Assembly: GCA_002254845.1 (NCBI GenBank)
Contig: NKPT01000010.1
Span: 1 to 64,000, forward strand
Source of the DNA: Chloracidobacterium sp. CP2_5A
GTDB lineage: Bacteria; Acidobacteriota; Blastocatellia; Chloracidobacteriales; Chloracidobacteriaceae
Direction: 5' to 3'
Length of the DNA stretch: 64,000 nucleotides
Shown: piece by piece, positions 1-64,000 of the stretch
How positions within the stretch are numbered: position 1 is the first letter of the stretch
Layout: the number at the start of each line of letters is the position of its first letter
Made by a program: the position numbers and the translations under genes
Notes under the pieces: model-generated
What the model was told of the DNA's origin: nothing
The model's database searches: none
Seen by the model: only the letters and a program-made list of their open reading frames with translations

Positions 1-1
1 C

Positions 2-2935
2 CGTTGGATAATCTGTTGCTTGACGATGATCGCGTTGACCTATTCCCTGACTGGCTATGCTCAGAGCGGCTCGACGACGGGGGCGATTACGGGGCGGGTC
101 CGCGACAGCACGGGGGCGGTGATTGCCGGCACGGAAATCGTTTGTCTCCAGGCGGCAACCGGAACGGAACGCTCGACCCGGTCCCGCGAGGATGGGACGT
201 ATGAGTTTCTGAACCTGCCGCCCGGCGACTATGAGGTTCGAGCGATGGCCGCCGGCTTTGAGGATAAGCGGCAAGTTATTCGCCTGTCGCTTGGGACAAC
301 GGCGCTGGTGGTCATCACGCTCGTCACCGCGGGCGCGACCGACGTCATCGAGGTGGTCGCTGACACCCGAAACGCCGCTGAATCAGCGACCAATGTGAGC
401 CAGCGGGAAATTCCGACGCTCCCCATCAATCGGCGCGACTTCCTACAGTTTGCCATTACGGCTGCCCGAACCGTCCCGGACAACCTGCCTGACCAAGGCG
501 CGACCGCGACTTCGGGGCTATCCTTCAATGCCCAGTCGCCGCGCCTCAACAATCTGACGATTGACGGCCTGGACAACAACGACGCGACTTCCGGGAGCAT
601 TCGCTCGACGTTCTCGCAGGAAGCCGTACGCGAGTTTCAGGTGGTTTCAGACGGCTACTCCGCGGAGTTTGGGCGGGCGCTAGGCGGCGTCATCAACATC
701 ATCACCAAGTCGGGCGACAACGAGTTTCACGGGTCGCTGTTTGGCTTCTTTCGTAACGCCGCCTTGAGCGCGCGCGAGTCGCTGACGCCGAGCAAGCCGC
801 CTTTTGAGCAGTATCAGTATGGCCTCACCGCCGGCGGCCCGCTGCGCCGCAATCGGGCTTTTTTCTTCGTGACTGGCGAGCGGCTTAACATCAAGCAGAA
901 TAGCGTGGTCACGATTTCCGACGCGGTACGGGCGGCGGCGCTCCGAAACGGGTTTCAGTTCGACGTCGGCAGCATTCCGTTTAGCACTGGCGGCTCGACG
1001 GCGCTCATCCGGGGCGACTGGCAAGCGACCCCGGAAGATAATCTGACGGTTCGCTACAACTACGGCGGGCAGGTGAACACGGCCTTTGAGCCATTCGGGG
1101 GGCTGACGGCCAGCACCTTTACCGGCGAGCAGCGCCTGACCGACCACAGCTTGGCCATCAACAACGCCTTTGTGAGCCAAAGCGCGCTTGTGGTTGAGAG
1201 TCGCTTCCTTTACAGCACTCGCTTACAAGACATTAGCGCTGCTAATCCAGGGCCGCGCATTGCCATCAACGCGCCGGAAGGACAGGTCATCTTTGGAAAA
1301 TCGCTGGTCTTGCCACAGTTTCGAGATACCCAAACCTATCAGTTTTTCACAGCGGTCGGGCTGGCGCGCGGTCGGCATCAGATGAAATTCGGCGGCGACA
1401 TCCTGCGAGTTAACTCCAGCCAGCGCCAACCGGCCAGCGAAGGTGGACAAGCTAATTTCTCCACAGTCAGCCTTGTGGCGCTGGGCGGCCCGGCCGGATC
1501 GCCATCGCTTTCGGCGCTCCAGGCCTTTGATCCCGCGCTGCGGACGACCGAGCAGCGGGCGGCGCTGGCGTTCATCGGGGCGAATTTGCCCAATCGCTAC
1601 CCTGGCTTTCCGGCGCTACCGCTCGACCTTCTACCGATTACCAACGACTATCGGCAGGGATTTCTAGAGCCGAAGCCGACGCCGATTCCGCAAACCTCGC
1701 TGAGCTTATTTGCTCTGGATGACTTTTCGCTATGCCAAGACCTCAAGCTCAGTCTCGGAATTCGCTATGACCTGACGCGCGCCCGCAGCGCGCCGCCCAA
1801 CAATGGGCTGTTTTCGCCGCGCGTCGCGCTGGTCTGGCAGCCGCTGCCGAGGCTGACGGCGCGAAGCGGCTATGGGATATTTGCCGCCAGCAACCTAACC
1901 TTTCCCATCTTCACGATTGTGCCATTGACGCGGCGCACGCTCGTTTTGCCGTTTCCGTTCAGCATCCTGCCGCTGACGCAGCCAAATCGGCAGCTTCCTC
2001 CGTCTGGGGAGTTCCCGTTCGGGATTCAGCCGGTGCCGCAGCTTGGCCTCGAGTTTCAGTTCGCCCAACAGCTGCCGCCGAGCTATACCCAGCAGGCAAG
2101 CCTGAGCCTGGAGTCGCGGGTCGGCGGCGCGCTGTTTTCGGCAGTGTACAACTACGTTCGCGGCAACCGGATTCTATCGCTTCGCTCCATCAACCCAATT
2201 GTACGTCCCGGCCTCGATCCGCTTGACAGCCTCATCAACGGTCGCCGTGACCCGCGACGCGGGACGGTGAATGAGTACGCCGCCGCGTATGACAGCTACT
2301 ACCACGGTCTCACGCTGGGCGCGGAGCGGCGGGCCGGGCGCTTCACGGCGCGCGCAAGCTATACGCTCTCAAAGGCCATTGATAACTATGTGGATTTCCG
2401 CACCTCGCTGCAGGAGTTTGCCGAGCCGCTTGACCTTCGCGGCGAGCGGGCGCTTTCCATTCAGGACGCGCGGCACCGCCTAGTGATATCTGGCGTGTGG
2501 AGCCTGGATTACTCAAAAAATCCGCTGCTGCGGGACTACGCGCTATCCTACATCATCACGGCGGTTTCGGGGCGTCCGTGGAATCTGCTGGCCGGCGCGG
2601 ACTTGAACCGGAACGGCGACGCCAACGACCGGCCGGCCGGCATTGGGCGCAATGCCGGCGTCACGCCGGCGTTTTACAACGTTGACCTTCGCTTCGCGCG
2701 ACGCTTCGTCAACCGCGAGCGTCTCAAGATCGAGGGCATTTTTGAGGCTTTCAACCTCTTCAATCGAACCAACGTCCGCGAGTTTGGGCGCACTTTCCCG
2801 CCTGTGAATCCGCCGCTCAATACGCAGTTCAACCTGCCGCCGCTGCGCGACGGGAGGTTCATCGTGACGCCCGACCGTTTTCGGCGAGCCTTTCCGCCGC
2901 GTCAGTTCCAGCTTGGCTTTCGGGTGACGTTTTAG
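2..2935 (+). CDS. TonB-dependent receptor, Oar-like (5' end cut by window)
   Basis: Outer-membrane beta-barrel protein of the Oar/TonB-dependent receptor type abundant in Acidobacteriota; presumed to import a bulky substrate, which cannot be told from sequence. The frame is open to the left edge, and the first visible residues (ICCLTMIALTYSLTGYAQS) look like the end of a signal peptide, so the real start is probably just upstream; TTG at 20 is merely the first possible start inside the window. Counting from 20: carboxypeptidase-regulatory-like beta-sandwich at about residues 18-105 (GRVRDSTGA to VRAMAAGFE), plug-like region at about 110-230 (QREIPTLPINRRDF, TIDGLDNND), then a long barrel ending in the aromatic terminus GFRVTF. 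About 970 residues fits the family. Family certain, substrate unknown. Confidence 0.9.
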   Translation, partial: RWIICCLTMIALTYSLTGYAQSGSTTGAITGRVRDSTGAVIAGTEIVCLQAATGTERSTRSREDGTYEFLNLPPGDYEVRAMAAGFEDKRQVIRLSLGTTALVVITLVTAGATDVIEVVADTRNAAESATNVSQREIPTLPINRRDFLQFAITAARTVPDNLPDQGATATSGLSFNAQSPRLNNLTIDGLDNNDATSGSIRSTFSQEAVREFQVVSDGYSAEFGRALGGVINIITKSGDNEFHGSLFGFFRNAALSARESLTPSKPPFEQYQYGLTAGGPLRRNRAFFFVTGERLNIKQNSVVTISDAVRAAALRNGFQFDVGSIPFSTGGSTALIRGDWQATPEDNLTVRYNYGGQVNTAFEPFGGLTASTFTGEQRLTDHSLAINNAFVSQSALVVESRFLYSTRLQDISAANPGPRIAINAPEGQVIFGKSLVLPQFRDTQTYQFFTAVGLARGRHQMKFGGDILRVNSSQRQPASEGGQANFSTVSLVALGGPAGSPSLSALQAFDPALRTTEQRAALAFIGANLPNRYPGFPALPLDLLPITNDYRQGFLEPKPTPIPQTSLSLFALDDFSLCQDLKLSLGIRYDLTRARSAPPNNGLFSPRVALVWQPLPRLTARSGYGIFAASNLTFPIFTIVPLTRRTLVLPFPFSILPLTQPNRQLPPSGEFPFGIQPVPQLGLEFQFAQQLPPSYTQQASLSLESRVGGALFSAVYNYVRGNRILSLRSINPIVRPGLDPLDSLINGRRDPRRGTVNEYAAAYDSYYHGLTLGAERRAGRFTARASYTLSKAIDNYVDFRTSLQEFAEPLDLRGERALSIQDARHRLVISGVWSLDYSKNPLLRDYALSYIITAVSGRPWNLLAGADLNRNGDANDRPAGIGRNAGVTPAFYNVDLRFARRFVNRERLKIEGIFEAFNLFNRTNVREFGRTFPPVNPPLNTQFNLPPLRDGRFIVTPDRFRRAFPPRQFQLGFRVTF

Positions 2936-3084
2936 CGGGCGCTTCGCGCGGGTGTCGCGCAGGCATCGCCAGACCGCGGCGACCGGCGATAGCCGCGGGA
3001 GCGGCTTCCCGGCGCTATTGCGCGAGCGTCCAGCGGCGCCAAGGGCTTGATTTTTGGATGTGAAAAGCATTCCAATCGCCGCGT

Positions 3085-3150
3085 ATGAAAACTCACGTCG
3101 CCGCGGATGAGCAAGCGACCGCGCGCGCGACCGCGCTTGGGCGGCTATGA
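3085..3150 (+). other. possible 21-codon leader ORF overlapping the nuoJ start
   Basis: An ATG at 3085 opens a frame of 21 codons whose TGA (3148-3150) overlaps the nuoJ ATG (3147) as ATGA. nuoJ lacks a clear Shine-Dalgarno of its own (only GGGCGG upstream), so coupling to this short frame is possible. The peptide resembles no leader I know. Weakly supported. Confidence 0.25.
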
Positions 3151-3644
3151 CCTTTCAGCAACTTCTATTCATCGGCTTCGCGACGCTGGTCTTGAGCGGG
3201 GCTATATCGGTAGTCCTTCTGCGTAACCCGCTCTACGGAGCTTTTGCGCTGATCACGTCCTTTGTCGGGCTGTCGGCTCTCTACGTCCTGATGGGCGCGC
3301 AGTTTATCGGCGCGGCGCAGATTGTCGTCTATGCCGGGGCGATCATGATGCTGTTCGTCTTCGTCATCATGCTGCTCAACGTGCGCGCCGACGAGGAGCG
3401 CGCGCCGCGCCATCGTTTCCTCGCTTGGCTGGCCGCGCCGCTCGCGCTGTTGTTTAGCTTGCAAGTGTGGCTCGCCGTATCGGGCCTGAAAGGCGACCGC
3501 GCGCCGTCCGGCGAGACCGGGACGGTCGAGCGAGTTGGCAAAAACCTTATGACGCGCTACCTGCTGCCGTTCGAGCTCACCTCGGTGTTGATTTTGCTGG
3601 CGGTTGTCGGCGCGCTGCATCTGGCGAAGCGCGAAAAGGAGTGA
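3147..3644 (+). CDS. nuoJ: NADH-quinone oxidoreductase subunit J
   Basis: Membrane subunit J of complex I, part of the proton-pumping arm in the inner membrane. The 165-residue protein starts MTFQQLLFIGFATLVLSG and has the expected helices, including the conserved stretch LRNPLYGAFALI followed by QFIGAAQIVVYAGAIMMLF, which is the signature of NuoJ (the pi-bulge helix region). The C-terminal helix is followed by a short basic tail. It heads a same-strand run J-[unknown]-K-L-M; the next gene begins 4 bases after its stop. A cytosolic loop of about 40 residues (GDRAPSGETGTVERVG) before the last helix is typical of the family. Very secure call. Confidence 0.96.
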   Translation: MTFQQLLFIGFATLVLSGAISVVLLRNPLYGAFALITSFVGLSALYVLMGAQFIGAAQIVVYAGAIMMLFVFVIMLLNVRADEERAPRHRFLAWLAAPLALLFSLQVWLAVSGLKGDRAPSGETGTVERVGKNLMTRYLLPFELTSVLILLAVVGALHLAKREKE

Positions 3645-3648
3645 CGCT

Positions 3649-4356
3649 ATGGAGCGCGCTCGGCGGATTTGGCTGTGCTTATTGTTCCTCGCGCTGTTCC
3701 TCGCGCTGTTCCTCGCGCTGCCGCTGCCGCCCGCGCCAGTCGGCGCCCTCGCGCAAACCGAGGAGCGAGCGGAGTATCTGATGGTGGGCTACGCGCCCAA
3801 GGGGCGCATTCCCGGCGTAGCGGTCTATCGGAACGACGGGGGAACGCTGCGCGGCAAGTGGACCAATGGCCAGGCGCAGGGGCGCATCCTGACGGAAACG
3901 GCCGTGCCGCAGTCGCTCACTGACGGCATCGAGGGCACGTACGACACAACCGGCGTGAATCCCGACGGACGAGCGTATCGCGGCAAGCTTGGCATTCGCA
4001 AAATCGGCGATAAGGTGTACGCCCTCGCCTGGACGAACGGCGATACGGGCATCGGCCTTCTTGCCGGACAGGCGCTGGTCGTTGGCTATGGCGAGCAGGC
4101 GGGCGTGGCGCTCTACGCCATCAAGCCCGACGGCAGCGGCGACGGCGGGTGGACGACAGTCGCCGCCGCTGGCGGCATCGGGCGCGAGCAGTTCTACGGC
4201 GGCGGCAGCCTGACCGCAACGCACCGCGCGAAGGGCGCGCTGCCCAACGGCGCTCCGTACGAGGCGACCGTGACCATCACGAAGGAGGGAAACGCTTACC
4301 GTCTGGCGTGGTCAACCGGCGAAGTCGGCGTCGGACTGTTGGTCACGGCCAGGTAG
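3649..4356 (+). CDS. secreted repeat protein of unknown function between nuoJ and nuoK
   Basis: I do not recognise this 235-residue protein. It has a signal peptide (MERARRIWLCLLF, then three FLAL-type repeats, likely cleaved near GALAQ|TEE), so the mature part should be periplasmic or secreted. The mature region carries at least two related beta-rich units, about residues 85-145 (GTYDTTGVNPDGRAYRG ... YALAWTNGDTGIGLL) and 180-235 (GGSLTATHRAKGALPNG ... YRLAWSTGEVGVGLL), sharing the pattern Y-x-L-A-W-[TS]-[NT]-G-[DE]-x-G-[IV]-G-L-L. ATG 3649 is preferred over an upstream in-frame TTG because it begins the signal peptide and follows the nuoJ stop by 4 bases. It is co-oriented within the nuo run, with only 13 bases to nuoK, so it is very probably co-transcribed with complex I genes. 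Confidence 0.85.
   Translation: MERARRIWLCLLFLALFLALFLALPLPPAPVGALAQTEERAEYLMVGYAPKGRIPGVAVYRNDGGTLRGKWTNGQAQGRILTETAVPQSLTDGIEGTYDTTGVNPDGRAYRGKLGIRKIGDKVYALAWTNGDTGIGLLAGQALVVGYGEQAGVALYAIKPDGSGDGGWTTVAAAGGIGREQFYGGGSLTATHRAKGALPNGAPYEATVTITKEGNAYRLAWSTGEVGVGLLVTAR
3685..3720 (+). repeat. 12-bp tandem repeat x3 inside a signal peptide
   Basis: Three perfect copies of ttcctcgcgctg encode repeated FLAL in the hydrophobic core of the signal peptide of the protein between nuoJ and nuoK. The unit is a multiple of three, so copy-number change would lengthen or shorten the core without a frameshift. Confidence 0.95.
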
Positions 4357-4369
4357 CGAGGCGGCGGCT

Positions 4370-4672
4370 ATGGTTCCGTTAGCGTGGTATCTCATGCTCA
4401 GCGCAGCGCTCTTCGCCATCGGCGCGGTTGGGGTATTTGTCAAAAGCAACATCATTTCGACGCTACTGTGCCTGGAACTGATGCTCAACGCGGCGAATTT
4501 GGCGTTTGTGGCGTTTTCGGCCTTTCAGGGGACGATTGAGGGACAACTCTTTGTCATCCTGGTGATGGCTGTCGCGGCGGCTGAGGCCGGCGTTGGGCTG
4601 GCCATCGTCATTGCGCTATTTCGCAATCGGGAAACGCTCGATGTGGACGAGTCGAGCCTATTGAAATTTTGA
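4370..4672 (+). CDS. nuoK: NADH-quinone oxidoreductase subunit K
   Basis: Complex I membrane subunit K, one of the small Mrp-like proton-channel subunits. At 100 residues it has the standard length and three transmembrane helices. The two buried glutamates needed for proton transfer are visible: one in CLELMLNAANLAF (helix 2) and one in AVAAAEAGVGLAIV (helix 3). ATG 4370 follows the preceding secreted-protein gene by 13 bases. The stop TGA at 4670-4672 lies just before nuoL, whose ATG is at 4717. Secure. Confidence 0.97.
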   Translation: MVPLAWYLMLSAALFAIGAVGVFVKSNIISTLLCLELMLNAANLAFVAFSAFQGTIEGQLFVILVMAVAAAEAGVGLAIVIALFRNRETLDVDESSLLKF

Positions 4673-4716
4673 CCTGCGCCCCGTCCGCGCCGGCGGGCAG
4701 GGTTGTCAACACCGGC

Positions 4717-6651
4717 ATGCTAACCCTGATGATTGTCGCGCCGCTCATCGGCGCGCTCGTTTTGACCTTCGCCGGCCGTCGCCTTGGCGAGCGCTTGACA
4801 GGCGTGGTCGCCTGCTTGTCGGTCGCCGTCGCGGCCGGATGCGCGTTCGCGGCGTTCTTTCTCAAGCTGCCGCCCGCCGCGCCCGACGCGGAAGGCGTTC
4901 GGCGCGTCACTGAGCGACTGGGGACGTGGTTCAGCGTCGGGAGCTTCAGCGCCGACTTCGGGCTTGTCCTTGATCCGCTGTCGGGCGTGATGGCGCTCTT
5001 TATCACGGGCGTCGGGCTGCTGATCCACATCTTCGCTACCGGCTACATGCACGGCGACGACGGCTACGGGCGATTTTTCGCCGCCCTAAACCTGTTTGTC
5101 GCCGCGATGCTGACGCTTGTGTTGGCGGACAACCTGTTGCTGATGTTCGTCGGCTGGGAAGGCGTTGGCGTTTGCTCCTACTTGCTCATCGGCCACTACT
5201 TCACGCGCGACGAAGCGGCGGACGCGGCGCGCAAGGCGTTCGTCTATAACCGCATCGGCGACGTCGGCATCGTGCTGGGGACCCTGTTGCTCTTCACGCA
5301 AGCGGGGAGCGTCAACTTCGCGGACATCAGTCGCTGGGCGGCGCAGCAGCCGGTCGAGGCGCTTGGCTGGGCGGCTGTCGGCGCGGGCGGGCTGACGACG
5401 GTCGGGCTGTTGTTGCTGCTAGGCGCGACGGGCAAAAGCGCGCAGATTCCGCTCTTCGTCTGGCTGCCGGACGCCATGGCCGGCCCGACGCCCGTTTCAG
5501 CGCTCATTCACGCCGCGACGATGGTCACGGCGGGCGTTTATCTGCTTGTCCGGTTGAACGTCGTGTTCCTGCATGCGCCGACGGCGTTGGCGGTCACGGC
5601 GGCGGTCGGCGCGGCGACGGCGCTTCTCGCCGCCACGATTGCCCTGGGGCAGGACGATATCAAGAAGGTTCTGGCCTACTCGACGGTTTCGCAGCTCGGC
5701 TTGATGGTCATGGCGTGCGGCGCGGGGGCGTTCACCGCTGGGCTGTTTCACGTTACGACGCACGCCTTCTTCAAGGCGCTGCTGTTCCTGGGCGCGGGTA
5801 GCGTCATCCACGCGCTGCACGAGGAGCAAAGCCTGCGGCGGATGGGCGGGCTGAAGAAGTTTATGCCGGCGACCTACTGGACCATGACCGTCGGCTGGCT
5901 GGCGATTGCCGGCTTTCCTCCGCTTTCCGGCTTTTTCAGCAAGGATGAAATCCTGTTTGAAACGTTCGCGTCCGCCGCGCTGCCGGGCGGTCTGGCGAAG
6001 ACCCTGTGGGCGGTCGGCTTGCTGACTTCGTTTTTGACAGCGTTTTACATGACGCGCCTGATGGTTCTGACGTTTCACGGCGAGCCGCGCGAGGCCGTCG
6101 CCCACGGACAGCCGCGCGAGTCGCCGTTGGTCATGACGGCGCCGCTGGTCGCGCTGGCGCTACTGTCGGCTTTTGGCGGGGCGCTGGGCCTGCCGGAGGC
6201 GTTTGGCCTGCATCCGTGGATGCGCGAGTTTCTGTCGCCGCTGGTGGTCGTGCCATCCGAACTCGCCCACAAGACCGCTTCGCATACGCTGGAACTCATC
6301 CTGATGGGCGTCTCGACCGGCGTCGCGCTGTCCGGCGTCGCGGCCGGATGGTTTTTCTTTGGGCGACAGCCGCTGTGGGAAGCCCCGCGCGTTTTGCAGG
6401 CAAAGTGCTGGGTGGACGAAGCCTACGAAGCGGCGATTGCTCGTCCGCTCATGCGGCTTGCCGAACGCGGCTTGTGGATGGGACTGGATGCATCGGTTGT
6501 GGATGGCTTGGTCAGCGGCGTTGGGCGCAGCCTGGCCGGCCTTGGCGCGACGCTGCGCGAAATGCAGTCCGGTTACGCCCGCGGCTACGTCGTGATGATT
6601 TTTATCGCGGCGCTATTGATTCTGAGCTATTTCGTTTTTGGTCAAGGATAA
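4717..6651 (+). CDS. nuoL: NADH-quinone oxidoreductase subunit L
   Basis: Largest antiporter-like subunit of the complex I membrane arm. The product is 644 residues with about 14-16 helices. Family signatures visible: FVGWEGVGVCSYLLIGHYF (helix 5 region with the channel glutamate), LGATGKSAQIPLFVWLPDAMAGPTPVSALIHAATMV in outline (the Lys and the conserved PTPVSALIHAATMV core), and DDIKKVLAYSTVSQLGLM. The C-terminal part provides the lateral helix and final membrane helix (GYVVMIFIAALLILSYF). A TTG at 4669 is in frame, but ATG 4717 (MLTLMIVAPLIGAL) gives the family's normal N-terminus. The 3' end is followed after 4 bases by nuoM (GTG 6656). Confidence 0.96.
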   Translation: MLTLMIVAPLIGALVLTFAGRRLGERLTGVVACLSVAVAAGCAFAAFFLKLPPAAPDAEGVRRVTERLGTWFSVGSFSADFGLVLDPLSGVMALFITGVGLLIHIFATGYMHGDDGYGRFFAALNLFVAAMLTLVLADNLLLMFVGWEGVGVCSYLLIGHYFTRDEAADAARKAFVYNRIGDVGIVLGTLLLFTQAGSVNFADISRWAAQQPVEALGWAAVGAGGLTTVGLLLLLGATGKSAQIPLFVWLPDAMAGPTPVSALIHAATMVTAGVYLLVRLNVVFLHAPTALAVTAAVGAATALLAATIALGQDDIKKVLAYSTVSQLGLMVMACGAGAFTAGLFHVTTHAFFKALLFLGAGSVIHALHEEQSLRRMGGLKKFMPATYWTMTVGWLAIAGFPPLSGFFSKDEILFETFASAALPGGLAKTLWAVGLLTSFLTAFYMTRLMVLTFHGEPREAVAHGQPRESPLVMTAPLVALALLSAFGGALGLPEAFGLHPWMREFLSPLVVVPSELAHKTASHTLELILMGVSTGVALSGVAAGWFFFGRQPLWEAPRVLQAKCWVDEAYEAAIARPLMRLAERGLWMGLDASVVDGLVSGVGRSLAGLGATLREMQSGYARGYVVMIFIAALLILSYFVFGQG

Positions 6652-6655
6652 GCGC

Positions 6656-8110
6656 GTGACATTGCTTGATTCCGGCTTCCTGCTCGTCTGGCTCGTAGCG
6701 CTGCCGCTCATTGGCGCGCTGGCTTTGGTTGTTCTGTCGGCGGTTTCGCTTGAACTGGGCCGGCGATATGCCCTAACGGTGGCGCTCGTCGTCGCCCTGC
6801 TCGCCTTCGGGCTGTCGTTGCGCCTAATTTCGCAGCGCGCGAATCCGGCGCTGACGGTGAACGCGCCGTGGATTCCGACGCTGGGCGCGAATGTTCACTT
6901 GGCTATTGACGGCCTCAGCCTGTGGCTCGTGTTGCTGACGACGCTGCTGACGCCGTTGGCGATGCTGGCGAGCGCGGCGATTGTCGCGCGCCGCCACGTT
7001 TATTTTCTGCTGCTCCTGCTGTTTGAAAGCGGGCTGATCGGGGTGTTTCTGGCGCGCGACTTGGTGACGTTTTACGTCTTCTGGGAAGTCGTCCTCATCC
7101 CGGCCTACTTCTTGATCGGCATGTGGGGCGGGGAAAACCGTCTGGCGGCGGTGACGAAGTTCTTCCTCTACACCGTCGCGGGCAGTCTGCTGATGCTGGC
7201 CGCCATCATCGGGCTATATGTCGGTCACGGCGCGGCGACCGGGCGCTACACCTTTGACTTAGAGACCCTCATCGCCGCTCGCCATGTCATTCCGGTCGAG
7301 ACGCGCCAGTGGTGCTTTTGGGGCTTTGCGGCGGCGTTTTTCGTCAAGATCCCGCTTTTCCCGCTCCATACCTGGCAGGCTGACACATACGCCGAAGCCC
7401 CGGCGCCGGTCGCCGCGCTCCTGTCGGGCGCGATGTCGAAAATGGGGACGTACGCCTTGGTTCGGCTTGGCGTCGGGCTCTTTCCCGATATTGCCCGCGA
7501 GTGGGCGACGCTGATCCTGACGCTGTCCGTCATCAGCATTCTGCATGGCGCGCTGGCGGCGATGGCTCAAGTCGACTTGAAGCGATTACTCGCTTATTCG
7601 TCGCTGAGCCACTTGGGCTTTGTGACGCTGGGCGTGTTTTCGTTCACGGCGTATGGCGTCGAAGGCGCCATGTTTCACATGGCGGCGCATGGCGTGACGA
7701 CCGGCGCGCTCTTCTTGCTCGTGGCGATGCTGGAGTCTCGTCGACAAACGACAGCGCTAGCGGAGTTCGGAGGCTTGGCGAGCGGTATGCCGCGCTTTGC
7801 CTTCGCGATGGTCGTCGCTAGTCTGTCCTCGGCCGGCGTGCCGCTGACCAACGGCTTCATTGGCGAGTTTCTAGCGCTGCTGGGCGCCTTTACGACGGCG
7901 CGGTGGTTTGCCGTCGCGGCGGCTTGCGGGATGATTTTATCGGCTGTCTATCTCTTGACAGCCGTCCGGCGGACGCTTTTCGGCCCTAGCCCGTCGCTGT
8001 TTGAAGCGCCGGATATGGACTGGCGCGAAACGCTGGCCGTCGCGCCGCTGGTTGTCTTGATGCTGGCGATGGGCGTCGCGCCGCAGCTTTTCCTCCAATC
8101 AACTCGCTAA
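6656..8110 (+). CDS. nuoM: NADH-quinone oxidoreductase subunit M
   Basis: Second antiporter-like subunit of complex I. About 484 residues with conserved stretches: FYVFWEVVLIPAYFLIGMWGG (channel Glu), FFVKIPLFPLHTWQADTYAEAP in outline (the FLVKxPLxPxHTWLPDAHxEAP motif with Lys), and QVDLKRLLAYSSLSHLGFV. I chose GTG 6656 because AAGGAT lies 8-9 bases upstream and MTLLDSGFLLVWLVALPLIGAL is a normal start; an in-frame TTG at 6638 overlaps nuoL. Note D in WQADTYAEAP where H is usual in WLPDAHVEAP. nuoN, which normally follows, is not here: the next 205 bases hold no gene. Confidence 0.95.
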   Translation: MTLLDSGFLLVWLVALPLIGALALVVLSAVSLELGRRYALTVALVVALLAFGLSLRLISQRANPALTVNAPWIPTLGANVHLAIDGLSLWLVLLTTLLTPLAMLASAAIVARRHVYFLLLLLFESGLIGVFLARDLVTFYVFWEVVLIPAYFLIGMWGGENRLAAVTKFFLYTVAGSLLMLAAIIGLYVGHGAATGRYTFDLETLIAARHVIPVETRQWCFWGFAAAFFVKIPLFPLHTWQADTYAEAPAPVAALLSGAMSKMGTYALVRLGVGLFPDIAREWATLILTLSVISILHGALAAMAQVDLKRLLAYSSLSHLGFVTLGVFSFTAYGVEGAMFHMAAHGVTTGALFLLVAMLESRRQTTALAEFGGLASGMPRFAFAMVVASLSSAGVPLTNGFIGEFLALLGAFTTARWFAVAAACGMILSAVYLLTAVRRTLFGPSPSLFEAPDMDWRETLAVAPLVVLMLAMGVAPQLFLQSTR

Positions 8111-8315
8111 CGCGCCGCCCTTGGCCCGGCGTTGCCTTGTCCTTGGCGGAAGCCTGCGCGTCGGCTTCCGCGGCGCGCCCTCCCGCTGGCCATCCTCCTC
8201 CCGGCTTTGGCAGCGACCATTGAGCCAAGTTTTTTGGGGGAAGATGTGACTTTTCGCCCGGCGATACGTCTGAGCAAGGTGACGGCAGATGCCGTTCAAG
8301 CCAAGGAGTTGACCT

Positions 8316-8540
8316 ATGATAACCAACGATTCCGATCCGCTTGAGACAGAGCTGGCGGCATCTTTGCGACTGCCGGCCACATTGCCTGACCTGTCGCCGG
8401 TGTTGCGCGCGGCCCGTCGCCGAGTCGCAGCCCGTAGCGTTTTGGCCCTTGCGCTTGGACGCATCTGGCTGGCGCTAGCGCGGCTGCTGGCTCCAGCCGC
8501 CGCGCGACTGCACCGCATCGCTGTCTACATCCTCAAATAA
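8316..8540 (+). CDS. small basic amphipathic protein, unknown
   Basis: A 74-residue protein I do not recognise. It has a clear Shine-Dalgarno (AAGGAG about 8 bases before ATG 8316), an acidic, proline-containing first third (MITNDSDPLETELAA) and a C-terminal two-thirds rich in Arg, Ala and Leu that could form amphipathic helices at the membrane surface (RVAARSVLALALGRIWLALARLLAPAAARLHRIAVYILK in part). It lies 42 bases upstream of an MscS-like gene and, with it, leads into an ECF sigma factor, so it may belong to that unit. No Cys/His zinc site of a classic anti-sigma factor is present. Existence fairly likely, function open. Confidence 0.65.
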   Translation: MITNDSDPLETELAASLRLPATLPDLSPVLRAARRRVAARSVLALALGRIWLALARLLAPAAARLHRIAVYILK

Positions 8541-8562
8541 CGGGCGCAAATACGCCAATGAA

Positions 8563-8576
8563 CGAAGGAGGCTTCG
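8563..8576 (+). promoter_or_regulatory. small stem-loop holding the Shine-Dalgarno of the MscS-like gene
   Basis: CGAAG-GAGG-CTTCG is a perfect 5-bp stem with a GAGG loop, placed 6 bases before ATG 8583. The ribosome-binding GGAGG is in the loop and the adjoining stem base, so folding could tune translation. Seen in the sequence; any regulatory role is inference. Confidence 0.4.
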
Positions 8577-8582
8577 CAAGTC

Positions 8583-9416
8583 ATGGAAACTATTAGCCAA
8601 ACTCTCGCCTGGATGAGCAATCCGCTCATGGCGCTTTATCAACGCCTAGCGACGTTGATCCCTAACATCATCGGCGCGCTGACGCTGCTCGCGGTTGGTT
8701 ACTTGCTCGGCAAAGTCGCGGCCGCCGCCTTGCGCCGCATCCTTGCCCGCGTCGGAGTCGATCGCCTGGCCGAGCAGTCGGGGCTGTCAGGCTTTCTCCA
8801 GCAGTGGGGCGTCGCGCGCCCGCTTTCATCCGTCTTGGGCTCAGTCGCTTTCGCCTTTGTCATGTTGGCTTTCGCCATTTCGGCCGCTGATGCCCTGGGG
8901 CTTGCCTCGGCTGGGCAAGCCATCGCCCAAGTGATGCTCTTTCTGCCCAAGCTGATCGCGGCGGCAATCGTGCTGACGCTGGGTCTGATGGTAGCGAGCT
9001 GGCTGTCGGGTCTGATGCGGCGGGCGGCGGAAGGAGCCGGCATAGAGTACGCCCCAACGCTTGGACGCCTTGCCATGGGCATCTTGAGCGCGCTGGTCAT
9101 ACTGATGGCAATTGAACAGCTCAGCATCAGCACGGTCTTGTTGCAAGAGGTGATTGGGGTCCTCATCGCCGCCATTGGCGTTGCGGTGGCGCTTTCGCTC
9201 GGGCTGGGCACCCGCAGCCTGGCTGGGGAAATCGTCGCAGGCGTCTATGTGCGCGATTTGCTCAAGGAAGGAGACCGGATCGAATGGAAAGGCATGACCG
9301 GGACGGTTCACGAGGTTGGCACGATCAAGACCCTTTTGAGGCTCGATGACAAGCGGATGCTCAGCGTCGCCAACTCGCGCCTGAGTAATGACGAGGTGAC
9401 AGTCTTTAGCCGTTGA
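8583..9416 (+). CDS. MscS-like mechanosensitive channel / conserved TM helix protein
   Basis: Inner-membrane protein of 277 residues related to small MscS-type channels. The N-terminal two thirds carry four or five hydrophobic helices with repeated patterns (IIGALTLLAVGYLLGKVAAAALRR and LPKLIAAAIVLTLGLMVASWLSGL in part), matching the conserved TM-helix repeat seen in this family. Residues about 205-277 look like the start of the MscS beta domain (AGVYVRDLLKEGDRIEWKGMTGTVHEVGTIKTLLRL). It is shorter than full MscS because the large C-terminal alpha/beta domain is absent. The ECF sigma gene follows after 4 bases, so the two are almost surely one transcript. Likely role: relief of osmotic stress, or a sensor for the sigma factor. 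Confidence 0.85.
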   Translation: METISQTLAWMSNPLMALYQRLATLIPNIIGALTLLAVGYLLGKVAAAALRRILARVGVDRLAEQSGLSGFLQQWGVARPLSSVLGSVAFAFVMLAFAISAADALGLASAGQAIAQVMLFLPKLIAAAIVLTLGLMVASWLSGLMRRAAEGAGIEYAPTLGRLAMGILSALVILMAIEQLSISTVLLQEVIGVLIAAIGVAVALSLGLGTRSLAGEIVAGVYVRDLLKEGDRIEWKGMTGTVHEVGTIKTLLRLDDKRMLSVANSRLSNDEVTVFSR

Positions 9417-9420
9417 GACG

Positions 9421-10023
9421 ATGCCGGGGACGGGCGCAATAAGGGACGATGAGTTAGAGGACGCTGAGCTTGTCCGGCGGGCGCAGTCGGAATTACCTTA
9501 TCGCGTCGGCGCTTTCGAAGCGCTTATGCGGCGGCACGGATCGCGAATTGTTGGACTGTGTCGCCGCTTCGCCCGGAATCCGGCCGACGCGCAAGACCTC
9601 GCTCAAGAAGTCATGGTGCGGGTTTTCTTTGAGCTGCCGCGCTTTCGCGGGGAATCCGCCGTGACGACCTGGCTGTGGCGCATCGCGGCCAACTTGGCCG
9701 TTGACCATCAGCGGCGGATAGACGCCCGACCAGCGGAGGTCGCGGACGCCGAGCGCGCCTGCGGCGACTATCCCGATCCGCGCTCCTCATTGTCGGCTAT
9801 CGAGGCGAAGATCGATGCCGAGCGCCTTTTGCAAGCCTTGTCGGGCGAGGATCGACTCATCGTTTTGCTACGCTTGTCGCTTGAGCTGGAGTTCGGCGAG
9901 ATTGCCGGCGTCCTAGGGATGGGGCTCTCGGCTGTCAAAATGCGCTATGCGCGCGCCTTGGACAAGCTGCGCGCCCTGGTCGCGCAGCCTGGGAAGCGCG
10001 GCGAGGGCGGCGTTGTCGCCTAG
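9421..10023 (+). CDS. ECF-type RNA polymerase sigma factor
   Basis: Extracytoplasmic-function sigma factor, 200 residues. Region 2 is clear at about residues 28-95 (FEALMRRHGSRIVGLCRRFARNPADAQDLAQEVMVRVF, FRGESAVTTWLWRIAANLAVDHQRR in part) and region 4 at about 128-185 (EDRLIVLLRLSLELEFGEIAGVLGMGLSAVKMRYARALDKLR in part). It starts 4 bases after an MscS-like gene. No recognisable anti-sigma factor follows: the next gene is convergent, its stop only one base away. Candidate partners are therefore the upstream membrane protein or the 74-residue protein. Target promoters unknown. Confidence 0.93.
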   Translation: MPGTGAIRDDELEDAELVRRAQSELPYRVGAFEALMRRHGSRIVGLCRRFARNPADAQDLAQEVMVRVFFELPRFRGESAVTTWLWRIAANLAVDHQRRIDARPAEVADAERACGDYPDPRSSLSAIEAKIDAERLLQALSGEDRLIVLLRLSLELEFGEIAGVLGMGLSAVKMRYARALDKLRALVAQPGKRGEGGVVA

Positions 10024-10024
10024 G

Positions 10025-11152
10025 CTACGGCTTGCTTGGGGGCGCGGGGCTGGCTGGTCCAGCGGATTCGGCGGGAGGGGCGTCTACCGTAGCCTTGGTC
10101 GCGTCATCAATGGCTTTCTGCGCGTCAGCCACCATCTGTTCCCAGCGACGGTCGGTTGGGATGTCCTTATCCAGGCTGGGCATCGAGAGCCGCATCTGAC
10201 TTATCGTCCCGTCCGGGGCGTAGTAAAACCGCAAGTCGCCCAACAGTTTCGTCTGCGAAAACGCCTGAACGACCGAGACATCGTTGACCTTCTGAACCTG
10301 AAGGATCATTGCGCCAAGGTTGTTCGCCACGATCACCAGATCAATGCCGGGAACTTTTGTCACCTTGTCGGTCTGCGCTTCCGGCCCGTAAGACATGACA
10401 ACCACGAAGTCCGACTTGGCGCGCAGTTCCGGCAGGACGCGCTTGAGCGCCTCGGCTGGATCCTCAACCGCGAAGTTAAGGGTTTCAGCGCTAGGATTCG
10501 GGTTGGACATGGTCACGCCAGTGATGCCGAGGCGCACTGGCTTGGGCAACCGCTTCCCGGCTACGGTCTCAATCACATAGGGAGTTGGAGCGGCGAGGTC
10601 GGGCCTTGTCGGGCGAATGTTGGCGGAAACCAGACGCGCCGCGAAGGGAAACAGCTGACGCTTGGCTTCGAATTCCGGCTTGTGTAGCAGCTCGGCCAGC
10701 ATCGGCAGGTCGAAATAGCTGACGTTTGCCGCCGCGAAGCCGGCTTCGCCGTAAGCGCGCAGCATCCATTCGTTGCGGACGCGGTCATAAGGCTGGACAT
10801 AGCCGCCAACCGAGTGAGCGAATATCCGTCCAGCGTCGAGTTGGAGCGCCGGCGCGTCGGGGGCAATTTTCCTAAGGCCGTCAACGTAGCCCATCCGCCA
10901 GGCTAGCCCTCCCTGCGGATGCTTCGGGCAGCCGCAGTCCTTGAGGTTGCCTTGCACATCCGCTCCAAACAGGAGCGAAAAGGCAAATCCGTCGTCTTTT
11001 CCAAGGCGGGCCGCAAATTCCGGCGACATCGCGGTTGCGGAGGCTTTGTCGGCGTCGCCGGCGGCTGAGCTGTTTTGGCAGCTGGCCGCTGGCAGCAGCC
11101 CTGTCAGCAGGGTCAGCGCCGCCGCCAGCATCTTTCTCGTGTCGCGCTTCAT
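10025..11152 (-). CDS. UshA/5'-nucleotidase-like lipoprotein
   Basis: Exported protein of about 375 residues related to the N-terminal metallophosphatase half of 5'-nucleotidase/UshA-type proteins. The N-terminus is a lipoprotein signal (MKRDTRKMLAAALTLLTG, then PAASC as lipobox). The first strand motif is unusual: GADVQGNLKDCGCPKHPQGG, where the classical D-x-H-G metal site is D-V-Q-G-N and a CGC pair follows, as in the acidobacterial and planctomycete branch with DLHGNLEPCGCPxNPxGGLARR. Gln in place of His in the metal motif may weaken catalysis. The C-terminal tail is Pro/Ala-rich and disordered. ATG 11152 is preferred over TTG 11170. Convergent with the sigma-factor gene. Confidence 0.72.
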   Translation of the reverse strand: MKRDTRKMLAAALTLLTGLLPAASCQNSSAAGDADKASATAMSPEFAARLGKDDGFAFSLLFGADVQGNLKDCGCPKHPQGGLAWRMGYVDGLRKIAPDAPALQLDAGRIFAHSVGGYVQPYDRVRNEWMLRAYGEAGFAAANVSYFDLPMLAELLHKPEFEAKRQLFPFAARLVSANIRPTRPDLAAPTPYVIETVAGKRLPKPVRLGITGVTMSNPNPSAETLNFAVEDPAEALKRVLPELRAKSDFVVVMSYGPEAQTDKVTKVPGIDLVIVANNLGAMILQVQKVNDVSVVQAFSQTKLLGDLRFYYAPDGTISQMRLSMPSLDKDIPTDRRWEQMVADAQKAIDDATKATVDAPPAESAGPASPAPPSKP

Positions 11153-11239
11153 CGGGTTGTCATTCTCCAAATTGGCATAAGATGAAGCCGTGATTATGGC
11201 TGAAACTAGCGGCGCCGCAAGTCGGCGTTCGCCGCCTTT

Positions 11240-11278
11240 TTTTCAAGTCCCGTTTTCAAGTCCCGTTTTCAAATCCCG
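11240..11278 (+). repeat. 13-bp tandem repeat x3 (intergenic)
   Basis: Three copies of ttttcaagtcccg (the third has one change, aaatcccg) lie between the divergent lipoprotein (start 11152) and esterase (start 11434) genes. No coding potential seen in this 281-base gap apart from the repeat. Confidence 0.9.
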
Positions 11279-11433
11279 GCTTGCGCGCTTCGGACGGCCG
11301 CGCTCGAAAAGTCGCGGCGCTCGGACCGCTTGCGTCTCGGCGGGGCAATCAGCATAGTCTGCGGCGTACGGCATCTCCACGTTGTCCAGACAGCCTTCCG
11401 ATTTTCGGGAGCTGACGCGACGCTCGCTCGATC

Positions 11434-12345
11434 ATGTCAAAGCGCCCTATGCCGAGCCAGGCGGCGTTCGCGCCCTCCATTCCACGGGACGCCGAAAGCT
11501 ATGCCGGGCGCTTTCAAATCCATCCCAACGTCGCCTCGCGTCATTTAGCTCACAAGCGGCACGTCATCATTTACTTGCCGCCGGGACACGGCGAAGACGC
11601 CTCGGTCCGCTACCCCGTGCTGTATATGCACGACGGGCAGAATCTCTTTGATGGCGATACGGCCTACATTCGGGGTCATGATTGGAAAATGGCGCGGACG
11701 GCGGAGCGGCTGATTCTCGAAAAGAAAATCGAGCCGCTGATTATCGTGGGGATTTGGAATACGGGCGCGCATCGCATGGACGAATACACGCCGACCCGCG
11801 ACGCCAATGTCAAACAGGGCGGCTTGCTTCCGCTCTACGGGCGCTTCATTGTCGAGGAGCTCAAGCCCTTTGTGGACGCCGCCTACTGCACCAACCCGGC
11901 GCGCGAGCGCACCGGGATCGGCGGCTCGTCGCTGGGGGGCCTCGCCGCCTTGCTGCTGGGGCTGCACTATTCCGAGCGCTTCGGTCGGATCGCCGCTTTG
12001 TCGCCGTCGCTGTGGTGGGACCACGGCGTGGCGTTTCAATTAGTGCGCCGCCTGAAGCGCAAGCCCGATATCCGCATCTGGCTCGATATGGGCACGCGCG
12101 AGATGGGCGCGGGCGTGGCCCACCTCCGGCGTATGCGCGACATCCTGCTGGATTACGGCTGGAAGCTCAACGCCGACCTGTTTTACCGTGAAGTGCGCGG
12201 CGGCAAGCATACGGAAGTGGACTGGGGGAAGCGCGTCGGCGCGATTCTGCGCCGGCTTTATCCGGCCAGCGGCGGCAAGGGCGGGCGGCGCAAGGCGTCC
12301 AAGCGTCCCCAAGCGCCCGCCCAGACTGGTGCCGAGCGTTCCTAG
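11434..12345 (+). CDS. putative esterase (enterochelin-esterase/D-like alpha/beta hydrolase)
   Basis: Alpha/beta hydrolase of the 'putative esterase' family (esterase D / Fes-like), 303 residues. Visible features: N-terminal beta-sandwich residues leading to the nucleoside-free core RHVIIYLPPGHGEDASVRYPVLYMHDGQ in part, nucleophile elbow GIGGSSLGGLAA (Ser at about residue 167), and a catalytic His in GGKHTEVDW near residue 265. No signal peptide, so cytoplasmic. The last 35 residues are a basic low-complexity tail. Substrate cannot be told. Its stop codon TAG lies in a 14-bp tandem duplication shared with the convergent mscL gene. Confidence 0.88.
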   Translation: MSKRPMPSQAAFAPSIPRDAESYAGRFQIHPNVASRHLAHKRHVIIYLPPGHGEDASVRYPVLYMHDGQNLFDGDTAYIRGHDWKMARTAERLILEKKIEPLIIVGIWNTGAHRMDEYTPTRDANVKQGGLLPLYGRFIVEELKPFVDAAYCTNPARERTGIGGSSLGGLAALLLGLHYSERFGRIAALSPSLWWDHGVAFQLVRRLKRKPDIRIWLDMGTREMGAGVAHLRRMRDILLDYGWKLNADLFYREVRGGKHTEVDWGKRVGAILRRLYPASGGKGGRRKASKRPQAPAQTGAERS

Positions 12346-12358
12346 CCGAGCGTTCCTA
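12331..12358. repeat. 14-bp tandem duplication carrying the stop codons of two convergent genes
   Basis: Two perfect copies of gccgagcgttccta. The first copy carries the esterase stop (TAG 12343-12345); the second supplies the mscL stop (CTA on the plus strand at 12356-12358). The palindrome CTAG reads as a stop on both strands. Confidence 0.95.
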
Positions 12359-12754
12359 GCGCGACTTGAGCAGGTCGCGGATTTCCGTCAGCAGCTTTTC
12401 CTCGTTGGTCGGACCTGGCGGCGGCGCGGCGGGGTTGGGCCGCCGCAGCCGGTTCACGGCTTTCACGACCGCAAAGACCGCTGCCGCCACGATAAAAAAC
12501 TGAATGATCACCTGAGTGAAGTTGCCATATTTGATGGCGATGACCGGGTCGCCGGCTTTTTCCGCCGCCTTGAGGATCAGTTGCGCCTCGGCAAAGCTGA
12601 CGCCGCTAGTGAGCAAGCCGACCGGCGGCATGATGATGTCCTCGACAAACGACGACACGATCTTGCCAAACGCGCCGCCGATGACCACGCCAATGGCCAG
12701 GTCAATGACGCTGCCGCGCGAAATAAACTCTTTGAACTCTTGAAAGATGCCCAT
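12356..12754 (-). CDS. mscL: large-conductance mechanosensitive channel
   Basis: MscL, the emergency valve that opens under severe hypo-osmotic stress. 132 residues with the diagnostic N-terminal amphipathic segment and first helix (MGIFQEFKEFISRGSVIDLA, then IGVVIGGAFGKIVSSFVEDI), second helix FFIVAAAVFAVVKAVNRL and the C-terminal bundle EEKLLTEIRDLLKSR. ATG 12754 gives the family's normal N-terminus; an upstream in-frame extension to 12796 (MPPACKF) is unconserved. It follows the NDH-2 gene on the same strand with 41 bases between, so possibly co-transcribed. Very secure. Confidence 0.96.
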   Translation of the reverse strand: MGIFQEFKEFISRGSVIDLAIGVVIGGAFGKIVSSFVEDIIMPPVGLLTSGVSFAEAQLILKAAEKAGDPVIAIKYGNFTQVIIQFFIVAAAVFAVVKAVNRLRRPNPAAPPPGPTNEEKLLTEIRDLLKSR

Positions 12755-12795
12755 GGCTCGAGAAATGGAGAAGGCGAATTTGCAAGCGGGCGGCA

Positions 12796-14100
12796 TCAGG
12801 GAGCCGCGTCGCGGACCAGCTCATCCGTCCGCGGCGTCGTGATAATGCGCGCGCCTTGCCGGTAGGTGATATAGCGGAAAATCCATTCTGTGAGAACGCT
12901 GATTTTATTGTTGAAGCCGACCAGCATGGCCAAGTGGACGATCAGCCAGCCAGCCCAGGCGAAAAATCCGGTCAGGCGGAGCTTGCCGACTTCCAACACG
13001 GCTGCCGCCCGCCCAATAGTCGCCATGCTGCCCTTGTCAAAGTAAACAAACGGCGGCGGCGCGGGTCTGCCGCGCAGCTCGGCCGCGATGACTTTGGCGG
13101 CATAAGCGCCCATTTGGAGGGCCGCTGGGGCCACGCCGGGGACTTCCCGGCCTTTGGCGTCGGTCAGCGCGGCGATGTCGCCGATGGCAAACGCTTCCGG
13201 GTGCCCGGAGAGCCGCAGATTCGCCTCAACTTTGAGGCGTCCGGCGTGATCCGTTGGCAAGCCAAGCTTGCGCGCCAGCGGATGGCCCTCGACCCCAGCG
13301 CACCAGATGATGTTGGCGGCTTCGATGATCTTTCCGTTCGCCAGCTCGACTTGCTGCGGCCCAACCCGCGTGACGCGCGCCGAAACGCGCACGTCCACGC
13401 CAAGGCTGACGAGCTTCTGGCGAGCGTACTCGGAAAGCGCCTCATGGTAAGGCGGCAACAGACGCGGCGCGCCCTGGATGAGAAAAACGCGCGCCTGGGA
13501 GGTGTCAATGTTCTTGAAGTCGCGGCGCAGCACGCGCCGGGTCAGCTCGCCCAGCGCCCCGGCGAGTTCCACGCCGGTCGGCCCGCCGCCCACCACAACG
13601 AAAGTCATGAGCCGCCTGACCTGCTCCGGGTCAGGGCAATTTTCCGCTTCCTCAAACGCCGTCAGCACCCGGTTGCGAATGTTGAGGGCGTCGTCAATTC
13701 CCTTCAGCCCGCCGGCGTAGCGCGCCCAGTCGTTGTTGCCGAAATACCCGGTGCGCGCGCCAAACGCCAGCACCAAGTAGTCGTAGTCCAGCGTTTGCCG
13801 CCGCATCGTCACCTGTCGGTTGCGCAGGTTGATGTCCGTGACTTCGTCCATCAGCACCGTCACGTCGCGGCGACGGTCAAAAATTGTCCGAATCGGCTCC
13901 GCGATGTCGGCCGGCGAGAGATCTGCCGTGGCGACCTGATAAAGCAACGGCTGAAAGAGATGGTAATTGTTCCGGTCAACGAGCGTGATGTCGGCCAAGC
14001 CTTCCGGGAAGCTTTGGCAAAAAGAGACGCCGCCAAACCCGGCTCCGATGACCACGATGCGCTTGCGTCCGGCTGTAGGGTCGGTCAGGCTGGTTGGCAT
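12796..14100 (-). CDS. ndh: type II NADH:quinone oxidoreductase (NDH-2)
   Basis: Single-subunit, non-pumping NADH dehydrogenase that passes electrons to quinone at the inner face of the membrane. 434 residues with two dinucleotide folds: FAD-binding RIVVIGAGFGGVSF near residue 14 and NADH-binding TFVVVGGGPTGVELAG near residue 167, followed by the FAD-contact FAIGDIAAL. The quinone-side signature LFQPLLYQVATADLSP is present. The C-terminal hydrophobic segment (WAGWLIVHLAMLVGFNNKISVLTEW in part) is the usual membrane-attachment region. Its presence beside two complex I clusters implies a branched NADH route. Confidence 0.94.
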   Translation of the reverse strand: MPTSLTDPTAGRKRIVVIGAGFGGVSFCQSFPEGLADITLVDRNNYHLFQPLLYQVATADLSPADIAEPIRTIFDRRRDVTVLMDEVTDINLRNRQVTMRRQTLDYDYLVLAFGARTGYFGNNDWARYAGGLKGIDDALNIRNRVLTAFEEAENCPDPEQVRRLMTFVVVGGGPTGVELAGALGELTRRVLRRDFKNIDTSQARVFLIQGAPRLLPPYHEALSEYARQKLVSLGVDVRVSARVTRVGPQQVELANGKIIEAANIIWCAGVEGHPLARKLGLPTDHAGRLKVEANLRLSGHPEAFAIGDIAALTDAKGREVPGVAPAALQMGAYAAKVIAAELRGRPAPPPFVYFDKGSMATIGRAAAVLEVGKLRLTGFFAWAGWLIVHLAMLVGFNNKISVLTEWIFRYITYRQGARIITTPRTDELVRDAAP

Positions 14101-14216
14101 GGTCTTCAGGGAAGGGGGTTGCGCTCGCGCCGGGCGGCGGCTGCGCCGCTTGACGCCTGCCGCCTACTTCGCCACAGTCCACTCAACAATTCAAGGAAAT
14201 AGGGCAGGTCGCCGCT

Positions 14217-15251
14217 ATGGACGCCGTCATGAGAGTCGCTCGCGTGTATGATTTCGATGATGTCCGAATTGAGCGCCTGCCGCGTCCGAGCGTCGGTCCG
14301 CGCGAGCTTTTGGTGCAAGTCAAGGCCAGCGGCATTTGCTCCGGCGATGTGACGCCGTGGTATATCAAGCGCAAGGCCGGCAAGGTGCTGGGCCACGAGC
14401 CGGCGGGCATCGTCGCCGAAGTCGGCGCCGAGGTGACGGAGTTCCGCGTGGGCGACCCGGTGTTCGCTCATCATCACGCGCCTTGTTTCGCGTGCAAGCT
14501 GTGCGCCAAGGGCGAGTATGTGCAGTGCGCGACGTGGAAGGCGTCCCGCATCGTGCCAGGCGCGGTGGCGGAATACTTTCTCGTGCCGGAAGTGAACCTG
14601 CGCGACACGCTGCGCTTGCCGTCCGGCATGTCATTCGAGGACGGCGCGCTCGTGGAGCCGGCGGCCTGCTCGGTCAAAGCCATCCGCAAAGCGCGCTTGC
14701 ATCCGCGCGACACCGTCCTTGTGATTGGCTTGGGGATTATGGGGCAAATGAATGTGCTCCTGGCGAAGCAGTCCGGCGTCGAGCGGGTCATCGGCGCGGA
14801 TTTAGTTGACTGGCGGTGCGCGAAGGCGCTGGAGTTCGGCGCTGACGCCGTGATTAATCCCTCGCGCGAAGACCTTGTCGAGCGGCTTGGCGAGCTCACC
14901 GCCGGCGAGCTGGCGGACGTGGTGATTGTCGGGCCAAGCAGCGTCCGCGCGATGGAGCTTGGCCTTCGCTGCGCCGGCAAGGGCGCGACGGTGGTTTTGT
15001 TTATGGGGTCCGCGCCCGGCGAAATGCTTGCCGTCGAGCCATTTCATCTCTATTTCAACGAAATTGACTTGACAATGAGCTACTCGTGCGGCCCCGACGA
15101 CACCCGCGCCGCGCTCAAGGCGATTGAAGAAGGCGTCATCACGGCGGAGAAGCTGGTCACGCATCGCTATACGCTGGAGGACACAGGGCTGGGCTTCCGG
15201 AAAATGGCCGAGGCGCAGGATGTCCTCAAAGCCCAGATTATCTTCCCCTAA
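14217..15251 (+). CDS. zinc-dependent alcohol/polyol dehydrogenase
   Basis: Medium-chain dehydrogenase, 344 residues, cytoplasmic, NAD(P)-dependent. Catalytic-zinc ligands are seen in GICSGD (Cys near residue 41) and GHEPAG (His-Glu near 59-60). The structural-zinc lobe has PCFACKLCAKGEYVQC with all four cysteines. The Rossmann motif is VIGLGIMG near residue 170, slightly different from GxGxxG in that the second Gly is followed by Leu. Closest in style to sorbitol/threonine dehydrogenases, but the substrate cannot be assigned. ATG 14217 and an in-frame ATG at 14229 are both possible starts. Divergent from NDH-2 with a 116-base gap. Confidence 0.9.
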   Translation: MDAVMRVARVYDFDDVRIERLPRPSVGPRELLVQVKASGICSGDVTPWYIKRKAGKVLGHEPAGIVAEVGAEVTEFRVGDPVFAHHHAPCFACKLCAKGEYVQCATWKASRIVPGAVAEYFLVPEVNLRDTLRLPSGMSFEDGALVEPAACSVKAIRKARLHPRDTVLVIGLGIMGQMNVLLAKQSGVERVIGADLVDWRCAKALEFGADAVINPSREDLVERLGELTAGELADVVIVGPSSVRAMELGLRCAGKGATVVLFMGSAPGEMLAVEPFHLYFNEIDLTMSYSCGPDDTRAALKAIEEGVITAEKLVTHRYTLEDTGLGFRKMAEAQDVLKAQIIFP

Positions 15252-15477
15252 GCCTGCGCTTGAGGCGGACCAAAACGGGCGTTGTTCGCGGCGGGCAGGC
15301 GCAGTAAAGTGGTACCGGCGGCTCTTGTTGGCATTGGCTGCGAATGCTAAGAAAATGCCGCGAACGCCGAGCAAGCAACGCAGGCAACGCTCGGACGCAG
15401 GCATCCGCGCCGCCGCAGGCTTTTCGAGTTCGTTAGTCGCTTCCGGGCGCTCGGATCAGGAAGCGCAGGTGGGAAGC

Positions 15478-15708
15478 ATGCAACTTCACGTTTGGTTTGT
15501 CGGCGGCGACGAGCCGGTTGAGGTCCGAATGGACACGGAAGTCGAGAACGTGGATGCGCTTGGCATTTTGCTGTCGCAGGCGCGATGGCTGGCGGTGGAC
15601 GGCGGACGGCTCATCAACCTGGCCAACGTTCGCATGATTCGCCTTCTCCAGGCCGGCGCAGCCGATGTATTCCCAGTGGCTCCGGGCGAAGCGAGGGTGG
15701 AAATCTAG
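15478..15708 (+). CDS. small protein of unknown function (76 aa)
   Basis: Not recognised. The 76-residue product begins at ATG 15478, preceded by AGGTGGG about 6 bases upstream; the longer in-frame extension to 15124 overlaps the dehydrogenase gene and is unconvincing. The protein is acidic, beta-rich and has no signal or membrane segment. The stretch WLAVDGGRLINLANVRMIRLL resembles the strand pattern 'in-line-number-V-R-x-I' of small DNA- or ligand-binding beta domains such as LytTR, but it is too short for that family. Its stop codon abuts the next gene's ATG, so the two are co-translated. Confidence 0.65.
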   Translation: MQLHVWFVGGDEPVEVRMDTEVENVDALGILLSQARWLAVDGGRLINLANVRMIRLLQAGAADVFPVAPGEARVEI

Positions 15709-15957
15709 ATGTTATTCGGTAAGAAGCCTAAGAAATCAGCGACGCTACTTGAGTATGGCGCGGTGACTGGCGAAGTGACCGGCCCCAACGAAATTAAAAC
15801 CGCCGAAGGCAAGGTGTATCGGCTGTTTGAAAACCCCATTCACCTGAAAGACACCGAGCCGCGACCGCTGGATGTGTCATCCAAGCTGGGCGCGACCATC
15901 AAAGTCGCCGGCAGCGTTGGCGCGGATACGGTGTATGAGGCTAAACTGGCGTCGTGA
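15709..15957 (+). CDS. small protein of unknown function (82 aa)
   Basis: Not recognised. Starts at the base after the preceding stop. The first residues (MLFGKKPKKS) are basic, followed by a probable small beta-barrel: LLEYGAVTGEVTGPNEIKTA, GKVYRLFENPIHL, GATIKVAGSVGADTVYEAKL in outline. The pattern of alternating hydrophobics with Gly turns suggests an OB-like or SH3-like fold. No signal peptide. Together with the 76-residue gene it forms a two-gene unit. A weak stem-loop with a short T-run follows at about 15998-16018. Confidence 0.7.
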   Translation: MLFGKKPKKSATLLEYGAVTGEVTGPNEIKTAEGKVYRLFENPIHLKDTEPRPLDVSSKLGATIKVAGSVGADTVYEAKLAS

Positions 15958-16096
15958 GCCCCGCGGGCGCGACGCCTTGACAAGCAGCTTAGGGATGGCC
16001 CTTTCCGGGCGCTCTTTTCGTCCCCCGAACTATCTCCGGCAGTAACGCTTATCCCGGCTTGCAGGGCGAGCCGCGGGCAGATCCGCCTAGGCGACT

Positions 16097-16270
16097 ATGT
16101 CACTGATCGAATTTGTCATCTACTTCGTTGCCTATGTTGCGGTTGGCTTCCTCTTCGCGCGGTTTGGGCTGCGCTCGCCGGAGGGTCCGCTGACCAACGC
16201 GCAAGCGTTAAAAATTGCGCTGCCGGTCAGCTTGGCGATGGCTGTCGCCACGATCTACTTCAGCGGCTGA
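16097..16270 (+). CDS. 57-aa small membrane protein, unknown
   Basis: A short frame from ATG 16097 to TGA 16268 codes a 57-residue protein with two hydrophobic helices: FVIYFVAYVAVGFLFARFGL (about residues 6-25) and ALKIALPVSLAMAVATIYF (about 38-55), joined by a polar loop SPEGPLTNAQ. No function recognised. Composition and codon use match the neighbours. It sits between two other small genes on the same strand. Supported by the clean two-helix hairpin pattern rather than by homology. Confidence 0.6.
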   Translation: MSLIEFVIYFVAYVAVGFLFARFGLRSPEGPLTNAQALKIALPVSLAMAVATIYFSG

Positions 16271-16305
16271 CGCTGCATCTGCGCAGGCGATGTTGGGAGG
16301 AACTT

Positions 16306-16494
16306 ATGGGTCAGTACGTACGCGAGCCATACGAAGGCTATCTCGGCGGGGCATTCCACAACTATGCCGAGAGCTTTGGGGACTTGATTTCCGGCTTGGT
16401 CGAGGCGCTCGGGACGCTGCTGAAGACCTTGGCGGAAGGCGCGATTGCGCTGATTTCGACGCTGATACAGTCGCAGCCGGCGCCGTCCGCTTAG
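16306..16494 (+). CDS. 62-aa small protein with one hydrophobic helix, unknown
   Basis: ATG 16306 has a strong Shine-Dalgarno (GGGAGG about 8 bases upstream). The 62-residue product starts with a polar, Tyr-rich stretch (MGQYVREPYEGYLGGAFHNY) and continues into one long helix (ISGLVEALGTLLKTLAEGAIALISTLIQ in part), amphipathic to hydrophobic, so it may insert in or lie on the membrane. Not recognised. Belongs to a run of four sub-100-residue genes on the same strand. Confidence 0.65.
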   Translation: MGQYVREPYEGYLGGAFHNYAESFGDLISGLVEALGTLLKTLAEGAIALISTLIQSQPAPSA

Positions 16495-16519
16495 GCGACG
16501 CGCCTTGACGGGCGACTAG

Positions 16520-17155
16520 ATGACGCTCTTGCTTGCCGGCCCGGCAGGCCCGCTGGAGGCGCTCCACGCCTGGGCGCCGAATCCGCGGGGCTGGGCGGCT
16601 GTGGTTTGCCATCCGCACCCGGTGTTTGGCGGAACGATGCACAACCGCGTTGTGTATCGCGCCGCCAAGGCTCTGCTGGCCGGCGGCGCGCACGTCTTGC
16701 GCTTCAACTTTCGGGGTGTCGGCGCCAGCCGCGGCAGCTACGACGGCGGCATTGGCGAGCAGGCCGACGTCGCCGCCGCCCTCGCTTACCTAGAGGAACA
16801 GCATCCGCGTCACCCGCTCATCGTGGCGGGCTTTTCATTTGGCGCATGGGTTGGCTTTCAAGCCGCCCTGCGCTGTCCGCAGGTTGGGGGGCTGTTAGGC
16901 ATCGGCATCCCGGCGGCCCGCTTTGACTTTTCGTTTTTGCATCCGGTTCGGCTGCCCGCGTGGATCGTCCAGGGCGACGCGGATGATTTCGGCCCGGCCG
17001 CGGCGGTCGAGGCGCTGGTGGCGCGCTGTCAAGCGCCCAAGGGGCTGACGCTGCTCCCGCAGGCGAATCATTTCTTTGACGGGCATCAGACAGAGCTTGC
17101 GGCGGCGCTCGCTTCCGCCGTAGCTTGGTTACAGGAGCGGGTCGTTCGCGATTGA
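16520..17155 (+). CDS. alpha/beta hydrolase (HPHP-type)
   Basis: Cytoplasmic alpha/beta hydrolase of 211 residues in the group with the N-terminal motif CHPHPVFGGTMHNRVVY, where the oxyanion region is built from HPHP. Nucleophile elbow is GFSFGAW (Ser near residue 100), the acid is likely Asp in QGDADDFGP and the catalytic His is in PQANHFFDG near residue 185. RFNFRGVGAS is the family's second marker. Proteins of this group are mostly of unknown substrate. It begins 25 bases after the 62-residue gene and may be part of the same transcript. Confidence 0.88.
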   Translation: MTLLLAGPAGPLEALHAWAPNPRGWAAVVCHPHPVFGGTMHNRVVYRAAKALLAGGAHVLRFNFRGVGASRGSYDGGIGEQADVAAALAYLEEQHPRHPLIVAGFSFGAWVGFQAALRCPQVGGLLGIGIPAARFDFSFLHPVRLPAWIVQGDADDFGPAAAVEALVARCQAPKGLTLLPQANHFFDGHQTELAAALASAVAWLQERVVRD

Positions 17156-17184
17156 ATGGCCGCGCCCAAGGCGCTTGCGAGGTG

Positions 17185-17511
17185 ATGCCTATGCCCACGC
17201 CAACGACGGATGCCCCGGATGTTTTGGCATCTGATGCGGCTTCTGCGGTTTCCGCGTCCGCGCTTGGGCGCGAGGATGCGGCGGATGACGTTGCGCTTGC
17301 CGCTTCGCAAGCTGACGCGGCGGCGCCGGAAGAGAGCTTCAAGCAGCTCCTGCGCGACTTCGTTCTGGGCAATCATCAAAACCCCGACGACATGCCCGGC
17401 CTGCGGTTTTACATCGTCTTTGCCGGGATGTTGATTCTGTCGCTGCTGGGCGTGATCGCGGTCGCCGCGCTGATCAGCCTCATTCGGTGGGCGGGGCTGC
17501 TGTTTCGCTGA
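17185..17511 (+). CDS. small protein with C-terminal membrane anchor, unknown
   Basis: About 108 residues from ATG 17185 (GCGAGG lies 6-7 bases upstream; an extension to 17125 overlaps the hydrolase gene). The first 50 residues are Ala/Asp/Ser-rich and look disordered; then comes a helix ESFKQLLRDFVLGNHQNPDD and a single membrane helix near the C-terminus (FAGMLILSLLGVIAVAALISLI in part) followed by a short basic end. So probably a tail-anchored inner-membrane protein. No family recognised. Confidence 0.65.
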   Translation: MPMPTPTTDAPDVLASDAASAVSASALGREDAADDVALAASQADAAAPEESFKQLLRDFVLGNHQNPDDMPGLRFYIVFAGMLILSLLGVIAVAALISLIRWAGLLFR

Positions 17512-17565
17512 GGCGAGCGTCTGCCAGCGCCCGCTCAGCCTTCCGCAAAGACATAGCGACGGCAT

Positions 17566-17630
17566 TTTTTCAGGTCGCCTGGTTTTTCAGGTCGCCTGGT
17601 TTTTCAGGTCGCCTGGTTTTTCAGGTCGCC
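17566..17630 (+). repeat. 17-bp tandem repeat x3.8 forming serial mini hairpins
   Basis: Perfect tandem copies of tttttcaggtcgcctgg at 17566, 17583, 17600 and (partial) 17617. Each unit contains CAGG-TCG-CCTG followed by GTTTTT on the plus strand, and arms of neighbouring units can also pair (CCTG-GTTTTT-CAGG). It lies between the convergent genes ending at 17511 and 17716, so a serial weak terminator for the plus strand is possible. Confidence 0.9.
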
Positions 17631-17715
17631 ACAAATAGCAACCTTCCCAAATCGAGCCGACTTGGCGGGAGGCGTCCTCGCCATCCCAAGCCGCTACCTT
17701 GACTCGGAAAGCGCG

Positions 17716-18768
17716 CTAGCGGCGTTCGCGGCGCGGCGGCTCGGAGGATGCCGGGAGCTTGCCTTTTTTCACCGTCCAGACGCTGTTGATCAGCTCAGCC
17801 CTGTATTCGACCTGCGTGACGTTGCCGCTCTTATCCATCAGCGGAACGGTGAACGTGGCTTCGGTATCGCTATCATTTCGGTAGCCCACGGGGTATACGC
17901 CCCGGATGGGCAACTCGTAGTAGGCCGACGTGTAGTTGCCGGATTTGGGGTCGAGGCGCACAACGTAAATGCGGTCAAAATCGGCGATCGGGTCGTTACT
18001 GAAAATCTGCTTGTCGAGAATGAAGTAGTTCTTAAGCGCCGTGCCGCTTTTATCGAGCGTGACGCCAAAGGGAATCGCGCCGACCATGCGGCGGCCGCCG
18101 CCGACGATGCCGGCAATCGCCGGCGGCTCGACGATTTCAACCGAGCCGCCATACAGCCATCCGATGCGATAGATCGCGCTTTCCGGGAAGCGCGCGAGAT
18201 ACCAGGCGTCATACTTGACATCGGTTTCATCAGCGGACGGATTTTCCGATTCGTCCGTAACGACGGCGCGCCGCTCAACCCGCCGGCGCAGGAGAATGTC
18301 AAACTCCGTGCCGCCTTTGAGCGTGGTGATCACTGCCGAGTCGCGCCGCGGCTGGATGCGCAGGCGCGTTTCGCGCTTGAGGCGACCGCCGATTTGAGGC
18401 TGAACGGCGGCGAATTCCTGGTCGAGCGCCAAGCAGGCGTCAAGGAGCTTGCGCGGCACAAGGTGGCGGGCTTCAACCCAGCCGACTTTGCCGTCGCCTT
18501 CTTTCTGAACCTTGGCCCATTCGAGACCGTTGACCTCGGACTGGTGGTAAATGGCGACTCGGTCGCCTTTCTGGAGTTGCCCGATTTTGGAGTTGACCAG
18601 CGCCGTCGAGTTGAACACATCCGCCCGCTCGGCAATCACCACGCCGTCATCGAGCTTGCCGCCGCCAATAGCGGTCCTCAGGCAAGCTATTTGCCCAACT
18701 AAAGCGAGGCCGGCGGCAAGGGCGAGGAGGGGGCGGGCAGGTCGCAGGGGCGGGTATCGAAAGAGCAT
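17716..18768 (-). CDS. lipoprotein with bacterial SH3 domain(s)
   Basis: Exported lipoprotein of 350 residues: signal with hydrophobic core PLLALAAGLALVGQIAC, Cys near residue 29 as lipid site. Residues about 40-105 read as a bacterial SH3 module (VVIAERADVFNST, GQLQKGDRVAIYHQSEVNGLEWAKVQ, GKVGWVEARHLV), and a second, more degenerate one follows at about 130-210 (TRLRIQPRRDSAVITTLKGGTEFDIL ... RIGWLYGGSVEIVEP in part). The rest is unfamiliar. SH3b domains often bind cell-wall material or protein partners. Divergent from ddl. Confidence 0.82.
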   Translation of the reverse strand: MLFRYPPLRPARPLLALAAGLALVGQIACLRTAIGGGKLDDGVVIAERADVFNSTALVNSKIGQLQKGDRVAIYHQSEVNGLEWAKVQKEGDGKVGWVEARHLVPRKLLDACLALDQEFAAVQPQIGGRLKRETRLRIQPRRDSAVITTLKGGTEFDILLRRRVERRAVVTDESENPSADETDVKYDAWYLARFPESAIYRIGWLYGGSVEIVEPPAIAGIVGGGRRMVGAIPFGVTLDKSGTALKNYFILDKQIFSNDPIADFDRIYVVRLDPKSGNYTSAYYELPIRGVYPVGYRNDSDTEATFTVPLMDKSGNVTQVEYRAELINSVWTVKKGKLPASSEPPRRERR

Positions 18769-18935
18769 GAACGGCGCGGGGCGGGAAGTAAGCTCGACGG
18801 CTCGATCAGGGGACGCTCAAATCATGGGTGAAATATACAGGGCGAAACGCTATCCTAGCCGCTTTGCCGGCGCAACTACCAAGGGTCCTGACATCTGTTT
18901 GGGCTGGGAAAGCGATGAGGCGGAGCTATTGGATG

Positions 18936-18941
18936 AAGGAG
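18936..18941 (+). promoter_or_regulatory. Shine-Dalgarno deciding the ddl start
   Basis: AAGGAG here is 8 bases before GTG 18950 and 5 before TTG 18947, which places the start of ddl far downstream of the first in-frame candidate (18551). Confidence 0.6.
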
Positions 18942-18949
18942 TCACCTTG

Positions 18950-20089
18950 GTGGGCAAGCAACTCGCGGTGGGAGTCATTTTTGGCGGGCGCTCCGGCGAG
19001 CACGAAGTGTCGCTGCGGTCGGCGGCGGCCATTCTTTCGGCGCTGAAGCCTGAAAAGTATCGCGCCGTGCCGATTGGGATTACGAGAGCCGGCATCTGGG
19101 TCGTTGGCGACGCGGCATCCGAGATGCTTGCCTCGGCGTCGTCCGCGCTGGATCGCTCGGCCGGCGGCGCTGGATCGGCTGCTATCGCCCCGGCCCATCC
19201 GGCGCAGGCGCTCAACTCGCTGGCTGGCGTCCTGGGGGAGCTGGATGTCGCGTTCCCCGTTTTGCATGGCACGTATGGCGAGGATGGCGCCATCCAGGGG
19301 CTTTTCGAAATGCTGAACTTGCCCTACGTCGGCTGCGGCGTTCTGGCCTCGGCGGTCGGCATGGACAAGATCGTGATGAAACAGCTGTTTCAGCAAGCCG
19401 GGTTGCCGATTGTCGCGTTCCGCTGGTTTTCGCGCTATGACTGGATGACCCAGGGGGAGGCGCTGATGGACGACATCAGCCGGGAGCTTGGCTTTCCGAT
19501 GTTTGTCAAGCCGGCCAACCTTGGCTCGTCGGTGGGCATCACTCGCGTGGAGGAACCTGCAAGCTTTAGCGCGGCGGTTGAGTTAGCGGCCCGGTACGAC
19601 CGGCGCATCATCGTCGAAAAGGGCTACGACGTGCGGGAAATCGAGGTCAGCGTCATTGGCAATGACCAGCCGGAAGCCAGCCTGCCCGGCGAAATTATCA
19701 GCGGGGCGACGTTCTATGACTATGCCGACAAGTATTCGCCCGATAGTCAGTCGCGGCTGGTGATTCCCGCGCCGCTTTCCCAGGAGCAGACTGAGCGAAT
19801 TCGCGCCCTGGCGACGCGCGCATTCCAGGCCATTGACGGCGCGGGCTTGGCGCGCGCGGATTTTTTCCTGCTCCGGCCAACCAATGAGATTGTTGTCAAC
19901 GAAATCAATACAATGCCGGGATTCACCCGCATCAGCATGTATCCCAAGCTGTGGGAAGCCGGCGGTCGGTCGCTGGCGACCATTCTTGACCAACTGATTG
20001 ATTTGGCGCTGGCGCGCCACGCTGAAAAAGCCAAGCTCGCCCGCGGATTCGCGCCGGAAACGGCTTGCGGGGGCGGGGTTTTCAACTGA
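18950..20089 (+). CDS. ddl: D-alanine--D-alanine ligase
   Basis: Makes the D-Ala-D-Ala dipeptide for peptidoglycan, using ATP. About 379 residues of the ATP-grasp fold. Visible landmarks: N-terminal VGVIFGGRSGEHEVSLRSA in part, FPVLHGTYGEDGAIQGLFEM (substrate helix), MDKIVMKQLF, FVKPANLGSSVGITRV (ATP-grasp lid), EVSVIGND and the C-terminal magnesium site EIVVNEINTMPGFT. GTG 18950 gives the family's normal start. The frame upstream to 18551 overlaps the SH3 lipoprotein gene and is not conserved. A long insertion of about 25 Ala/Ser-rich residues follows GDAASEM. Followed by the VWFA gene 28 bases on. Confidence 0.95.
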   Translation: MGKQLAVGVIFGGRSGEHEVSLRSAAAILSALKPEKYRAVPIGITRAGIWVVGDAASEMLASASSALDRSAGGAGSAAIAPAHPAQALNSLAGVLGELDVAFPVLHGTYGEDGAIQGLFEMLNLPYVGCGVLASAVGMDKIVMKQLFQQAGLPIVAFRWFSRYDWMTQGEALMDDISRELGFPMFVKPANLGSSVGITRVEEPASFSAAVELAARYDRRIIVEKGYDVREIEVSVIGNDQPEASLPGEIISGATFYDYADKYSPDSQSRLVIPAPLSQEQTERIRALATRAFQAIDGAGLARADFFLLRPTNEIVVNEINTMPGFTRISMYPKLWEAGGRSLATILDQLIDLALARHAEKAKLARGFAPETACGGGVFN

Positions 20090-20117
20090 GCCGGGCGCGC
20101 CAACGAGGAATTTCGCG

Positions 20118-21134
20118 ATGACAACAAGTCAACTTATGAAGCTCTTACGCGACATCCGCTTGAGATTGGTGGTAACGCTCCTGGCTGGGGTTGGCGTCGC
20201 TGGCTTTCCCTGCGCGCCGCTGCGGGCGCAAAACGCCTCGCCCCGCCCCGCCCCCGCGCCACAGGACGTTGGCGAGGATGTCATCCGCATCACCAACGTC
20301 ACCGTGCCGGTCATTGTGACGGATCAGGATGACCGCTTTATCAGCAAGCTCACCAAGGACGACTTTGAAATTTACGAGAATAAGAAAAAGCAAAAGATTG
20401 AATCCTTTGAGGACAAAACCGACCTGCCGCTGTTCGTCGCTGTCCTGATGGACACCAGCGCGAGCATCAAGCCGAAGCTGAAGTTTCAGAAGGAAGCCAC
20501 CATTTCGTTTCTTCAAACCATCATCCGGCGGCGCAAGGATCAGGCGCTTTTCGTGACTTTCGACTCGACGGTGCAGTTGCGACAGGACTTCACGGACGAT
20601 ACCAGCCTGCTGACCAAGGCGATCCTGGACGTCAAGGCCAGCGGCGATACGGCGCTCTATGACGCGGTTTATCGCGTCTGCGAGGAAAAGATGTACAACG
20701 TCCCGACGCCGCGAAAAATCATCATCATCATCACCGACGGGGCCGACACCGCCAGCGAGCGCACGCTGGAGGAAGCCATTGAGATTGCCCAGCGGCACGA
20801 GGTGCTAATCTTTGGCATTAGCACGCGCAATGCCGGCTTTTTTGGCACGGGCGCGGGCATGGTGGCGGGCGAGGAAGACGAGGAGCTGCGGAAGCTGTGC
20901 ACGCGCACCGGCGGCGACGTGGCGTTTCCGCAGAAGGTTATTGACCTTGAACGCGCCTTCCAGCGGATTGACCAAGCGGCGCGGCGTTACTACCTGCTTT
21001 CTTACGAGCCGCAGGACCCGGACACGCCCGGCTTCCGAAAGATTGAAGTGCGGGTTGTGACGCGCAAGAACGTCCGCGTCAAGGCGCGCGACGGGTATCT
21101 TGTCCGTCGCCGCGCCAACAGCGCCGGCTCATAG
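20118..21134 (+). CDS. secreted VWFA-related protein (acidobacterial type)
   Basis: Exported protein of 338 residues with a signal peptide (RLRLVVTLLAGVGVAGFPCAPLRAQ in part) and one von Willebrand factor A domain from about residue 100 to 290. The metal-ion-dependent adhesion site is good: DTSAS (near residue 112), a Thr/Ser around FDSTVQL, and TDGADT. Before it is the short beta region VPVIVTDQDDRFISKLTKDDFEIYENKKKQ in part, which typifies 'VWFA-related Acidobacterial' proteins (ITNVTVPVIVTD...). Role probably extracellular adhesion or complex formation. ATG 20118 follows GAGGAA. Starts 28 bases after ddl. Confidence 0.9.
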   Translation: MTTSQLMKLLRDIRLRLVVTLLAGVGVAGFPCAPLRAQNASPRPAPAPQDVGEDVIRITNVTVPVIVTDQDDRFISKLTKDDFEIYENKKKQKIESFEDKTDLPLFVAVLMDTSASIKPKLKFQKEATISFLQTIIRRRKDQALFVTFDSTVQLRQDFTDDTSLLTKAILDVKASGDTALYDAVYRVCEEKMYNVPTPRKIIIIITDGADTASERTLEEAIEIAQRHEVLIFGISTRNAGFFGTGAGMVAGEEDEELRKLCTRTGGDVAFPQKVIDLERAFQRIDQAARRYYLLSYEPQDPDTPGFRKIEVRVVTRKNVRVKARDGYLVRRRANSAGS

Positions 21135-21277
21135 CCGCAAAGGGCGCGCTGACGCGGCTTTCCGCAAAAAGGCGTGGCGGCGACCTTGTTGAAGTCGCTA
21201 AGGGCGGCATCCGGCCTTGGCGCGCCAAGGAAGCTCCATCCGCGTTGATTCCCCTTCGCGGCCTGCGCCTTGGCTTC

Positions 21278-21309
21278 TTCTTACGCCAGTTTGTTCTTAC
21301 ACCAGTTTG
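21278..21309 (-). repeat. 16-bp tandem duplication over the stop codon of the DUF3299-like gene
   Basis: Two copies of ttcttacgccagtttg (second has one change, acaccag). The gene's TAA and last codons lie in the copy nearer the gene, so the duplicated unit carries a second, unused stop just beyond. Confidence 0.85.
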
Positions 21310-21743
21310 CGGGCGCGCGCGTTCACGATGCGGTAGAGGCTTTCCACCGCGCCGCTTTCGCGCCGCTGGACGCCAACCTGAAACGTGCCGCTGACGGCGA
21401 CGGGATAGTCGCTGGCGGCGCTCAGCTCTTGCCCTGGCGCGAGGGTGACGAAAATCATCTGCTCGATGCCTGGCCCATCGCCAAAGCAGCAGGCGAGCGG
21501 AACCTCAATAAGAATAAAGCGGCGAATTTTTCCATCCCCGATGCCAAGCGGCACCATGAAGCCGTTGATTTCAACCTGCTTGCCATTGAGCTGCTGCGCT
21601 CGCTGGGGATAGATAACCTCCCGTCCGTTGACCTGAACGCCGTTTAGCTCGCGGAATCGCAGCGCGGTCGGAGCCGCTCCGCCCGCCAACCCCTGGCTTG
21701 CCACGACCGTTAGAAACAAGATGACGCCGACGAACGTCTTCAC
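21297..21743 (-). CDS. DUF3299-like exported protein
   Basis: Exported protein of 148 residues resembling DUF3299 family members. Signal peptide KTFVGVILFLTVVASQGLAG; the domain follows with YPQRAQQLNGKQVEINGFMVPL, IRRFILIEVPLACCFGDGPG and VAVSGTFQVGV. These proteins typically sit with metal or copper handling genes, and the Cys pair in ACCFGD is a possible metal site. I take GTG 21743 as start because GGAAG lies 7 bases upstream and the longer frame (to 21815) has no signal sequence. Function not known. Confidence 0.8.
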   Translation of the reverse strand: MKTFVGVILFLTVVASQGLAGGAAPTALRFRELNGVQVNGREVIYPQRAQQLNGKQVEINGFMVPLGIGDGKIRRFILIEVPLACCFGDGPGIEQMIFVTLAPGQELSAASDYPVAVSGTFQVGVQRRESGAVESLYRIVNARARKLV

Positions 21744-22069
21744 GAGCGAGCTTCCTTTGCGAAAACAAGAATGTCGCGCCAACGCTGGCTCGCGGAGCTT
21801 AGCATGGATGGGCAACCGCGCAAGCGCAGCCGCTCGATGCGCAAGCGCAGCCGCTCGATGCGCAAGCGCAGCCGCTCAATACCGAGGCGTATTTTGGGCA
21901 GATTTTCCGCTCCGGCTTTCCGCCAAGCCGGAGCGACTGAGGGCGTCCGCGAAGCGGGTCATCCTGGCTTAGCGCGGCTTGGGAGGGCCGCTGCCCTCGG
22001 CAGCCTCAAAGGACAATGCGCCGCGGGCGTGAAAAGCGAGCCACCGTTCAGCCGGTCGCCTTGGGACAG
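21744..22069. other. gene-free stretch with tandem repeat
   Basis: 326 bases between two minus-strand genes. No convincing frame. It holds the promoter region of the DUF3299-like gene and, at 21819-21881, the 21-bp tandem repeat listed separately. Confidence 0.6.
21819..21881 (+). repeat. 21-bp tandem repeat x3 (intergenic)
   Basis: Three copies of a 21-bp unit starting cgcaagcgcagccgctc; the first two are identical and the third ends differently (aata rather than gatg). Confidence 0.9.
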
Positions 22070-22756
22070 TCAGAAGGGACTGAGCCCGGCGGCGGCGTTG
22101 TAGCAGCGATACAGCTCGTTGAAATCGCGAATGCTGCGATCCAGAATCTGGTTAATGGTCTCTATGTCGGCGGCGTTAATGGTCAAGTTGACGCCGTTGA
22201 GAAAGGCCATGTAGGTGTCGAGCGTCTTGACCTGCGGGGAAATAAGAACCAAGTACGTGCGTCGCCGATACTTGGGCGGGAGCGAATTGACATGGCGCAG
22301 GATAGCGATGCCGCCCTGATTCACGCTGTCAAACTGCGGATCGAGCAGCACCATGTCAACCTGCGTATCGCGCATCAGCTCGATGGCCTTTGAGGCTTCG
22401 TTGCAGACGGTTGGAGCGTAGAGCTGGTGGTCAAGCTTGTCGAGAACTTGCTGCGTCTGGGCCGAATCCGCCAGACACAGCAGGGCCTGGCGACGTTGCC
22501 AGCTCGCCAGCGACCCGGTTGCGCCATCGGCCGTTCGGGAGGCTTGGCCAGTGAGAAGCGCGACGAGTTGAGCTATGACGTCCTGATTGACTTGCATAGA
22601 TTTTGGCGCTCCGCGCAAGGCTGGGGTGGCTTTGGGCGGGGGTTTGACTGTCATTCCGAAGCGACACTTCGGGCAATTGACTTGAAATGGCTTGTCAGGA
22701 AGATTCTTTTCCTGAATATCGAACTTTGCGCGACACTGCGTGCAGACAACTTGCAT
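22070..22756 (-). CDS. MJ0042-type zinc ribbon plus receiver-like domain
   Basis: 228 residues. The N-terminus is a zinc ribbon with paired cysteines, VVCTQCRAKFDI near residue 4 and NCPKCRFGMTVK near residue 28, as in the MJ0042/prokaryotic zinc-finger family often joined to signalling or pilus domains. From about residue 90 follows a CheY-like alpha/beta fold (ALLCLADSAQTQQVLDKL; VDMVLLDPQFDSV with a plausible phospho-acceptor Asp; TYLVLISPQ). The expected second acidic pair and conserved Lys are not obvious, so this may be a degenerate receiver. It lies 45 bases downstream of pilT on the same strand. Confidence 0.75.
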   Translation of the reverse strand: MQVVCTQCRAKFDIQEKNLPDKPFQVNCPKCRFGMTVKPPPKATPALRGAPKSMQVNQDVIAQLVALLTGQASRTADGATGSLASWQRRQALLCLADSAQTQQVLDKLDHQLYAPTVCNEASKAIELMRDTQVDMVLLDPQFDSVNQGGIAILRHVNSLPPKYRRRTYLVLISPQVKTLDTYMAFLNGVNLTINAADIETINQILDRSIRDFNELYRCYNAAAGLSPF

Positions 22757-22801
22757 GACCCATTCGGAAAGCGGAGAGCGTCGGTCAAAATGACGCGACC
22801 A

Positions 22802-24064
22802 TTACCGCTCGATCATGTCCAGCATCGATGGCCGCGGCGTTTCGGTCGTGGTCCGAGTCGGCGGCGCGACCGGGCGCATCCCGCCCAGCGTCGGATTTCT
22901 CAATCCCTGCTGCTCTTTCTGCAGGCGGCTGATTTCGCTGCCGCCCGCGCCAGCAAAGTCGCTCGACGAGCCAAGGCCAGAGAGACGCAGCAGAAGGTTG
23001 TTCTGGTTTGTGGCGAAGGCGACGCCGTCTTCCCGCGTAATCAGCCCTTGGCGAATCATGCGCTCGATGACTTGGTCGAAGTGCTGCATGCCGTCGAGCG
23101 ATCCGTCTTCCATCGCGTCTAGGAGCGACTTGCCTTCGCTCTCGCCTTTTTCGATGTATTCGCGGGTGCGCGGCGTGGACTTGAGAATTTCAACGGCGGC
23201 GACGCGCCCCTTGCCGTCCGCGCGCGGAATCAGTCGCTGAGTAATGATATAGCGAAACGCTTGCGCCAACCGCACCCGAATGACGTGCTCTTCGTTTTTG
23301 GGGAAGATGCCGATGATGCGGTCAACGGTCTTTGAGGCATCCGTGGTGTGCAGGGTTGAAAAGACTAAGTGCCCCGTCTCGGCGGCTTCGAGCGCGATTT
23401 CCGTTGTTTCAAGGTCGCGCATCTCGCCTACGAGGATCACTTTTGGCGCTTGACGCAGTGCCGCCCGCAGCGCCAGCGCGAAGCTTGGCGTGTCGCTGCC
23501 CAGCTCGCGCTGATTGATGGTGCAGTTCTTGTGCGTATGGAGGAACTCAATCGGATCCTCAATCGTGACGATATGGTAAAACTTTTCCTCGTTAATCTTT
23601 CGCAGGATGGCGGCCAGCGTTGAGGACTTGCCGCTTCCCGTCGGGCCGGTCAGCAGAACGATCCCGTTCTTGAGATGCGAAATCTCGCCCAGCTGCGGCG
23701 GCAGCCCTAGCGTTTCGATTGTCGGTACCTCGGTCGGGATGACGCGCATGACGATGGAGTAAGTGCCCCGCTGCGAGAAAATGTTGACGCGGAAGCGCGT
23801 CCGCGAAGGCAGGCTGTAGGACAGGTCCACCGAGCCGGTCTGCACCAGCTTCTCCGGGGCGTCGCTGTTCCCTGCCATCAGCGCCATAGCAATGATTTCA
23901 GTCTGGTAGGGCGTCAGGTTGCGCAGTCCCTTGATGTCCACGGGAACAAGCTTTCCGTTCAGCTCGACCTGCGGCGGACGGCCAACGGAAAAGTTCAAGT
24001 CGCTGATTTTCTCATCTACCGCGAGCATGCGCTCGATGATGGGTGGCAAGTCAAAGTAGCTCAT
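22802..24064 (-). CDS. pilT: type IV pilus retraction ATPase PilT
   Basis: Hexameric motor ATPase that retracts type IV pili, powering twitching motility and DNA uptake. 420 residues. Walker A GPTGSGKSSTLA near residue 130, Walker B region VILVGEMRDLETTEIAL, His box ETGHLVFSTLHTTDA, and the late PilT signature QRLIPRADGKGRVAAVEIL. The C-terminal 60 residues beyond the usual PilT length are Pro/Thr-rich. ATG 24064 with GAGGAA at 9 bases is preferred over a longer frame to 24145. No pilB or pilC nearby. Function certain at family level. Confidence 0.95.
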   Translation of the reverse strand: MSYFDLPPIIERMLAVDEKISDLNFSVGRPPQVELNGKLVPVDIKGLRNLTPYQTEIIAMALMAGNSDAPEKLVQTGSVDLSYSLPSRTRFRVNIFSQRGTYSIVMRVIPTEVPTIETLGLPPQLGEISHLKNGIVLLTGPTGSGKSSTLAAILRKINEEKFYHIVTIEDPIEFLHTHKNCTINQRELGSDTPSFALALRAALRQAPKVILVGEMRDLETTEIALEAAETGHLVFSTLHTTDASKTVDRIIGIFPKNEEHVIRVRLAQAFRYIITQRLIPRADGKGRVAAVEILKSTPRTREYIEKGESEGKSLLDAMEDGSLDGMQHFDQVIERMIRQGLITREDGVAFATNQNNLLLRLSGLGSSSDFAGAGGSEISRLQKEQQGLRNPTLGGMRPVAPPTRTTTETPRPSMLDMIER

Positions 24065-24233
24065 ACGTTCCTCGTCCCCGCGGATGCCCGCCGGCGGCAG
24101 TCGTCGAATTCGCGGCTTGATCGAAAGCTCGCGCCAGCTTGGCACAGCCGGCTTTAGGTCAAAGAAAGCTATATCAGCCGCGCGAGCGGCGCAAGCCAGC
24201 CATTTGCCAAGGCGGCGCTTGGCGCGCCGCCGC

Positions 24234-24731
24234 TTAGGCCGAAACGCCGTCCGCGTCGCGCTTCCGGCGCGGCGGCGGCGCGCCCTTCACTAGCGATTTC
24301 AGCTCCGTCATAAACTCTGTCACGTCCTTGAACTCCAAATAAACCGAGGCGAAGCGGACATAGGCGACTTTGTCAAGGTCCTTCAGTCGGCGCATGATGA
24401 GCTCGCCGATTTTCTGCGTCGAGCGCTCTCGGTCGCGCGACTCCTGCACATACTTCTCCACCGCCGTCACAATCGCTTCCAGCTTGGTTGTCGGCACCGG
24501 GCGCTTCTCGCAGGCGCGGGCCAGTCCGGCCAGGACCTTCTGGCGGTCAAACGGCTCGCGCCGGCCGTCCTTCTTGATGACCATGTAGGGGATTTCATCA
24601 ATACGCTCGTAGGATGTGAACCGCCGCTCGCATTTTAGGCACTCGCGCCGCCGGCGAATCACATCGCCCTCGCGGCTTTCGCGGGAGTCCACGACCCGAT
24701 CCTCAAGGTTGCCGCAGTATGGACATTTCAC
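24234..24731 (-). CDS. nrdR: transcriptional repressor NrdR
   Basis: Zinc-ribbon, ATP-cone repressor that controls ribonucleotide reductase genes in response to dATP/ATP. 165 residues: zinc ribbon with CPYC at the start and CLKCERRF near residue 34, then ATP-cone from about residue 48 ([49 protein letters not shown] in part). A GTG start at 24731 gives the canonical N-terminus MKCPYCG. No nrd gene is present in the window; NrdR boxes were not searched beyond the local region. Very secure family call. Confidence 0.96.
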
Positions 24732-24825
24732 GTGGATGCTCTTTGTGTTTTAGCGCCTTGTCGCTATCGGCGCGCGTTACGAGGGGCCGCTTGCCCAGGT
24801 CTTGACACCTTCGCCGGACGGCGCG

Positions 24826-25995
24826 CTAGACCTTGATATTGCGCATGCCGAAAAACTCCTTGAGCGCCGGATAAACATCTTCCTTGCTATCAATGCGCAC
24901 GCCGATAAAGCGATCCTGGCGCTTGAGGTGCTCCTTGAAAATCGAAAGCAGCGCGCCTGACGAGCGACGGTAGCTTGACGTCCCTTCGTCGCCGATTTCG
25001 CCATAGCCAAACAGGTTGCAGGTGGCGATGAGCTTGTCCGCTAGCCGAACGGCTTCCTCGTTATCGCTGTAGTAGTTGTCCCCGTCCGAGAAGTGAAACG
25101 GGTAGATGTTCCAGTCTTTAGGCGGATAACGCTTCTCGATGATGTCCAGCGCGAGCTTATAGGCGCTCGAAACAACCGTCCCGCCGGATTCCCCCTGCGT
25201 GAAGAATTGCTCCTCGGTGACTTCCTTGGCTTCCGTGTGGTGACTGATGAAAACAATCTCGACGTTGTCGTACTTGGTGCGCAAAAAGCGCGTCATCCAG
25301 AAGTAAAAGCTCCGCGCGATGTATTTCTTGAACTCGCCCATCGAGCCCGACACATCCATCAGCGCCAGCACGACGGCGTTCGATTCAAAGCGCAGATCTT
25401 CCTCCCAGCTCTTGAAGCGCAGGTCTTCCTTCTTGAATCCGCCAACCTGAGCGCGGCCCTTCTCGACAGCGTTCCGCTTGAGGTTTTCCACAATCGAGCG
25501 GCGCTTGTCGAGATTCGAGAAGGCTCCGGTTCGGCGAATTTCCGTGAAGCGCGTCGTTCGCGCCGGCAGGGCCTTGTTGGCGCGATCTTCCAGAAACGGA
25601 AGTTGCAGGTCTTCAAAGATCAGCGCCGCGATGTCGTCAATGTTGACATCGGCCTCGTAGTATTCTTGCCCAGCGTCGCTGCCGGCCGGCCCCGCCCCGC
25701 CTCGCCCGGGGCCCTGACCTGGCTGCCCTTCGCGGGCCAACACGTCGCCGACCTTCGAGTTGCCGTCGCCCTGCGCGACCTGCTTTTGCTTGTGGCGGTC
25801 AAAGCGAAATTTGTATTCGTCCAGCGAGCGAATCGGCACCTTGACCGTCTTACGCCCATCCGAGAGAATAATCGATTCATTCGACACAATTGAGCCAAGA
25901 TTTTTGCGAATAGCGTCCTTGACCCGCTCCTTGTGGCGCTCCTGGTCAATGACGCCCTTGCGCTGAAGGCTCCAGTCCTGCTTTTGAATCGCCAT
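24826..25995 (-). CDS. DUF444 family protein (YeaH/YhbH-like)
   Basis: 389 residues of the YeaH/YhbH (DUF444) family. The C-terminal VWA-like domain has the metal motif DVSGSMGEF near residue 226, YPFHFSDGDN and the ending FFGMRNIKV. N-terminal part MAIQKQDWSLQRKGVIDQ and the Gly-rich linker (about residues 95-115) are typical. In many bacteria such genes sit with the PrkA kinase and SpoVR; neither is next to it here. It probably acts in a starvation-linked stress pathway, by analogy. ATG at 25995. Confidence 0.88.
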   Translation of the reverse strand: MAIQKQDWSLQRKGVIDQERHKERVKDAIRKNLGSIVSNESIILSDGRKTVKVPIRSLDEYKFRFDRHKQKQVAQGDGNSKVGDVLAREGQPGQGPGRGGAGPAGSDAGQEYYEADVNIDDIAALIFEDLQLPFLEDRANKALPARTTRFTEIRRTGAFSNLDKRRSIVENLKRNAVEKGRAQVGGFKKEDLRFKSWEEDLRFESNAVVLALMDVSGSMGEFKKYIARSFYFWMTRFLRTKYDNVEIVFISHHTEAKEVTEEQFFTQGESGGTVVSSAYKLALDIIEKRYPPKDWNIYPFHFSDGDNYYSDNEEAVRLADKLIATCNLFGYGEIGDEGTSSYRRSSGALLSIFKEHLKRQDRFIGVRIDSKEDVYPALKEFFGMRNIKV

Positions 25996-26055
25996 TCGCT
26001 TTTCTCCGAGTCGCGTATTTGGCAGGCCCGCCGCGCCGCGAGCGGCAAGCCGATG

Positions 26056-26082
26056 TCAAGCCCTCTGCGATCAAGCCCTCTG
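26056..26082 (+). repeat. short direct duplication (intergenic)
   Basis: tcaagccctctg occurs at 26056 and 26071, with an imperfect flanking context (2-base difference), between the DUF444 gene and the next hydrolase gene. Confidence 0.7.
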
Positions 26083-26109
26083 GGCGCGCCGGCTAGCGGC
26101 CCGCGCGGG

Positions 26110-27216
26110 CTAGGCTGACGGCGCGTCGTCAGCGGGCGCGCTGATAGGCGATGAAGACGGCGGCGCGGCTTCCGCCAAGGCTACATCCCCCGGCGGCGCT
26201 GAAGCCGGCGCGCCGTTCGCGGCGGCATCCGGCAGGGCGGCGCCCGATCGCGCCGACTGCCGGCGACAGAAGTCCAGAATCAGCGCCGTCGTCTCTTCGG
26301 GGCGCTCTTCTTCTGGAATGTGACCGCAGTTGGGAATGACCACAAACTCGGCGTGCGGCAAGCGCGCCAGCAGCCGCGCCCCCAGCGCCACCGGGATCGC
26401 GCGGTCATACTCGCCCCAGATGATCAGGGTCGGAACCGCAATGCCGTCCAGCTCTTGCTCAATCCAGTTCAGGTCCCACTGGCGGGCGGTCGTCATGGCG
26501 GCTCGCTGGCCTTCAACCGTTCGCAAAGCGCGGAAATAGGCGGCAATGCGCTCTGGCGTCACCGCTCGCTGGTCGTGGAAGAAGCCGCGCAGAAGGGTTT
26601 CGGATGTCCGGCGCGAGGACATCAGCAGCGGAACCGTTATTTCCCCAACCAGCCAAGTTCGCGCAATCTGCGCGTAAAGGCTAAACGGGTACTGCTGCAA
26701 TGGCGCGTCGTTGTAGGCGGCGTCAATCAGGATGAGTCCTGAGACGCGCAGCGACCACATGAGCGCGCAGGCCAGCGAAACCGCGCCGCCAAAAGAGTTG
26801 CCGACAAAAGTCGCCGTCTCGATACCCAGCCGGTCGAGCAAGCCAATGACAAGCTGAGCGTGATCCTGCACATGGTAGCGCCGGTCGGCCGGCTTTTCCG
26901 AAAAGCCGAAGCCCTTGAGGTCCGGCGCGATAACCCGATAGCCAGCCGCCGCGAGCGGCTCGGCGACATCCTTCCAGGTGTAGTGCGACGAGCAGTATCC
27001 GTGGAGCAGGAGCAGCGTTGGCGCGTCGGGATCGCCAAAGTCTTGGTAGTGCAGCCGCGCGCCATCCACAACCGTGAAGCGGCTGGCCTCCGGCTGCGGC
27101 AACTCGCCGACGCAATCAATCCAGCGCGCGTCCCGCGGACGCTTGAGATACTGCCACGCCACGCCGCCGGCCAGAGCCGCGCCGCCAAGCGCCGCGACCC
27201 ATCGCTTTGTATTCAC
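26110..27216 (-). CDS. membrane-anchored alpha/beta hydrolase
   Basis: Alpha/beta hydrolase, 368 residues, with an N-terminal hydrophobic segment (WVAALGGAALAGGVAWQYL) that suggests a membrane anchor or signal peptide. Oxyanion region LLLHGYCSSHYTWKDV near residue 72, nucleophile GNSFGG near residue 142, acid in WGEYDRAIPV and catalytic His in NCGHIPEEERPEE near 300. It belongs to the epoxide hydrolase/haloalkane dehalogenase-like side of the family. The last 55 residues are Ala/Pro-rich and disordered. GTG 27216 is the start. Substrate unknown. Confidence 0.87.
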   Translation of the reverse strand: MNTKRWVAALGGAALAGGVAWQYLKRPRDARWIDCVGELPQPEASRFTVVDGARLHYQDFGDPDAPTLLLLHGYCSSHYTWKDVAEPLAAAGYRVIAPDLKGFGFSEKPADRRYHVQDHAQLVIGLLDRLGIETATFVGNSFGGAVSLACALMWSLRVSGLILIDAAYNDAPLQQYPFSLYAQIARTWLVGEITVPLLMSSRRTSETLLRGFFHDQRAVTPERIAAYFRALRTVEGQRAAMTTARQWDLNWIEQELDGIAVPTLIIWGEYDRAIPVALGARLLARLPHAEFVVIPNCGHIPEEERPEETTALILDFCRRQSARSGAALPDAAANGAPASAPPGDVALAEAAPPSSSPISAPADDAPSA

Positions 27217-27423
27217 TGAATGACACCCCCCAAGAAAAACAGGTTTGCGGAAACGGGCGAGCCTTCAAAAAGGCGGCTCTTGGTTGCGCGTCAGCGGTTC
27301 CAGCCCCGATTCAGTTCGCTATCCGTCAGCGCTCGCCGCGCTTTCTGGAAGCTTTCGACAAGCGAGCGGCGCGGTGCGACAAACTATAGCACGAATCGCC
27401 CCGCTGCCAGGCCAGCCGTTATC

Positions 27424-27453
27424 TTGACGCTTATTTCCACTGCGTGGTATCTA
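27424..27453 (+). promoter_or_regulatory. possible sigma70-type promoter for the partner-switch genes
   Basis: TTGACG at 27424 and TATCTA at 27448, 18-bp spacing. The -35 is good, the -10 is poor. It sits about 60 bases before the RsbW-like gene. Low confidence. Confidence 0.25.
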
Positions 27454-27510
27454 CCTGCGTCGATTCCAGGCGAAGTCATTGATCGGGCGGCTTTAGGCCG
27501 AAACTTGTGA

Positions 27511-27996
27511 TTGGGCGGACGGGCAACAGCAGTGGAAGCAACGCAAAACGACACCCCTGGACAAGCCGACACGGTCATTGAGTTCACTATTGCGAGTCAT
27601 TACCGGTTCGTCGAAATGGTCGGATCGGTTGCGGATCAGCTCACCCAACTTGCCGGTTTTGAAGCGGAGAATATTGACTGGGTTGGGCTGGCGGTGCGCG
27701 AATCCGTTGTCAACGCCATCAAGCATGGCAATCAGCTTGACGCCTCGAAACCGGTTGAGGTTCGCTTCCACCTAACGGATGAAAAGTTGCTCGTTGTGGT
27801 TCGTGACCGCGGCAACGGCTTTGACGCCAGCCACGTTGCCGATCCGCGCGCCCCTGAAAACCTGCTAAATCCCAACGGCCGCGGCATTTTTTACATGCGA
27901 ACGTTCATGGATGATGTCGAATTTCTATCCCATCGCCAGGGCGGGCTAGAGGTCCGAATGACCAAGCGCCGACCGCCCCGCAATGGCGGTTGCTAG
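27511..27996 (+). CDS. RsbW/SpoIIAB-like anti-sigma serine kinase
   Basis: Small GHKL-type ATPase of 161 residues like RsbW and SpoIIAB. N-box VRESVVNAIKHGNQ near residue 65, G1 box RDRGNGFDA near 102 and G2 NGRGIFYMRTF near 130 are all present, so the ATP site looks intact. In partner-switch systems such a kinase holds a sigma factor or effector and phosphorylates the STAS antagonist; a STAS gene follows 174 bases on. Start is uncertain: TTG 27511 or GTG 27532, neither with a strong Shine-Dalgarno. Its bound target is unknown; no sigmaB-type gene is near. Confidence 0.9.
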   Translation: MGGRATAVEATQNDTPGQADTVIEFTIASHYRFVEMVGSVADQLTQLAGFEAENIDWVGLAVRESVVNAIKHGNQLDASKPVEVRFHLTDEKLLVVVRDRGNGFDASHVADPRAPENLLNPNGRGIFYMRTFMDDVEFLSHRQGGLEVRMTKRRPPRNGGC

Positions 27997-28047
27997 GCAA
28001 GCCACTTGGCTTATCGAAGCTTGGACCGAGCGTATCGCCAGCTTTCC

Positions 28048-28073
28048 GCCTGACGCGCGTGAGCGCGTCAGGC
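28048..28073 (+). other. perfect 11-bp hairpin between the partner-switch genes
   Basis: GCCTGACGCGC-GTGA-GCGCGTCAGGC: 11 perfect pairs with a 4-base loop. There is no T-run after it, so it is not a classical terminator. It lies in the RNA leader between kinase and STAS genes and could stabilise or process the mRNA or affect the downstream gene. Confidence 0.75.
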
Positions 28074-28170
28074 TCGTCAACAAGGTGCCGTAACAAGATG
28101 CCGTCCGGCGGCAGGCACAAAATCACATCGGCGCGCCAGCCGAATTTCAGCGAAGGAGCCCCGTGTTCGT

Positions 28171-28515
28171 ATGTCACTTACCATCTCCCATCGGACAGTT
28201 GGCGATGTCACCGTTCTTGACCTCAGCGGCAAAATCACGATTGGCGAAGGCAGCGTTCAGCTCCGCGAGTCCGTCAAGTCGCTTCTTGAAAACGGCAGCA
28301 AGAATATCCTGCTCAACCTGGGCGACGTGAGCTACGTTGACAGCTCCGGCATCGGCGAGCTCGTTCACAGTTACACGACGGTCAAGAATCAACAGGGTCA
28401 GCTCAAGCTGCTCAACCTCACCAAGAAGATCCAGGATTTGCTGATGATTACTAAACTCCTCACGGTGTTTGACACGTTCGACAACGAGGCGGACGCGGTG
28501 GCGAGCTTCACCTAA
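28171..28515 (+). CDS. STAS-domain anti-sigma factor antagonist
   Basis: 114-residue STAS protein like RsbV/SpoIIAA. The phosphorylation motif is [10 protein letters not shown] (Ser near residue 58), placed correctly after the beta strand [12 protein letters not shown] 28171 has AAGGAG 12 bases upstream. It is the natural partner of the RsbW-like kinase encoded just before it. Unphosphorylated it should bind the kinase and release the kinase's target. Confidence 0.93.
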
Positions 28516-28600
28516 AAATCGTTTTGGGAAAAATTTTTGAAACGCCCGGCGGGCCTCGCCATCTGGCCGGCGCTTATGCTTCCTCCAGCACCCACAACGC

Positions 28601-29557
28601 ATGGCACGTATCCTCGTTACGGGCGGTCTTGGCGTCGTCGGCGCCGGACTCGTCCGCGAGCTTCGCGAGCGGCACCATGACGTCATCGCCTGCGATCTTG
28701 CCCACCAGCCTGACGAAGTCGCCTTTGGGCTCCATGGCGACTTGCGCGAGCCGCGCTACGCCCGCTGCGACGTGGGCGAGTTTCGCCAGCTTGCGCGGCT
28801 CTTTAGCCATTTTGGCCGCTTTGATTATGTCTTTCACTGCGCGGCTGAGTTCGGGCGCTGGAATGGGGAGGATTTCTACGAGACCCTCTGGCGAACCAAC
28901 GTCATCGGCACGAAGCACCTGCTGCGGCTTCAGGAAAGCCATCGCTTTCGGCTCATTCACTTCTCGTCGTCGGAAGTCTATGGCGACTACCCCGATCTGA
29001 TGGTTGAGCGCGTTACGGACGAAGTTGAGATCAAGCAGCTCAACGACTACGCCATGTCAAAGTGGGTCAATGAGATGCAAATTCGCAACGCCATCGAGCA
29101 ATACGGCGTCGAGAGCGTTGTGGTGCGGCTTTTTAACACTTACGGGCCGGGCGAGTATTACAGCCCCTACCGCTCGGTGAATTGCCGCTTTCTGTATTGC
29201 GCTCTTCACGGGCTGCCCTGGGTGGTCTATCGCGGACACGCCCGCACCTCGACCTTTCTGGCCGACACCGTTCGCACGGTCGCCAATTTGGTCGAGCGAT
29301 TCAAGGCGGGCGAGACCTATAACATTGGCGGGGATCAGCTTCACACCATCGAGGAGCTTTCGGACACGGTGCTGAAAGTCACCGGCGCGTCGCCGACGCT
29401 CGCGCGCTATGCCGAGTCAGAGCCACTCACGACGAAGGCGAAGCTCGTGGATACGACGAAGGCGGTGCGCGATCTCGACCACCGCAACACATACAGCCTG
29501 GAAGAAGGTCTGCGCATCACAGCCGACTGGATGCGGCAAGCGTATAAGCTCGCGTAA
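28601..29557 (+). CDS. NAD-dependent epimerase/dehydratase
   Basis: Extended short-chain dehydrogenase, 318 residues. Rossmann motif TGGLGVVGAG near residue 6, catalytic region HFSSSEVYGDY near residue 125 and YAMSKW near residue 150 (YxxxK). It acts on nucleotide sugars in the UDP-glucose epimerase, UDP-glucuronate or dTDP-glucose group, but I cannot tell which. No glycosyltransferase is next to it. ATG at 28601. It follows the STAS gene by 85 bases. Confidence 0.88.
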   Translation: MARILVTGGLGVVGAGLVRELRERHHDVIACDLAHQPDEVAFGLHGDLREPRYARCDVGEFRQLARLFSHFGRFDYVFHCAAEFGRWNGEDFYETLWRTNVIGTKHLLRLQESHRFRLIHFSSSEVYGDYPDLMVERVTDEVEIKQLNDYAMSKWVNEMQIRNAIEQYGVESVVVRLFNTYGPGEYYSPYRSVNCRFLYCALHGLPWVVYRGHARTSTFLADTVRTVANLVERFKAGETYNIGGDQLHTIEELSDTVLKVTGASPTLARYAESEPLTTKAKLVDTTKAVRDLDHRNTYSLEEGLRITADWMRQAYKLA

Positions 29558-29613
29558 GCCGCGCGGCTATTCTTCGCCGGCCAAAACAAGGTGGCGCGCT
29601 GACTCTTACTCTT

Positions 29614-31368
29614 ATGCATCGCTTCTTTCGGAAGTCGCGGGGCGTTCTGCTCTGGGTTCTCTTCACCGCGCTGGCGCTCGAAGCCGGCTGGGGGCAGACG
29701 CCGTCCCAGGCATCCAAGGCGAATGTCTTCGTCGGGGCGGATGAGCGCGTCTTTGTGACGCTGGCCGCCCTGAACCTGGCCGGATTTGATGCCGAAACGC
29801 CGGGCGCGCCGCAAAACGAGGTTCGCGCGCAACTGATGCGCGATTTGGAGGCTACGCCGCCGGAAGTGACTGACAAGCTGCGCGCTTTCTGGCGACAGCT
29901 TCCCGAAGCGGAGCGAACCCGTCCGACGCTGGTCGGGAGCGCCATGGCGCTGGCGCTGGCGGCGCGTCCGCTGCCGGACTTCGCTCTGCCCGCGACGGAG
30001 ACGCTGCCGCCGGATGTCCGCCCCTTGGCGGGCTTGGCGCCGCTCATCGCTGAATTCGCGGCGCGCTCGCCGGTCAAATCGGTCTTCCCGAAGTACGCGG
30101 CGAACTATGCGGCCTTCGTCGAGCTTTTACAGCAAGTCGCTGACGAGGAGCTGTTTCGCCTGCTGACGTTCCTGCATACCCAGCCTATTATTACCGCCCG
30201 CGACGCGCCGCCGATAGCCGATCTTGACACGCTCACCAGCGCCAGCCTGCCGGCTGGCGAGCTGCGGGAGCGGGCGCGCCGAATTTTTATCCTGCCAGAC
30301 CTGCTGGGTCCGATGGGGCGGGTCGTGACGCGAAATGATTTCCTCAATGGCTCGGATCGGCGAACGTATCGGCGGCCAGGCGATGAGTTTTTCCTCATCG
30401 TGAGCGCGCCGCGGGACGCGCCCAATCGGGCTGTTCGGCGGGCGCTGATGCGCTTTATTTTGGAGCCGGTCATCGCCCGCTCCGGCAAGCTGATCGCCGA
30501 CCGCCGCGCCGCGATCATGAAGCTCGCCGGGAACGCGCCACAGGCTGATCCCGCGCTGAAGAGCAACGTTTTTGAGATTGTTCGGGAATCGCTTGGGCGC
30601 GCCATCGAGGCGCGGCTGTCCATTCAGGAAGCTCGCGTGGCCGCCCGCGCGGAAGGCGCGGACGCGGCCGACGTTCAGATCGCCGACGAGGAAGCTCGCG
30701 TCGAGTTGCTTGGCGTTTTTGAACGCGGCGGCGTTTTGGCCCTGCACTTCTTCGAGCAGCTTGCCGCGCTCGATGAAACGGGCGTGGACATTCTCGAATG
30801 GATGCCGCGCATGGTGGCCGGCTTTGACCCCGACCGCGAGCGTCGCCGCCCGGCGGAGCTAGCCGAGCTGCGAGCGCGAGTTGAGCGGAGGCGGACGCTG
30901 GCTCGCTCCGCGCCGACCGCGAAATCGCTTTCCCGGCTGGAGCAGGCGGATGAGCTGCTGCGCGCCAAAAAGTACGCCGAGGCCCGACAGATGCTGGAAT
31001 CGCTCCTTCAGGAAGAGCCCGCCAATGCCCGCGCCGCCTTTGGGCTGGCCGAGTTGACGGCCAAGCAGCCCAGCGCCATCGAGACGAATGCCGAGGCTGA
31101 TGAAGGCGACCGGTTGGCGGCTTTGCAGGAGCGATTGGAGCAAGCGGTCGAGCTTTATGAGCGAGCGGCCAAGCTTGCGCGGGAAGATGAGCGATGGCTG
31201 GCGTCGCGCGCCCATGTCGCCGTTGGCAAAATCTATGACTTCGCGGGGCGGCGGCAAGATGCGCTGGTCTCGTATGAGCGGGCGATTGCGATTGGCGATG
31301 TGCGCGGGGGGGCTTACGCGGAAGCTGTCGCCGGAAAAGCGCAGCCGTTCCGCCCGGCTAAGCCTTAG
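29614..31368 (+). CDS. exported protein with C-terminal TPR-like repeats, unknown
   Basis: 584 residues. A signal peptide is likely (MHRFFRKSRGVLLWVLFTALALEAGWGQ). The central part is helical with no family I recognise. Residues about 440-575 show TPR-type pairs: LEQADELLRAKKYAEARQMLESLLQEEPANA in part, then AVELYERAAKLAREDERWLASRAHVAVGKIYDFAGRRQDALVSYERAIA in part. It may be a scaffold or an assembly factor at the envelope. Starts 56 bases after the epimerase gene. Confidence 0.78.
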   Translation: MHRFFRKSRGVLLWVLFTALALEAGWGQTPSQASKANVFVGADERVFVTLAALNLAGFDAETPGAPQNEVRAQLMRDLEATPPEVTDKLRAFWRQLPEAERTRPTLVGSAMALALAARPLPDFALPATETLPPDVRPLAGLAPLIAEFAARSPVKSVFPKYAANYAAFVELLQQVADEELFRLLTFLHTQPIITARDAPPIADLDTLTSASLPAGELRERARRIFILPDLLGPMGRVVTRNDFLNGSDRRTYRRPGDEFFLIVSAPRDAPNRAVRRALMRFILEPVIARSGKLIADRRAAIMKLAGNAPQADPALKSNVFEIVRESLGRAIEARLSIQEARVAARAEGADAADVQIADEEARVELLGVFERGGVLALHFFEQLAALDETGVDILEWMPRMVAGFDPDRERRRPAELAELRARVERRRTLARSAPTAKSLSRLEQADELLRAKKYAEARQMLESLLQEEPANARAAFGLAELTAKQPSAIETNAEADEGDRLAALQERLEQAVELYERAAKLAREDERWLASRAHVAVGKIYDFAGRRQDALVSYERAIAIGDVRGGAYAEAVAGKAQPFRPAKP

Positions 31369-31425
31369 CTCGCTTTCCGCGACGATGCCTCCAGTCTGGA
31401 GACGGCGAGACGCCACCCCCCCCAC

Positions 31426-32286
31426 TCAGTCGCCGAGGGGGCTGGCGACCGCTCGACTGGGGTCGCTGCGCTCGGGGCGGCCAATAGCGGCGATCAAGCG
31501 CCCGACCGCGCCGCGCCCGCGTTCCCGCCGGTACGAAAAAAACAAGTCTACCCGCGCCATCGTGCACCAGCCCGAAGCGTATACTCGCTCAGGACGAACG
31601 CCGGCCCGCGCCAACTGCCGCGCGTTTGCTTGCGGAATGTCAAGATGGAACTTCCGCGCGCCCAGCGGACGCTGCAACCAAGCGGCGGCTTCCATTGGAA
31701 AAGCCGCGTGGAAAGCCTCAACCACCTCTTCCCCAACTTCGTAATGCGCCGCGCTGGCCGCCGGCCCCAGCGCGGCGATCAAGTCTTCCGGGCGGACGCC
31801 GAACTCGGCTTCCAAACGCGCCACCGTCTGCTCGACCACCCGCGCCAGCGTGCCGCGCCAGCCGGCGTGAACAGCGGCGAACGCGCCCGTCCGCGGGCAC
31901 CCCAGCAACACCGCTTGGCAGTCCGCCGTATAGACCGCCGCCCACCGCGCCGGATCGCGGCCCACCCAGGCGTCGCCCGCGCGCGGCTCGGTTTCGGTCG
32001 GCGCTACGTCGTCCAGGGTATGCACGGCGGCCTCATGAAGCTGCCGGAGCGTATGTAGCCGATCCCGGCTTTCGCCCAGAACGCTCAAAAACCGCCGCCG
32101 ATTTTCGGTCACGTTTTCCGGCGCGTCGCCAGCAAAGTAACCCAGATTGAGCGCGTCGGACGGCAGCGGGCTGACTCCGCCCAGCCGCGTGCTGAAGCCA
32201 TGCCGAAAGCCGGCCGCTTCCAGCGGCCGACAGACCAGCGCGGCGACTTCGCCGCGCCGCCGAAAGGTAAACGCCTCGCTACTCAT
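31426..32286 (-). CDS. pgeF: peptidoglycan editing factor PgeF (polyphenol oxidase family)
   Basis: YfiH/YlmD family protein of 286 residues, the 'laccase-like' proteins now known as peptidoglycan editing factors. Catalytic residues all visible: His in LRQLHEAAVH, Cys in YTADCQAVLLG, His in VHAGWRGTLAR. The usual GPSIGPCCYEVG reads LGPAASAAHYEVG, lacking the Cys pair, which is not part of the catalytic set. It overlaps the stop of thiD by 8 bases, so it is the last gene of a tightly coupled group. Confidence 0.9.
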   Translation of the reverse strand: MSSEAFTFRRRGEVAALVCRPLEAAGFRHGFSTRLGGVSPLPSDALNLGYFAGDAPENVTENRRRFLSVLGESRDRLHTLRQLHEAAVHTLDDVAPTETEPRAGDAWVGRDPARWAAVYTADCQAVLLGCPRTGAFAAVHAGWRGTLARVVEQTVARLEAEFGVRPEDLIAALGPAASAAHYEVGEEVVEAFHAAFPMEAAAWLQRPLGARKFHLDIPQANARQLARAGVRPERVYASGWCTMARVDLFFSYRRERGRGAVGRLIAAIGRPERSDPSRAVASPLGD

Positions 32287-33073
32287 CTCGCGCCGCCGGC
32301 AAGTGCCCCAACAGCCGCTTGCCTTTTCCGACTTGCATCGCGCGCGCCATCGCGTCGCGGACGTAGGCCTTGGCCTGCGCGACGGCGTCCCCCACGGCGA
32401 CGCCCCGGCCTAACAGCGTCGCCAGCGCGGCCGACAGCGTGCAGCCCGTGCCATGCGTCTCGATCGCGATCCGCGCGCCGGGGAAGTGGTAAATCTCTAC
32501 GCCATCGAACAGCGCGTCGGTTGCGTCGCCGGACAGATGGCCGCCTTTGACCAGCGCGTAGCGGGCCCCTAGCGCGTGCAGCTCGCGCGCCGCCCGCGCC
32601 ATATCGTCCAGCGTTTCGACGGGAAAGCCAACGAGTTCCGCCGCTTCCGGCAGGTTCGGCGTCACGACCGTCGCCAGCGGCAGTAGCCTTGCTTTCAGCG
32701 TCGCGATGGCGTCCGGCTCCAAAAGCAAATGCCCGCTGCTCGCCACCAGCACCGGATCGACGACCAGCGGCGCGCGCCAGTTGGCTTCCAGCCAGTCGGC
32801 GACGGCGGCGACAATAGCGCCCGTCCCGAGCATGCCGGTCTTAGCGGCGGCGATGGTCAGGTCTTCATGGAGCGCGTCCAGTTGCGCCGTCACAACCTCC
32901 GGCGGCAGCGGATGAAAGCTTTTGACGCCGACCGTATTCTGCGCCGTCGTCGCCGTCAGGACGCCGACGCCGTGCGCGCCCTGCGCCGCGACAGTCTTCA
33001 GGTCGGCAAGCAGCCCCGCGCCGCCCGCCGGATCAAGCCCTGCAATAGAGAGAATGACCGTCGGCGTTGTCAC
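32279..33073 (-). CDS. thiD: hydroxymethylpyrimidine/phosphomethylpyrimidine kinase
   Basis: Thiamine biosynthesis kinase that phosphorylates HMP to HMP-PP, 264 residues of the ribokinase fold. Conserved stretches: [55 protein letters not shown] and [12 protein letters not shown] (anion hole with the catalytic Asp region). GTG 33073 overlaps the nuoE stop by 4 bases (GTGA). Downstream it overlaps pgeF by 8. No TPP riboswitch was seen ahead of it, which fits translation from the nuo transcript. Confidence 0.95.
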
Positions 33074-33561
33074 GGCAGCGCGTCAAGAATGGCGTCCGCT
33101 TTTTCGGGCGTCAGGTTTTCGTGAAAGTCGAAGTTGATCTGCATCGCCGGGGCGGCCGAACACGCGCCGATGCATTCCACTTCGCTGAGACGAAACCGTC
33201 CGTCCGGCGTTTTCTGGCCCGGCTGAATGCCGAGCCGCTTTTCGAGATGCTCCCGAACCTGCGGCGCGCCGCACAAATAACAGCTAATCGTGCGACAGAG
33301 CTGAATGTGGTATGTCCCAATCGGCTCCGTAAAGAGCATCGAATAGAACGTCAGCGTCTCGTACACGTCGTTCATGTTCAGCCCCAGCTTCTTGGCAATG
33401 AAGCGCATGCCGTCTTCCGGGATATAGTTGCAGGCGTTCTGAACCAGGTGCAGCAGCGGCAGAATCGCCGATCGCTTCTGCGGATAGCGGGCGATGACGG
33501 CGTCGGCGCGGCGCTCAAAGTCAGGCGTCAGGACCTCGGCAAAGGTTGGCGCAGGGCTCAT
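33070..33561 (-). CDS. nuoE: NADH-quinone oxidoreductase subunit E
   Basis: 24-kDa 2Fe-2S subunit of the NADH-oxidising arm. 163 residues. Cluster ligands: CRTISC and, later, CIGACS, as in the family (C-x4-C and C-x3-C). Helical start [21 protein letters not shown] is normal. It follows nuoD with a 4-base overlap (ATGA). nuoF and nuoG, its usual neighbours, are not in the window. Confidence 0.96.
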
Positions 33562-34817
33562 CGGTCAATCTCCCCCAGCACGATGTCCAGGCTGCCGATG
33601 ATGGCGACGACGTCCGCCAGCAACGCGCCCTGACAAAGTTTCGGAATCGCTTGCAGGTTGACAAACGACGGCCCGCGCACATGGCAGCGGAACGGGCGCT
33701 CCGTGCCGTCGCTGATGATGTAAAAGCCCAGCTCGCCCTTCGAGCCTTCGATGGCGTGGTAGGCTTCGCCGGGCGGTACCCTGAAGCCGTAGGCCGCCAG
33801 CAGGAAGTGATGGATGAGCGCGTCCATCTGCTGTTTCATTTCCTCGCGGTCGGGCAGGACGATTTTGGGCGAATCGGCCTTGATGGGGCCCGGCTTGAGT
33901 CGATCGAGCGCCTGACGGCAAATTTTCCAGCTTTCCTCCATCTCGCGCATGCGGACGAGATACCGGGCGTACACATCGCCGTCGCGCTCGACCGGGATTT
34001 CAAAATCGTAGGTTTCGTAGCCGCAGTACGGCTCCGCCCGCCGCGTGTCATGCGCCACGCCCGAGCCGCGCAAGGTCGGCCCTGTCACGCCCAGCGCAAT
34101 GGCGTCCTCGCCCGATAAAATGCCGACGCCGCGCGTCCGCTTCTGGAAAATCGGGTTGTTGGTCAGCAGCGCGTGGTATTCCTTGAGCGCCGCCGGAAAC
34201 TCGTCCAGAAATTCCCGGACGAGCCGGGTGAAGTTCGGCGGCACGTCGTAGGGAAGTCCGCCGACGCGAAAATAGCTCACTGTCATGCGTCCGCCGCAGA
34301 CGGCCTCGTAGAGGTTGAGAATTTTTTCGCGTTCCCGAAAGCAGTAAAAAAACAGCGACATTGCGCCCAGGTCGAGCGCATGCGTGCCCAGCCAAACCAA
34401 GTGCGAAGCGATGCGCTGGAGTTCGGTCAGCAGGACGCGCAGCGTCTGGGCGCGCGGCGGAATGTCGTTCGCGATCCCCAGCAGCTTCTCGACCGTCATG
34501 ACGTACCCCAGGTTGTTGCCCATCGGGTTGAGGTAGTCCATCCGGTCGGTGATGACAATGTTTTGCTGGTACTTTTTTGTCTCCATCTGCTTCTCCATGC
34601 CGGTGTGGAGATAGCCGATGTCGGGCTTGACGCTGACGACGGTTTCGCCGTCCAGCACAAGCTCCAGCCGCAACACGCCGTGAGTCGAAGGGTGCTGCGG
34701 CCCCATGCTGATGGTGATGGCGTTGTCGAGCGCCGATTGCTCGCGCAGCATCTCCCGAATCTTTTGCTGCGGCGCGTAATCCAGCTCGATAACGTTCGAG
34801 TAACGCAGGGATGACAT
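33558..34817 (-). CDS. nuoD: NADH-quinone oxidoreductase subunit D
   Basis: 49-kDa subunit of complex I, which forms the quinone pocket with NuoB. 419 residues. Signatures: MGPQHPSTHGVLRLELVLDGE in part, DIGYLHTGMEK (with the quinone-binding His/Tyr region), RMDYLNPMGNN, GTHALDLGAMS and CHVRGPSFVNLQAIP. ATG 34817. Coupled to nuoE downstream by a 4-base overlap and separated from nuoC by 45 bases. Confidence 0.97.
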   Translation of the reverse strand: MSSLRYSNVIELDYAPQQKIREMLREQSALDNAITISMGPQHPSTHGVLRLELVLDGETVVSVKPDIGYLHTGMEKQMETKKYQQNIVITDRMDYLNPMGNNLGYVMTVEKLLGIANDIPPRAQTLRVLLTELQRIASHLVWLGTHALDLGAMSLFFYCFREREKILNLYEAVCGGRMTVSYFRVGGLPYDVPPNFTRLVREFLDEFPAALKEYHALLTNNPIFQKRTRGVGILSGEDAIALGVTGPTLRGSGVAHDTRRAEPYCGYETYDFEIPVERDGDVYARYLVRMREMEESWKICRQALDRLKPGPIKADSPKIVLPDREEMKQQMDALIHHFLLAAYGFRVPPGEAYHAIEGSKGELGFYIISDGTERPFRCHVRGPSFVNLQAIPKLCQGALLADVVAIIGSLDIVLGEIDR

Positions 34818-34862
34818 GGCAGGCAGGTTCCGCGCGAGCGGGCGCGCCCGATTGGCGACGCC

Positions 34863-35381
34863 TCAGTAGCCCTGGAGCGGAAAATCCTTTCGTAGGGGAT
34901 GGCCTTCCAGATCGTCGGGGGTCAGAATCTTGCGCAGGTCGGGGTGGTTCGCGAAGCGAATGCCCAACAAGTCGAAGGTTTCGCGCTCGTGCCATTCGGC
35001 GGTCGGGTAGACGCCGACCAGCGTTGGAACTTCACAGGCGCTTTCCGGGACGCGCGTTTTCAGCCGCAGGCGATAGCCATGCGGAATCGAGAACAAGTGA
35101 TAGACCACTTCAAAGCGCGGGTCGGCTTCCAGCCCGCGATCCACGCCGCACAAATCCGACAGCAAGTTGAAGAGCAGCTTCGGCTCGTCGCGCAGGTAAC
35201 GGGCTACGTCCACAATCGCGGCGCGCGCGACATAGACCGTCGCTTCCCCGTTGCGGACGACAACCTCTTCGATGGCGTCCTGAAAGCGCCGGCGCAACTG
35301 CGTCAAGGCATCCGCCGCGCCTTTGACGAGCGCCAAATCGTCAGCCGGAGCGGCGACGGGCGAGTCCGGGGCGTCGCTCAT
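34863..35381 (-). CDS. nuoC: NADH-quinone oxidoreductase subunit C
   Basis: 30-kDa subunit of complex I, 172 residues. Conserved ending [20 protein letters not shown] and [13 protein letters not shown]. The first 25 residues are acidic and variable. Its ATG overlaps the nuoB stop by four bases. Confidence 0.96.
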
Positions 35382-35899
35382 GCAGCGGCTCCCTCGGGCA
35401 GCAGGTTGCGGTCACGCCGGTCGGTCAGGCGCTCGGTCATGATTTTCTCCTGCAGCTTCATCACCGCGTAGATGAGCGTTTCCGGCCGCGGCGGGCAGCC
35501 CGGGACATAGACATCCACCGGCACGACCTGATGTACGCCCTGCACGATGGCGTAGTTATTGAAAATGCCGCCAGCCGTCGCGCAGGCTCCCATCGAAATC
35601 ACCCATTTGGGGTCGGGCATCTGGTCGTAAATGCGGCGCAGCACCGGCGCCATCTTCCGCGAAACGCGCCCAGCGACAATCATCACGTCGGCTTGGCGCG
35701 GGCTGGCGCGAAACACCTCCGAGCCAAAGCGCGCCAGGTCGTTGCGGGCCGAAGTCGCATTCATCATCTCGATGGCGCAGCAGGCGAGGCCAAACGTCGC
35801 CGGCCAGAGCGAGGACTTCCGCGACCAGTTGATGAGGTCTTCCAAGCGGGCGGTCAAGATTTCCGGTAGCGCCGCGCCAAGCGTGGTTTCGAGTCCCAT
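35378..35899 (-). CDS. nuoB: NADH-quinone oxidoreductase subunit B
   Basis: 20-kDa subunit carrying the N2 4Fe-4S cluster. 173 residues with the four ligand cysteines: [10 protein letters not shown] (tandem CC), [10 protein letters not shown] and GCPPRPE. ATG 35899 is preceded on the mRNA by two GGGAG copies from a 9-bp tandem duplication (35902-35919), the nearer at an ideal 8-base spacing. Very secure. Confidence 0.97.
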
Positions 35900-35901
35900 G
35901 A

Positions 35902-35919
35902 CCTATGCTCCCTATGCTC
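35902..35919 (-). repeat. 9-bp tandem duplication that doubles the nuoB Shine-Dalgarno
   Basis: cctatgctc is repeated twice on the plus strand. Read on the nuoB mRNA this gives GGGAGCATAGGGAGCATA, so there are two GGGAG motifs, 8 and 17 bases before the start codon. Confidence 0.9.
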
Positions 35920-35936
35920 CCTTGCGCGACCGAGCG

Positions 35937-36323
35937 TTACTTGCTCCAGTCGAAAACGCCCTTCTTCCAAACGTAGATGTAGCCGACAAAGAGCGTCGCC
36001 ACAAAAATCATCATTTCGGCATAGACAAACAGCTTGTTGCCCAGCTCTTCGGCCAGCGCCTTGTAAACGACCGCCCAGGGAATCAGGACAATCGCCTCGA
36101 TGTCGAACAAAATAAACAGCAGGCAAACCAGGTAAAACTTGACCGAGAAGCGCTCGCGGGCGCTGCCGACCGGGTCGTTGCCGCACTCGTAGGGCATCAG
36201 CTTTTCGCGGGTCGTGACTTTCGGGCCCAGCAGCCGCGAGGCGCTGAGAATCAGCGTGGCGACCAGCGACGCCAGCCCGAAGACCATGAGCAGCGGAATA
36301 TAGTTTTGTAAATCATTTGACAT
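35937..36323 (-). CDS. nuoA: NADH-quinone oxidoreductase subunit A
   Basis: Small membrane subunit A, 128 residues, three helices. Family marker [22 protein letters not shown] in part (with the conserved Cys-Gly) and [18 protein letters not shown] 36323 ([17 protein letters not shown]) is the proper start; an extension to 36524 is not conserved. It opens the nuoABCDE group and is divergent from a VWA gene; promoters for both must lie within 36324-36546, where no clear box was seen. Confidence 0.95.
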
Positions 36324-36546
36324 GCGATCAGGCTCTCTATCGGGCGAGGCGGAGGCGCTTTCGCGCGTGTTGCCGCGCGCGGAAAGGATGGTAGAAAGCC
36401 CGGCTCTCAAGGTCAAGCAAGGCGGGCGCGGTTGCGTTCCCCGCCATCGTCGGGTAGCGTCCAGGCGCACGCTCTCCCCAATAGCCGCCGGCAGTTGCCG
36501 CCGCTTTCGCCTCCGGACTTCCACGCCAGCCTTGAGGACGCGCCCT

Positions 36547-37800
36547 ATGATTACGCGCTACGGAAAATGGGATGGTCTCGACCTTGACCGCTTCGATCTT
36601 GAAAAGCTGCTTGAAAAGCTCTCTGACTTCTTCCTGCAGAGCGGATTTTCGAAGGGCGGCTGGTCGCGGCGCATTCAGAACCCGGATCAATCGCTCGCAG
36701 CGCTGCGCGAAGCCATTCGGGAGAAGATTCGCTCGGGCGAGCTGCTCGACGAGACGGAAATGCAGGCGCTCCGGGATGAGTCGGGCGGGTGGGATGAGAA
36801 AAAGCTCGACGAGTTGACGGACGCGCTCATTCAACGGATGCTTGAGCGGGGCTACCTGCGGGCCACCCCGGACGAGCGGGGAGCGGACGGCGCGCCGCCG
36901 GGACCAGGGCGCATCGAGAAGGGCGCCGGCGCGCGGGTCAAGTTTGAGCTGACCGAAAAGGGAACGGACTTTCTAGGCTACAAAGCGCTCAGCCAGCTGC
37001 TCGGCCCGTTGGGCAAGAGCTACGCCGGTCGGCATGACACGCCGTATCTCTCCACCGGCATCGAGGCGTTTCAGTCGAGCAAGCCTTACGAGTTTGGCGA
37101 TACGCTCAACCTCGACGTCAACGCCACCCTGCTTTCCGCCATTCGGCGCAACGGCTTGGGCGTGCCGCTCGATGTCGAATACAGCGACTTGATGGTTCGC
37201 CAGTCGGAGTACGCCAGCTCGTGCGCGACCGCGCTGATGCTTGATTGCAGCCACAGCATGATTTTGTATGGCGAGGATCGCTTCACGCCGGCCAAGCGGG
37301 TTGCCTTGGCGCTGACGCACTTGATTCGGACGCAGTATCCCGGCGATACGCTCAGGCTGGTGCTGTTTCACGATTCGGCCGAAGAAGTTCCGCTGGTCAA
37401 GCTGGCGCAGCTCGCCGTCGGTCCCTATCACACTAACACGGCGGAAGGCCTGAAGCTGGCGCGCCGCATCCTGCTCGCCCAGCGCGTGGACATGCGGCAA
37501 ATCATCATGATCACGGACGGCAAGCCGTCGGCGCTCACCCTGGAGGACGGGCGAATTTACAAAAACTCGATGGGGCTCGACCCGATGATCATGGACGCGA
37601 CCTATAAGGAAGTCGCCCAGTGTCGCCGGAGCGGCATCGCCATCAACACGTTTATGCTGGCCGACGATCCCTACTTGGTGAACTTCATCAAGCGCGTGAC
37701 GAGCATCGCGCAGGGGAAAGCGTATTTCACGACCGTGATGACGCTCGGACAGTATGTCATGATGGACTTTTTGAGACGAAAGCGGCGGAAAATTCGCTAA
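36547..37800 (+). CDS. VWA domain protein (CoxE/BatA-like), cytosolic
   Basis: 417-residue protein from ATG 36547, chosen because GAGGACG precedes it and the frame upstream to 36322 lies over the nuoA promoter. N-terminal part is helical and charged; the VWA fold covers about residues 215-410, with [20 protein letters not shown] (D-x-S-x-S-like as DCSHS) and [16 protein letters not shown]. No signal peptide, so cytoplasmic. Proteins of this type are often coupled with MoxR-like AAA ATPases; none lies beside it. Function unknown. Confidence 0.82.
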
Positions 37801-37816
37801 GCGCCAGACTCGGGAG

Positions 37817-38791
37817 ATGCCGTCATTGCTTCGCCCACGCTCGCGCTGGCTAAGGCGCGGCCTTGTCATCCTAATCCTGGCGACGGCAGCCCTCGGCTGC
37901 GCCGGAGCGCTCGCTTACCAGCGCCCGCTGACAGTCGTTAGCTGGTACGACCGCTGGCGGCTGTGGCTGGCCGGCATTGCGTCGCGCGAAGTCGTCATTG
38001 ACGGCGTCCGCATCCACTACAAGGAAGGCGGCGCGGGCGAGCCGCTCGTTCTCGTTCACGGCCTGGGCGGTAGCTCAGATGCGGACTGGGGGCAGGTCAT
38101 CGTTCCGCTCGCCAAGCAGTTTCATGTTTATGCCCTCGACCTCCCAGGCTTCGGACGTTCCGACAAGCCCGCCAGCGCCACTTATGCCATCCGGTCGCAG
38201 GCGGCGACGCTGGTGAAATTCCTCGACGCTGTCGGCGCTCGACAGGCCCATGTATGCGGTCTTTCGATGGGTGGATGGATTGCGGCTTACACGGCGAGCG
38301 AGCATCCCGACCGCGTCGCCCGGCTTGTTCTGGCGGATAGCGCCGGGGTACGCTTCGAGCCAGCGCCGGAGCGCGCCTTGCTCGACCCCGGGACAACGCC
38401 CGAAGCCTTCGCAAGCTTTCTCCGTACGCTATTTTACAATCCGCCGCGGTTGCCCGCGCCCTTGGTTCGGGACTTTCAAGCGCAGGCGCGCCAACAAGCA
38501 TGGGTGATTGACCGGGCGCTGGCGGCAATGCTGACCGGCGACGACGCGCTTGAGCCGCGCTTAGGCAAGATTCGGGCGCCGACGCTCATTATTTGGGGAC
38601 GGCAGGACGCGCTGTTGCCGCTACACTCCGGCGAGATTATCAAGCAGGGGCTGCCAACGGCTAATTTTACAGTCGTGGATCGGTGTGGTCACATGCCGCC
38701 AATTGAGCGTCCCGACGCCTTTTTGCGGGAAGCCGAACGGTTTCTGCGGGCGATGCCGCCGCCGCAAGACGAATACGCGCTGGTGCCGTAG
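37817..38791 (+). CDS. alpha/beta hydrolase with N-terminal hydrophobic segment
   Basis: 324-residue hydrolase with a hydrophobic N-terminus (RRGLVILILATAALGCAGALAY in part), suggesting signal or anchor. Oxyanion LVHGLGGSSDADWG, nucleophile CGLSMGGW, acid WGRQDALLP and His RCGHMPPIERPD are all present. Related to 2-hydroxymuconate-semialdehyde-hydrolase-like proteins. Substrate unknown. Ends 3 bases before lpxA starts, so co-transcription is likely. Confidence 0.88.
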   Translation: MPSLLRPRSRWLRRGLVILILATAALGCAGALAYQRPLTVVSWYDRWRLWLAGIASREVVIDGVRIHYKEGGAGEPLVLVHGLGGSSDADWGQVIVPLAKQFHVYALDLPGFGRSDKPASATYAIRSQAATLVKFLDAVGARQAHVCGLSMGGWIAAYTASEHPDRVARLVLADSAGVRFEPAPERALLDPGTTPEAFASFLRTLFYNPPRLPAPLVRDFQAQARQQAWVIDRALAAMLTGDDALEPRLGKIRAPTLIIWGRQDALLPLHSGEIIKQGLPTANFTVVDRCGHMPPIERPDAFLREAERFLRAMPPPQDEYALVP

Positions 38792-38794
38792 GTT

Positions 38795-39568
38795 ATGCCG
38801 ATTCACCCCACCGCCATCATCAACCCTCAAACTCAGCTCGGCGAAAACGTCTCGATTGGTCCCTACGCCGTCATTGGCGCAGACGTGACGCTGGAAGATG
38901 ACGTGACCGTTGGCGCGCACTGCGTCATTGAAGGGCCGACGCGCATCGGGCGCGGCACTCGCCTGTTTCCCTTTGTCTCGGCTGGCCAGGATCCGCAGGA
39001 TTTGAAATACGCCGGAGAGCGCACTGAGTTGATGATCGGCGAGCGCAACGTCATCCGCGAGTTCGCCACGTTGCACCGCGGCACCGGGGCCGGCGGCGGC
39101 GTGACGCGCATCGGCGACGACAACTTGCTGATGGCCCAGTGTCACGTCGCTCACGACTGCGCGGTAGGCAACCGCGTCATTATGGCAAACGGGGCGTCGC
39201 TGGCTGGTCACGTCGAGGTTCACGATCACGCGACGCTCGGGGCGTACGTGGGCGTTCACCAGTTTTGTCGCGTCGGCCCTTACGCCTTCATTGGCGCGTA
39301 TTCGGTGATCGTCAAGGATGCCCTGCCTTACGCGCGCAGCGTCGGCAACCATGCTAAGTGTTATGGGCCAAACAGCCTCGGTCTACGCCGCGCCGGCTTC
39401 TCGGGCGAGGATTTGCGCGCCATCGAGCAGGCTTTTCGCCTGCTGCTCAATTCAAAGCTCAACACGTCGCAGGCGACAGCGGTCATTGAGGAACGACTTG
39501 GCGACCATCCGCGCATTCGCGTTCTGCTCGACTTCATCGCCGCGTCGCAGCGCGGCGTCGTCAAATGA
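38795..39568 (+). CDS. lpxA: UDP-N-acetylglucosamine acyltransferase
   Basis: First enzyme of lipid A biosynthesis, transferring 3-hydroxyacyl from ACP to UDP-GlcNAc. 257 residues of left-handed beta-helix hexapeptide repeats (IHPTAIINPQTQLGENVSIGPYAVIG), the catalytic His in CHVAHDCAVGN near residue 120, and the C-terminal helical domain. LpxA shows the organism has a lipid A outer membrane. Other lpx genes are not here. ATG 38795. Confidence 0.96.
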   Translation: MPIHPTAIINPQTQLGENVSIGPYAVIGADVTLEDDVTVGAHCVIEGPTRIGRGTRLFPFVSAGQDPQDLKYAGERTELMIGERNVIREFATLHRGTGAGGGVTRIGDDNLLMAQCHVAHDCAVGNRVIMANGASLAGHVEVHDHATLGAYVGVHQFCRVGPYAFIGAYSVIVKDALPYARSVGNHAKCYGPNSLGLRRAGFSGEDLRAIEQAFRLLLNSKLNTSQATAVIEERLGDHPRIRVLLDFIAASQRGVVK

Positions 39569-39907
39569 GCTGGTCCGCTTTTTGCAGCCGCGTCGCCATC
39601 GCCTGCCGATGCCAGCGGTTGAGAGCCGTCAGCCCTGAGCCGGTACTATCGCTGGCCCCGTAGCTATTGTCGTTGTCGTCAGCTCCCGCATCTGGACAAA
39701 CAGCGCCAGATCGCCCTCCGCGATTGGGTTTGGGTATTGAGCGTCTCCTGAATCCGACAGGCCAGGGAGTCCGAGCTGTAAGCCGCGACTGCGAGTAGGA
39801 TCGTGTCTTACTGCGTGTCTTACTGCGTGTCTTACTGCGTGGCGGCTAGTTTTTGCCGCGAGGCGGCAGTGGGAAAGCCTTGGGCTCCGCCCTCGCCTTG
39901 ACGTTGG
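39569..39907. other. gene-free stretch with 12-bp repeats
   Basis: 339 bases between the ends of lpxA (plus) and a Gfo/Idh gene (minus). Contains a 12-bp tandem repeat (39803-39841) and otherwise nothing I can support. Confidence 0.6.
39803..39841 (+). repeat. 12-bp tandem repeat x3 (intergenic)
   Basis: gtgtcttactgc repeats perfectly at 39803, 39815 and 39827, with a partial fourth copy (gtg). Confidence 0.95.
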
Positions 39908-40939
39908 CTAGCTGGCTTTGCCAACGGGCATCGGTAATCCGCGTTGTAAAAGCGATGCTTGAATGGCTTCCAGCGCGCGCACCACGTCCAGCCCGCTTTT
40001 CCCATCGGAAACCGTCAGGCTGCCCCGCCGCAGGCTGTCGAGGAAGTAGCGCGCCTGCGCCTTGAGAGGCTCTTCAAGCTGGATGCGGGGAATTGAAATG
40101 TCGCCCTCGCGGGCGAGCAGTTGGAACTGCCCGTAATCCTCATAGTATGGCTCGCGCACGACGCCCTTGTCGTATACGCAAATTGGGCCAATTGTCGCCA
40201 AGTCGTCCCAGACGAGCATTTTCTTGTCGCCCACGATGGTAATCTCCCGCACCTTGCGCGGGTTGAGCCACGACACATGGACGTGCGCCAGCAAGTCGTT
40301 CGGGTAGCGCAGGGTGATGAACGCCAAGTCCTCGACGCCAGGTTGGAGATAGGCCGCGCCGGACGCCGAGACTTCAATCGGCGCGCTGCCGGTCAGGAAG
40401 TTGAAAATGGCGATGTCGTGCGAGGCCAAGTCATAAACCGCGTTGACATCCTTGCGAATCGGGCCGAGGTTCGTCCGGGTGGAAACCATGGTGTAAATCC
40501 GCCCCAGGTCGCCAAATTGCAGATATTCCTTGAGCTTGAGGATGCCGCGATTGAAAAGAAAAACCTGTCCGACCATCAGTAGCCGCTTGCGCTCGGCCGC
40601 CAACGCCACCAACTCCTCGCCTTCTTCAGACGCTCGGCAAAGCGGCTTTTCAACAAGAACGTGCTTGTCGGCGAGCAGGGCGTCGCGGACGATGGCGTGA
40701 TGCGTGCTCGTCGGGGTCGAAACAACGACGGCGTGAGCCTCTGTTTCGGCCAGCAGGCGGCGGTAGTCTTCAAACAGGGCTAAGTCAGGGTGCGCCTTGC
40801 TGACGCGCTCCAAGTTGGGTCGGCTGATATCAGCCGCCGCTGTGACCCGTACACTCGGAAAAGAGGAAAACGCCCGGATGTGATTCGGCCCCCAGTGGCC
40901 GCATCCAATGACAGCGACGTTGATGGCGGATTGGCTCAT
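39908..40939 (-). CDS. Gfo/Idh/MocA family oxidoreductase
   Basis: 343-residue NAD(P)-dependent oxidoreductase. N-terminal Rossmann fold with VIGCGHWGPNHIRAF and AAADISRP, VLVEKPLC (the EKP motif with catalytic Lys) near residue 98, then the C-terminal sheet domain DLASHDIAIFNFL. Similar in style to WlbA/UDP-sugar 3-dehydrogenases, but the substrate is not assigned. ATG 40939 (MSQSAIN) is preferred over an upstream start at 40957. Confidence 0.9.
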   Translation of the reverse strand: MSQSAINVAVIGCGHWGPNHIRAFSSFPSVRVTAAADISRPNLERVSKAHPDLALFEDYRRLLAETEAHAVVVSTPTSTHHAIVRDALLADKHVLVEKPLCRASEEGEELVALAAERKRLLMVGQVFLFNRGILKLKEYLQFGDLGRIYTMVSTRTNLGPIRKDVNAVYDLASHDIAIFNFLTGSAPIEVSASGAAYLQPGVEDLAFITLRYPNDLLAHVHVSWLNPRKVREITIVGDKKMLVWDDLATIGPICVYDKGVVREPYYEDYGQFQLLAREGDISIPRIQLEEPLKAQARYFLDSLRRGSLTVSDGKSGLDVVRALEAIQASLLQRGLPMPVGKAS

Positions 40940-41355
40940 GGTTAGACTGCGCCTCAATCCTCAAGGTTTCGTGTCGTCGCCGCTGATAAAGTTAAAGCGG
41001 TCGCCAAAAAATCAGCGGTCGGACTTGGCTTGCGAGCTAGCTTTGCGCGCTAGTGTCCGTCCAATGGCTCGACTGCGTCAATCCGTTTAGCGAAATGAGC
41101 TCGCATCCCTGCGCGATGGCGGCGCGACCGGAAGCGGAAGCTCGCGCGGATGCCGAGCGACAGGCAGGAGCCGCCCCGCCAGATGAACTGGCCCGCTTGC
41201 GCGTCAGTTGAGACTGCCGCCGAAGCGTTGAAGCTCGCTGGAGTCAAAGCTTGATGGGGAAGCGCCTGGCGCTGTTCTTAGCCGGGATAGAGTTCGTATA
41301 GAAAAAGAGAGCGCTTGCGCCGGTTGATTGAACCTCTGCCTGAGACAGCTCCAGC
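40940..41355. other. gene-free divergent region
   Basis: 416 bases between the starts of two divergent genes. A 38-codon frame with an ATG at 41095 (ends 41211) has an Ala/Glu/Arg-rich product and no obvious Shine-Dalgarno; I do not call it a gene. No clear promoter boxes. Likely holds the promoters of both flanking genes. Confidence 0.5.
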
Positions 41356-43008
41356 ATGCTCGTCACGCTTGCCATCTGGATATTGTTAGCGACCTTGGCG
41401 AGCGCGATAGGCTGCGCTTGTCTGTCGAGCGTTCCGTTCTCGGCTTTAACGGATCGGCTTATGGTCAGCGCGTGGGTTGGCGCGGGCGTTCTTGCCAACC
41501 TCTGGCTGAGCGCGGCGCTGGGCGTGGCGCTGAAGCCGTGGGTGGCCGTTGTTACCGCCATAGCGGCGGTGGCGGCAGCGGCGCGCCTGTTGCCGCCGCG
41601 CCCAGGCTTGCTTGAAAGCGCCCAGCGCTTGGCGCGCGGCGCTTGGTTGCCGGTCGCGCTTTTTGGACTTGCCGCCGCCGTCGCCGTCGCGCCCGTGACG
41701 CTAATTGACACTGGCATCTATCACTACCCGGCGATGCGCTGGCTGGCGGAATACGGCGCGGTGAAGGGGACGGCGCTCCTTGACGTACAGCTTGGCTACG
41801 CCTCGACTTGGTTCGCGCTGTTCGCGCCCTTCGCGCACGGGGGCATGAAAACCCGCTCGGCGGCGCTTGGCGGCGGCTTCGCGCTGGCGCTATGGCTGAC
41901 GAGCGCCGGATGGGCTGGCGCTCGCATCGTTCGCGGCGCGGGCCGGACAAGCGACTGGTTTCTCATCTGGGCGACCGCGCTTGGCGTTGGCGCACTGAGC
42001 CAAGTCGCGGGTCTTTTGGCTTCGTCCTCGCCGGACGTCCCAACGGCGGCGCTGATCGTGGCGACGGCGCGGATGCTGCTTGATGGCGAACAGTCGCCCG
42101 ATGACGAGCGAGCGGGTCGCTACTGGGCCGCCGCTGCTCTGGCTGGGGTGGCGGTCGGCGCTAAGCTGACGGCCGCGCCGCTCTTGCTCATTGCCGGATG
42201 GCTTGCCTGGCGGGCGGCAGGCTTTCGTCGCCGCGCCGCGCTTGGCTTGGCGGCGCTCTTCGGCGCGGCGCTCTTGCCTGTCACGCTGGCGCGGATTGTC
42301 GCGTCCGGTTGCCCGCTGTTTCCCTCAAAGCTGTTTGCCCTGCCCGTGCCTTGGCGTTACGAGATGAACCCGTGGCAGCGCGCCGACGGCGTGGCGCGCG
42401 AGTTGACGGTGGCCATTCGCGACCAAGCGCGGTGGGACTGGGGCGCGCTGGCGTCGCCGCGCTACAGCCAAGGGCCGCTAGACGGGCTGCTCGACTGGCG
42501 CTGGCTGCCGAGCTGGCCCTCGCATGAACCCCTCGCGGCGGCCCTGCTGGCCGGCAGCCTGCTGGCGACCTTGGCGCTGCTGGCGCGGCGGGGCTGGAGC
42601 TGGACGCTGGGACTCGGCTGGTTGGGAAGCGCCTGCGCGCTGCTACAAGCGCCATCGCTCCGGTTCGGCGTCGGGTATTTTGTCATTCCGCTGGCGCTGG
42701 GGCTGGCGCGGCTCTCCGCCGGGCTGCCGCGCTGGCTGCCGGCCTTGGTCGCGTTAGTCCTGGTCGTTGCGCTCCCGTTTCCGGCCAGCCCGCCGCTGCT
42801 GCGTCCGCCGCGCCTGACGCCGACGCCGGTCGCGCTTGAGCATATCAACGGACTGGCGCTCTACCGTCCGACGCCGCGCCCCGGCGTTTTTCCGCGCTGC
42901 GGGGACAGCCCGCTGCCCTGCGGCTCGAACATTGACCCAACCGTACGCTTGCGCAATCCCCGGCGGGGCGTCGCCGCCGGGTTTGTCCGGGGACGTCCGC
43001 CGGAATAG
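41356..43008 (+). CDS. multi-pass membrane protein (glycosyltransferase-like), unknown
   Basis: 550-residue integral membrane protein with about ten to twelve helices. The stretch LIDTGIYHYPAMRWLAEYGAVKGTALLDVQLGYASTWF in part resembles the DTGLYH...W..E-G...G...GxxSxW core of the LIC_10190-type membrane proteins. Its C-terminal 60 residues are Arg/Pro-rich and cytosolic or periplasmic. A role in surface polysaccharide assembly is plausible but not shown. The DMT transporter gene follows 27 bases on. Confidence 0.7.
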   Translation: MLVTLAIWILLATLASAIGCACLSSVPFSALTDRLMVSAWVGAGVLANLWLSAALGVALKPWVAVVTAIAAVAAAARLLPPRPGLLESAQRLARGAWLPVALFGLAAAVAVAPVTLIDTGIYHYPAMRWLAEYGAVKGTALLDVQLGYASTWFALFAPFAHGGMKTRSAALGGGFALALWLTSAGWAGARIVRGAGRTSDWFLIWATALGVGALSQVAGLLASSSPDVPTAALIVATARMLLDGEQSPDDERAGRYWAAAALAGVAVGAKLTAAPLLLIAGWLAWRAAGFRRRAALGLAALFGAALLPVTLARIVASGCPLFPSKLFALPVPWRYEMNPWQRADGVARELTVAIRDQARWDWGALASPRYSQGPLDGLLDWRWLPSWPSHEPLAAALLAGSLLATLALLARRGWSWTLGLGWLGSACALLQAPSLRFGVGYFVIPLALGLARLSAGLPRWLPALVALVLVVALPFPASPPLLRPPRLTPTPVALEHINGLALYRPTPRPGVFPRCGDSPLPCGSNIDPTVRLRNPRRGVAAGFVRGRPPE

Positions 43009-43035
43009 GGACTGGAATTGAAGGAATAGCCTGAC

Positions 43036-43995
43036 ATGGGGGCGTTGTCCGTTCATCGCTGGGCGCTGCTAGGGCTGATTCTCGCCAACGCCATCTGGGG
43101 CAGCACATTTGTCGTCGCGCAGGATGTCACGAATCCGGCGCATCCGACGAGCCTCGCGCCAATGCGCTACATCATGATCCGGTTTGGCATCGCGGTTGGG
43201 CTCATGTCGCTCATTTGGGGACGGCGGCTGCGTCGCCTGCCATTCCAAACCGCGGTTGATGGGCTGCGGCTGGGCTTTTTTCTGGGAATCGGGTACGTGC
43301 TGCAAGCGCAGGGACTGGCCTGGGGCGGCAGCCCGTCCAAGGCGGCGTTCATTACCGGGTCGAGCGTGCTGCTCGTGCCGCTGTTTGGCGCGTGGTTCGG
43401 CAAACAGCGGCCAACGGCGGCCAATCTGCTGGGGCTGGCCATCGCGTTTATCGGCTTCACGCTGCTGTGTTTTCCAGATCGTCAAGAGCTAAGCTGGCGG
43501 TGGAGCGACGCCGTTTCCTTTGGCTGCGTCGCGCCGTTCGCCGTGCATATCGTGTTGGTGGAACGCTATGCCGAGCGGTCGGATGTGGACGCTCTCAATA
43601 TCGTTCAGCTTGGCGTCTCCGTGCTGGTCGCCGCCGCCGGATGGCTTGCGCTGGCGGGGTGGGCGGCGCTGGCGCCGCCTGTGCCGTCCGCGCTTGCGCC
43701 GGAGCTGCTTCCGCTGGCGTTGACCGTCCGCCAGATGTGGGAGCTGCTTTACTTGGTCGCCCTCGGCACGATCATTTGCTACCGGCTGCAAACTTGGGCG
43801 CAGCGCCACGTTTCAGCTACGCAGACGGCGCTGACGCTGACGCTGGAGCCAGTTTTCGCGTCGCTCATCGCCTTTTGGGTCGGCGTGGAGCGGCTCGGAG
43901 CGCGCGAGTTGCTGGGCGGCGCGCTGACCATTGTTGGCGTCGTCGTTTCGGAGGCTTTGGCGACAGCTCGCGCCCGCGCGCCAAATGAGACGTAA
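43036..43995 (+). CDS. DMT superfamily transporter (EamA-type)
   Basis: 319-residue permease with two five-helix EamA repeats. First repeat: LILANAIWGSTFVVAQDV through TLLCFP; second from SFGCVAPFAVHIVLVE through LTIVGVVVSEAL. LEPVFASLIAFW is the usual marker of the second repeat. Substrate unknown; many relatives export amino acids or small metabolites. Confidence 0.88.
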   Translation: MGALSVHRWALLGLILANAIWGSTFVVAQDVTNPAHPTSLAPMRYIMIRFGIAVGLMSLIWGRRLRRLPFQTAVDGLRLGFFLGIGYVLQAQGLAWGGSPSKAAFITGSSVLLVPLFGAWFGKQRPTAANLLGLAIAFIGFTLLCFPDRQELSWRWSDAVSFGCVAPFAVHIVLVERYAERSDVDALNIVQLGVSVLVAAAGWLALAGWAALAPPVPSALAPELLPLALTVRQMWELLYLVALGTIICYRLQTWAQRHVSATQTALTLTLEPVFASLIAFWVGVERLGARELLGGALTIVGVVVSEALATARARAPNET

Positions 43996-44094
43996 CAGCT
44001 GAAAAGAGCTTGACCTAAGGGGATGAAACGTTCAAAACTCGCCGACTTCGGCTGTAAAGCGCAGAGCATCAGAGCGGAAAGGGGATGAGCGGTT

Positions 44095-44256
44095 ATGGCG
44101 AAGGCCAGTAAGCGGATCAACATCAAGTTGCAGAGTTCAGCCAGCTCGCACTGTTACTATACGGAAAAAAATAAGCAGAACACGAATGAGCGCCTGACGC
44201 TGAAAAAGTACGATCCCAAGGTGCGCCGGCACGTGGAGTACAAAGAAGCCAAGTAA
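44095..44256 (+). CDS. rpmG: 50S ribosomal protein L33
   Basis: 53-residue ribosomal protein, starting [12 protein letters not shown] and containing the family ending [20 protein letters not shown]. The tail YDPxVRxHVxYKE is diagnostic. AAGGGG lies upstream of ATG 44095. Of the zinc-binding cysteines only one Cys is present (SHCYY), so this is the zinc-independent (C-) form. In many bacteria it precedes secE and nusG; here it stands alone. Confidence 0.96.
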
Positions 44257-44458
44257 TCGCGCGGCGACTTGGGGCAAAGCCTTTCAAGGGGACGCAAGTC
44301 ATCTGATTTGCGCCCCAGCGTTTTGCGTTGCGGGCCGCCCTTTGCCGCCGAAGCGCGCCCCTCCCGGCCCCGAAAGGGGCGCTGAAAGGGTTGACGCGAC
44401 GCATCACGGAAGCTAGATTTGGCAGCATACAGCAGAACAAGCTCTTCGCAGGCCGGGC

Positions 44459-44476
44459 GGGAGGGGGTAGCCTCCC
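44459..44476 (+). promoter_or_regulatory. hairpin ahead of the second STAS gene
   Basis: GGGAGG-GGGTAG-CCTCCC makes a 6-bp stem 16 bases before ATG 44493. It holds the only GGAGG in the leader, so it could mask a ribosome site. Depends on the true start being 44493. Confidence 0.35.
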
Positions 44477-44492
44477 CCGCGCGCACAAGTCG

Positions 44493-45131
44493 ATGAAATC
44501 TTCTGACAACGACAGCGAGCGCGGCGCGGGTCGCCCGGTGGCGCGGCGACCGACCCGCTATCGCCTGGAAAAAAAAGTGAATGGCATTTGCGTGTTGGAA
44601 GTCGTCGGGCGGCTGGCGCCCAGCACGGCGCAGGAAGAGCTGACGACGCGGGTGGATGACCTAATCGCTTCTGGTCATAGCAACTTCCTCATTGATTTGC
44701 GCGGGGTGAGCTACATCAGCAGCACCGGCGTCGGCTCGCTGATCGAGTGCTATCACCATGCCGAGCGCGCCGGCGGCAAGCTCAAGCTGCTTAATCCGTC
44801 GCAGGCGGTGCGTCAAATTCTCTCCGTATCGAAGCTCGACAGCGTCTTTGACATGTGGACAGACGAAAGCGCCGCGCTGCGCAGCTTTAGCGTGGACGAG
44901 GACGCCAACGCGCCGGCGCTGGATGACGATCCGCCGACGCTTGTGCCAAACGCCGCGCCGCCGGCGAAAGCCGCGCCTGCGCCAAAGGCGACGGCGTCGC
45001 CAGTATCCGTCGCTCCGATTGAGCCTGCCGCGCCGCCCGCTTCGACTGCGCCGCAACCCCGCATCGTCAAGGCGGCGGATGCCCCCCCGTTGAAAAAGAG
45101 CCGCTCGCGGCGAGCGAAGTCTTCTTCCTAA
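44493..45131 (+). CDS. STAS-domain protein with long disordered tail
   Basis: 212-residue protein from ATG 44493 (longer in-frame starts back to 44328 are possible). The STAS domain covers about residues 22-125, with EVVGRLAPSTAQEELTTRVDD, FLIDLRGVSYISSTGVGSLIECY (Ser as probable phosphorylation site) and LLNPSQAVRQILSVSKLD. After residue 130 comes a Pro/Ala-rich low-complexity tail ending in a basic cluster (KKSRSRRAKSSS). No kinase gene beside it; the RsbW-like gene at 27.5 kb is a candidate partner. Confidence 0.85.
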   Translation: MKSSDNDSERGAGRPVARRPTRYRLEKKVNGICVLEVVGRLAPSTAQEELTTRVDDLIASGHSNFLIDLRGVSYISSTGVGSLIECYHHAERAGGKLKLLNPSQAVRQILSVSKLDSVFDMWTDESAALRSFSVDEDANAPALDDDPPTLVPNAAPPAKAAPAPKATASPVSVAPIEPAAPPASTAPQPRIVKAADAPPLKKSRSRRAKSSS

Positions 45132-45453
45132 CGCTGTTTCGCTAAAACGCGCAGTGGCTTGTGGGCGGGCCTGAAACCGTTCTCGCCCTGCCCAAGGCGG
45201 GCGCCCTGCGGGCGGCTTGCTGTCCTCGGCGGCCCCCTAAATATGCCGCTACGCCAGCTCATCAAGCGGACTGGCGCGGTTTCCGCGACGCTCTCCGAGC
45301 GCATGGAGCGATATCCGGTTCGGTAACGACGTCAACTGCCGCGCCTGTCCGCGGTTTCGCCGTTCCGCCTTCAGTCCGCCCCCCCCCTTCAGGCCGCCCC
45401 GCCATCTTGCATTGCCAGGACACGGCTACGCTGTCACAAAAAGCGGGTCAGGG
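45132..45453. other. gene-free stretch between convergent genes
   Basis: 322 bases between the STAS gene stop and the aminotransferase stop. An imperfect 18-bp duplication (ccttcag[t/g]ccgcccc) is near 45368-45403. No gene seen: one long plus-strand frame here has no Shine-Dalgarno and overlaps the aminotransferase end. Confidence 0.5.
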
Positions 45454-46599
45454 CTAGGCCCTTGCGGTAAGCGCGCGCGCCATGATTTCAAGCCCGGCGC
45501 GGAGCTGCGCCGGCTCGGTCAAGCCGGAAATCATCACGCGCGCGCCCCGCTCATTCCCGTAAAAGTAGCCGGGATGAACAAGGACGCCTCGCTCAAGTAA
45601 GAACAGCGCCAGCGCCTCCTCGTCATCCCATCCGGCGATCTGCGGGAAAAGGTAATAGCCGCCATCCGGCGGGGCGACTGTCACGCTCGGGCAGCGGCGA
45701 AGGATGTCCTGCGCCATATCGAGCGACGCCCGGAAGCGATCGCGCATGCTGGCGACAAACGCCTCCCCGCGCTCGAACAGGGTCGGCAGCATGAACTGCG
45801 CGAGCGAGTTGGCGCTCAGAAAGGCGTCGTTGAGCATTTCCAGCCGAGCGCTGAAAGCTTCCGCCGCTGGCTTGTTCATGGCGATCCAGCCCAGCTTCAA
45901 GTCCGGCAGGGCGAAGCGCTTGGAAATGCCGTTGAGGTGAAAGACCGGCAGATCGGGATGCAGCGTTCCAAAGGGCGGCGTCGCGGCGGCGCGGTAGGTG
46001 AAAGCCGCGAAGACTTCGTCGCAGATGATTGGCAGACCGAGGCGGCTCAACGCCGGCAGCGGGCGCTGCGCAATCATGCCCGTCGGATTGTGCGGCGAGA
46101 TGAGGAGGATCGCGCGCGTCCGCTCATCCGCGCCAGCGACAAGCGATGCCTCGCTGATTTGCCAGCCGCGCGACGCGTCCAGCTCATAGGCCCGCAGGGC
46201 GATGCGATGCGCCGCGGCGAGGTGTTCAAAAAGCGGGTAGGCGATGTTCGGCCCAAGAGCGTTGTCGCCCGGCTCGGCCAACAGCGTAAAAAGCAGGCTG
46301 TAGGCCTCGCTGGTGCTCGCCGTGATGAAGATGTCGTCTGGCGCGATGGCGAGCGGTGGCGTCCGGCGGGCGTAATCCTCGGCAATGGCGCGCCGGGCCG
46401 CCAACGAGCCGCGCGGGTCTGGCTCGTAGCGCCGGGCGTTCCAGTAGCCATCCGCCGCCGCGCGGAGAATGTCAGGGGGAAAAAGCAATCCGTGCTGGGT
46501 CGGGTTGCTGCTGGTTAGGTCAATATACGCGCCCGCCTGCTGACGAGCGCGTTCAAGGCGGTTTGGCGTCAAATCAACATCGGATAGAAAGCCAGGCAT
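45454..46599 (-). CDS. PLP-dependent aminotransferase (class I/II)
   Basis: 381-residue fold-type I aminotransferase. PLP-lysine in NGISKRFALPDLKLGW near residue 228, the pyridine-binding Asp in CDEVFAAF, SPHNPTG near residue 170 and the carboxylate-binding Arg in RVMISGL. Amino-donor specificity cannot be told; it could act in amino-acid biosynthesis. Lies 63 bases after gltX on the same strand, so they may share a transcript. Confidence 0.9.
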   Translation of the reverse strand: MPGFLSDVDLTPNRLERARQQAGAYIDLTSSNPTQHGLLFPPDILRAAADGYWNARRYEPDPRGSLAARRAIAEDYARRTPPLAIAPDDIFITASTSEAYSLLFTLLAEPGDNALGPNIAYPLFEHLAAAHRIALRAYELDASRGWQISEASLVAGADERTRAILLISPHNPTGMIAQRPLPALSRLGLPIICDEVFAAFTYRAAATPPFGTLHPDLPVFHLNGISKRFALPDLKLGWIAMNKPAAEAFSARLEMLNDAFLSANSLAQFMLPTLFERGEAFVASMRDRFRASLDMAQDILRRCPSVTVAPPDGGYYLFPQIAGWDDEEALALFLLERGVLVHPGYFYGNERGARVMISGLTEPAQLRAGLEIMARALTARA

Positions 46600-46662
46600 A
46601 TCGCAATCGCGAAGCTGTCGGGCGCTCCAGCCGGATGTTCGAGCGTGGAGCGCTCGCCGACC

Positions 46663-48159
46663 CTATGGCGCCGCCAGGCGCTGACGAATGGCGCGGAGAC
46701 GGGCGCAAGCGCGCTCCCGGCCAATCAGGGCGAAGACCTCGAATATGCTCGGCCCGACGCTTTGCCCGGTCAGCGCCACGCGCGAGGCGTTGATAAACAG
46801 CCCAGCCTTCGCCCCTTTGGCGTCGGCAAAGGCCCGGAGCGTCGCTTCCACCGTTTCCGGCTTCCAATCCGGCGCTTGCTCAAGGGCGTTGGCGAGTTCT
46901 GGAAGCCAGTCCAGCAAGCGAGCGTCCCGCAGGTTTTTCTTGACGGCTTCGGGATCAAGCTCGAAGTCGTCGGTGAAGTACGGCCGACCGTAGGTCGTGA
47001 AGTCCGTCAGCGCGCGGAAGCGTTCGCGAATAACGTCCGTGGCGCGCGCAAGCCAGGCGCGGCCGTCGCCTTCCGCGAACTCGGGCTTCCACAGCCCGGC
47101 GGCTTCAAGCTGCGCTTGTACCAGCGGCAGCAGCCGGTCAAGCGGCATGGACTTGAGGTATTCGGCATTCATCCACAGCGCCTTGGGGTCGGTGAACTGG
47201 CGCGGGTCGGCCAGGGGCTGATCGGCCGGCGCGAGGTTGAAGATGCCGTTCGTCCGGCTGACCTGCGCGAAGTCGAACGCGGCGATCATCTCCTCGCGCG
47301 ACAGAATTTCGCGGTCGTCGCCGGGCGACCAGCCGATGAGCGCGATGGCGTTGAGAAAGGCGTCGGGGATGAAGCCGCGCTCCTGATAAAATCGCACTGT
47401 CGCGCCTTCGCCGTGCTTGCGCTTGGAGAGCTTAGCGCGCTTGCCGTCCAGAATGAGCGGCAAGTGCGCGAAGGTCGGCTCCGCGACGCCCAGCGCCTGG
47501 TAAATCAACAGTTGCTTGGGCGTATTCGCCAGCCCGTCCTGCCCGCGAATGACGTGCGTCACGCGCTCGGCAATGTCGTCCGCCGCGTTGCTGAGGATGT
47601 AGAGCGGCGAGCCGTCTGAGCGCAGCAGGGCGAAGTCCTCGATGTCCGCGTAGCGTTTGGCTTGCTCGCCGTGCACAAGATCGTGAAACGTCACCGCGCC
47701 GTCCGTTCGCGGGACGCGAAACCGAACCGCGTAGGGCGTCCCCTGCGCGTCGAGCTTGGCTTCCTCCTCCGGCGAAAGCTCGCGCCCGCGAAAGACGAAA
47801 GCCGTTTTCGCCGCCTCGGCCGCGCGCCGCAGGGCGTCAAGCTCTTCCTTAGTTTCATAGGACTTGTAAGCATGTCCGCTCGCCAGCAGACGCTCGGCCA
47901 CGCGGCGATGCTCGTCCAGCCGCTGGGATTGAAAGTAGGGGCCTTCGTCCCAAGTCAAGCCTAGCCAGCGCAGCCCGTCGAGGATGGTTTCCACGGCTTC
48001 GGGCGTGGAGCGCTCGCGGTCGGTGTCTTCAATCCGCAGAATAAAGACGCCGCCCTGCTTGCGGGCGAAAAGCCAGTTGAAAAGCGCCGTGCGCGCGCCG
48101 CCGATATGCAGATAGCCGGTCGGCGAAGGCGCGAAGCGGACGCGAATGCCGTCAGTCAT
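46663..48159 (-). CDS. gltX: glutamyl-tRNA synthetase
   Basis: Class I aminoacyl-tRNA synthetase charging tRNA-Glu. 498 residues. HIGH-type motif in PTGYLHIGGARTALFN, KMSKS-type in KLSKRKHGE, with VIRGQDGLANTPKQLLIYQALG between them. The C-terminal anticodon-binding helices follow. ATG 48159 with GGAG 6-7 bases ahead is the family start; a frame extension to 48348 is not conserved. Whether it is discriminating for tRNA-Gln cannot be told. Confidence 0.96.
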   Translation of the reverse strand: MTDGIRVRFAPSPTGYLHIGGARTALFNWLFARKQGGVFILRIEDTDRERSTPEAVETILDGLRWLGLTWDEGPYFQSQRLDEHRRVAERLLASGHAYKSYETKEELDALRRAAEAAKTAFVFRGRELSPEEEAKLDAQGTPYAVRFRVPRTDGAVTFHDLVHGEQAKRYADIEDFALLRSDGSPLYILSNAADDIAERVTHVIRGQDGLANTPKQLLIYQALGVAEPTFAHLPLILDGKRAKLSKRKHGEGATVRFYQERGFIPDAFLNAIALIGWSPGDDREILSREEMIAAFDFAQVSRTNGIFNLAPADQPLADPRQFTDPKALWMNAEYLKSMPLDRLLPLVQAQLEAAGLWKPEFAEGDGRAWLARATDVIRERFRALTDFTTYGRPYFTDDFELDPEAVKKNLRDARLLDWLPELANALEQAPDWKPETVEATLRAFADAKGAKAGLFINASRVALTGQSVGPSIFEVFALIGRERACARLRAIRQRLAAP

Positions 48160-48176
48160 GGGTTGCTCCGTATCCT

Positions 48177-48210
48177 CATAAGCATTGTTTTGGCATAAGC
48201 ATTGTTTTGG
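48177..48210 (+). repeat. 17-bp tandem duplication upstream of gltX
   Basis: cataagcattgttttgg twice in a row, 18-51 bases before the gltX start, in the divergent region with cysK. Could affect the gltX promoter or leader. Confidence 0.9.
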
Positions 48211-48383
48211 CGCGGCGGCGGGCCAGTCGGCGGGAGTCTTAGCAAACCGCTGGCCGCTCGTCACGCGAAGCCAGCCCGGCAGGCTGCGCGGCGCGGCGGA
48301 AGCGCGGGCGTCCCGCCCATTGCGTTGGCGCCGCGGCAACGATAGCATCCGCGCCCTGCATCATCACGCAAAAGACTCATCTC

Positions 48384-49313
48384 ATGGCACTCGGCATCAC
48401 TGAAGACATCACGGAATTGATTGGCAAAACGCCGCTCCTGCGCCTGCGCTCGGTTGTTCCGCCCGGCGCGGCCAATGTGTACGCCAAGCTTGAGTACCTC
48501 AATCCCGGCGGCAGCATTAAGGACCGCGCGGCGCTCGGCCTGATTACGGACGCGGAGCGCCGCGGGCTGCTCGCGCCCGGCGCGACCATCATTGAGCCGA
48601 CGGCCGGCAATACGGGCGTGGGCTTGGCGCTCATCGGGCGAACGCGCGGCTATCGCGTCATCCTGTGCGTGCCGGAGGGCTACAGCCGCGAAAAAATGCA
48701 GGTTGCGGAAGCGTTGGGCGGAACGCTGGTGTACACGCCCAGTGCGGAGGGCATTCCGGGCGCGATTCGCAAGGCGCTGGAACTGGCGGAAACCATCCCG
48801 AACTCGTTTGTCCCGCAGCAGTTTAGCAATCCAGCCAACCCGCATATTCACTACATGACGACCGGCGCGGAAATCCATGAGCAGCTTGGCGGCAAGGTGG
48901 ATGGCTTAGCCATCGGCTGCGGCACGGCCGGGACGTTTTCCGGGGTCGCCCGCTATATCCGGGAGCGCAATCCGCAGGCGGTGTGCGTGGCGGTTGAGAC
49001 GGAAGGCTCGGTGCTCGGCGGCGGACAGCCCGGGCCGCACAAGGTCGAGGGCATCGGCACCAGCTTCATTCCAGAGAACTTTCACCGCGACTTGTGCGAT
49101 GAGATCGTCGCTGTCACGGACCGGGACGCCTTCGCGATGGTGCGCCGACTGGCTGCCGAGGAAGGCGTCTTATGCGGCGGCTCAGCCGGGGCCAACGCCT
49201 TTGCCGCGATTCAGTTAGCCATCCGGCTTGGGGAAGGGAAGCGCGTCGTGACGATTTTTCCCGACGGGGCGGAGCGTTATATGAGCAAGGGCATCTTCGA
49301 CGAGGTCTCGTAA
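48384..49313 (+). CDS. cysK: cysteine synthase
   Basis: O-acetylserine sulfhydrylase-type PLP enzyme making cysteine. 309 residues. PLP-lysine in NPGGSIKDRAAL near residue 43, EPTAGNTGVGLA near residue 72, GCGTAGTFSGVARY (phosphate loop) near residue 176 and VEGIGTSFIPENF. It may also accept homocysteine, as cystathionine-beta-synthase-like enzymes do. ATG 48384. Divergent from gltX. Confidence 0.92.
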   Translation: MALGITEDITELIGKTPLLRLRSVVPPGAANVYAKLEYLNPGGSIKDRAALGLITDAERRGLLAPGATIIEPTAGNTGVGLALIGRTRGYRVILCVPEGYSREKMQVAEALGGTLVYTPSAEGIPGAIRKALELAETIPNSFVPQQFSNPANPHIHYMTTGAEIHEQLGGKVDGLAIGCGTAGTFSGVARYIRERNPQAVCVAVETEGSVLGGGQPGPHKVEGIGTSFIPENFHRDLCDEIVAVTDRDAFAMVRRLAAEEGVLCGGSAGANAFAAIQLAIRLGEGKRVVTIFPDGAERYMSKGIFDEVS

Positions 49314-49450
49314 CTTGCTCAAGCGCCTTCCAAGAGTTTTTTCGCATGGGCGCGGTTTCGCATGCGATAGTGGAAGTGAAGCTCTGCGGATGGCTTCCCC
49401 CGCCGTCGTTCGCCTGCGGCTTCATGCTGTGTTACCGACGCCCAGGACCA

Positions 49451-51574
49451 ATGGATATTGCGGAAGCGCGAGCCGCGAACGCGCGCGGCAATGAGTGTCT
49501 ACAACGCGGGGATTACGCCGCGGCCATCGAAGCTTACCGCGCCGCGATTGCCGCCGACCCGCAGGCGCAGGCCTATCCGCGCGAGCGGGGCATCATTTAT
49601 GCCAATCTGGCTTACGCCCTGTCCTTGTCCGGCAGCCTCGATGCCGCGCGCGAGACCTATCAAGCCGCCATCGCGCTTGAGCCGCGCCGGGCGACCTATC
49701 ACAACGAGCTAGGCGACGTCTTGTTTCGCTTGGAGGACTGGTCGTCGGCGCTGGCGTCCTATCACCGGGCGGCTCAGTCAGAGACATTCCTGCGGGTTTA
49801 CCCTGAATCGCCGGGGCTGATTCAATACAACCTTGGTCTCGCTTATCAGCGACTGGGCAATGCGGAAGCCGCGCAGCGCCATCTAGCCGAGGCTGTCCGC
49901 CGCGAGCCGCGCAATGAGGCGTACCGCGAGGCGCTTGAGCAGCTTGCGTCCGCGCCGTCACCCCCCTCGCCCTCCGCGCCCGCCGGTCGCCTGACCTTCG
50001 CCGATGTCGGCGGCTGCGCCGAGGCCAAGGCGTCCATTCGCCAGGCCATACGAATTGTGCTGGACGCCGAGCGGGCGGCGCGCTACCGGATTCGGCTCAA
50101 TGGGATTTTGCTGGTCGGCGGACCCGGCGCCGGCAAGACCTTTCTCGCCGAAGCGACGGCCGGCGAGTTTCGCTTGCCGCTATTGCGCGTCACGCTCAGC
50201 GAGGTGACGTCAAAGTGGGCCGGCGAAGGCATCGAGCGCCTGCGCCACATCTTCGAGCAAGCCGCCCAGCGCGCGCCCTGCCTCTTGTTTTTTGACGACT
50301 TCGACGGCTTGGCGGCGACCGCCCGCGATACGGAGTCCAACCTTGAGCACCGCCGCTTTCTGGAAGCGCTGACGCAGCATATCGAGCAGATTCGTCAAAA
50401 GCCGGGCGTGGTTTTGATGGCGGCGACTTCTGAGCCAGACGCCCTCGACGCGGCTATTGCGCGCCCCGGACGGTTTGACTGGCGGGTGACGCTCCATCCG
50501 CCCGACGCGACGGAGCGCCGCGCAATGCTGGAAAGCCTATTGCGCGCCCGCCCGGTTGGCGAGATTGCCTATGACCGCTGGGTTGCCCGCACGACCGGCT
50601 ACACCGCCGCCGACCTCTCCCGGTTGGTCAACGCGGCGGCGCTTGACGCCTTCGACGCCAATCAGCTCATTACGGATCGCCATCTGGCCGCTGCGCTGTC
50701 GCGCTTTGAGGCCAGCGATCGCTTTGTCGACGCGAAACGCTCGTGGGCGCAGATTGTGCTATCCGATGATGTGCGGGCGACATTTCGACTCATTCAGTCC
50801 CTGCTGGAAGACCCGGACGCCGGGCGCGGCTTCGGCTTGACGCCGCCCAGCGGCGCCGTGCTTTACGGCCCGCCAGGGACGGGCAAGACGACGCTGGCGC
50901 GCGTGTTGGCTTATGAAGCCCGGTGCAGCTTTTACGCCGTGACGCCAAGCGACATCTACGCCAAATGGGCCGGCGAGTCGGAGCGTCGCGTAACCGAGCT
51001 GTTTCGGCGCGCGCGGGCAAACCGCCCCAGCATCATCTTCTTTGACGAGGCTGACGCCCTGTTCGGCGCGCGCTCGGCGGCCGTCAGCGAAGCCGCGCCC
51101 CATATCAATCGCGTGGTCAATCAATTCCTCGCGGAAATGGATGGTTTGCGCGCCAATGACCGGCTTTTTATCTTAGCCGCGACAAACCGGCTCGACTTGA
51201 TTGACCCGGCAATGCTGCGCGCCGGTCGCCTGTCTGAAAAAATTCACGTGCCGCTGCCCGGTTACGAGCAGCGGCGCGCGCTGCTCAAGCTTTTTACGGA
51301 GCGCATGCAGCTCGACGACGCCGTTTGCTTGGAGGAGCTGGCGGCGGCGACGGCGGGAAGGTCCGGCGCTGACCTTGAGGAGCTCTGCCGCGCCGCCGCG
51401 CGGTCCGCTTTTGCCCGCTATTTGGACGCGCCATCGCGCCCGCCGCGTCGCGCAGTCGCGATGAATGACTTCATGGGCGCTTTGGCGCTGATGGGCGCGT
51501 CCGCTCTTCAGCTTGGCGCGAATGCGGCATCCGCCGGCGAGACGCCGCTATCCAGGGAAGTTGTCGCCGTCTGA
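49451..51574 (+). CDS. TPR protein with two AAA domains (CDC48-like)
   Basis: 707-residue cytosolic ATPase. Residues 1-165 are tetratricopeptide repeats (ANARGNECLQRGDYAAAIEAYRAAIAADP in part, GLAYQRLGNAEAAQRHLAEAVR in part). Two AAA modules follow: the first with Walker A GGPGAGKT and Walker B LLFFDDFDG, the second with GPPGTGKT and IIFFDEADALFG. The first Walker B has Asp-Asp where the catalytic Glu usually is. Arginine in ARPGRFDWRV and LRAGRLSEKI is the usual arginine finger region. ATG 49451 gives a clean TPR start; an upstream frame to 49172 overlaps cysK. Confidence 0.9.
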   Translation: MDIAEARAANARGNECLQRGDYAAAIEAYRAAIAADPQAQAYPRERGIIYANLAYALSLSGSLDAARETYQAAIALEPRRATYHNELGDVLFRLEDWSSALASYHRAAQSETFLRVYPESPGLIQYNLGLAYQRLGNAEAAQRHLAEAVRREPRNEAYREALEQLASAPSPPSPSAPAGRLTFADVGGCAEAKASIRQAIRIVLDAERAARYRIRLNGILLVGGPGAGKTFLAEATAGEFRLPLLRVTLSEVTSKWAGEGIERLRHIFEQAAQRAPCLLFFDDFDGLAATARDTESNLEHRRFLEALTQHIEQIRQKPGVVLMAATSEPDALDAAIARPGRFDWRVTLHPPDATERRAMLESLLRARPVGEIAYDRWVARTTGYTAADLSRLVNAAALDAFDANQLITDRHLAAALSRFEASDRFVDAKRSWAQIVLSDDVRATFRLIQSLLEDPDAGRGFGLTPPSGAVLYGPPGTGKTTLARVLAYEARCSFYAVTPSDIYAKWAGESERRVTELFRRARANRPSIIFFDEADALFGARSAAVSEAAPHINRVVNQFLAEMDGLRANDRLFILAATNRLDLIDPAMLRAGRLSEKIHVPLPGYEQRRALLKLFTERMQLDDAVCLEELAAATAGRSGADLEELCRAAARSAFARYLDAPSRPPRRAVAMNDFMGALALMGASALQLGANAASAGETPLSREVVAV

Positions 51575-51581
51575 GAGCTTC

Positions 51582-54116
51582 CTAAACTTTGCAGGTCGCC
51601 ATATTGACAGCGACAGGCGAAATGTTCCAGATGGAGCGCGCGTACTCCTGAATTGTGCGGTCGCTAGAAAATTTGCCCATTTTGGCGGTGTTGAGAATGG
51701 ATTTTCGCGTCCACGCGTCTTGATTTAAGTACGCTTCTGACACCGCGTCTTGGCACTCAATGTAAGCTCGGTAGTCAGCCAAAACCATGTACTGGTCGCC
51801 GCCTTCCAGCAAAGAAAACAAAATTGGGTGAAAAAGCTCCTTGTCCAGCGGGTTAAAATATCCGCTGCCAATCATGTTGAGAGCTTCATTCAGCTCTGGA
51901 TCTTTGTGAAAGTAATCCCACGACGAGTAAGTTGGTTTTAGGTTAGCGATTTCTTTACATGTCAAGCCGAAGATAAAGATATTTTCGCGTCCGACTTCCT
52001 CGGCAATTTCAATATTCGCGCCATCAAGCGTGCCAATTGTCAGCGCGCCGTTGAGAGCGAATTTCATGTTGCCTGTCCCGCTCGCTTCCATGCCAGCAGT
52101 GGAAATCTGTTCTGACAGCTCGGCGCCAGGCATGATTTTCTCAGCTAGAGAAACGCGATAATTTGGAAGGAAAACAACTCTTAGGCGATCCCTTGTCAGA
52201 ACGTCGTTATTGATAACGTCCGCCACGGCATTGATGAGGCGAATGATAAGTTTCGCTTGGCGATAGCCTGGAGCCGCTTTGCCAGAAAATATAATGGTTC
52301 GCGGTGTTATGTCACGATCGGGACAATGGCGAATACGATTATACAAAGTGATTGCGTGGAGCAAATTCAGGAGTTGTCGCTTATACTCATGAATCCGCTT
52401 AACCTGGCAGTCAAAAATGGACTCCTTATTGACGCGCAGCTTGCTCTTCCATCCAGTCTCAATGATTTTTATGAGTATGTCTTTTCCTTGTTGTTTAATT
52501 TTTTGCCATTCGTAACGGAATCCCGAGTCTTCAGCAAATGGAATGAGTTTTTCCATTTCATATAGATCGGTCATCCATTTATCGCCGATAGCTCCAGTAA
52601 TCAAAGAGGAGAGCTGCGGATTGCAAAAGGCTAGCCACCTTCGCTGCGTGATGCCATTGGTCTTGTTTTCAAATTTATCGGGAAACATCATGGCGAAATC
52701 TTTGAAAAGATCATGCTTAAGAATCTCCGTATGCAGGGCGGCGACTCCATTGACGCGATGCGAGCCGACAATGGCTAGATTTGCCATGCGAATAGATTTA
52801 GGGCGGATATTTGGAATTGGTTCCTCTACGAGCGACATTCGCTCGACAAGCTTTTCATTGTCGGGATATTTCATACGAACTTCCTTGAGAAATTTATGGT
52901 TAATCTCATAAATAATCTCAAGGTGTCGCGGCAATACTTTGCTAAGCAACTCGACTGTCCATTTTTCAAGGGCTTCTGGTAAAACAGTATGATTGGTGTA
53001 AGCGACTGTCGCTCTCGTGATTTCCCAAGCTTTATCCCAAGAAAGCTCTTCAATATCAACAAAAATTCTCATGAGTTCGGCTATGGCGATTGCCGGATGT
53101 GTATCGTTTAACTGAATGGCGACTTTATCGGGAAATTCATCAAAGCTGTTTCTGATTTTTTTGTAACGCCTGAAAATATCCTGTAGTGTTGCAGAGACAA
53201 AGAAATATTCTTGCTTCAGGCGAAGCTCCTTCCCAGAGTGACGATTGTCGTTTGGATAGAGAACTTTTGAGATAGTTTCAGATTCAGTTTTTGTCCGAAC
53301 GGCGCTAATGTAATCTCCTTCGTTAAAGTAGTGGAAGTCGAAATCACGCGAGGCTTTTGAAGACCAAAGTCGGAGCGTATTGACATTCTGCACGCCATAG
53401 CCGGGAATCGGCGTGTCGTGGGCCATTGCCATAATCTTCTCAGTTTTTATCCATTTGTGGGCGATTTTACCTTTTCCATTTGGATATTGAATGACTTCGC
53501 CATAGTAATGGACTGGATAAAGCAGTTCTGGGCGAGCTATTTCCCATGGATTTCCATAGCGAAGCCAGTTGTCTGGCTGCTCGATTTGCTCGCCATTTTT
53601 AATTTTCTGGTTGAAAATGCCATACTCATAGCGAATGCCATAGCCATATCCTGGAAGCGCCAGCGTCGCCATTGAATCGAGGAAGCAGGCCGCGAGCCGG
53701 CCCAAGCCGCCATTGCCAAGACCTGCGTCTGGCTCGACTTCCTGAATTGCCTCGAGCGCGTAGCCAAGATCGCTCATTGCCCGTTGGCATTCTTCTCTAA
53801 GGTTGAGGGTGGTAATTGCGTTGCCCAGCGTGCGCCCCATAAGAAACTCCATCGAGAGGTAGTACACGCGCTTGGCGTCGGCGCGATAATAAGCGTCTTG
53901 GGTTTGCAGCCAGCGTTCAATGAGCCGATCTCGAATGGCGCGGGCAAGCGCTAAATACTGATCAAGCTCGGTCATGCTAAAGCGATCCTTAGCCAAGGTA
54001 AATTCCAGGTGATCAAGAAAGCTTCGCTGTATAGCCTGAGCGGTAAGCCCATGATAGCTCTCGTAAGCTGAAAGGTTGGCGGCTGACTCGGCTAATGACG
54101 TTTTAGCTTCGGACAT
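51582..54116 (-). CDS. glgP: glycogen phosphorylase
   Basis: PLP enzyme releasing glucose-1-phosphate from glycogen, 844 residues. Landmarks: VYYLSMEFLMGRTLGNAI, AGLGNGGLGRLAACFLDS, IQLNDTHPAIAIAELMR, NKTNGITQRRWL and the PLP site GTGNMKFALNGALTIGTLDGAN in outline (Lys present). ATG 54116 has AGGAGA upstream; a longer frame to 54185 is not conserved. Base composition through the middle of the gene is far more AT-rich (about 32-48% GC in sampled lines) than the rest of the window (about 60%), yet the protein is well conserved. Stop is 7 bases from the convergent TPR-AAA gene. Confidence 0.95.
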   Translation of the reverse strand: MSEAKTSLAESAANLSAYESYHGLTAQAIQRSFLDHLEFTLAKDRFSMTELDQYLALARAIRDRLIERWLQTQDAYYRADAKRVYYLSMEFLMGRTLGNAITTLNLREECQRAMSDLGYALEAIQEVEPDAGLGNGGLGRLAACFLDSMATLALPGYGYGIRYEYGIFNQKIKNGEQIEQPDNWLRYGNPWEIARPELLYPVHYYGEVIQYPNGKGKIAHKWIKTEKIMAMAHDTPIPGYGVQNVNTLRLWSSKASRDFDFHYFNEGDYISAVRTKTESETISKVLYPNDNRHSGKELRLKQEYFFVSATLQDIFRRYKKIRNSFDEFPDKVAIQLNDTHPAIAIAELMRIFVDIEELSWDKAWEITRATVAYTNHTVLPEALEKWTVELLSKVLPRHLEIIYEINHKFLKEVRMKYPDNEKLVERMSLVEEPIPNIRPKSIRMANLAIVGSHRVNGVAALHTEILKHDLFKDFAMMFPDKFENKTNGITQRRWLAFCNPQLSSLITGAIGDKWMTDLYEMEKLIPFAEDSGFRYEWQKIKQQGKDILIKIIETGWKSKLRVNKESIFDCQVKRIHEYKRQLLNLLHAITLYNRIRHCPDRDITPRTIIFSGKAAPGYRQAKLIIRLINAVADVINNDVLTRDRLRVVFLPNYRVSLAEKIMPGAELSEQISTAGMEASGTGNMKFALNGALTIGTLDGANIEIAEEVGRENIFIFGLTCKEIANLKPTYSSWDYFHKDPELNEALNMIGSGYFNPLDKELFHPILFSLLEGGDQYMVLADYRAYIECQDAVSEAYLNQDAWTRKSILNTAKMGKFSSDRTIQEYARSIWNISPVAVNMATCKV

Positions 54117-54181
54117 ACTTGAATCTCCTCTTGAGTAAAGGTTGGACCGGGCTTTACCTGATATCTCGATATCAACTTTGA

Positions 54182-54685
54182 TCAACTTTGTCCGGCATTG
54201 GATGGCATTGCAGGCTTAGGCGCAAGCGAGCTAAACAAGCCGCGGCTTATGCAGGCGACGATCATGCACAGGATCGGGGCTGTAAAAAGCGCGACTGTGC
54301 GTGGAATAAGAGCTTGGTAGTCGGCAATGGCTCCCTCTTTGAGATTAAGCGAATCCCAGTGTAAAAAATATGAATTTCGAAAATTTCCTACAAGACTGAT
54401 AAAGGTCAATACCCAAATCAGAAGCTCGGCAAACTCAGCTATGATAAAGCCGACTAACGCTGTCTCGACCCATCGAAAGTTGCCGACAGATGCCGACAGC
54501 GCGCCAAAGTAAAAGGAGCTAAGTATCATGGTAGCCACGATTGAGAACATTGCATTCCCGCGCGGCGCGTAGGGAACGCCGGAAATGCCAATTGTAAATC
54601 TGCTCAAGGCGACGATAAAAATCACGATCAAGGGCAATCTAACAAATTTGAAAACTTTGAGAAACATATCAAAAATTTTCTCCAT
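54182..54685 (-). CDS. membrane protein of unknown function
   Basis: 167-residue protein with four or five hydrophobic helices (LPLIVIFIVALSRFTIGIS, MFSIVATMILSSFYFGALS, VETALVGFIIAEFAELLIWVLTFI, VALFTAPILCMIVACISRGLF in part). No family recognised. It is strongly AT-rich in codon use, like its neighbours. Minus-strand, 16 bases after the AddB-like gene and 65 before glgP. Confidence 0.7.
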   Translation of the reverse strand: MEKIFDMFLKVFKFVRLPLIVIFIVALSRFTIGISGVPYAPRGNAMFSIVATMILSSFYFGALSASVGNFRWVETALVGFIIAEFAELLIWVLTFISLVGNFRNSYFLHWDSLNLKEGAIADYQALIPRTVALFTAPILCMIVACISRGLFSSLAPKPAMPSNAGQS

Positions 54686-54701
54686 TTTAGATTTTCTATT
54701 C

Positions 54702-57700
54702 TTAAAATTCTATTTTAGATCGATTTTTCTGATATATCCTGTAAACTTCAAATCGGCAAATTGATTTGAAGTCGCAATTTTTGCAATCCTTTACGCCTTG
54801 GGAAGGGAAAACTTGAAATTTTCCTTCTCTAATTTGATTTCTATATTTCCACAAATAGTTAATAATTAGATTAAGATTTGATTCCCATTCCGTTTTTTCA
54901 AGCAACAGGCTTCGACTTTTGACAGGAAGAACCTTAATGTAATCAGCTTGATAAATTCCATTGTTTCGACGAGGAGCTTTTCTTATTGAATAATAGCCGC
55001 CGCCCGCAATTGGCGAGAAAGATGGGAAACATTTCTGGATAGCTGTTATATAAACAGCGATTTGAACATCTCGCCCGTTTCGCATATCCTGTAGCGAATA
55101 GCCTCTAGATAATTTATAATCGTAAGCTATAAATATTTTTATTTTTTCATCTTTATCCTGTATTTCTAGAACGTCTACGCGATCAATTTGGCCGCGCAGC
55201 CTAAGCTTTTCGCCCTGCTTGTTGGTAAGCGTAAGCGGCGCTTTCACTGAGCCTTGATCAGCTTTTGGCGGGCGCATGCCAAAAGCGATTTCCGTAATGT
55301 GATTGATTGGCTGGAAGCTTTCCGCCGCTTCCTCCGCGATAAGTCGCTCGAGCTGTCCCGTCAGCACGCGCTTTTCAATGTCCCAAAGTCGGGGGTTGAG
55401 CGGGGGAAGCTGTCGCTCGCGCTGCTCAAAGACGGCCGCGGCCACTTGGCGCAAGCGGTCAAGCTTGCGCTGTAGCGGGTCGCCTTGCCGGGACTGCGTC
55501 GCGTCATGAGTCGCGTCACGATAGGCGTCTCGCAGAATATCGTGGAGCAAGCGCCCGCGATCCTGAGCTTGCAAGTCAAGCGCCGCCGTAACTCGCGGCT
55601 GAAGTCGCAGGACGCGCCGCGCGAAGAAGCGAAATGGGCAGGTCGCGTATTCGTTGAGCGCTGTGGCGCTAAACACATGCTCGTCGTTAAAGCGCAGGGC
55701 CAGCGTTGCGCGGAGGTCCTCGGCGGCGAGCTGTCCGTCAAAAGGCGTCCAGCGGCGACCGTGTCGGGCTTGCTCCATCGCGAGCCGCTGGTTGAGCGCG
55801 TCAGTTTGCCATCCCTGCCGGGCGACATAGTCCTGCGCGGCGGACAACTGCTCCAGCGGGGGCAGTTGGCGGTCAGCATCCGCGGCTTCGCCTGCCGTCA
55901 GCAGCTTTTTTTCGGGGATGCCGCGTCGCTGGCGACCGACTGCCGCCACGACTTGGCGAACCAGCTCGCGCTTGGTTGTGGACGCGAGAAGCTGACTCCC
56001 GTCGTAGCCCTTTGGAACGAGCGCGTAGCGCTGTCCTCCAGGTCGCGTTTCCGGCGCGAGGCGGGCGATTTCAGCCAGAAATGAAGACGCCGCCAGTTCT
56101 TTGTCTTCAGCGCCTACGGCGGCGTATGAGAGATGCAGCGCCTGCGTCGCCCGGCAGGCCACCTGATAAAAGTAGTGTTCTTCCTTGGCGAGCGTCGCTG
56201 GCGAGATGTCCTCCAGGGTTAGACCGTCTTCCTTGAGTCGCTCGCGCTCCGCCGCCGGATAAATCCAGTCTCCCGGCAGCCGAGCCGGGAAGCCGCCCTC
56301 AGCCAATCCGGGGACAAAGATGACGGGGAAGTGCAGTCCGCGAATGGCCGTCGCCTCCAGGACGCGGACGGCGCCGAAAACTTCCGGCTCGATGCGCAGG
56401 GTCAGCCCGTCCAAGGCCCGCAGGATGTCGGCGTGCAGCGTTGCCAAGGCCATGGCGGAGGGGGCTTTCGCTTCCCCGGTCGCCGAAGCCGCGGTCGTCG
56501 GAGCGCCCAGGGTTGCGGCGATGCTTTGCGCCGCGATGGCTTGGGCGTCGATGGCCGCCAGCGCGGCGCGGCGGGCGGCTTGCAGTCCGCGCAAGTCGGC
56601 GGTCGCTTGGAGCAGCCGCCGCGGCTCCGCGACCGCCGCCCGGATATTGGCTTCCAGCCGCGTCTCGAAAGCAAGCTCCGCGAGCGTCCGCTCAATCGCT
56701 TGCGCGAGTTCCGCCGCCGGCGCCTGGAGCGGAATGTCCCCCAACAGCTGGCCAAGCCGCTTCAAAAGCTTACTGACCGCAGCCAGTTGCGAGGCGGTGA
56801 CGGCGTCTGGGCGGGCGCTCGGCCGCGGCGGGCGCTCGGCCCGAAGCTCGTCTTCAGCCGGGACTTCCTCGTCGGCGGTCTGGTCCTCGGCTTCCTCGGC
56901 TTCCTCGGCTTCCTCGGCTGTCGCCCGCAGGTAGCCCGCCAATCGCTCGGCTCGCTCGAGCCAGGCGTCAAGGCGGAGCTCGTCGCCGACGAAGGCAACG
57001 ACGTTCTCGACGTCATCCGCCAGCATTTGGCCGCTCGGCGACGCTTGGCTGTCTAGCGCTTCGCTAGCCGGCAGCGCGAAGTAATCGCTTTTGATGACGT
57101 CGAGGAGGCGGCTGACGGGTATGCGCGGGGCGTCATCCGCGGACGCCTCGCCGGTCGGGCGGTCAAGCGCCGCCGCCAGCAGCTTCAGCCAGGCGCGAAC
57201 GGCCGGAATATCGGCGACGGGCAGCCGCTCATCGAGCGTGTAGGCAATTTCCTCATCGGCCAGCGCGCGCCGCAGATGCGGCCCATAAGTTTCCTTGTCC
57301 CGAACGACAATGGCGATGTCGGAGGGCGTCAGCCCGTTGACCTGGATATATCGCTTGATGGCTTTGGCGATATGACGAAGTTCGCGCTCCAGATCAGGCG
57401 CTTGAGACACGAAGACGGGCGGCAGCGCGCCCGGCGGCGGGGAAAACGCTGGGTTGAACAGCCCGGCGCGCAGGATGTCGAGTCCGGGCGCGGTTGGATG
57501 GCTGGCGATGGCTGCCGCGCCGCCGCGCTCGTGAAAGATGACTTCCGCGAAGCCCTCGCCCATGGCGCGCACTTTCTCGATGGTTTCGCGGACCGGCGCG
57601 AAGACCTGCGGGTTCTCCAGATCATCGTCGAAGTTAAATGTCACGCGCGGCGCTCGCCCAATTAGCCGCCGAAGAATTTCGCCCTGAACCGGCGTGAAGT

Positions 57701-58457
57701 CAAAGAAGCCATCCACAATGATCCGCTCGACGCCTTCCAGGAGCGGCGTCTGGCAGGGGAAGCCGTCCAGCTTGCCGTCTAGCGCGGCAATCGCGCGGAG
57801 GTAGTCGGCATCGCCTTCCGTGAACGCGCCGATTTCCAGCGCGGCGGCGTAACACTGGGCGATCCGCGCCACGTCTCGCTCGTAGCCGTGCGCCTGCTCG
57901 GCTGGATGCGGCGCTTGCGCGCCGGTCAGATTGGGCGCGGGAAGGCTTTCCCGGAAGCGGTTGATGCGCTGGTCGACAATTTGGGCGAACTCCGCCGCCG
58001 TTTTGCCGGCGCGCGCGATCTCGCCGATGAGCTTGGTCACGGAAGCCACGCAGCCGCTTGCCGCGGCGAGCGAGCCAAAGGCCGACAGGTCGCCTCGCTG
58101 CGCGAGCTGCCGCATGATTTGGGCGATTAGCGGTCGCCGCAGCGGGTAATCCTCGCCGCTGATGTCGCGGCGACGGGAAGCCGGCTGCCAGCGGCCGTCG
58201 CGCTCAACGCGGGCCGTTCGCAGCAGCTGACGGATGAAGCCGTTGAAAAGATAAACCGGCAGGCCGCCAAGGCTGCCAGTCGCCGTCCGCCCATCGAGGA
58301 GGCGGCGGGAAATGGCGTCCAGCATGGGGCGCGAGGCGACTAAATAGAGCGCGCTCTGGGGGCGTCCCTGCTGGAGCCGCGCCCTGACGTCTTCCAGTAG
58401 CCGCTCGCGCTGCTGACCGAGAACAGGTCCTCGCCAAATTTCGCGTTCCGGGGTCAT
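54702..58457 (-). CDS. AddB-like PD-(D/E)XK nuclease/helicase-like protein
   Basis: 1251 residues of the AddB/RexB type in double-strand-break repair. The C-terminal nuclease has GQIDRVDVLE, then YDYKLSRG (the D-x-K core), and four cysteines for a 4Fe-4S cluster: CPFRFF near residue 945 and CKNCDFKSIC close to the C-terminus. The N-terminal helicase-like half lacks a Walker A (ALYLVASRPML), as in alphaproteobacterial-type AddB proteins, with IIVDGFFDF resembling motif II. No addA lies nearby. The last ~180 codons (3' end, 54702-55250) are 25-42% GC in sampled lines while the rest is about 65%. ATG 58457. Confidence 0.85.
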   Translation of the reverse strand: MTPEREIWRGPVLGQQRERLLEDVRARLQQGRPQSALYLVASRPMLDAISRRLLDGRTATGSLGGLPVYLFNGFIRQLLRTARVERDGRWQPASRRRDISGEDYPLRRPLIAQIMRQLAQRGDLSAFGSLAAASGCVASVTKLIGEIARAGKTAAEFAQIVDQRINRFRESLPAPNLTGAQAPHPAEQAHGYERDVARIAQCYAAALEIGAFTEGDADYLRAIAALDGKLDGFPCQTPLLEGVERIIVDGFFDFTPVQGEILRRLIGRAPRVTFNFDDDLENPQVFAPVRETIEKVRAMGEGFAEVIFHERGGAAAIASHPTAPGLDILRAGLFNPAFSPPPGALPPVFVSQAPDLERELRHIAKAIKRYIQVNGLTPSDIAIVVRDKETYGPHLRRALADEEIAYTLDERLPVADIPAVRAWLKLLAAALDRPTGEASADDAPRIPVSRLLDVIKSDYFALPASEALDSQASPSGQMLADDVENVVAFVGDELRLDAWLERAERLAGYLRATAEEAEEAEEAEDQTADEEVPAEDELRAERPPRPSARPDAVTASQLAAVSKLLKRLGQLLGDIPLQAPAAELAQAIERTLAELAFETRLEANIRAAVAEPRRLLQATADLRGLQAARRAALAAIDAQAIAAQSIAATLGAPTTAASATGEAKAPSAMALATLHADILRALDGLTLRIEPEVFGAVRVLEATAIRGLHFPVIFVPGLAEGGFPARLPGDWIYPAAERERLKEDGLTLEDISPATLAKEEHYFYQVACRATQALHLSYAAVGAEDKELAASSFLAEIARLAPETRPGGQRYALVPKGYDGSQLLASTTKRELVRQVVAAVGRQRRGIPEKKLLTAGEAADADRQLPPLEQLSAAQDYVARQGWQTDALNQRLAMEQARHGRRWTPFDGQLAAEDLRATLALRFNDEHVFSATALNEYATCPFRFFARRVLRLQPRVTAALDLQAQDRGRLLHDILRDAYRDATHDATQSRQGDPLQRKLDRLRQVAAAVFEQRERQLPPLNPRLWDIEKRVLTGQLERLIAEEAAESFQPINHITEIAFGMRPPKADQGSVKAPLTLTNKQGEKLRLRGQIDRVDVLEIQDKDEKIKIFIAYDYKLSRGYSLQDMRNGRDVQIAVYITAIQKCFPSFSPIAGGGYYSIRKAPRRNNGIYQADYIKVLPVKSRSLLLEKTEWESNLNLIINYLWKYRNQIREGKFQVFPSQGVKDCKNCDFKSICRFEVYRIYQKNRSKIEF
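56891..56917 (-). repeat. 9-bp coding repeat x3 in the AddB-like gene
   Basis: cttcctcgg three times in a row, coding an acidic EEA-repeat linker (EEAEEAEEAED). In frame, so copy change is tolerated. Confidence 0.9.
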
Positions 58458-58506
58458 TGGCTGTCGCCTCTGAGCGCGACTTGGCGCGCCGTTGCCACCG
58501 ACGGTT

Positions 58507-59733
58507 TTACGACCGCGCCGACGCCGTGGTCTTGACCGTGACAAAAGCTAGAAAAACCGCCGCCGCCAGCGCCGCCACGGAAGCGCCAGTGATAAATGGC
58601 GAAGCCGCGGAGACATGCTTCATCGCGTAGCCGCACCAGGCCGGAGCGATAATGCGCCCCAAGCTGGCCACGGAGGCGGCGACGCCGAGCGCCTCGCCGC
58701 GCTCGTCGTCGGCTGCCCGATTGGCGAGGAGCGCCAGAAGCGTCGGGTTGGCTAGCGCGGTGCCAACGCCCATGCCCGCGCAAAGCCAGACCAGTCCGGC
58801 GGCGGTGTCCGCCAGCGGGGCCGCGGCGAGCGCGATAGTTAGCAGGCTAAGGCCAAAGGCGAAGATCGCTCGCTCGCCAAAGCGATGAACCAGCGGCCGG
58901 ATGAGCGCGCCCTGCACAAGCGTCATCGTGAGGCCGAGAAACGCGAAGAGATAGCTGTTGTCGCGCTCGCCCATCTCAAAGCGCAGGTTGGTGTAAAGCG
59001 GCAGCATCATCTGATAACAGGAAGCCGCCACGATAAACAGAAAGTTAATGATGAGCAGCGGGCCAATTTGCGGATGGCGCAGCCATGTCCAGATGGAAGC
59101 CGCATCGCTGGACTGATGATTGAGCGCGGCTTCGGCGCGGCGCTCCGGCGACAGGCTTTCCGGCAGCCGCCACCACATCGCCAGCGCGTTGATCAGCGCC
59201 AGCCCGGCCGCGACGTAAAATGGCGTGGCGGCGTCGCTGTAATGGGCGATGACGCCGCCCAGCGCCGGGCCGATCGTGTAGCCCAGCCCAATCGCCGCCC
59301 CAATCATTCCAAGGCTTTGCGCCCGGCGCTCAGGGGGCGTGACATCGCTGGCATAGCTCAGGGAAAGCGCCGTGTTGCCGCCGGTCACCCCGTCCAGCGC
59401 CCGCGCCAGAAACAACACGCCAAGGGCGAAGGTGCCGTCGGCCAGTAACGAGGCCGCGCCAGTGGCCGCCGCCGCCACCGCCGAGCCGCCCATGCAGACC
59501 AGCAGCAGCGGCTTGCGGCCCGCGCGGTCGGAAAGCCGCCCAATGGCTGGCGCGAAAAGCAGTTGCGCCACCGAATAGGATGCCAGCAGCCATCCGATGA
59601 CGATGGATGAGCCGCCGAAGGTCCGGGCGTAGGTCGGCAGAATGGGGATGACCATGCCCCATCCAATCTGGTCAATCAGCGTTACCAGAAAAATCAGCCG
59701 CGGCGCGCTGTTGATGCTCATCGCCCTGCTCAT
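58507..59733 (-). CDS. MFS transporter (TetA-like drug/metabolite antiporter)
   Basis: 408-residue permease with 12 helices, of the TetA-like branch (DQIGWGMVIPILPTYARTFGG near the N-terminus; GWLLASYSVAQLLFAPAIGRLSDRAGRKPLLL as the family A-motif in outline; RALDGVTGGNTALSLSYASDVTPPE). Substrate unknown. The start is either ATG 59733 or ATG 59721 (MSINSAP). It follows queD by 21 bases, and an 18-bp tandem duplication spans the join. Confidence 0.88.
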   Translation of the reverse strand: MSRAMSINSAPRLIFLVTLIDQIGWGMVIPILPTYARTFGGSSIVIGWLLASYSVAQLLFAPAIGRLSDRAGRKPLLLVCMGGSAVAAAATGAASLLADGTFALGVLFLARALDGVTGGNTALSLSYASDVTPPERRAQSLGMIGAAIGLGYTIGPALGGVIAHYSDAATPFYVAAGLALINALAMWWRLPESLSPERRAEAALNHQSSDAASIWTWLRHPQIGPLLIINFLFIVAASCYQMMLPLYTNLRFEMGERDNSYLFAFLGLTMTLVQGALIRPLVHRFGERAIFAFGLSLLTIALAAAPLADTAAGLVWLCAGMGVGTALANPTLLALLANRAADDERGEALGVAASVASLGRIIAPAWCGYAMKHVSAASPFITGASVAALAAAVFLAFVTVKTTASARS

Positions 59734-59763
59734 GCGTTAGGTCGCGCTCAGGCGTTAGGTCGC
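59728..59763 (-). repeat. 18-bp tandem duplication across the queD stop and MFS start
   Basis: Two copies of gctca[t/g]gcgttaggtcgc. On the minus strand the copy at the queD end contains its stop (ACC TAA) and the copy at the MFS end contains ATGAGC, where the other copy reads CTGAGC. Confidence 0.85.
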
Positions 59764-60123
59764 CTCGCCGTAGTAGTGACAAGCTGACGTGCAAGTTTCA
59801 GCAATGCTCACGCGATACAGACAAGGTAATGCCGGCGACAGCCGTTCCCAAATCCAGCGCGCGAGGATTTCGCTAGTCGGGTTTTCAAGTCCCGGAATTT
59901 CATTGAGATAGTAATGGTCGAGCTGTTGCCGCAGCGGCTCAAAAGCCTGCTTGATCTGGTCGAAGTCCAGGAGCCAGCCAAGCTCGGGGTCAACCTCGCC
60001 GCGGACGACGATTTCCGCGCGATAGCTGTGACCATGCAAGCGGCGACACTTGTGGTCGGGCGGCACATGGGGCAGCCGATGCGCCGCCTCGAAAGTGAAA
60101 GTTTTGGCAAGCTCGACAAGCAT
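59755..60123 (-). CDS. queD: 6-carboxytetrahydropterin synthase (QueD)
   Basis: Enzyme of queuosine (7-cyano-7-deazaguanine) biosynthesis, 122 residues. Zinc ligands: EAAHRL (His) and LHGHSY (two His); the catalytic region DFDQIKQAF and NPTSEILARWIW are normal. ATG 60123 is preferred over TTG 60129. Other que genes are not in the window. Could in principle be a related pterin synthase (PTPS-III), but the C-x-x-H region is not that of a folate enzyme. Confidence 0.92.
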   Translation of the reverse strand: MLVELAKTFTFEAAHRLPHVPPDHKCRRLHGHSYRAEIVVRGEVDPELGWLLDFDQIKQAFEPLRQQLDHYYLNEIPGLENPTSEILARWIWERLSPALPCLYRVSIAETCTSACHYYGEAT

Positions 60124-60355
60124 AGACAAACCAACGGCTCAGGCTAATTGTGATATTACGCACGATGGTCGAAGCGTCAACGCCAAGCCGGCGTCAAGTC
60201 CCGCCGGATAGCCGCCGCCGCTTGACTTGCGCTTGCCTCGGCACATACCGTTTGACTCGCGCATTCGCTCTCTTTCGCTAGCTTCTCGACTCGGCTTTCT
60301 TCGCCCTGGCCGGCTACGTCTCGAATGTGGACGGCCAAGCTATCAGCCCGCACGC

Positions 60356-63300
60356 ATGACTGAATACGAGTCGCCGACCGAACCGATCGAAGTCCAGCCC
60401 GATCCGTTGCTTGGGACGGTCGTGGACGGGAAGTACCGCATCGAGCGCGTGCTCGGCGTGGGCGGCATGGCTACGGTGTATGCGGCGATACGATTGCAGA
60501 TTGGCGATATGGCGGCCATCAAGGCGCTCACGCCGGAGTCAACGGCGGTGCCGCTCGCGGTTGCCCGCTTCCAGCGCGAGGTGCGCGCCGCCGCCCGGAT
60601 CAAGCACCCTAACGTCGTGGCGATTTATGACTTCGGCAGCCTGCCGGACGGCCGCGCCTACATGGTGATGGAATACATCACCGGGGAATCGCTGCGGGAG
60701 GAGCTCAAGCGCGCCGGCCGGCTCGCGCCGGAGCGAGCGGTCGCCATTCTGACCAGCGTGTGCGCGGCGATTCACGCGGCGCACCAGGAAGGCATCCTGC
60801 ACCGCGATCTCAAGCCGGAAAATATCATGCTGGCGCGTCAGCGGGACGGCGCGGAAGTCGTCAAGGTGGTGGACTTCGGCGTGGCCGAGCTGCATGAGCA
60901 GGCGACGGCTTCGGCCATGACGAAGCTGACGGAGTATGGCTTGATGGTGGGCACGCCGCACTATATGTCGCCGGAGCAGTGCCGCAGCGAGCCGCTCGAC
61001 CCGCGCTCGGATGTGTATAGCCTGGGCATCATCGCCTACGAGTTACTGACCGGCACGGTGCCTTTCAACGCCCGGACGGTGTCGGCCGTCATTATTCAGC
61101 AGGCCACGGAAGCGCCGCGCCGCCCGCGCGACTTGAACCCGGAGTTGAGCTGGGCGTTAGAGCATGTCATTTTGCGAGCGCTGGAAAAGGACCCGGCGCG
61201 GCGACCGCAAACCGCCGCTGAACTCGCCCAAGACCTCAGCCTGTCGCTGTCGAATATTCGCCCGTCGCTGTCAAGCATCCGGCCAACGACTTCGCTGGGC
61301 GGCTTTGTCGCGCCCCCGACGGGCGAGATGACAGGGCCGCTGTTGCCGCCCATGACCGGCGGCGGGACAACGGAGCTGCCGTCCCGCGCGATAGTCGCCC
61401 GGCGGTCGGGCACGCTGCGTTACGACAGCCTGACCGGGATTCGCAATCTGACCTTTCTCAAGCAGGAAGTGGAAAGCCTCGTGGCGGCCCGCCGGACGGC
61501 GTCGCTGTTGCTGGTCAGCGTGGACAACCTAAAAGCCTATGCCGACCAGCTAGGCTATGCCGCCGGCGACAGCCTGCTGCGGGAGCTCGCCCACTGGCTT
61601 CGGGATCACGTCGGCGAGCTGGGGGTCGTGGCGCGCTTAGGCGGCGACGAGTTCGCCATTCTGCTGCCTGGAAGCGCCGCCCCCGACGCCATTGTGTTCG
61701 CCGACCAGATGGCCCGGCGTCTGGCGGAGCAGCGGTTTCTGCGCGCCGAGGTGCCGAGCGGGCTGACCGTGCAAGTGACAATCGCCGTCGTGGTGTCGCC
61801 GGATGACGCCGCCACGGGGATTGGGCTGTTGGACGCGGGCGGGCAGGCGCTGGCCATCGCCAAACAGCAAGCGCCGGGCCGCGTCTATCGGCAGGGGCTG
61901 GACGACCAGACCCTGCGCGAGCATCCAAACTTCAACGCCTTTGTCGGACGCGACCAGGAACTGCGGAAGCTGCAGGAGATGTTCGACCGGACGGCGGCCG
62001 GGCACGGGCAGCCCGTCCTGGCGATGGGTCCGACCGGTATCGGCAAGACGCGCCTGGTGCACGAGTTTCGGCGGCGACTCGCCGGCCGCGAAGTGACGTT
62101 TCTCGCCATGCCCTTTTATGAAGCCGGGCAGGGAACGCCGTATAAATCCTTCTACGACAGTTTGCGGGGAACCCTTCAGGCGCTGCTCGAAGCCGCCGAG
62201 CCGGCGCTTATCCAGCAGATGTTCGGGCCACTCGCCGAGCGCGTCGCGCTTGAGTTTGGCACGGAAGACGGGTTTTTGCATTTCTGCGAAGCCGTGCAGT
62301 CGGAAAGCCCGCACGAGAGGTATCTGGCGTTTGAGTATCTCGCGGCGCTGTACGCCACGCTGTCCAGCCGCCAGATCACCGTGCTGTTCGTGGACGACGC
62401 GCACTTCGCGGATGAGCTTAGTCTGGACTTGTTGGCGTACCTCGCCCGCTCGACGGCCGAACAGCGGCTAATGCTCATCCTCGCGGCCCGCTCGGAGCTG
62501 CTGACCGAGCAGCACCCGCTCCGCAACTGGATGCGGGCGGTCAATCAGTCGGTCGGCTTTGAGTTGCTGACGCTGGAGCCGTTATCGCTGGACGACGTTA
62601 TGGCGCTGGTGCAGGCGACCTTTCCCAAAATCAAGACGACCTCCGGCGTTATCGCCCGCCTGCACGCGGAAACGCGCGGCAATCCCTTCTTTTTGGCTGA
62701 GATCCTGCGTCACTTGGTTCAGACCAAGCACATTGCGCGCCAGGAAGAAGGCTGGGTCTTTCCGCCGCTGACGGATGTCTCGCTGCCGCCGTCGGTCATC
62801 GAGGTCGTCGAGGCTTCCTTTTCGCGGCTCTCGCCGGGGGCGCTGGAGCTGTTGTCGCAGGCGGCTGTGATCGGCATGGACTTTACGTTCGACTTGTTGC
62901 TGACCGTTACGGAGCGCCCGGAGCGCGAAGTGCTGGCGGCGGTCGAGGAGGGGCTGGCGCAGGGCATCATCGCGGAGCTGACCGAGGCGGAAGAGGACAG
63001 CTACCGCTTTCGGCACGGGACGGTGCAGAAAGTGCTCTACAACCGCCTCAATCGCCGGCGGCGACGCACGCTTCATGCCGCCGTCGGTCATGCGCTCGAA
63101 CAGGCGGCGACCGCGACCGGCCGGGGCGGTCGGCTCGCGGGCGAGCTGGCCTTTCATTTCCACCATGCGGCGGAACACCTTCCGACCCTGCGCTACGCCG
63201 CTTTGGCCGGCACGCAGGCCTGGCGAGCGTGGTCCATTGACGAGGCGCTGAAATTCTACGGCTGGGCCGAGGAAGCCGAGCGCCGACTCAACATCCTGGT

Positions 63301-64000
63301 GGATGTGATTTTTGACGAGAAGCAAGCTTCATTTGACAAAGTGCCGGTCGAGCAACTCCGGCTCATTGCCGACTTCAACCTCAACTATGGGCAAATGCTG
63401 GTACACATCGGCCAGCTGACCGAAGCCGAGAAAAAGCTTCAGTTAGCGCAAACGCTGGCCCGCCCCTCACAGGATGAGCACCTGCGGGGGAAAACGCTGG
63501 CGGCGCTAGGCGAGCTGTGCGAGGCGCGCAGCGAGTATTCGTCGGCGCTGCTGTACTGCCATCAGGCGCTTGAAGTCCTGCGGCGCAAGGGCGATAAGCG
63601 CGCCGAGGCCCGGACCACCGCCGTCATCGGCACGCTCTACGACCGCCTTGGGCAGTTTGCGCGCGCGGCGGACGCGCTCGACAAGGCGCTGGCGCTGGCG
63701 CGCGCCATCCGGGACCGGCAGGTTGAAGCTCTCGCCCTGCGCGAAAGCGCGTTTGTCCGGGCGCGGCAGGGCGAGTTCGCCTTGGCGCTGACGCTGGCCG
63801 GCGAAGGTCTAGCTGCGGCGGAGCGCTTGGCTGATCCGCTGGGGATTTCCATTGCCGCCAGCATTCTGGGGGCCACGCTGCGGGCGCAGGGCGATTACGA
63901 GGCGGCTATCGAGCGATTTGAGCAGGCCCGCCGACTGACCCAAGACCTCAGCCGCCCTCGCAGCGCGTGCATCGAGCTGATCAACATCGCCGAGTGCCTG
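60356..64000 (+). CDS. Ser/Thr kinase-GGDEF-ATPase-TPR multidomain protein (3' end cut)
   Basis: A 1215-codon open frame, running off the right edge. Domains by residue: protein kinase about 20-300 (VLGVGGMATVY, AAIKAL with Lys56, HRDLKPEN at 149-156, DFG at 173-175, GTPHYMSPEQ), so it looks catalytically complete; linker 300-360; GGDEF domain about 362-530 (YDSLTGIRNL, VVARLGGDEFAIL with GGDEF at 429-433, no RxxD inhibitory site); ATPase about 535-1000 (FVGRDQEL, Walker A GPTGIGKT at 558-565, Walker B LFVDDAH at 677-683); then TPR-like helical repeats to the edge. Divergent from queD, 232 bases apart. Kinase and cyclase partners are unknown. Confidence 0.93.
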   Translation, partial: MTEYESPTEPIEVQPDPLLGTVVDGKYRIERVLGVGGMATVYAAIRLQIGDMAAIKALTPESTAVPLAVARFQREVRAAARIKHPNVVAIYDFGSLPDGRAYMVMEYITGESLREELKRAGRLAPERAVAILTSVCAAIHAAHQEGILHRDLKPENIMLARQRDGAEVVKVVDFGVAELHEQATASAMTKLTEYGLMVGTPHYMSPEQCRSEPLDPRSDVYSLGIIAYELLTGTVPFNARTVSAVIIQQATEAPRRPRDLNPELSWALEHVILRALEKDPARRPQTAAELAQDLSLSLSNIRPSLSSIRPTTSLGGFVAPPTGEMTGPLLPPMTGGGTTELPSRAIVARRSGTLRYDSLTGIRNLTFLKQEVESLVAARRTASLLLVSVDNLKAYADQLGYAAGDSLLRELAHWLRDHVGELGVVARLGGDEFAILLPGSAAPDAIVFADQMARRLAEQRFLRAEVPSGLTVQVTIAVVVSPDDAATGIGLLDAGGQALAIAKQQAPGRVYRQGLDDQTLREHPNFNAFVGRDQELRKLQEMFDRTAAGHGQPVLAMGPTGIGKTRLVHEFRRRLAGREVTFLAMPFYEAGQGTPYKSFYDSLRGTLQALLEAAEPALIQQMFGPLAERVALEFGTEDGFLHFCEAVQSESPHERYLAFEYLAALYATLSSRQITVLFVDDAHFADELSLDLLAYLARSTAEQRLMLILAARSELLTEQHPLRNWMRAVNQSVGFELLTLEPLSLDDVMALVQATFPKIKTTSGVIARLHAETRGNPFFLAEILRHLVQTKHIARQEEGWVFPPLTDVSLPPSVIEVVEASFSRLSPGALELLSQAAVIGMDFTFDLLLTVTERPEREVLAAVEEGLAQGIIAELTEAEEDSYRFRHGTVQKVLYNRLNRRRRRTLHAAVGHALEQAATATGRGGRLAGELAFHFHHAAEHLPTLRYAALAGTQAWRAWSIDEALKFYGWAEEAERRLNILVDVIFDEKQASFDKVPVEQLRLIADFNLNYGQMLVHIGQLTEAEKKLQLAQTLARPSQDEHLRGKTLAALGELCEARSEYSSALLYCHQALEVLRRKGDKRAEARTTAVIGTLYDRLGQFARAADALDKALALARAIRDRQVEALALRESAFVRARQGEFALALTLAGEGLAAAERLADPLGISIAASILGATLRAQGDYEAAIERFEQARRLTQDLSRPRSACIELINIAECL

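Follow-up and report, generated by a model that had tools for sequence, protein, structure and literature searches.

A lineage-specific gene for a predicted exported double-barrel protein is inserted between nuoJ and nuoK in phototrophic Acidobacteriota

Few gene neighborhoods of bacterial complex I are as stable as the nuoJ-nuoK pair. In the window analyzed here (the whole stretch of 64,000 nucleotides from contig NKPT01000010.1 of Chloracidobacterium sp. CP2_5A), the pair is separated by a gene, designated X, and comparison across genomes indicates that this is a real, conserved, and lineage-specific insertion whose proposed function is plausible. The position of X, its conservation, the clade that carries it, the purifying selection on it, its domain relationship, and its permutation can be stated firmly. 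As for its role, we lean, with somewhat less than even confidence, toward X being a lineage-specific, exported, soluble double barrel that was inserted once and most likely acts on complex I of cluster 1 from the periplasmic side. The insertion would have happened in the last shared ancestor of the Chloracidobacterium-type phototrophic Acidobacteriota, and its place between nuoJ and nuoK would have led to X being made from one mRNA with two membrane-arm subunits. The product, predicted to be secreted by Sec and to fold into two eight-stranded barrels, would then dock on the periplasmic surface near NuoJ, NuoK, NuoL, and NuoM as an assembly or stability factor or as an extra subunit. Confined to a phototrophic clade and to one of two complex I clusters, X is a concrete candidate for a periplasmic complex I accessory protein. 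No description of an insert between nuoJ and nuoK was found in the searched literature, most subscription papers lying outside its scope.

A first reading of the sequence alone had pointed to a signal-peptide-type gene separated from the preceding nuoJ by 4 bases and from the following nuoK by 13, on the same strand, and the coordinates, read directly, confirm this arrangement (Table 1). The product has a hydrophobic N-terminus followed by ∼199 residues of β-rich sequence. The start of nuoK is preceded by GAGG, and SD-like sequences thus stand before both X and nuoK. A sequence scan of positions 2900-4800 found no promoter-like site, and terminator-like sites in the same interval were at background (3 found versus 2.4 expected). 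In the source genome nuoJ-X-nuoK-nuoL-nuoM form an isolated block, with nuoH and nuoN elsewhere. An assembly artefact or an accident of reading frame is ruled out by the identical arrangement in seven genomes together with purifying selection.

Table 1. Features of the nuoJ-X-nuoK-nuoL-nuoM block, in window coordinates
Feature	Position	Strand	Basis
nuoJ (complex I cluster 1), stop included	3147..3644	+	PF00499 E 1.4e-40; NCBIfam NuoJ models
AAGGAG, RBS-like for X, within the 3' end of nuoJ and 7 bases ahead of the start of X	3636..3641	+	sequence reading
Gene X, predicted exported, circularly permuted LIC10280-like double β-barrel protein, 235 aa	3649..4356	+	
Signal peptide of X, approximately residues 1-36, cleavage near ALA-Q	3649..3756	+	by eye
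12-base tandem repeat TGTTCCTCGCGC x3.2 in the signal-peptide core	3683..3720	+	sequence
Second half of LIC10280-like unit, predicted strands b5-b8	3769..3918	+	own unit HMM; strands from AlphaFold2 model
One full LIC10280-like unit (b1-b8), first YxLAW motif at 4018-4062	3928..4197	+	NF050085 positions 1-80 at 3928-4164; own HMM 2-83
First half of LIC10280-like unit (b1-b4), second YxLAW motif at 4297-4341	4210..4344	+	NF050085 positions 3-37 at 4216-4320; own HMM 2-46
nuoK	4370..4672	+	PF00420 E 1e-28
nuoL	4717..6651	+	NF005141 / TIGR01974 over cut-off; start 4717 from orthologue alignment, mechanical ORF from 4669
nuoM, final nuo gene of the block, no nuoN after it	6638..8110	+	TIGR01972 over cut-off

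The survey of nuoJ-nuoK spacing proposed in the sequence-only reading was run on 30 of 39 genomes, the other nine having given no cluster-1 nuoK locus. An X-sized gap was present in seven of the 30 (700-1011 bp, each with X), and in the 23 genomes without X the gap ranged from -1 to 211 bp. Matches to X at E ≤ 0.001 were found in 12 of the 39 relatives, five of which (G011, G015, G019, G031, and G035) hold distant homologues away from nuo. The gene itself occurs in six of the seven genomes of the genus and in one (G008) of three genomes from other genera of the family, with 80-82% identity to X in the five other genus genomes and 50% in G008, at the same position in each. The remaining genus genome (G002, 85% complete) has no X; since its whole nuoJKLM block is missing and only the second nuoK copy was seen, this absence is uninformative. 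In G008, X lies 204 bp from nuoJ and ∼84 bp from nuoK, so tight coupling is not universal. That relatives might lack X, or carry it away from nuo, was the outcome named beforehand as counting against a link, and the result is divided: close relatives keep X between nuoJ and nuoK at all seven assembled clade loci (7/7, two genera), but the two more distant members of the family, G007 and G009, are without it, and the wider domain relatives are unlinked to nuo.

In a tree built from concatenated NuoJ, NuoK, and NuoL sequences of 29 genomes (G030, locus L031, was omitted, its NuoL being partial), the seven X-bearers form a single clade with 100% bootstrap support beside G007 and G009, and X therefore most simply entered once. 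The FMO antenna protein (PF02327) was found in eight of the 10 family genomes (G008 and the seven genus genomes), and none of 14 control genomes had it. Seven of these eight FMO-bearing genomes have X, the eighth being G002, and the two family genomes without FMO also lack X; by this distribution the X clade corresponds to the Chloracidobacterium-type phototrophs. Both the sister group (G007 and G009) and the other relatives examined run complex I without X, and none of the non-clade loci inspected showed an independent second origin of the nuo linkage, which is confined to one clade. Because all co-occurrence stems from one gain in one clade, the conserved place is effectively one event. Two of the X-bearers correspond to public records CALGZC010000033.1, a Blastocatellia MAG, and JAAFHI010000307.1. 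The latter is titled 'Actinomycetota bacterium', its contig name says Acidobacteria, and its genes are acidobacterial; the record (our locus L085) is probably a mislabeled MAG.

The history of the operon bears on whether this place is meaningful. Genes in relatives were named by comparison with the window genes, by PF00146 for nuoH, and by a NuoN search. In G009 and G007, nuoH, J, K, L, M, and N are consecutive, with a nuoG-like ORF (recognized by eye) upstream and no X, and in G008 the order H-J-X-K-L is found on a short contig. Within the genus the operon has been fragmented, yet X stayed between nuoJ and nuoK. In G001, nuoH (C1:1996371-1997333, at 1.996 Mb) is ∼376 kb from the J-X-K-L-M block at 1.61-1.62 Mb, and nuoN (C1:180707-182167, at 0.181 Mb) is more than 1.2 Mb from it; in the source genome, cluster-1 nuoH (C27:83282-84244) and nuoN (C58:34542-36002) likewise lie away from the block. 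By eye, no nuo genes were recognized adjoining nuoH in the stretches of these two genomes. The argument that X keeps an operon position, and that this suggests co-expression, gains support from conservation of the place despite operon break-up, co-transcription being the step that we infer. The best internal control is a second complex I cluster in the genus, which in all five genomes checked has nuoJ and nuoK 18-48 bp apart and lacks X; the X gene thus accompanies one of two complex I enzymes rather than nuoJK pairs in general. A tight operon may stay intact simply because disruption is costly, which would count against reading a role from position.

X is under purifying selection and is less constrained than its neighbors. 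Pairwise comparison of six genus genomes puts dN/dS (omega) for X at 0.047-0.163, based on 13 of the 15 pairs because dS is saturated in the other two; the corresponding figures are 0-0.108 for nuoJ and 0-0.059 for nuoK (15 pairs each). In the six pairs that each gene forms with G008, where synonymous sites are almost saturated, omega lies at 0.26-0.56 for X, compared with 0.18-0.41 for nuoJ and 0.06-0.08 for nuoK. The non-synonymous rate of X is ∼2-3 times that of nuoJ, and its excess over nuoK is greater still. These rates, together with the single gain, favor an explanation that we regard as nearly as likely as an accessory role: X could be a passenger, a periplasmic or envelope binding protein whose job is unrelated to complex I, which arrived in one insertion and was kept through constitutive expression of the operon and the rarity of clean removal. 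Harder to reconcile with a passenger are the retention of X inside nuoJ/nuoK in two genera and despite the break-up of the operon, and, within the genus, its strong constraint and its short spacing on both sides.

Export of X is predicted from its N-terminus, where what looks by eye like a signal peptide is seen in an alignment of seven X orthologues. All six X proteins inspected lack a lipobox and have mature parts without cysteine. Sec would be the putative route of X to the periplasm. The 12-base repeat in the signal peptide of the window copy is perfect and encodes LFLA units. It lengthens the signal-peptide core, and the closest X orthologue is ∼8 residues shorter there.

The YxLAW units described from the sequence alone are indeed present twice (YALAWTNGDTGIGLL and YRLAWSTGEVGVGLL), although these 'repeats' turn out to be the visible part of a domain of ∼85-100 residues that occurs in X as a half, a full, and another half unit. 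X matches the NCBIfam model NF050085 (LIC10280 family; an exception-level model of 85 positions with a cut-off of 100 bits) at E 5e-20 and 71.6 bits in two stretches (model positions 1-80 and 3-37), and a recognizable 85-position unit is present. The whole-protein cut-off is reached neither by X nor by three X orthologues (69.7-73.4 bits), nor by four canonical relatives (82.5-88.5 bits). By this profile evidence X carries a homologous LIC10280 domain and is a distant relative, not to be filed as a family member. Neither Pfam nor PHROGs gave a match for X. The lack of a PHROGs match, and of any relative in viral contigs by pattern scan, led us to reject a phage or plasmid origin for the gene; its plasmid matches were two weak ones in Shinella, covering 37-45% of the query at ∼34-35% identity.

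A unit HMM of our own, built from the units of non-nuo relatives and with E-values taken from a four-sequence search, matches X at model positions 57-92 (residues 51-86), followed by 2-83 and 2-46; for the G008 orthologue the matched positions are 56-95, 2-89, and 1-47. For the first half-unit, the match is weak in X, with a c-E of 0.012, whereas the G008 orthologue gives a clear one at 1.3e-7. The unit order is thus full-full in the relatives versus half-full-half in X, and when aligned by eye the C-terminal stretch of the relatives, for which the end of X has no counterpart, is similar to the N-terminus of X. Judged from this order, X is circularly permuted by half a unit with respect to its relatives, a clean natural example of this kind of rearrangement. 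The two-unit lipoproteins of Blastocatellia (L009, L010, L012, L013, and L086-L090) have the same unit and, like X, 16 predicted strands, with 33-37% identity over the shared part; they differ in their full-full order, in mostly having a lipobox, in having cysteine in their units, and in their unrelated neighbors. A cysteine within the first 75 residues was found in 10 of 11 relatives, and a lipobox-like pattern, loosely defined, in nine of the 11. One Blastocatellia locus (L010, in G031) has two LIC10280-like two-unit genes in tandem, at 1066-1839 and 1874-2614. In the source genome no second clear member of the domain family was found; a match on C185 (E 0.026, 41 residues) was dismissed as signal-like low-complexity sequence.

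The Leptospira LIC10280 family shares unit homology with X, which differs in its permuted half-units, in the absence of a lipobox and of cysteine in the mature protein, and in its place within nuo. LIC10280 itself is tabulated as a 'fibronectin binding protein' with a predicted outer-membrane location in the available part of one source (PMC5348505), and the domain homology could be taken to make X an outer-membrane or cell-surface adhesin. We consider this very improbable: the LIC10280 entry, in the part of the source available, consists of annotation and prediction, X is below the family cut-off and has lost the lipobox and cysteines of its relatives, and there is no reason for an adhesin to lie in nuo.

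Across Acidobacteriota the domain is patchy, with NF050085 matches in 25 of 396 genomes, none over the cut-off and mostly lipoproteins, a distribution that again favors a passenger. Among 30 such loci inspected, nuo genes were found within 1.5 kb at four, all in the genus, and were absent at the other 26, as they were at eight non-clade loci inspected over the same distance. As the neighbors of these relatives are unrelated genes, the family shows no general connection with respiration. A role in complex I is weakened by this, by the single origin of X, by its faster evolution than the nuo genes, and by the looser spacing in G008. An accessory role is argued for by the place kept through operon break-up, the specificity for one of two clusters, the constraint on the sequence, and the predicted export. 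Of the options offered by the sequence-only reading, a periplasmic assembly or accessory factor is plausible as far as sequence can indicate, and a passenger remains a serious rival.

Structure prediction, also suggested in the sequence-only reading, was run on X and on a canonical relative. For mature X modeled with AlphaFold2 using eight sequences, the mean pLDDT was 91.5 and the pTM 0.87, with 16 strands that we read as two eight-stranded barrels. VIA alignments of the model to small eight-stranded barrels cover ∼90 residues, either in the range 16-114 or spanning 4-197, and include the OprF barrel (Z 11.2, rmsd 2.2, 93 aligned) and designed barrels (Z 10.1-10.7); a fold missing from the VIA lists is no evidence of its absence. 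One barrel would be nearly contiguous (∼16-114), and the other would comprise residues ∼115-198 and the first strand, an assignment deduced from the aligned ranges and the strand lists. A half-unit permutation keeps a two-barrel protein closed, which may explain why it was tolerated. Foldseek searches of the X model against PDB and BFVD gave no match at E ≤ 0.001, all E-values being above 0.01, and in sequence searches no PDB chain matched X or its orthologue profile better than E 0.12.

The model of the canonical relative L086 also has 16 strands, at a mean pLDDT of only 76.5. Its best VIA matches were Cap15 (Z 14.6) and residues 169-272 of 1jju (Z 14.5, rmsd 1.7 Å, 96 aligned, 23% identity), with aligned L086 residues spanning both chain ends; other barrel matches were designed DFHBI-binding barrels and retinoid/fatty-acid binding proteins. 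The 1jju region resembling L086 is domain II of the quinohemoprotein amine dehydrogenase alpha subunit (PF14930; 1jju, 1jmx), an enzyme whose heme and enzyme domains X lacks. Sub-threshold matches to PF14930 were obtained independently for six of 10 relatives tested, among them the G008 X orthologue (E 0.0017-0.024). The gathering cut-off of 27 bits was not reached, the best score being 19.0 bits, in a relative, and X itself gave no match. Because of the L086-1jju match and these independent hits, the LIC10280-like unit may be a distant cousin of the PF14930 domain, a lead rather than a membership.

Since several of these small closed eight-stranded barrels bind ligands (Cap15, the DFHBI-binding designs, and the retinoid/fatty-acid binding proteins are among the best model matches), X might instead carry a periplasmic hydrophobic ligand, such as a quinone, carotenoid, or lipid, in one or both barrels for the photosynthetic-respiratory chain, its place in nuo reflecting shared regulation. 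The occurrence of X only in FMO-bearing genomes fits this idea, which we nonetheless hold to be improbable: a common fold shows no function, no Foldseek match of X has an E-value of 0.01 or lower, and phototrophy and X share one clade, so that their correlation amounts to one event.

Returning to an action on complex I, the most specific form of this proposal is that X is a supernumerary periplasmic subunit, a permuted barrel from an envelope lipoprotein family that was recruited when the ancestor took up phototrophy and that tunes or couples the enzyme. We consider this form unlikely. If it were true, such tuning might serve, for instance, reversed or cyclic electron flow next to the type I reaction center, and X would give a bacterial complex I an extrinsic barrel at its periplasmic surface. 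The NDUFA9-, NDUFA12-, NDUFS4-, and NDUFS6-like accessory subunits lie on the matrix or cytoplasmic side. X is predicted to be periplasmic, and family scans gave no sequence relation between it and these subunits. The proposed kind of role is nevertheless alike, that of a lineage-restricted extra subunit, and Paracoccus and Mycobacterium are reported to carry accessory subunits in their complex I (PMC12361115). PsbO, the extrinsic eight-stranded barrel of photosystem II, illustrates how a soluble barrel on the lumenal side can stabilize a bioenergetic membrane complex; chain O of photosystem II aligns with the X model at Z 6.5-8.5, values common for unrelated barrels, and no sequence relation of X to PsbO was found. 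X was also considered as a subunit of the CabRC reaction center and excluded, whether as PscZ or as another chain, by size, fold, and membrane side together with the PDB sequence searches, PscZ (Cabther_A1475) being described in the available part of PMC9751088 as a 60-residue two-helix cytoplasmic protein.

The idea that X replaces periplasmic loops of complex I subunits found no clear support in a comparison of 18 genomes, in which the G008 NuoM row went unused (it had picked up NuoL, and the contig ends) and the NuoJ start of G014 is probably truncated. The TM4-TM5 loop of NuoJ has 30 residues with X versus 30-39 without, and the TM14-15 loop of NuoL has 20-23 versus 22-65, ranges that overlap between the groups. 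Elsewhere in NuoL, the TM13-TM14 loop is His/Asp/Gly-rich and 24-49 residues long in 14 of the 14 X-lacking Blastocatellia sampled, and is His-poor and 16-18 residues long in four of four X-bearing genomes (approximately residues 452-467 of the window NuoL). By topology we take this loop to be cytoplasmic, and the His-rich form, lost in the phototrophic clade, is possibly metal-binding. In NuoM, a 4-residue deletion near residue 214 is present in three of three genus genomes, as compared to 14 of 14 others without it.

Follow-up and report, generated by a model that had tools for sequence, protein, structure and literature searches.

A kinase-GGDEF-STAND-TPR protein of Chloracidobacterium with a probably inactive GGDEF domain

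Introduction

Proteins of the TIGR03903 family (TOMM system kinase/cyclase fusion) presumably carry their cyclase domain ahead of an ATPase/TPR-like part. STAND proteins with TPR repeats, such as PH0952 and MalT, are monomers in the ADP-closed form and become multimers in the ATP-open form (PMC6468293). In PleD, magnesium is bound via D327 and E370, the base via N335 and D344, and the phosphates via K442 and R446; D327, N335 and D344 are reported to be essential to GGDEF activity (PMC7288161). Degenerate GGDEF domains with a regulatory or other role occur in Caulobacter CC3396 and B. subtilis YybT (PMC7288161).

Here we describe a protein of Chloracidobacterium sp. CP2_5A in which elements of these systems form a single chain. 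The window, that is, the whole stretch of DNA that was analyzed, comprises 64,000 nt (contig NKPT01000010.1, positions 1 to 64,000), and all features of the gene given below lie on its + strand.

Gene structure and domain order

The kinase-GGDEF-STAND-TPR gene (P0002, 60356..64000) starts with ATG at 60356 and has its first 1215 codons in the window. As the earlier note had stated, this frame is stop-free up to the window edge; in the contig sequence the stop lies at about position 64531, 531 bases past the window, giving a total of 1391 aa. The Pfam matches to Pkinase, GGDEF, AAA_16 and TPR, obtained by scanning residues 1-1215, are all above the curated cut-offs, and they follow one another along one chain in the order kinase, GGDEF, STAND ATPase, TPR, in agreement with that note. 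No C-terminal DNA-binding domain was found by Pfam in window residues 1-1215.

The Hanks-type Ser/Thr protein kinase domain occupies residues 27-289 (60434..61222; PF00069, E=2e-51), and its nearest solved relatives are PknB and StkP. The G-loop, the invariant Lys (K56), HRDLKPEN and DFG, all noticed earlier in the translation, are indeed present, and these motifs, as well as the Walker motifs of the ATPase, are conserved wherever a family member includes the respective region. The kinase is the predicted output of the protein. It is followed by a low-complexity Ser/Thr/Pro linker (residues 296-350, 61241..61405) and by a GGDEF-fold domain, probably inactive (residues 356-505, 61421..61870; PF00990, E=1e-24, and fold match).

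The STAND/AAA_16 ATPase (residues 529-708, 61940..62479; PF13191, E=1e-25, and model) has the features by which STAND proteins are recognized, namely a P-loop NTPase core with Walker A (GPTGIGKT, residues 558-565, 62027..62050) and Walker B (TVLFVDD, residues 675-681, 62378..62398), and a repeat sensor after it. The TPR sensor-type repeats start at about residue 1001, the Pfam TPR matches at about 1046, and they run on past the window edge (63356..64000; TPR_12, E=8e-17, TPR_MalT, and model, in which this region forms helical hairpins). Among solved structures, the model of residues 520-1215 (pLDDT 86) best matches 6mfv, which is that of a STAND ATPase carrying a TPR sensor; given the low global TM-score (0.36-0.38), the comparison supports the fold class and the domain order, not the relative placement of the domains. 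The ATPase with helical repeats, which had been proposed to be a sensor part, can thus be specified as a STAND/MalT-type switch.

Within the genus, the kinase is the most constrained part (median dN/dS 0.047), followed by the TPR part (0.084), the ATPase (0.088) and the GGDEF domain (0.095), whereas the linker evolves fast (0.42); the absolute values are rough, as dS exceeds 1. Since the value for the GGDEF domain is about equal to that for the ATPase, the domain is not decaying, and its contrast with the linker demonstrates that it is maintained. Hence, the GGDEF domain is under purifying selection and has some function. Across the order, it diverges fastest among the folded parts.

Catalytic residues of the GGDEF domain

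The GGDEF fold is secure at the level of structure prediction: the AlphaFold model (pLDDT 86) has PleD as its top fold match (TM 0.83). According to the alignment, the window copy has Ser388 (61517..61519) in the position of the metal-binding Asp D327 of PleD, Ala396 (61541..61543) in the position of the guanine-binding Asn N335, Asp at D344, Lys at K442, and Pro at R446. The GGDEF loop is intact (residues 429-433, 61640..61654), and K332 is retained as well. Accordingly, of the characters of a diguanylate cyclase, the fold, the family profile and the loop are present, while the metal Asp is absent and the base contact is reduced to D344.

Two of these losses are shared by most of the family. 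The D327 equivalent is kept in 1/20 family members, the distant L027, versus 10/10 canonical GGDEF controls, five of which are encoded in this genome and five in other bacteria, and R446 is lost in 19/20 members. At the same time D344 is invariant (20/20), and both N335 and K442 are kept in 18/20, which hints at a retained nucleotide contact. The GG[DE]EF loop is kept in the window copy and in 6/7 genus members and is degraded in most of the remaining order, where its GG has mostly been lost. The protein shows that cyclase activity is poorly predicted by an intact GGDEF motif alone. The complete GGDEF signature reported earlier is therefore correct as to the letters of the loop, but the residues needed outside the loop are missing.

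As key catalytic residues are lost, the GGDEF domain is probably catalytically inactive and a regulatory part of the kinase rather than a producer of c-di-GMP, whose synthesis by this protein is unlikely. The direct coupling of phosphorylation to c-di-GMP suggested in the earlier note is not sustained, given that the metal Asp is replaced in 19/20 members and the window copy lacks both the Asn and the Arg. Inspection of the alignment revealed no RxxD inhibitory site, as had been observed; the lack of product inhibition deduced from it presumes an active cyclase, which is not supported, key catalytic residues being gone. Predicted cyclases can also be without RxxD (PMC7911125).

Distribution of orthologues

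The whole protein is encoded by a single open frame in 6/6 other same-genus genomes searched (81-88% identity). Orthologues are present in two further genera of the Chloracidobacterium family (56-57% identity) and in members of a second family of the order (37-42% identity), and a second, more diverged copy is often present. Full-length orthologues with the same domain order at 37-88% identity exclude a frameshift or a join of two genes, the error that the earlier note had itself envisaged. The gene does cross the window edge, and the assembly consists of 385 contigs, but as the same single frame recurs in six congeneric genomes, of which three are assembled into 2 contigs, and throughout the order, the chance that an assembly or sequencing artefact fused separate genes is practically nil.

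Matches at E<=1e-110 are confined to one order among 396 genomes drawn evenly across the phylum Acidobacteriota. In a pattern-limited scan of 84,980 species genomes the full architecture was found, among the matches listed, only in an uncultured Chloracidobacterium and a Blastocatellia MAG, occurrence outside the phylum being sampled rather than settled by this search. The plasmid records contained no place covering 80% of the kinase-GGDEF-AAA region, and 120 sampled genomes of the WOR-3 phylum gave no match at E<=1e-60 in a search run without a positive control. No description of a protein of kinase-GGDEF-ATPase-TPR order was found in the open-access literature; within this limited body of papers, there is no sign of the many described homologues that would have made the order a familiar one. 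Judging from the sequences compared, the protein combines known parts in a new arrangement, which in this sampling is restricted to one order.

Genomic context

In the genus, the gene stands alone and is divergent from a gene of the 6-pyruvoyl tetrahydropterin synthase (PTPS) family (QueD-like; 59755-60129 in the window). The QueD-like gene beside the kinase gene is conserved at 90% in a congener. In another family of the order (L135:4502-12432 and L136), the gene lies between trpE and the genes for cyclophilin and a trpG-like amidotransferase. No common neighbour was found when the genus locus was compared with the other-family locus, and because the neighbourhood differs between families, it gives no clue to a pathway.

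The genome (3.4 Mb) contains more than 30 Hanks-kinase matches. In one further gene, outside the window (L009:11464-15231, contig C134 about 67463-71230), a Reg_prop + Y_Y_Y sensor is fused to a Ser/Thr kinase; sensors of this type are usually found on histidine kinases. No EAL domain was found in the genome. Three GGDEF domains of this genome that are canonical in other respects (C14:7479-7958, C82:34196-34675, C379:34294-34770) have Ser or Asn at D344, a substrate-specificity position, and such a residue could alter the nucleotide specificity.

Related architectures and origin of the domain order

Kinase-STAND-TPR relatives without GGDEF are present in the same genome and order. The same-genome paralogue (C27, L010:3091-8127) shares Pkinase, AAA_16 and TPR with the studied protein and belongs to the same ATPase clade, but it lacks GGDEF and its TPR part is longer. 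In the ATPase tree, proteins with the kinase-GGDEF-STAND layout fall together with the GGDEF-less kinase-STAND proteins of their order (support 1.0), and the WOR-3 proteins stand apart from both. Since the ATPase clade is shared with GGDEF-less proteins, the kinase-STAND pairing is likely older, GGDEF having been gained or lost within it; the inner branches of the clade are too weak to tell gain from loss.

Other lineages show different layouts, in line with the earlier remark that the domain order is unusual. In proteins of candidate division WOR-3 (L037-L039), GGDEF also stands immediately before AAA_16 and TPR, but there is no kinase, the catalytic residues are canonical, and the ATPase belongs to a different clade, due to which this is probably an independent fusion. 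An origin from a WOR-3-type GGDEF-AAA-TPR protein plus a kinase is thus not favoured, since the ATPase groups with proteins of the kinase-STAND type from the same order. A Clostridium MAG protein (L103, kinase-AAA-TPR-GGDEF-GAF) has all four of these domain types in a single polypeptide, but its GGDEF domain lies at the C terminus and retains the DxD and GGEEF residues. A truncated GGDEF-AAA-TPR protein of a Fermentibacteria MAG (L066:1-2883) lies at a contig edge, with any upstream kinase out of view.

Proposed mechanism and alternatives

The best explanation, to which we give somewhat better than even credence, makes the protein a soluble Hanks kinase switched by its STAND part, with the GGDEF domain as a non-catalytic regulatory module. 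The TPR array would sense a protein or a ligand, whose binding would convert the ADP-closed STAND ATPase into an ATP-open form that self-associates; this self-association, acting as the switch, would bring the N-terminal kinase domains together, and the paired kinases would trans-autophosphorylate and then act on substrates. The GGDEF domain, folded and under constraint, would have a regulatory role in the linker between the kinase and the ATPase: it would make no c-di-GMP but would most likely bind either a guanine nucleotide or the GGDEF surface of a partner and thus bias kinase dimerization, that is, act as a nucleotide sensor or a dimerization module. The existence of the kinase-STAND core without GGDEF counts in favour of the STAND-switched kinase, and the metal Asp kept in L027 counts against the non-catalytic reading of the GGDEF domain. 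A further point against the proposed mechanism is that the window copy lacks the base-contacting Asn, by which guanine binding would be weakened in this species.

The role of the GGDEF domain can be read in other ways. It is possible, though we consider it rather doubtful, that the domain is a pure structural spacer or dimerization surface, free of nucleotide: it is the fastest-diverging folded part across the order, and degenerate GGDEF domains of E. coli make homo- and heteromeric contacts (PMC5635695), but the conservation of D344, N335 and K442 in most members is beyond the need of a spacer. Only tentatively can the degenerate GGDEF domain be seen as a receptor of GTP, (p)ppGpp or c-di-GMP that directly gates the Ser/Thr kinase through the STAND switch. 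An active diguanylate cyclase producing c-di-GMP under the control of the kinase or STAND part is quite improbable. The loop, D344, K332 and K442 kept in the window copy would suit it, as would the five canonical GGDEF proteins and two PilZ domains of the same genome, due to which c-di-GMP signalling probably operates there, but it is opposed by the replacement of the metal Asp by Ser, the base Asn by Ala and R446 by Pro, by the order-wide loss of the Asp, and by the degradation of the motif outside the genus.

If the GGDEF domain of the STAND-switched kinase is a non-catalytic nucleotide receptor, the protein would carry a signal from guanine nucleotides to Ser/Thr phosphorylation within one chain, in a lineage of phototrophic acidobacteria rich in Hanks kinases, and such a receptor-gated kinase would be a previously undescribed direct link between nucleotide second messengers and Hanks-kinase signalling. 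The natural series of homologues, with GGDEF present or absent and the loop intact or eroded, is well suited for testing the role of a pseudo-enzyme domain.

Comparison with known systems

The GGDEF domain resembles those of CC3396 and YybT, in which the GGDEF fold has lost catalysis and gained a regulatory or other role, as is probably the case here; to our knowledge, neither of those two domains is joined to a protein kinase or a STAND ATPase. The C-terminal half is similar to the STAND ATPases of the PH0952/MalT type (6mfv) in having a helical TPR array after the AAA_16 core, but only here are a kinase and GGDEF fused N-terminally.

The best NCBIfam match of the protein is TIGR03903 (E=3e-105, over about 1270 positions), with a score of 353 bits versus the curated cut-off of 705.75. 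As the score is below this cut-off and no match to a YcaO gene, the expected TOMM context, was found in the genome, a function in TOMM biosynthesis was rejected. Still, the TOMM kinase/cyclase fusion is the nearest named architecture: in both cases a Ser/Thr kinase is at the N terminus, while the cyclase of TIGR03903 is of class III and its place here is taken by GGDEF, which by analogy is most likely the counterpart of the cyclase in the TOMM kinase/cyclase fusions.
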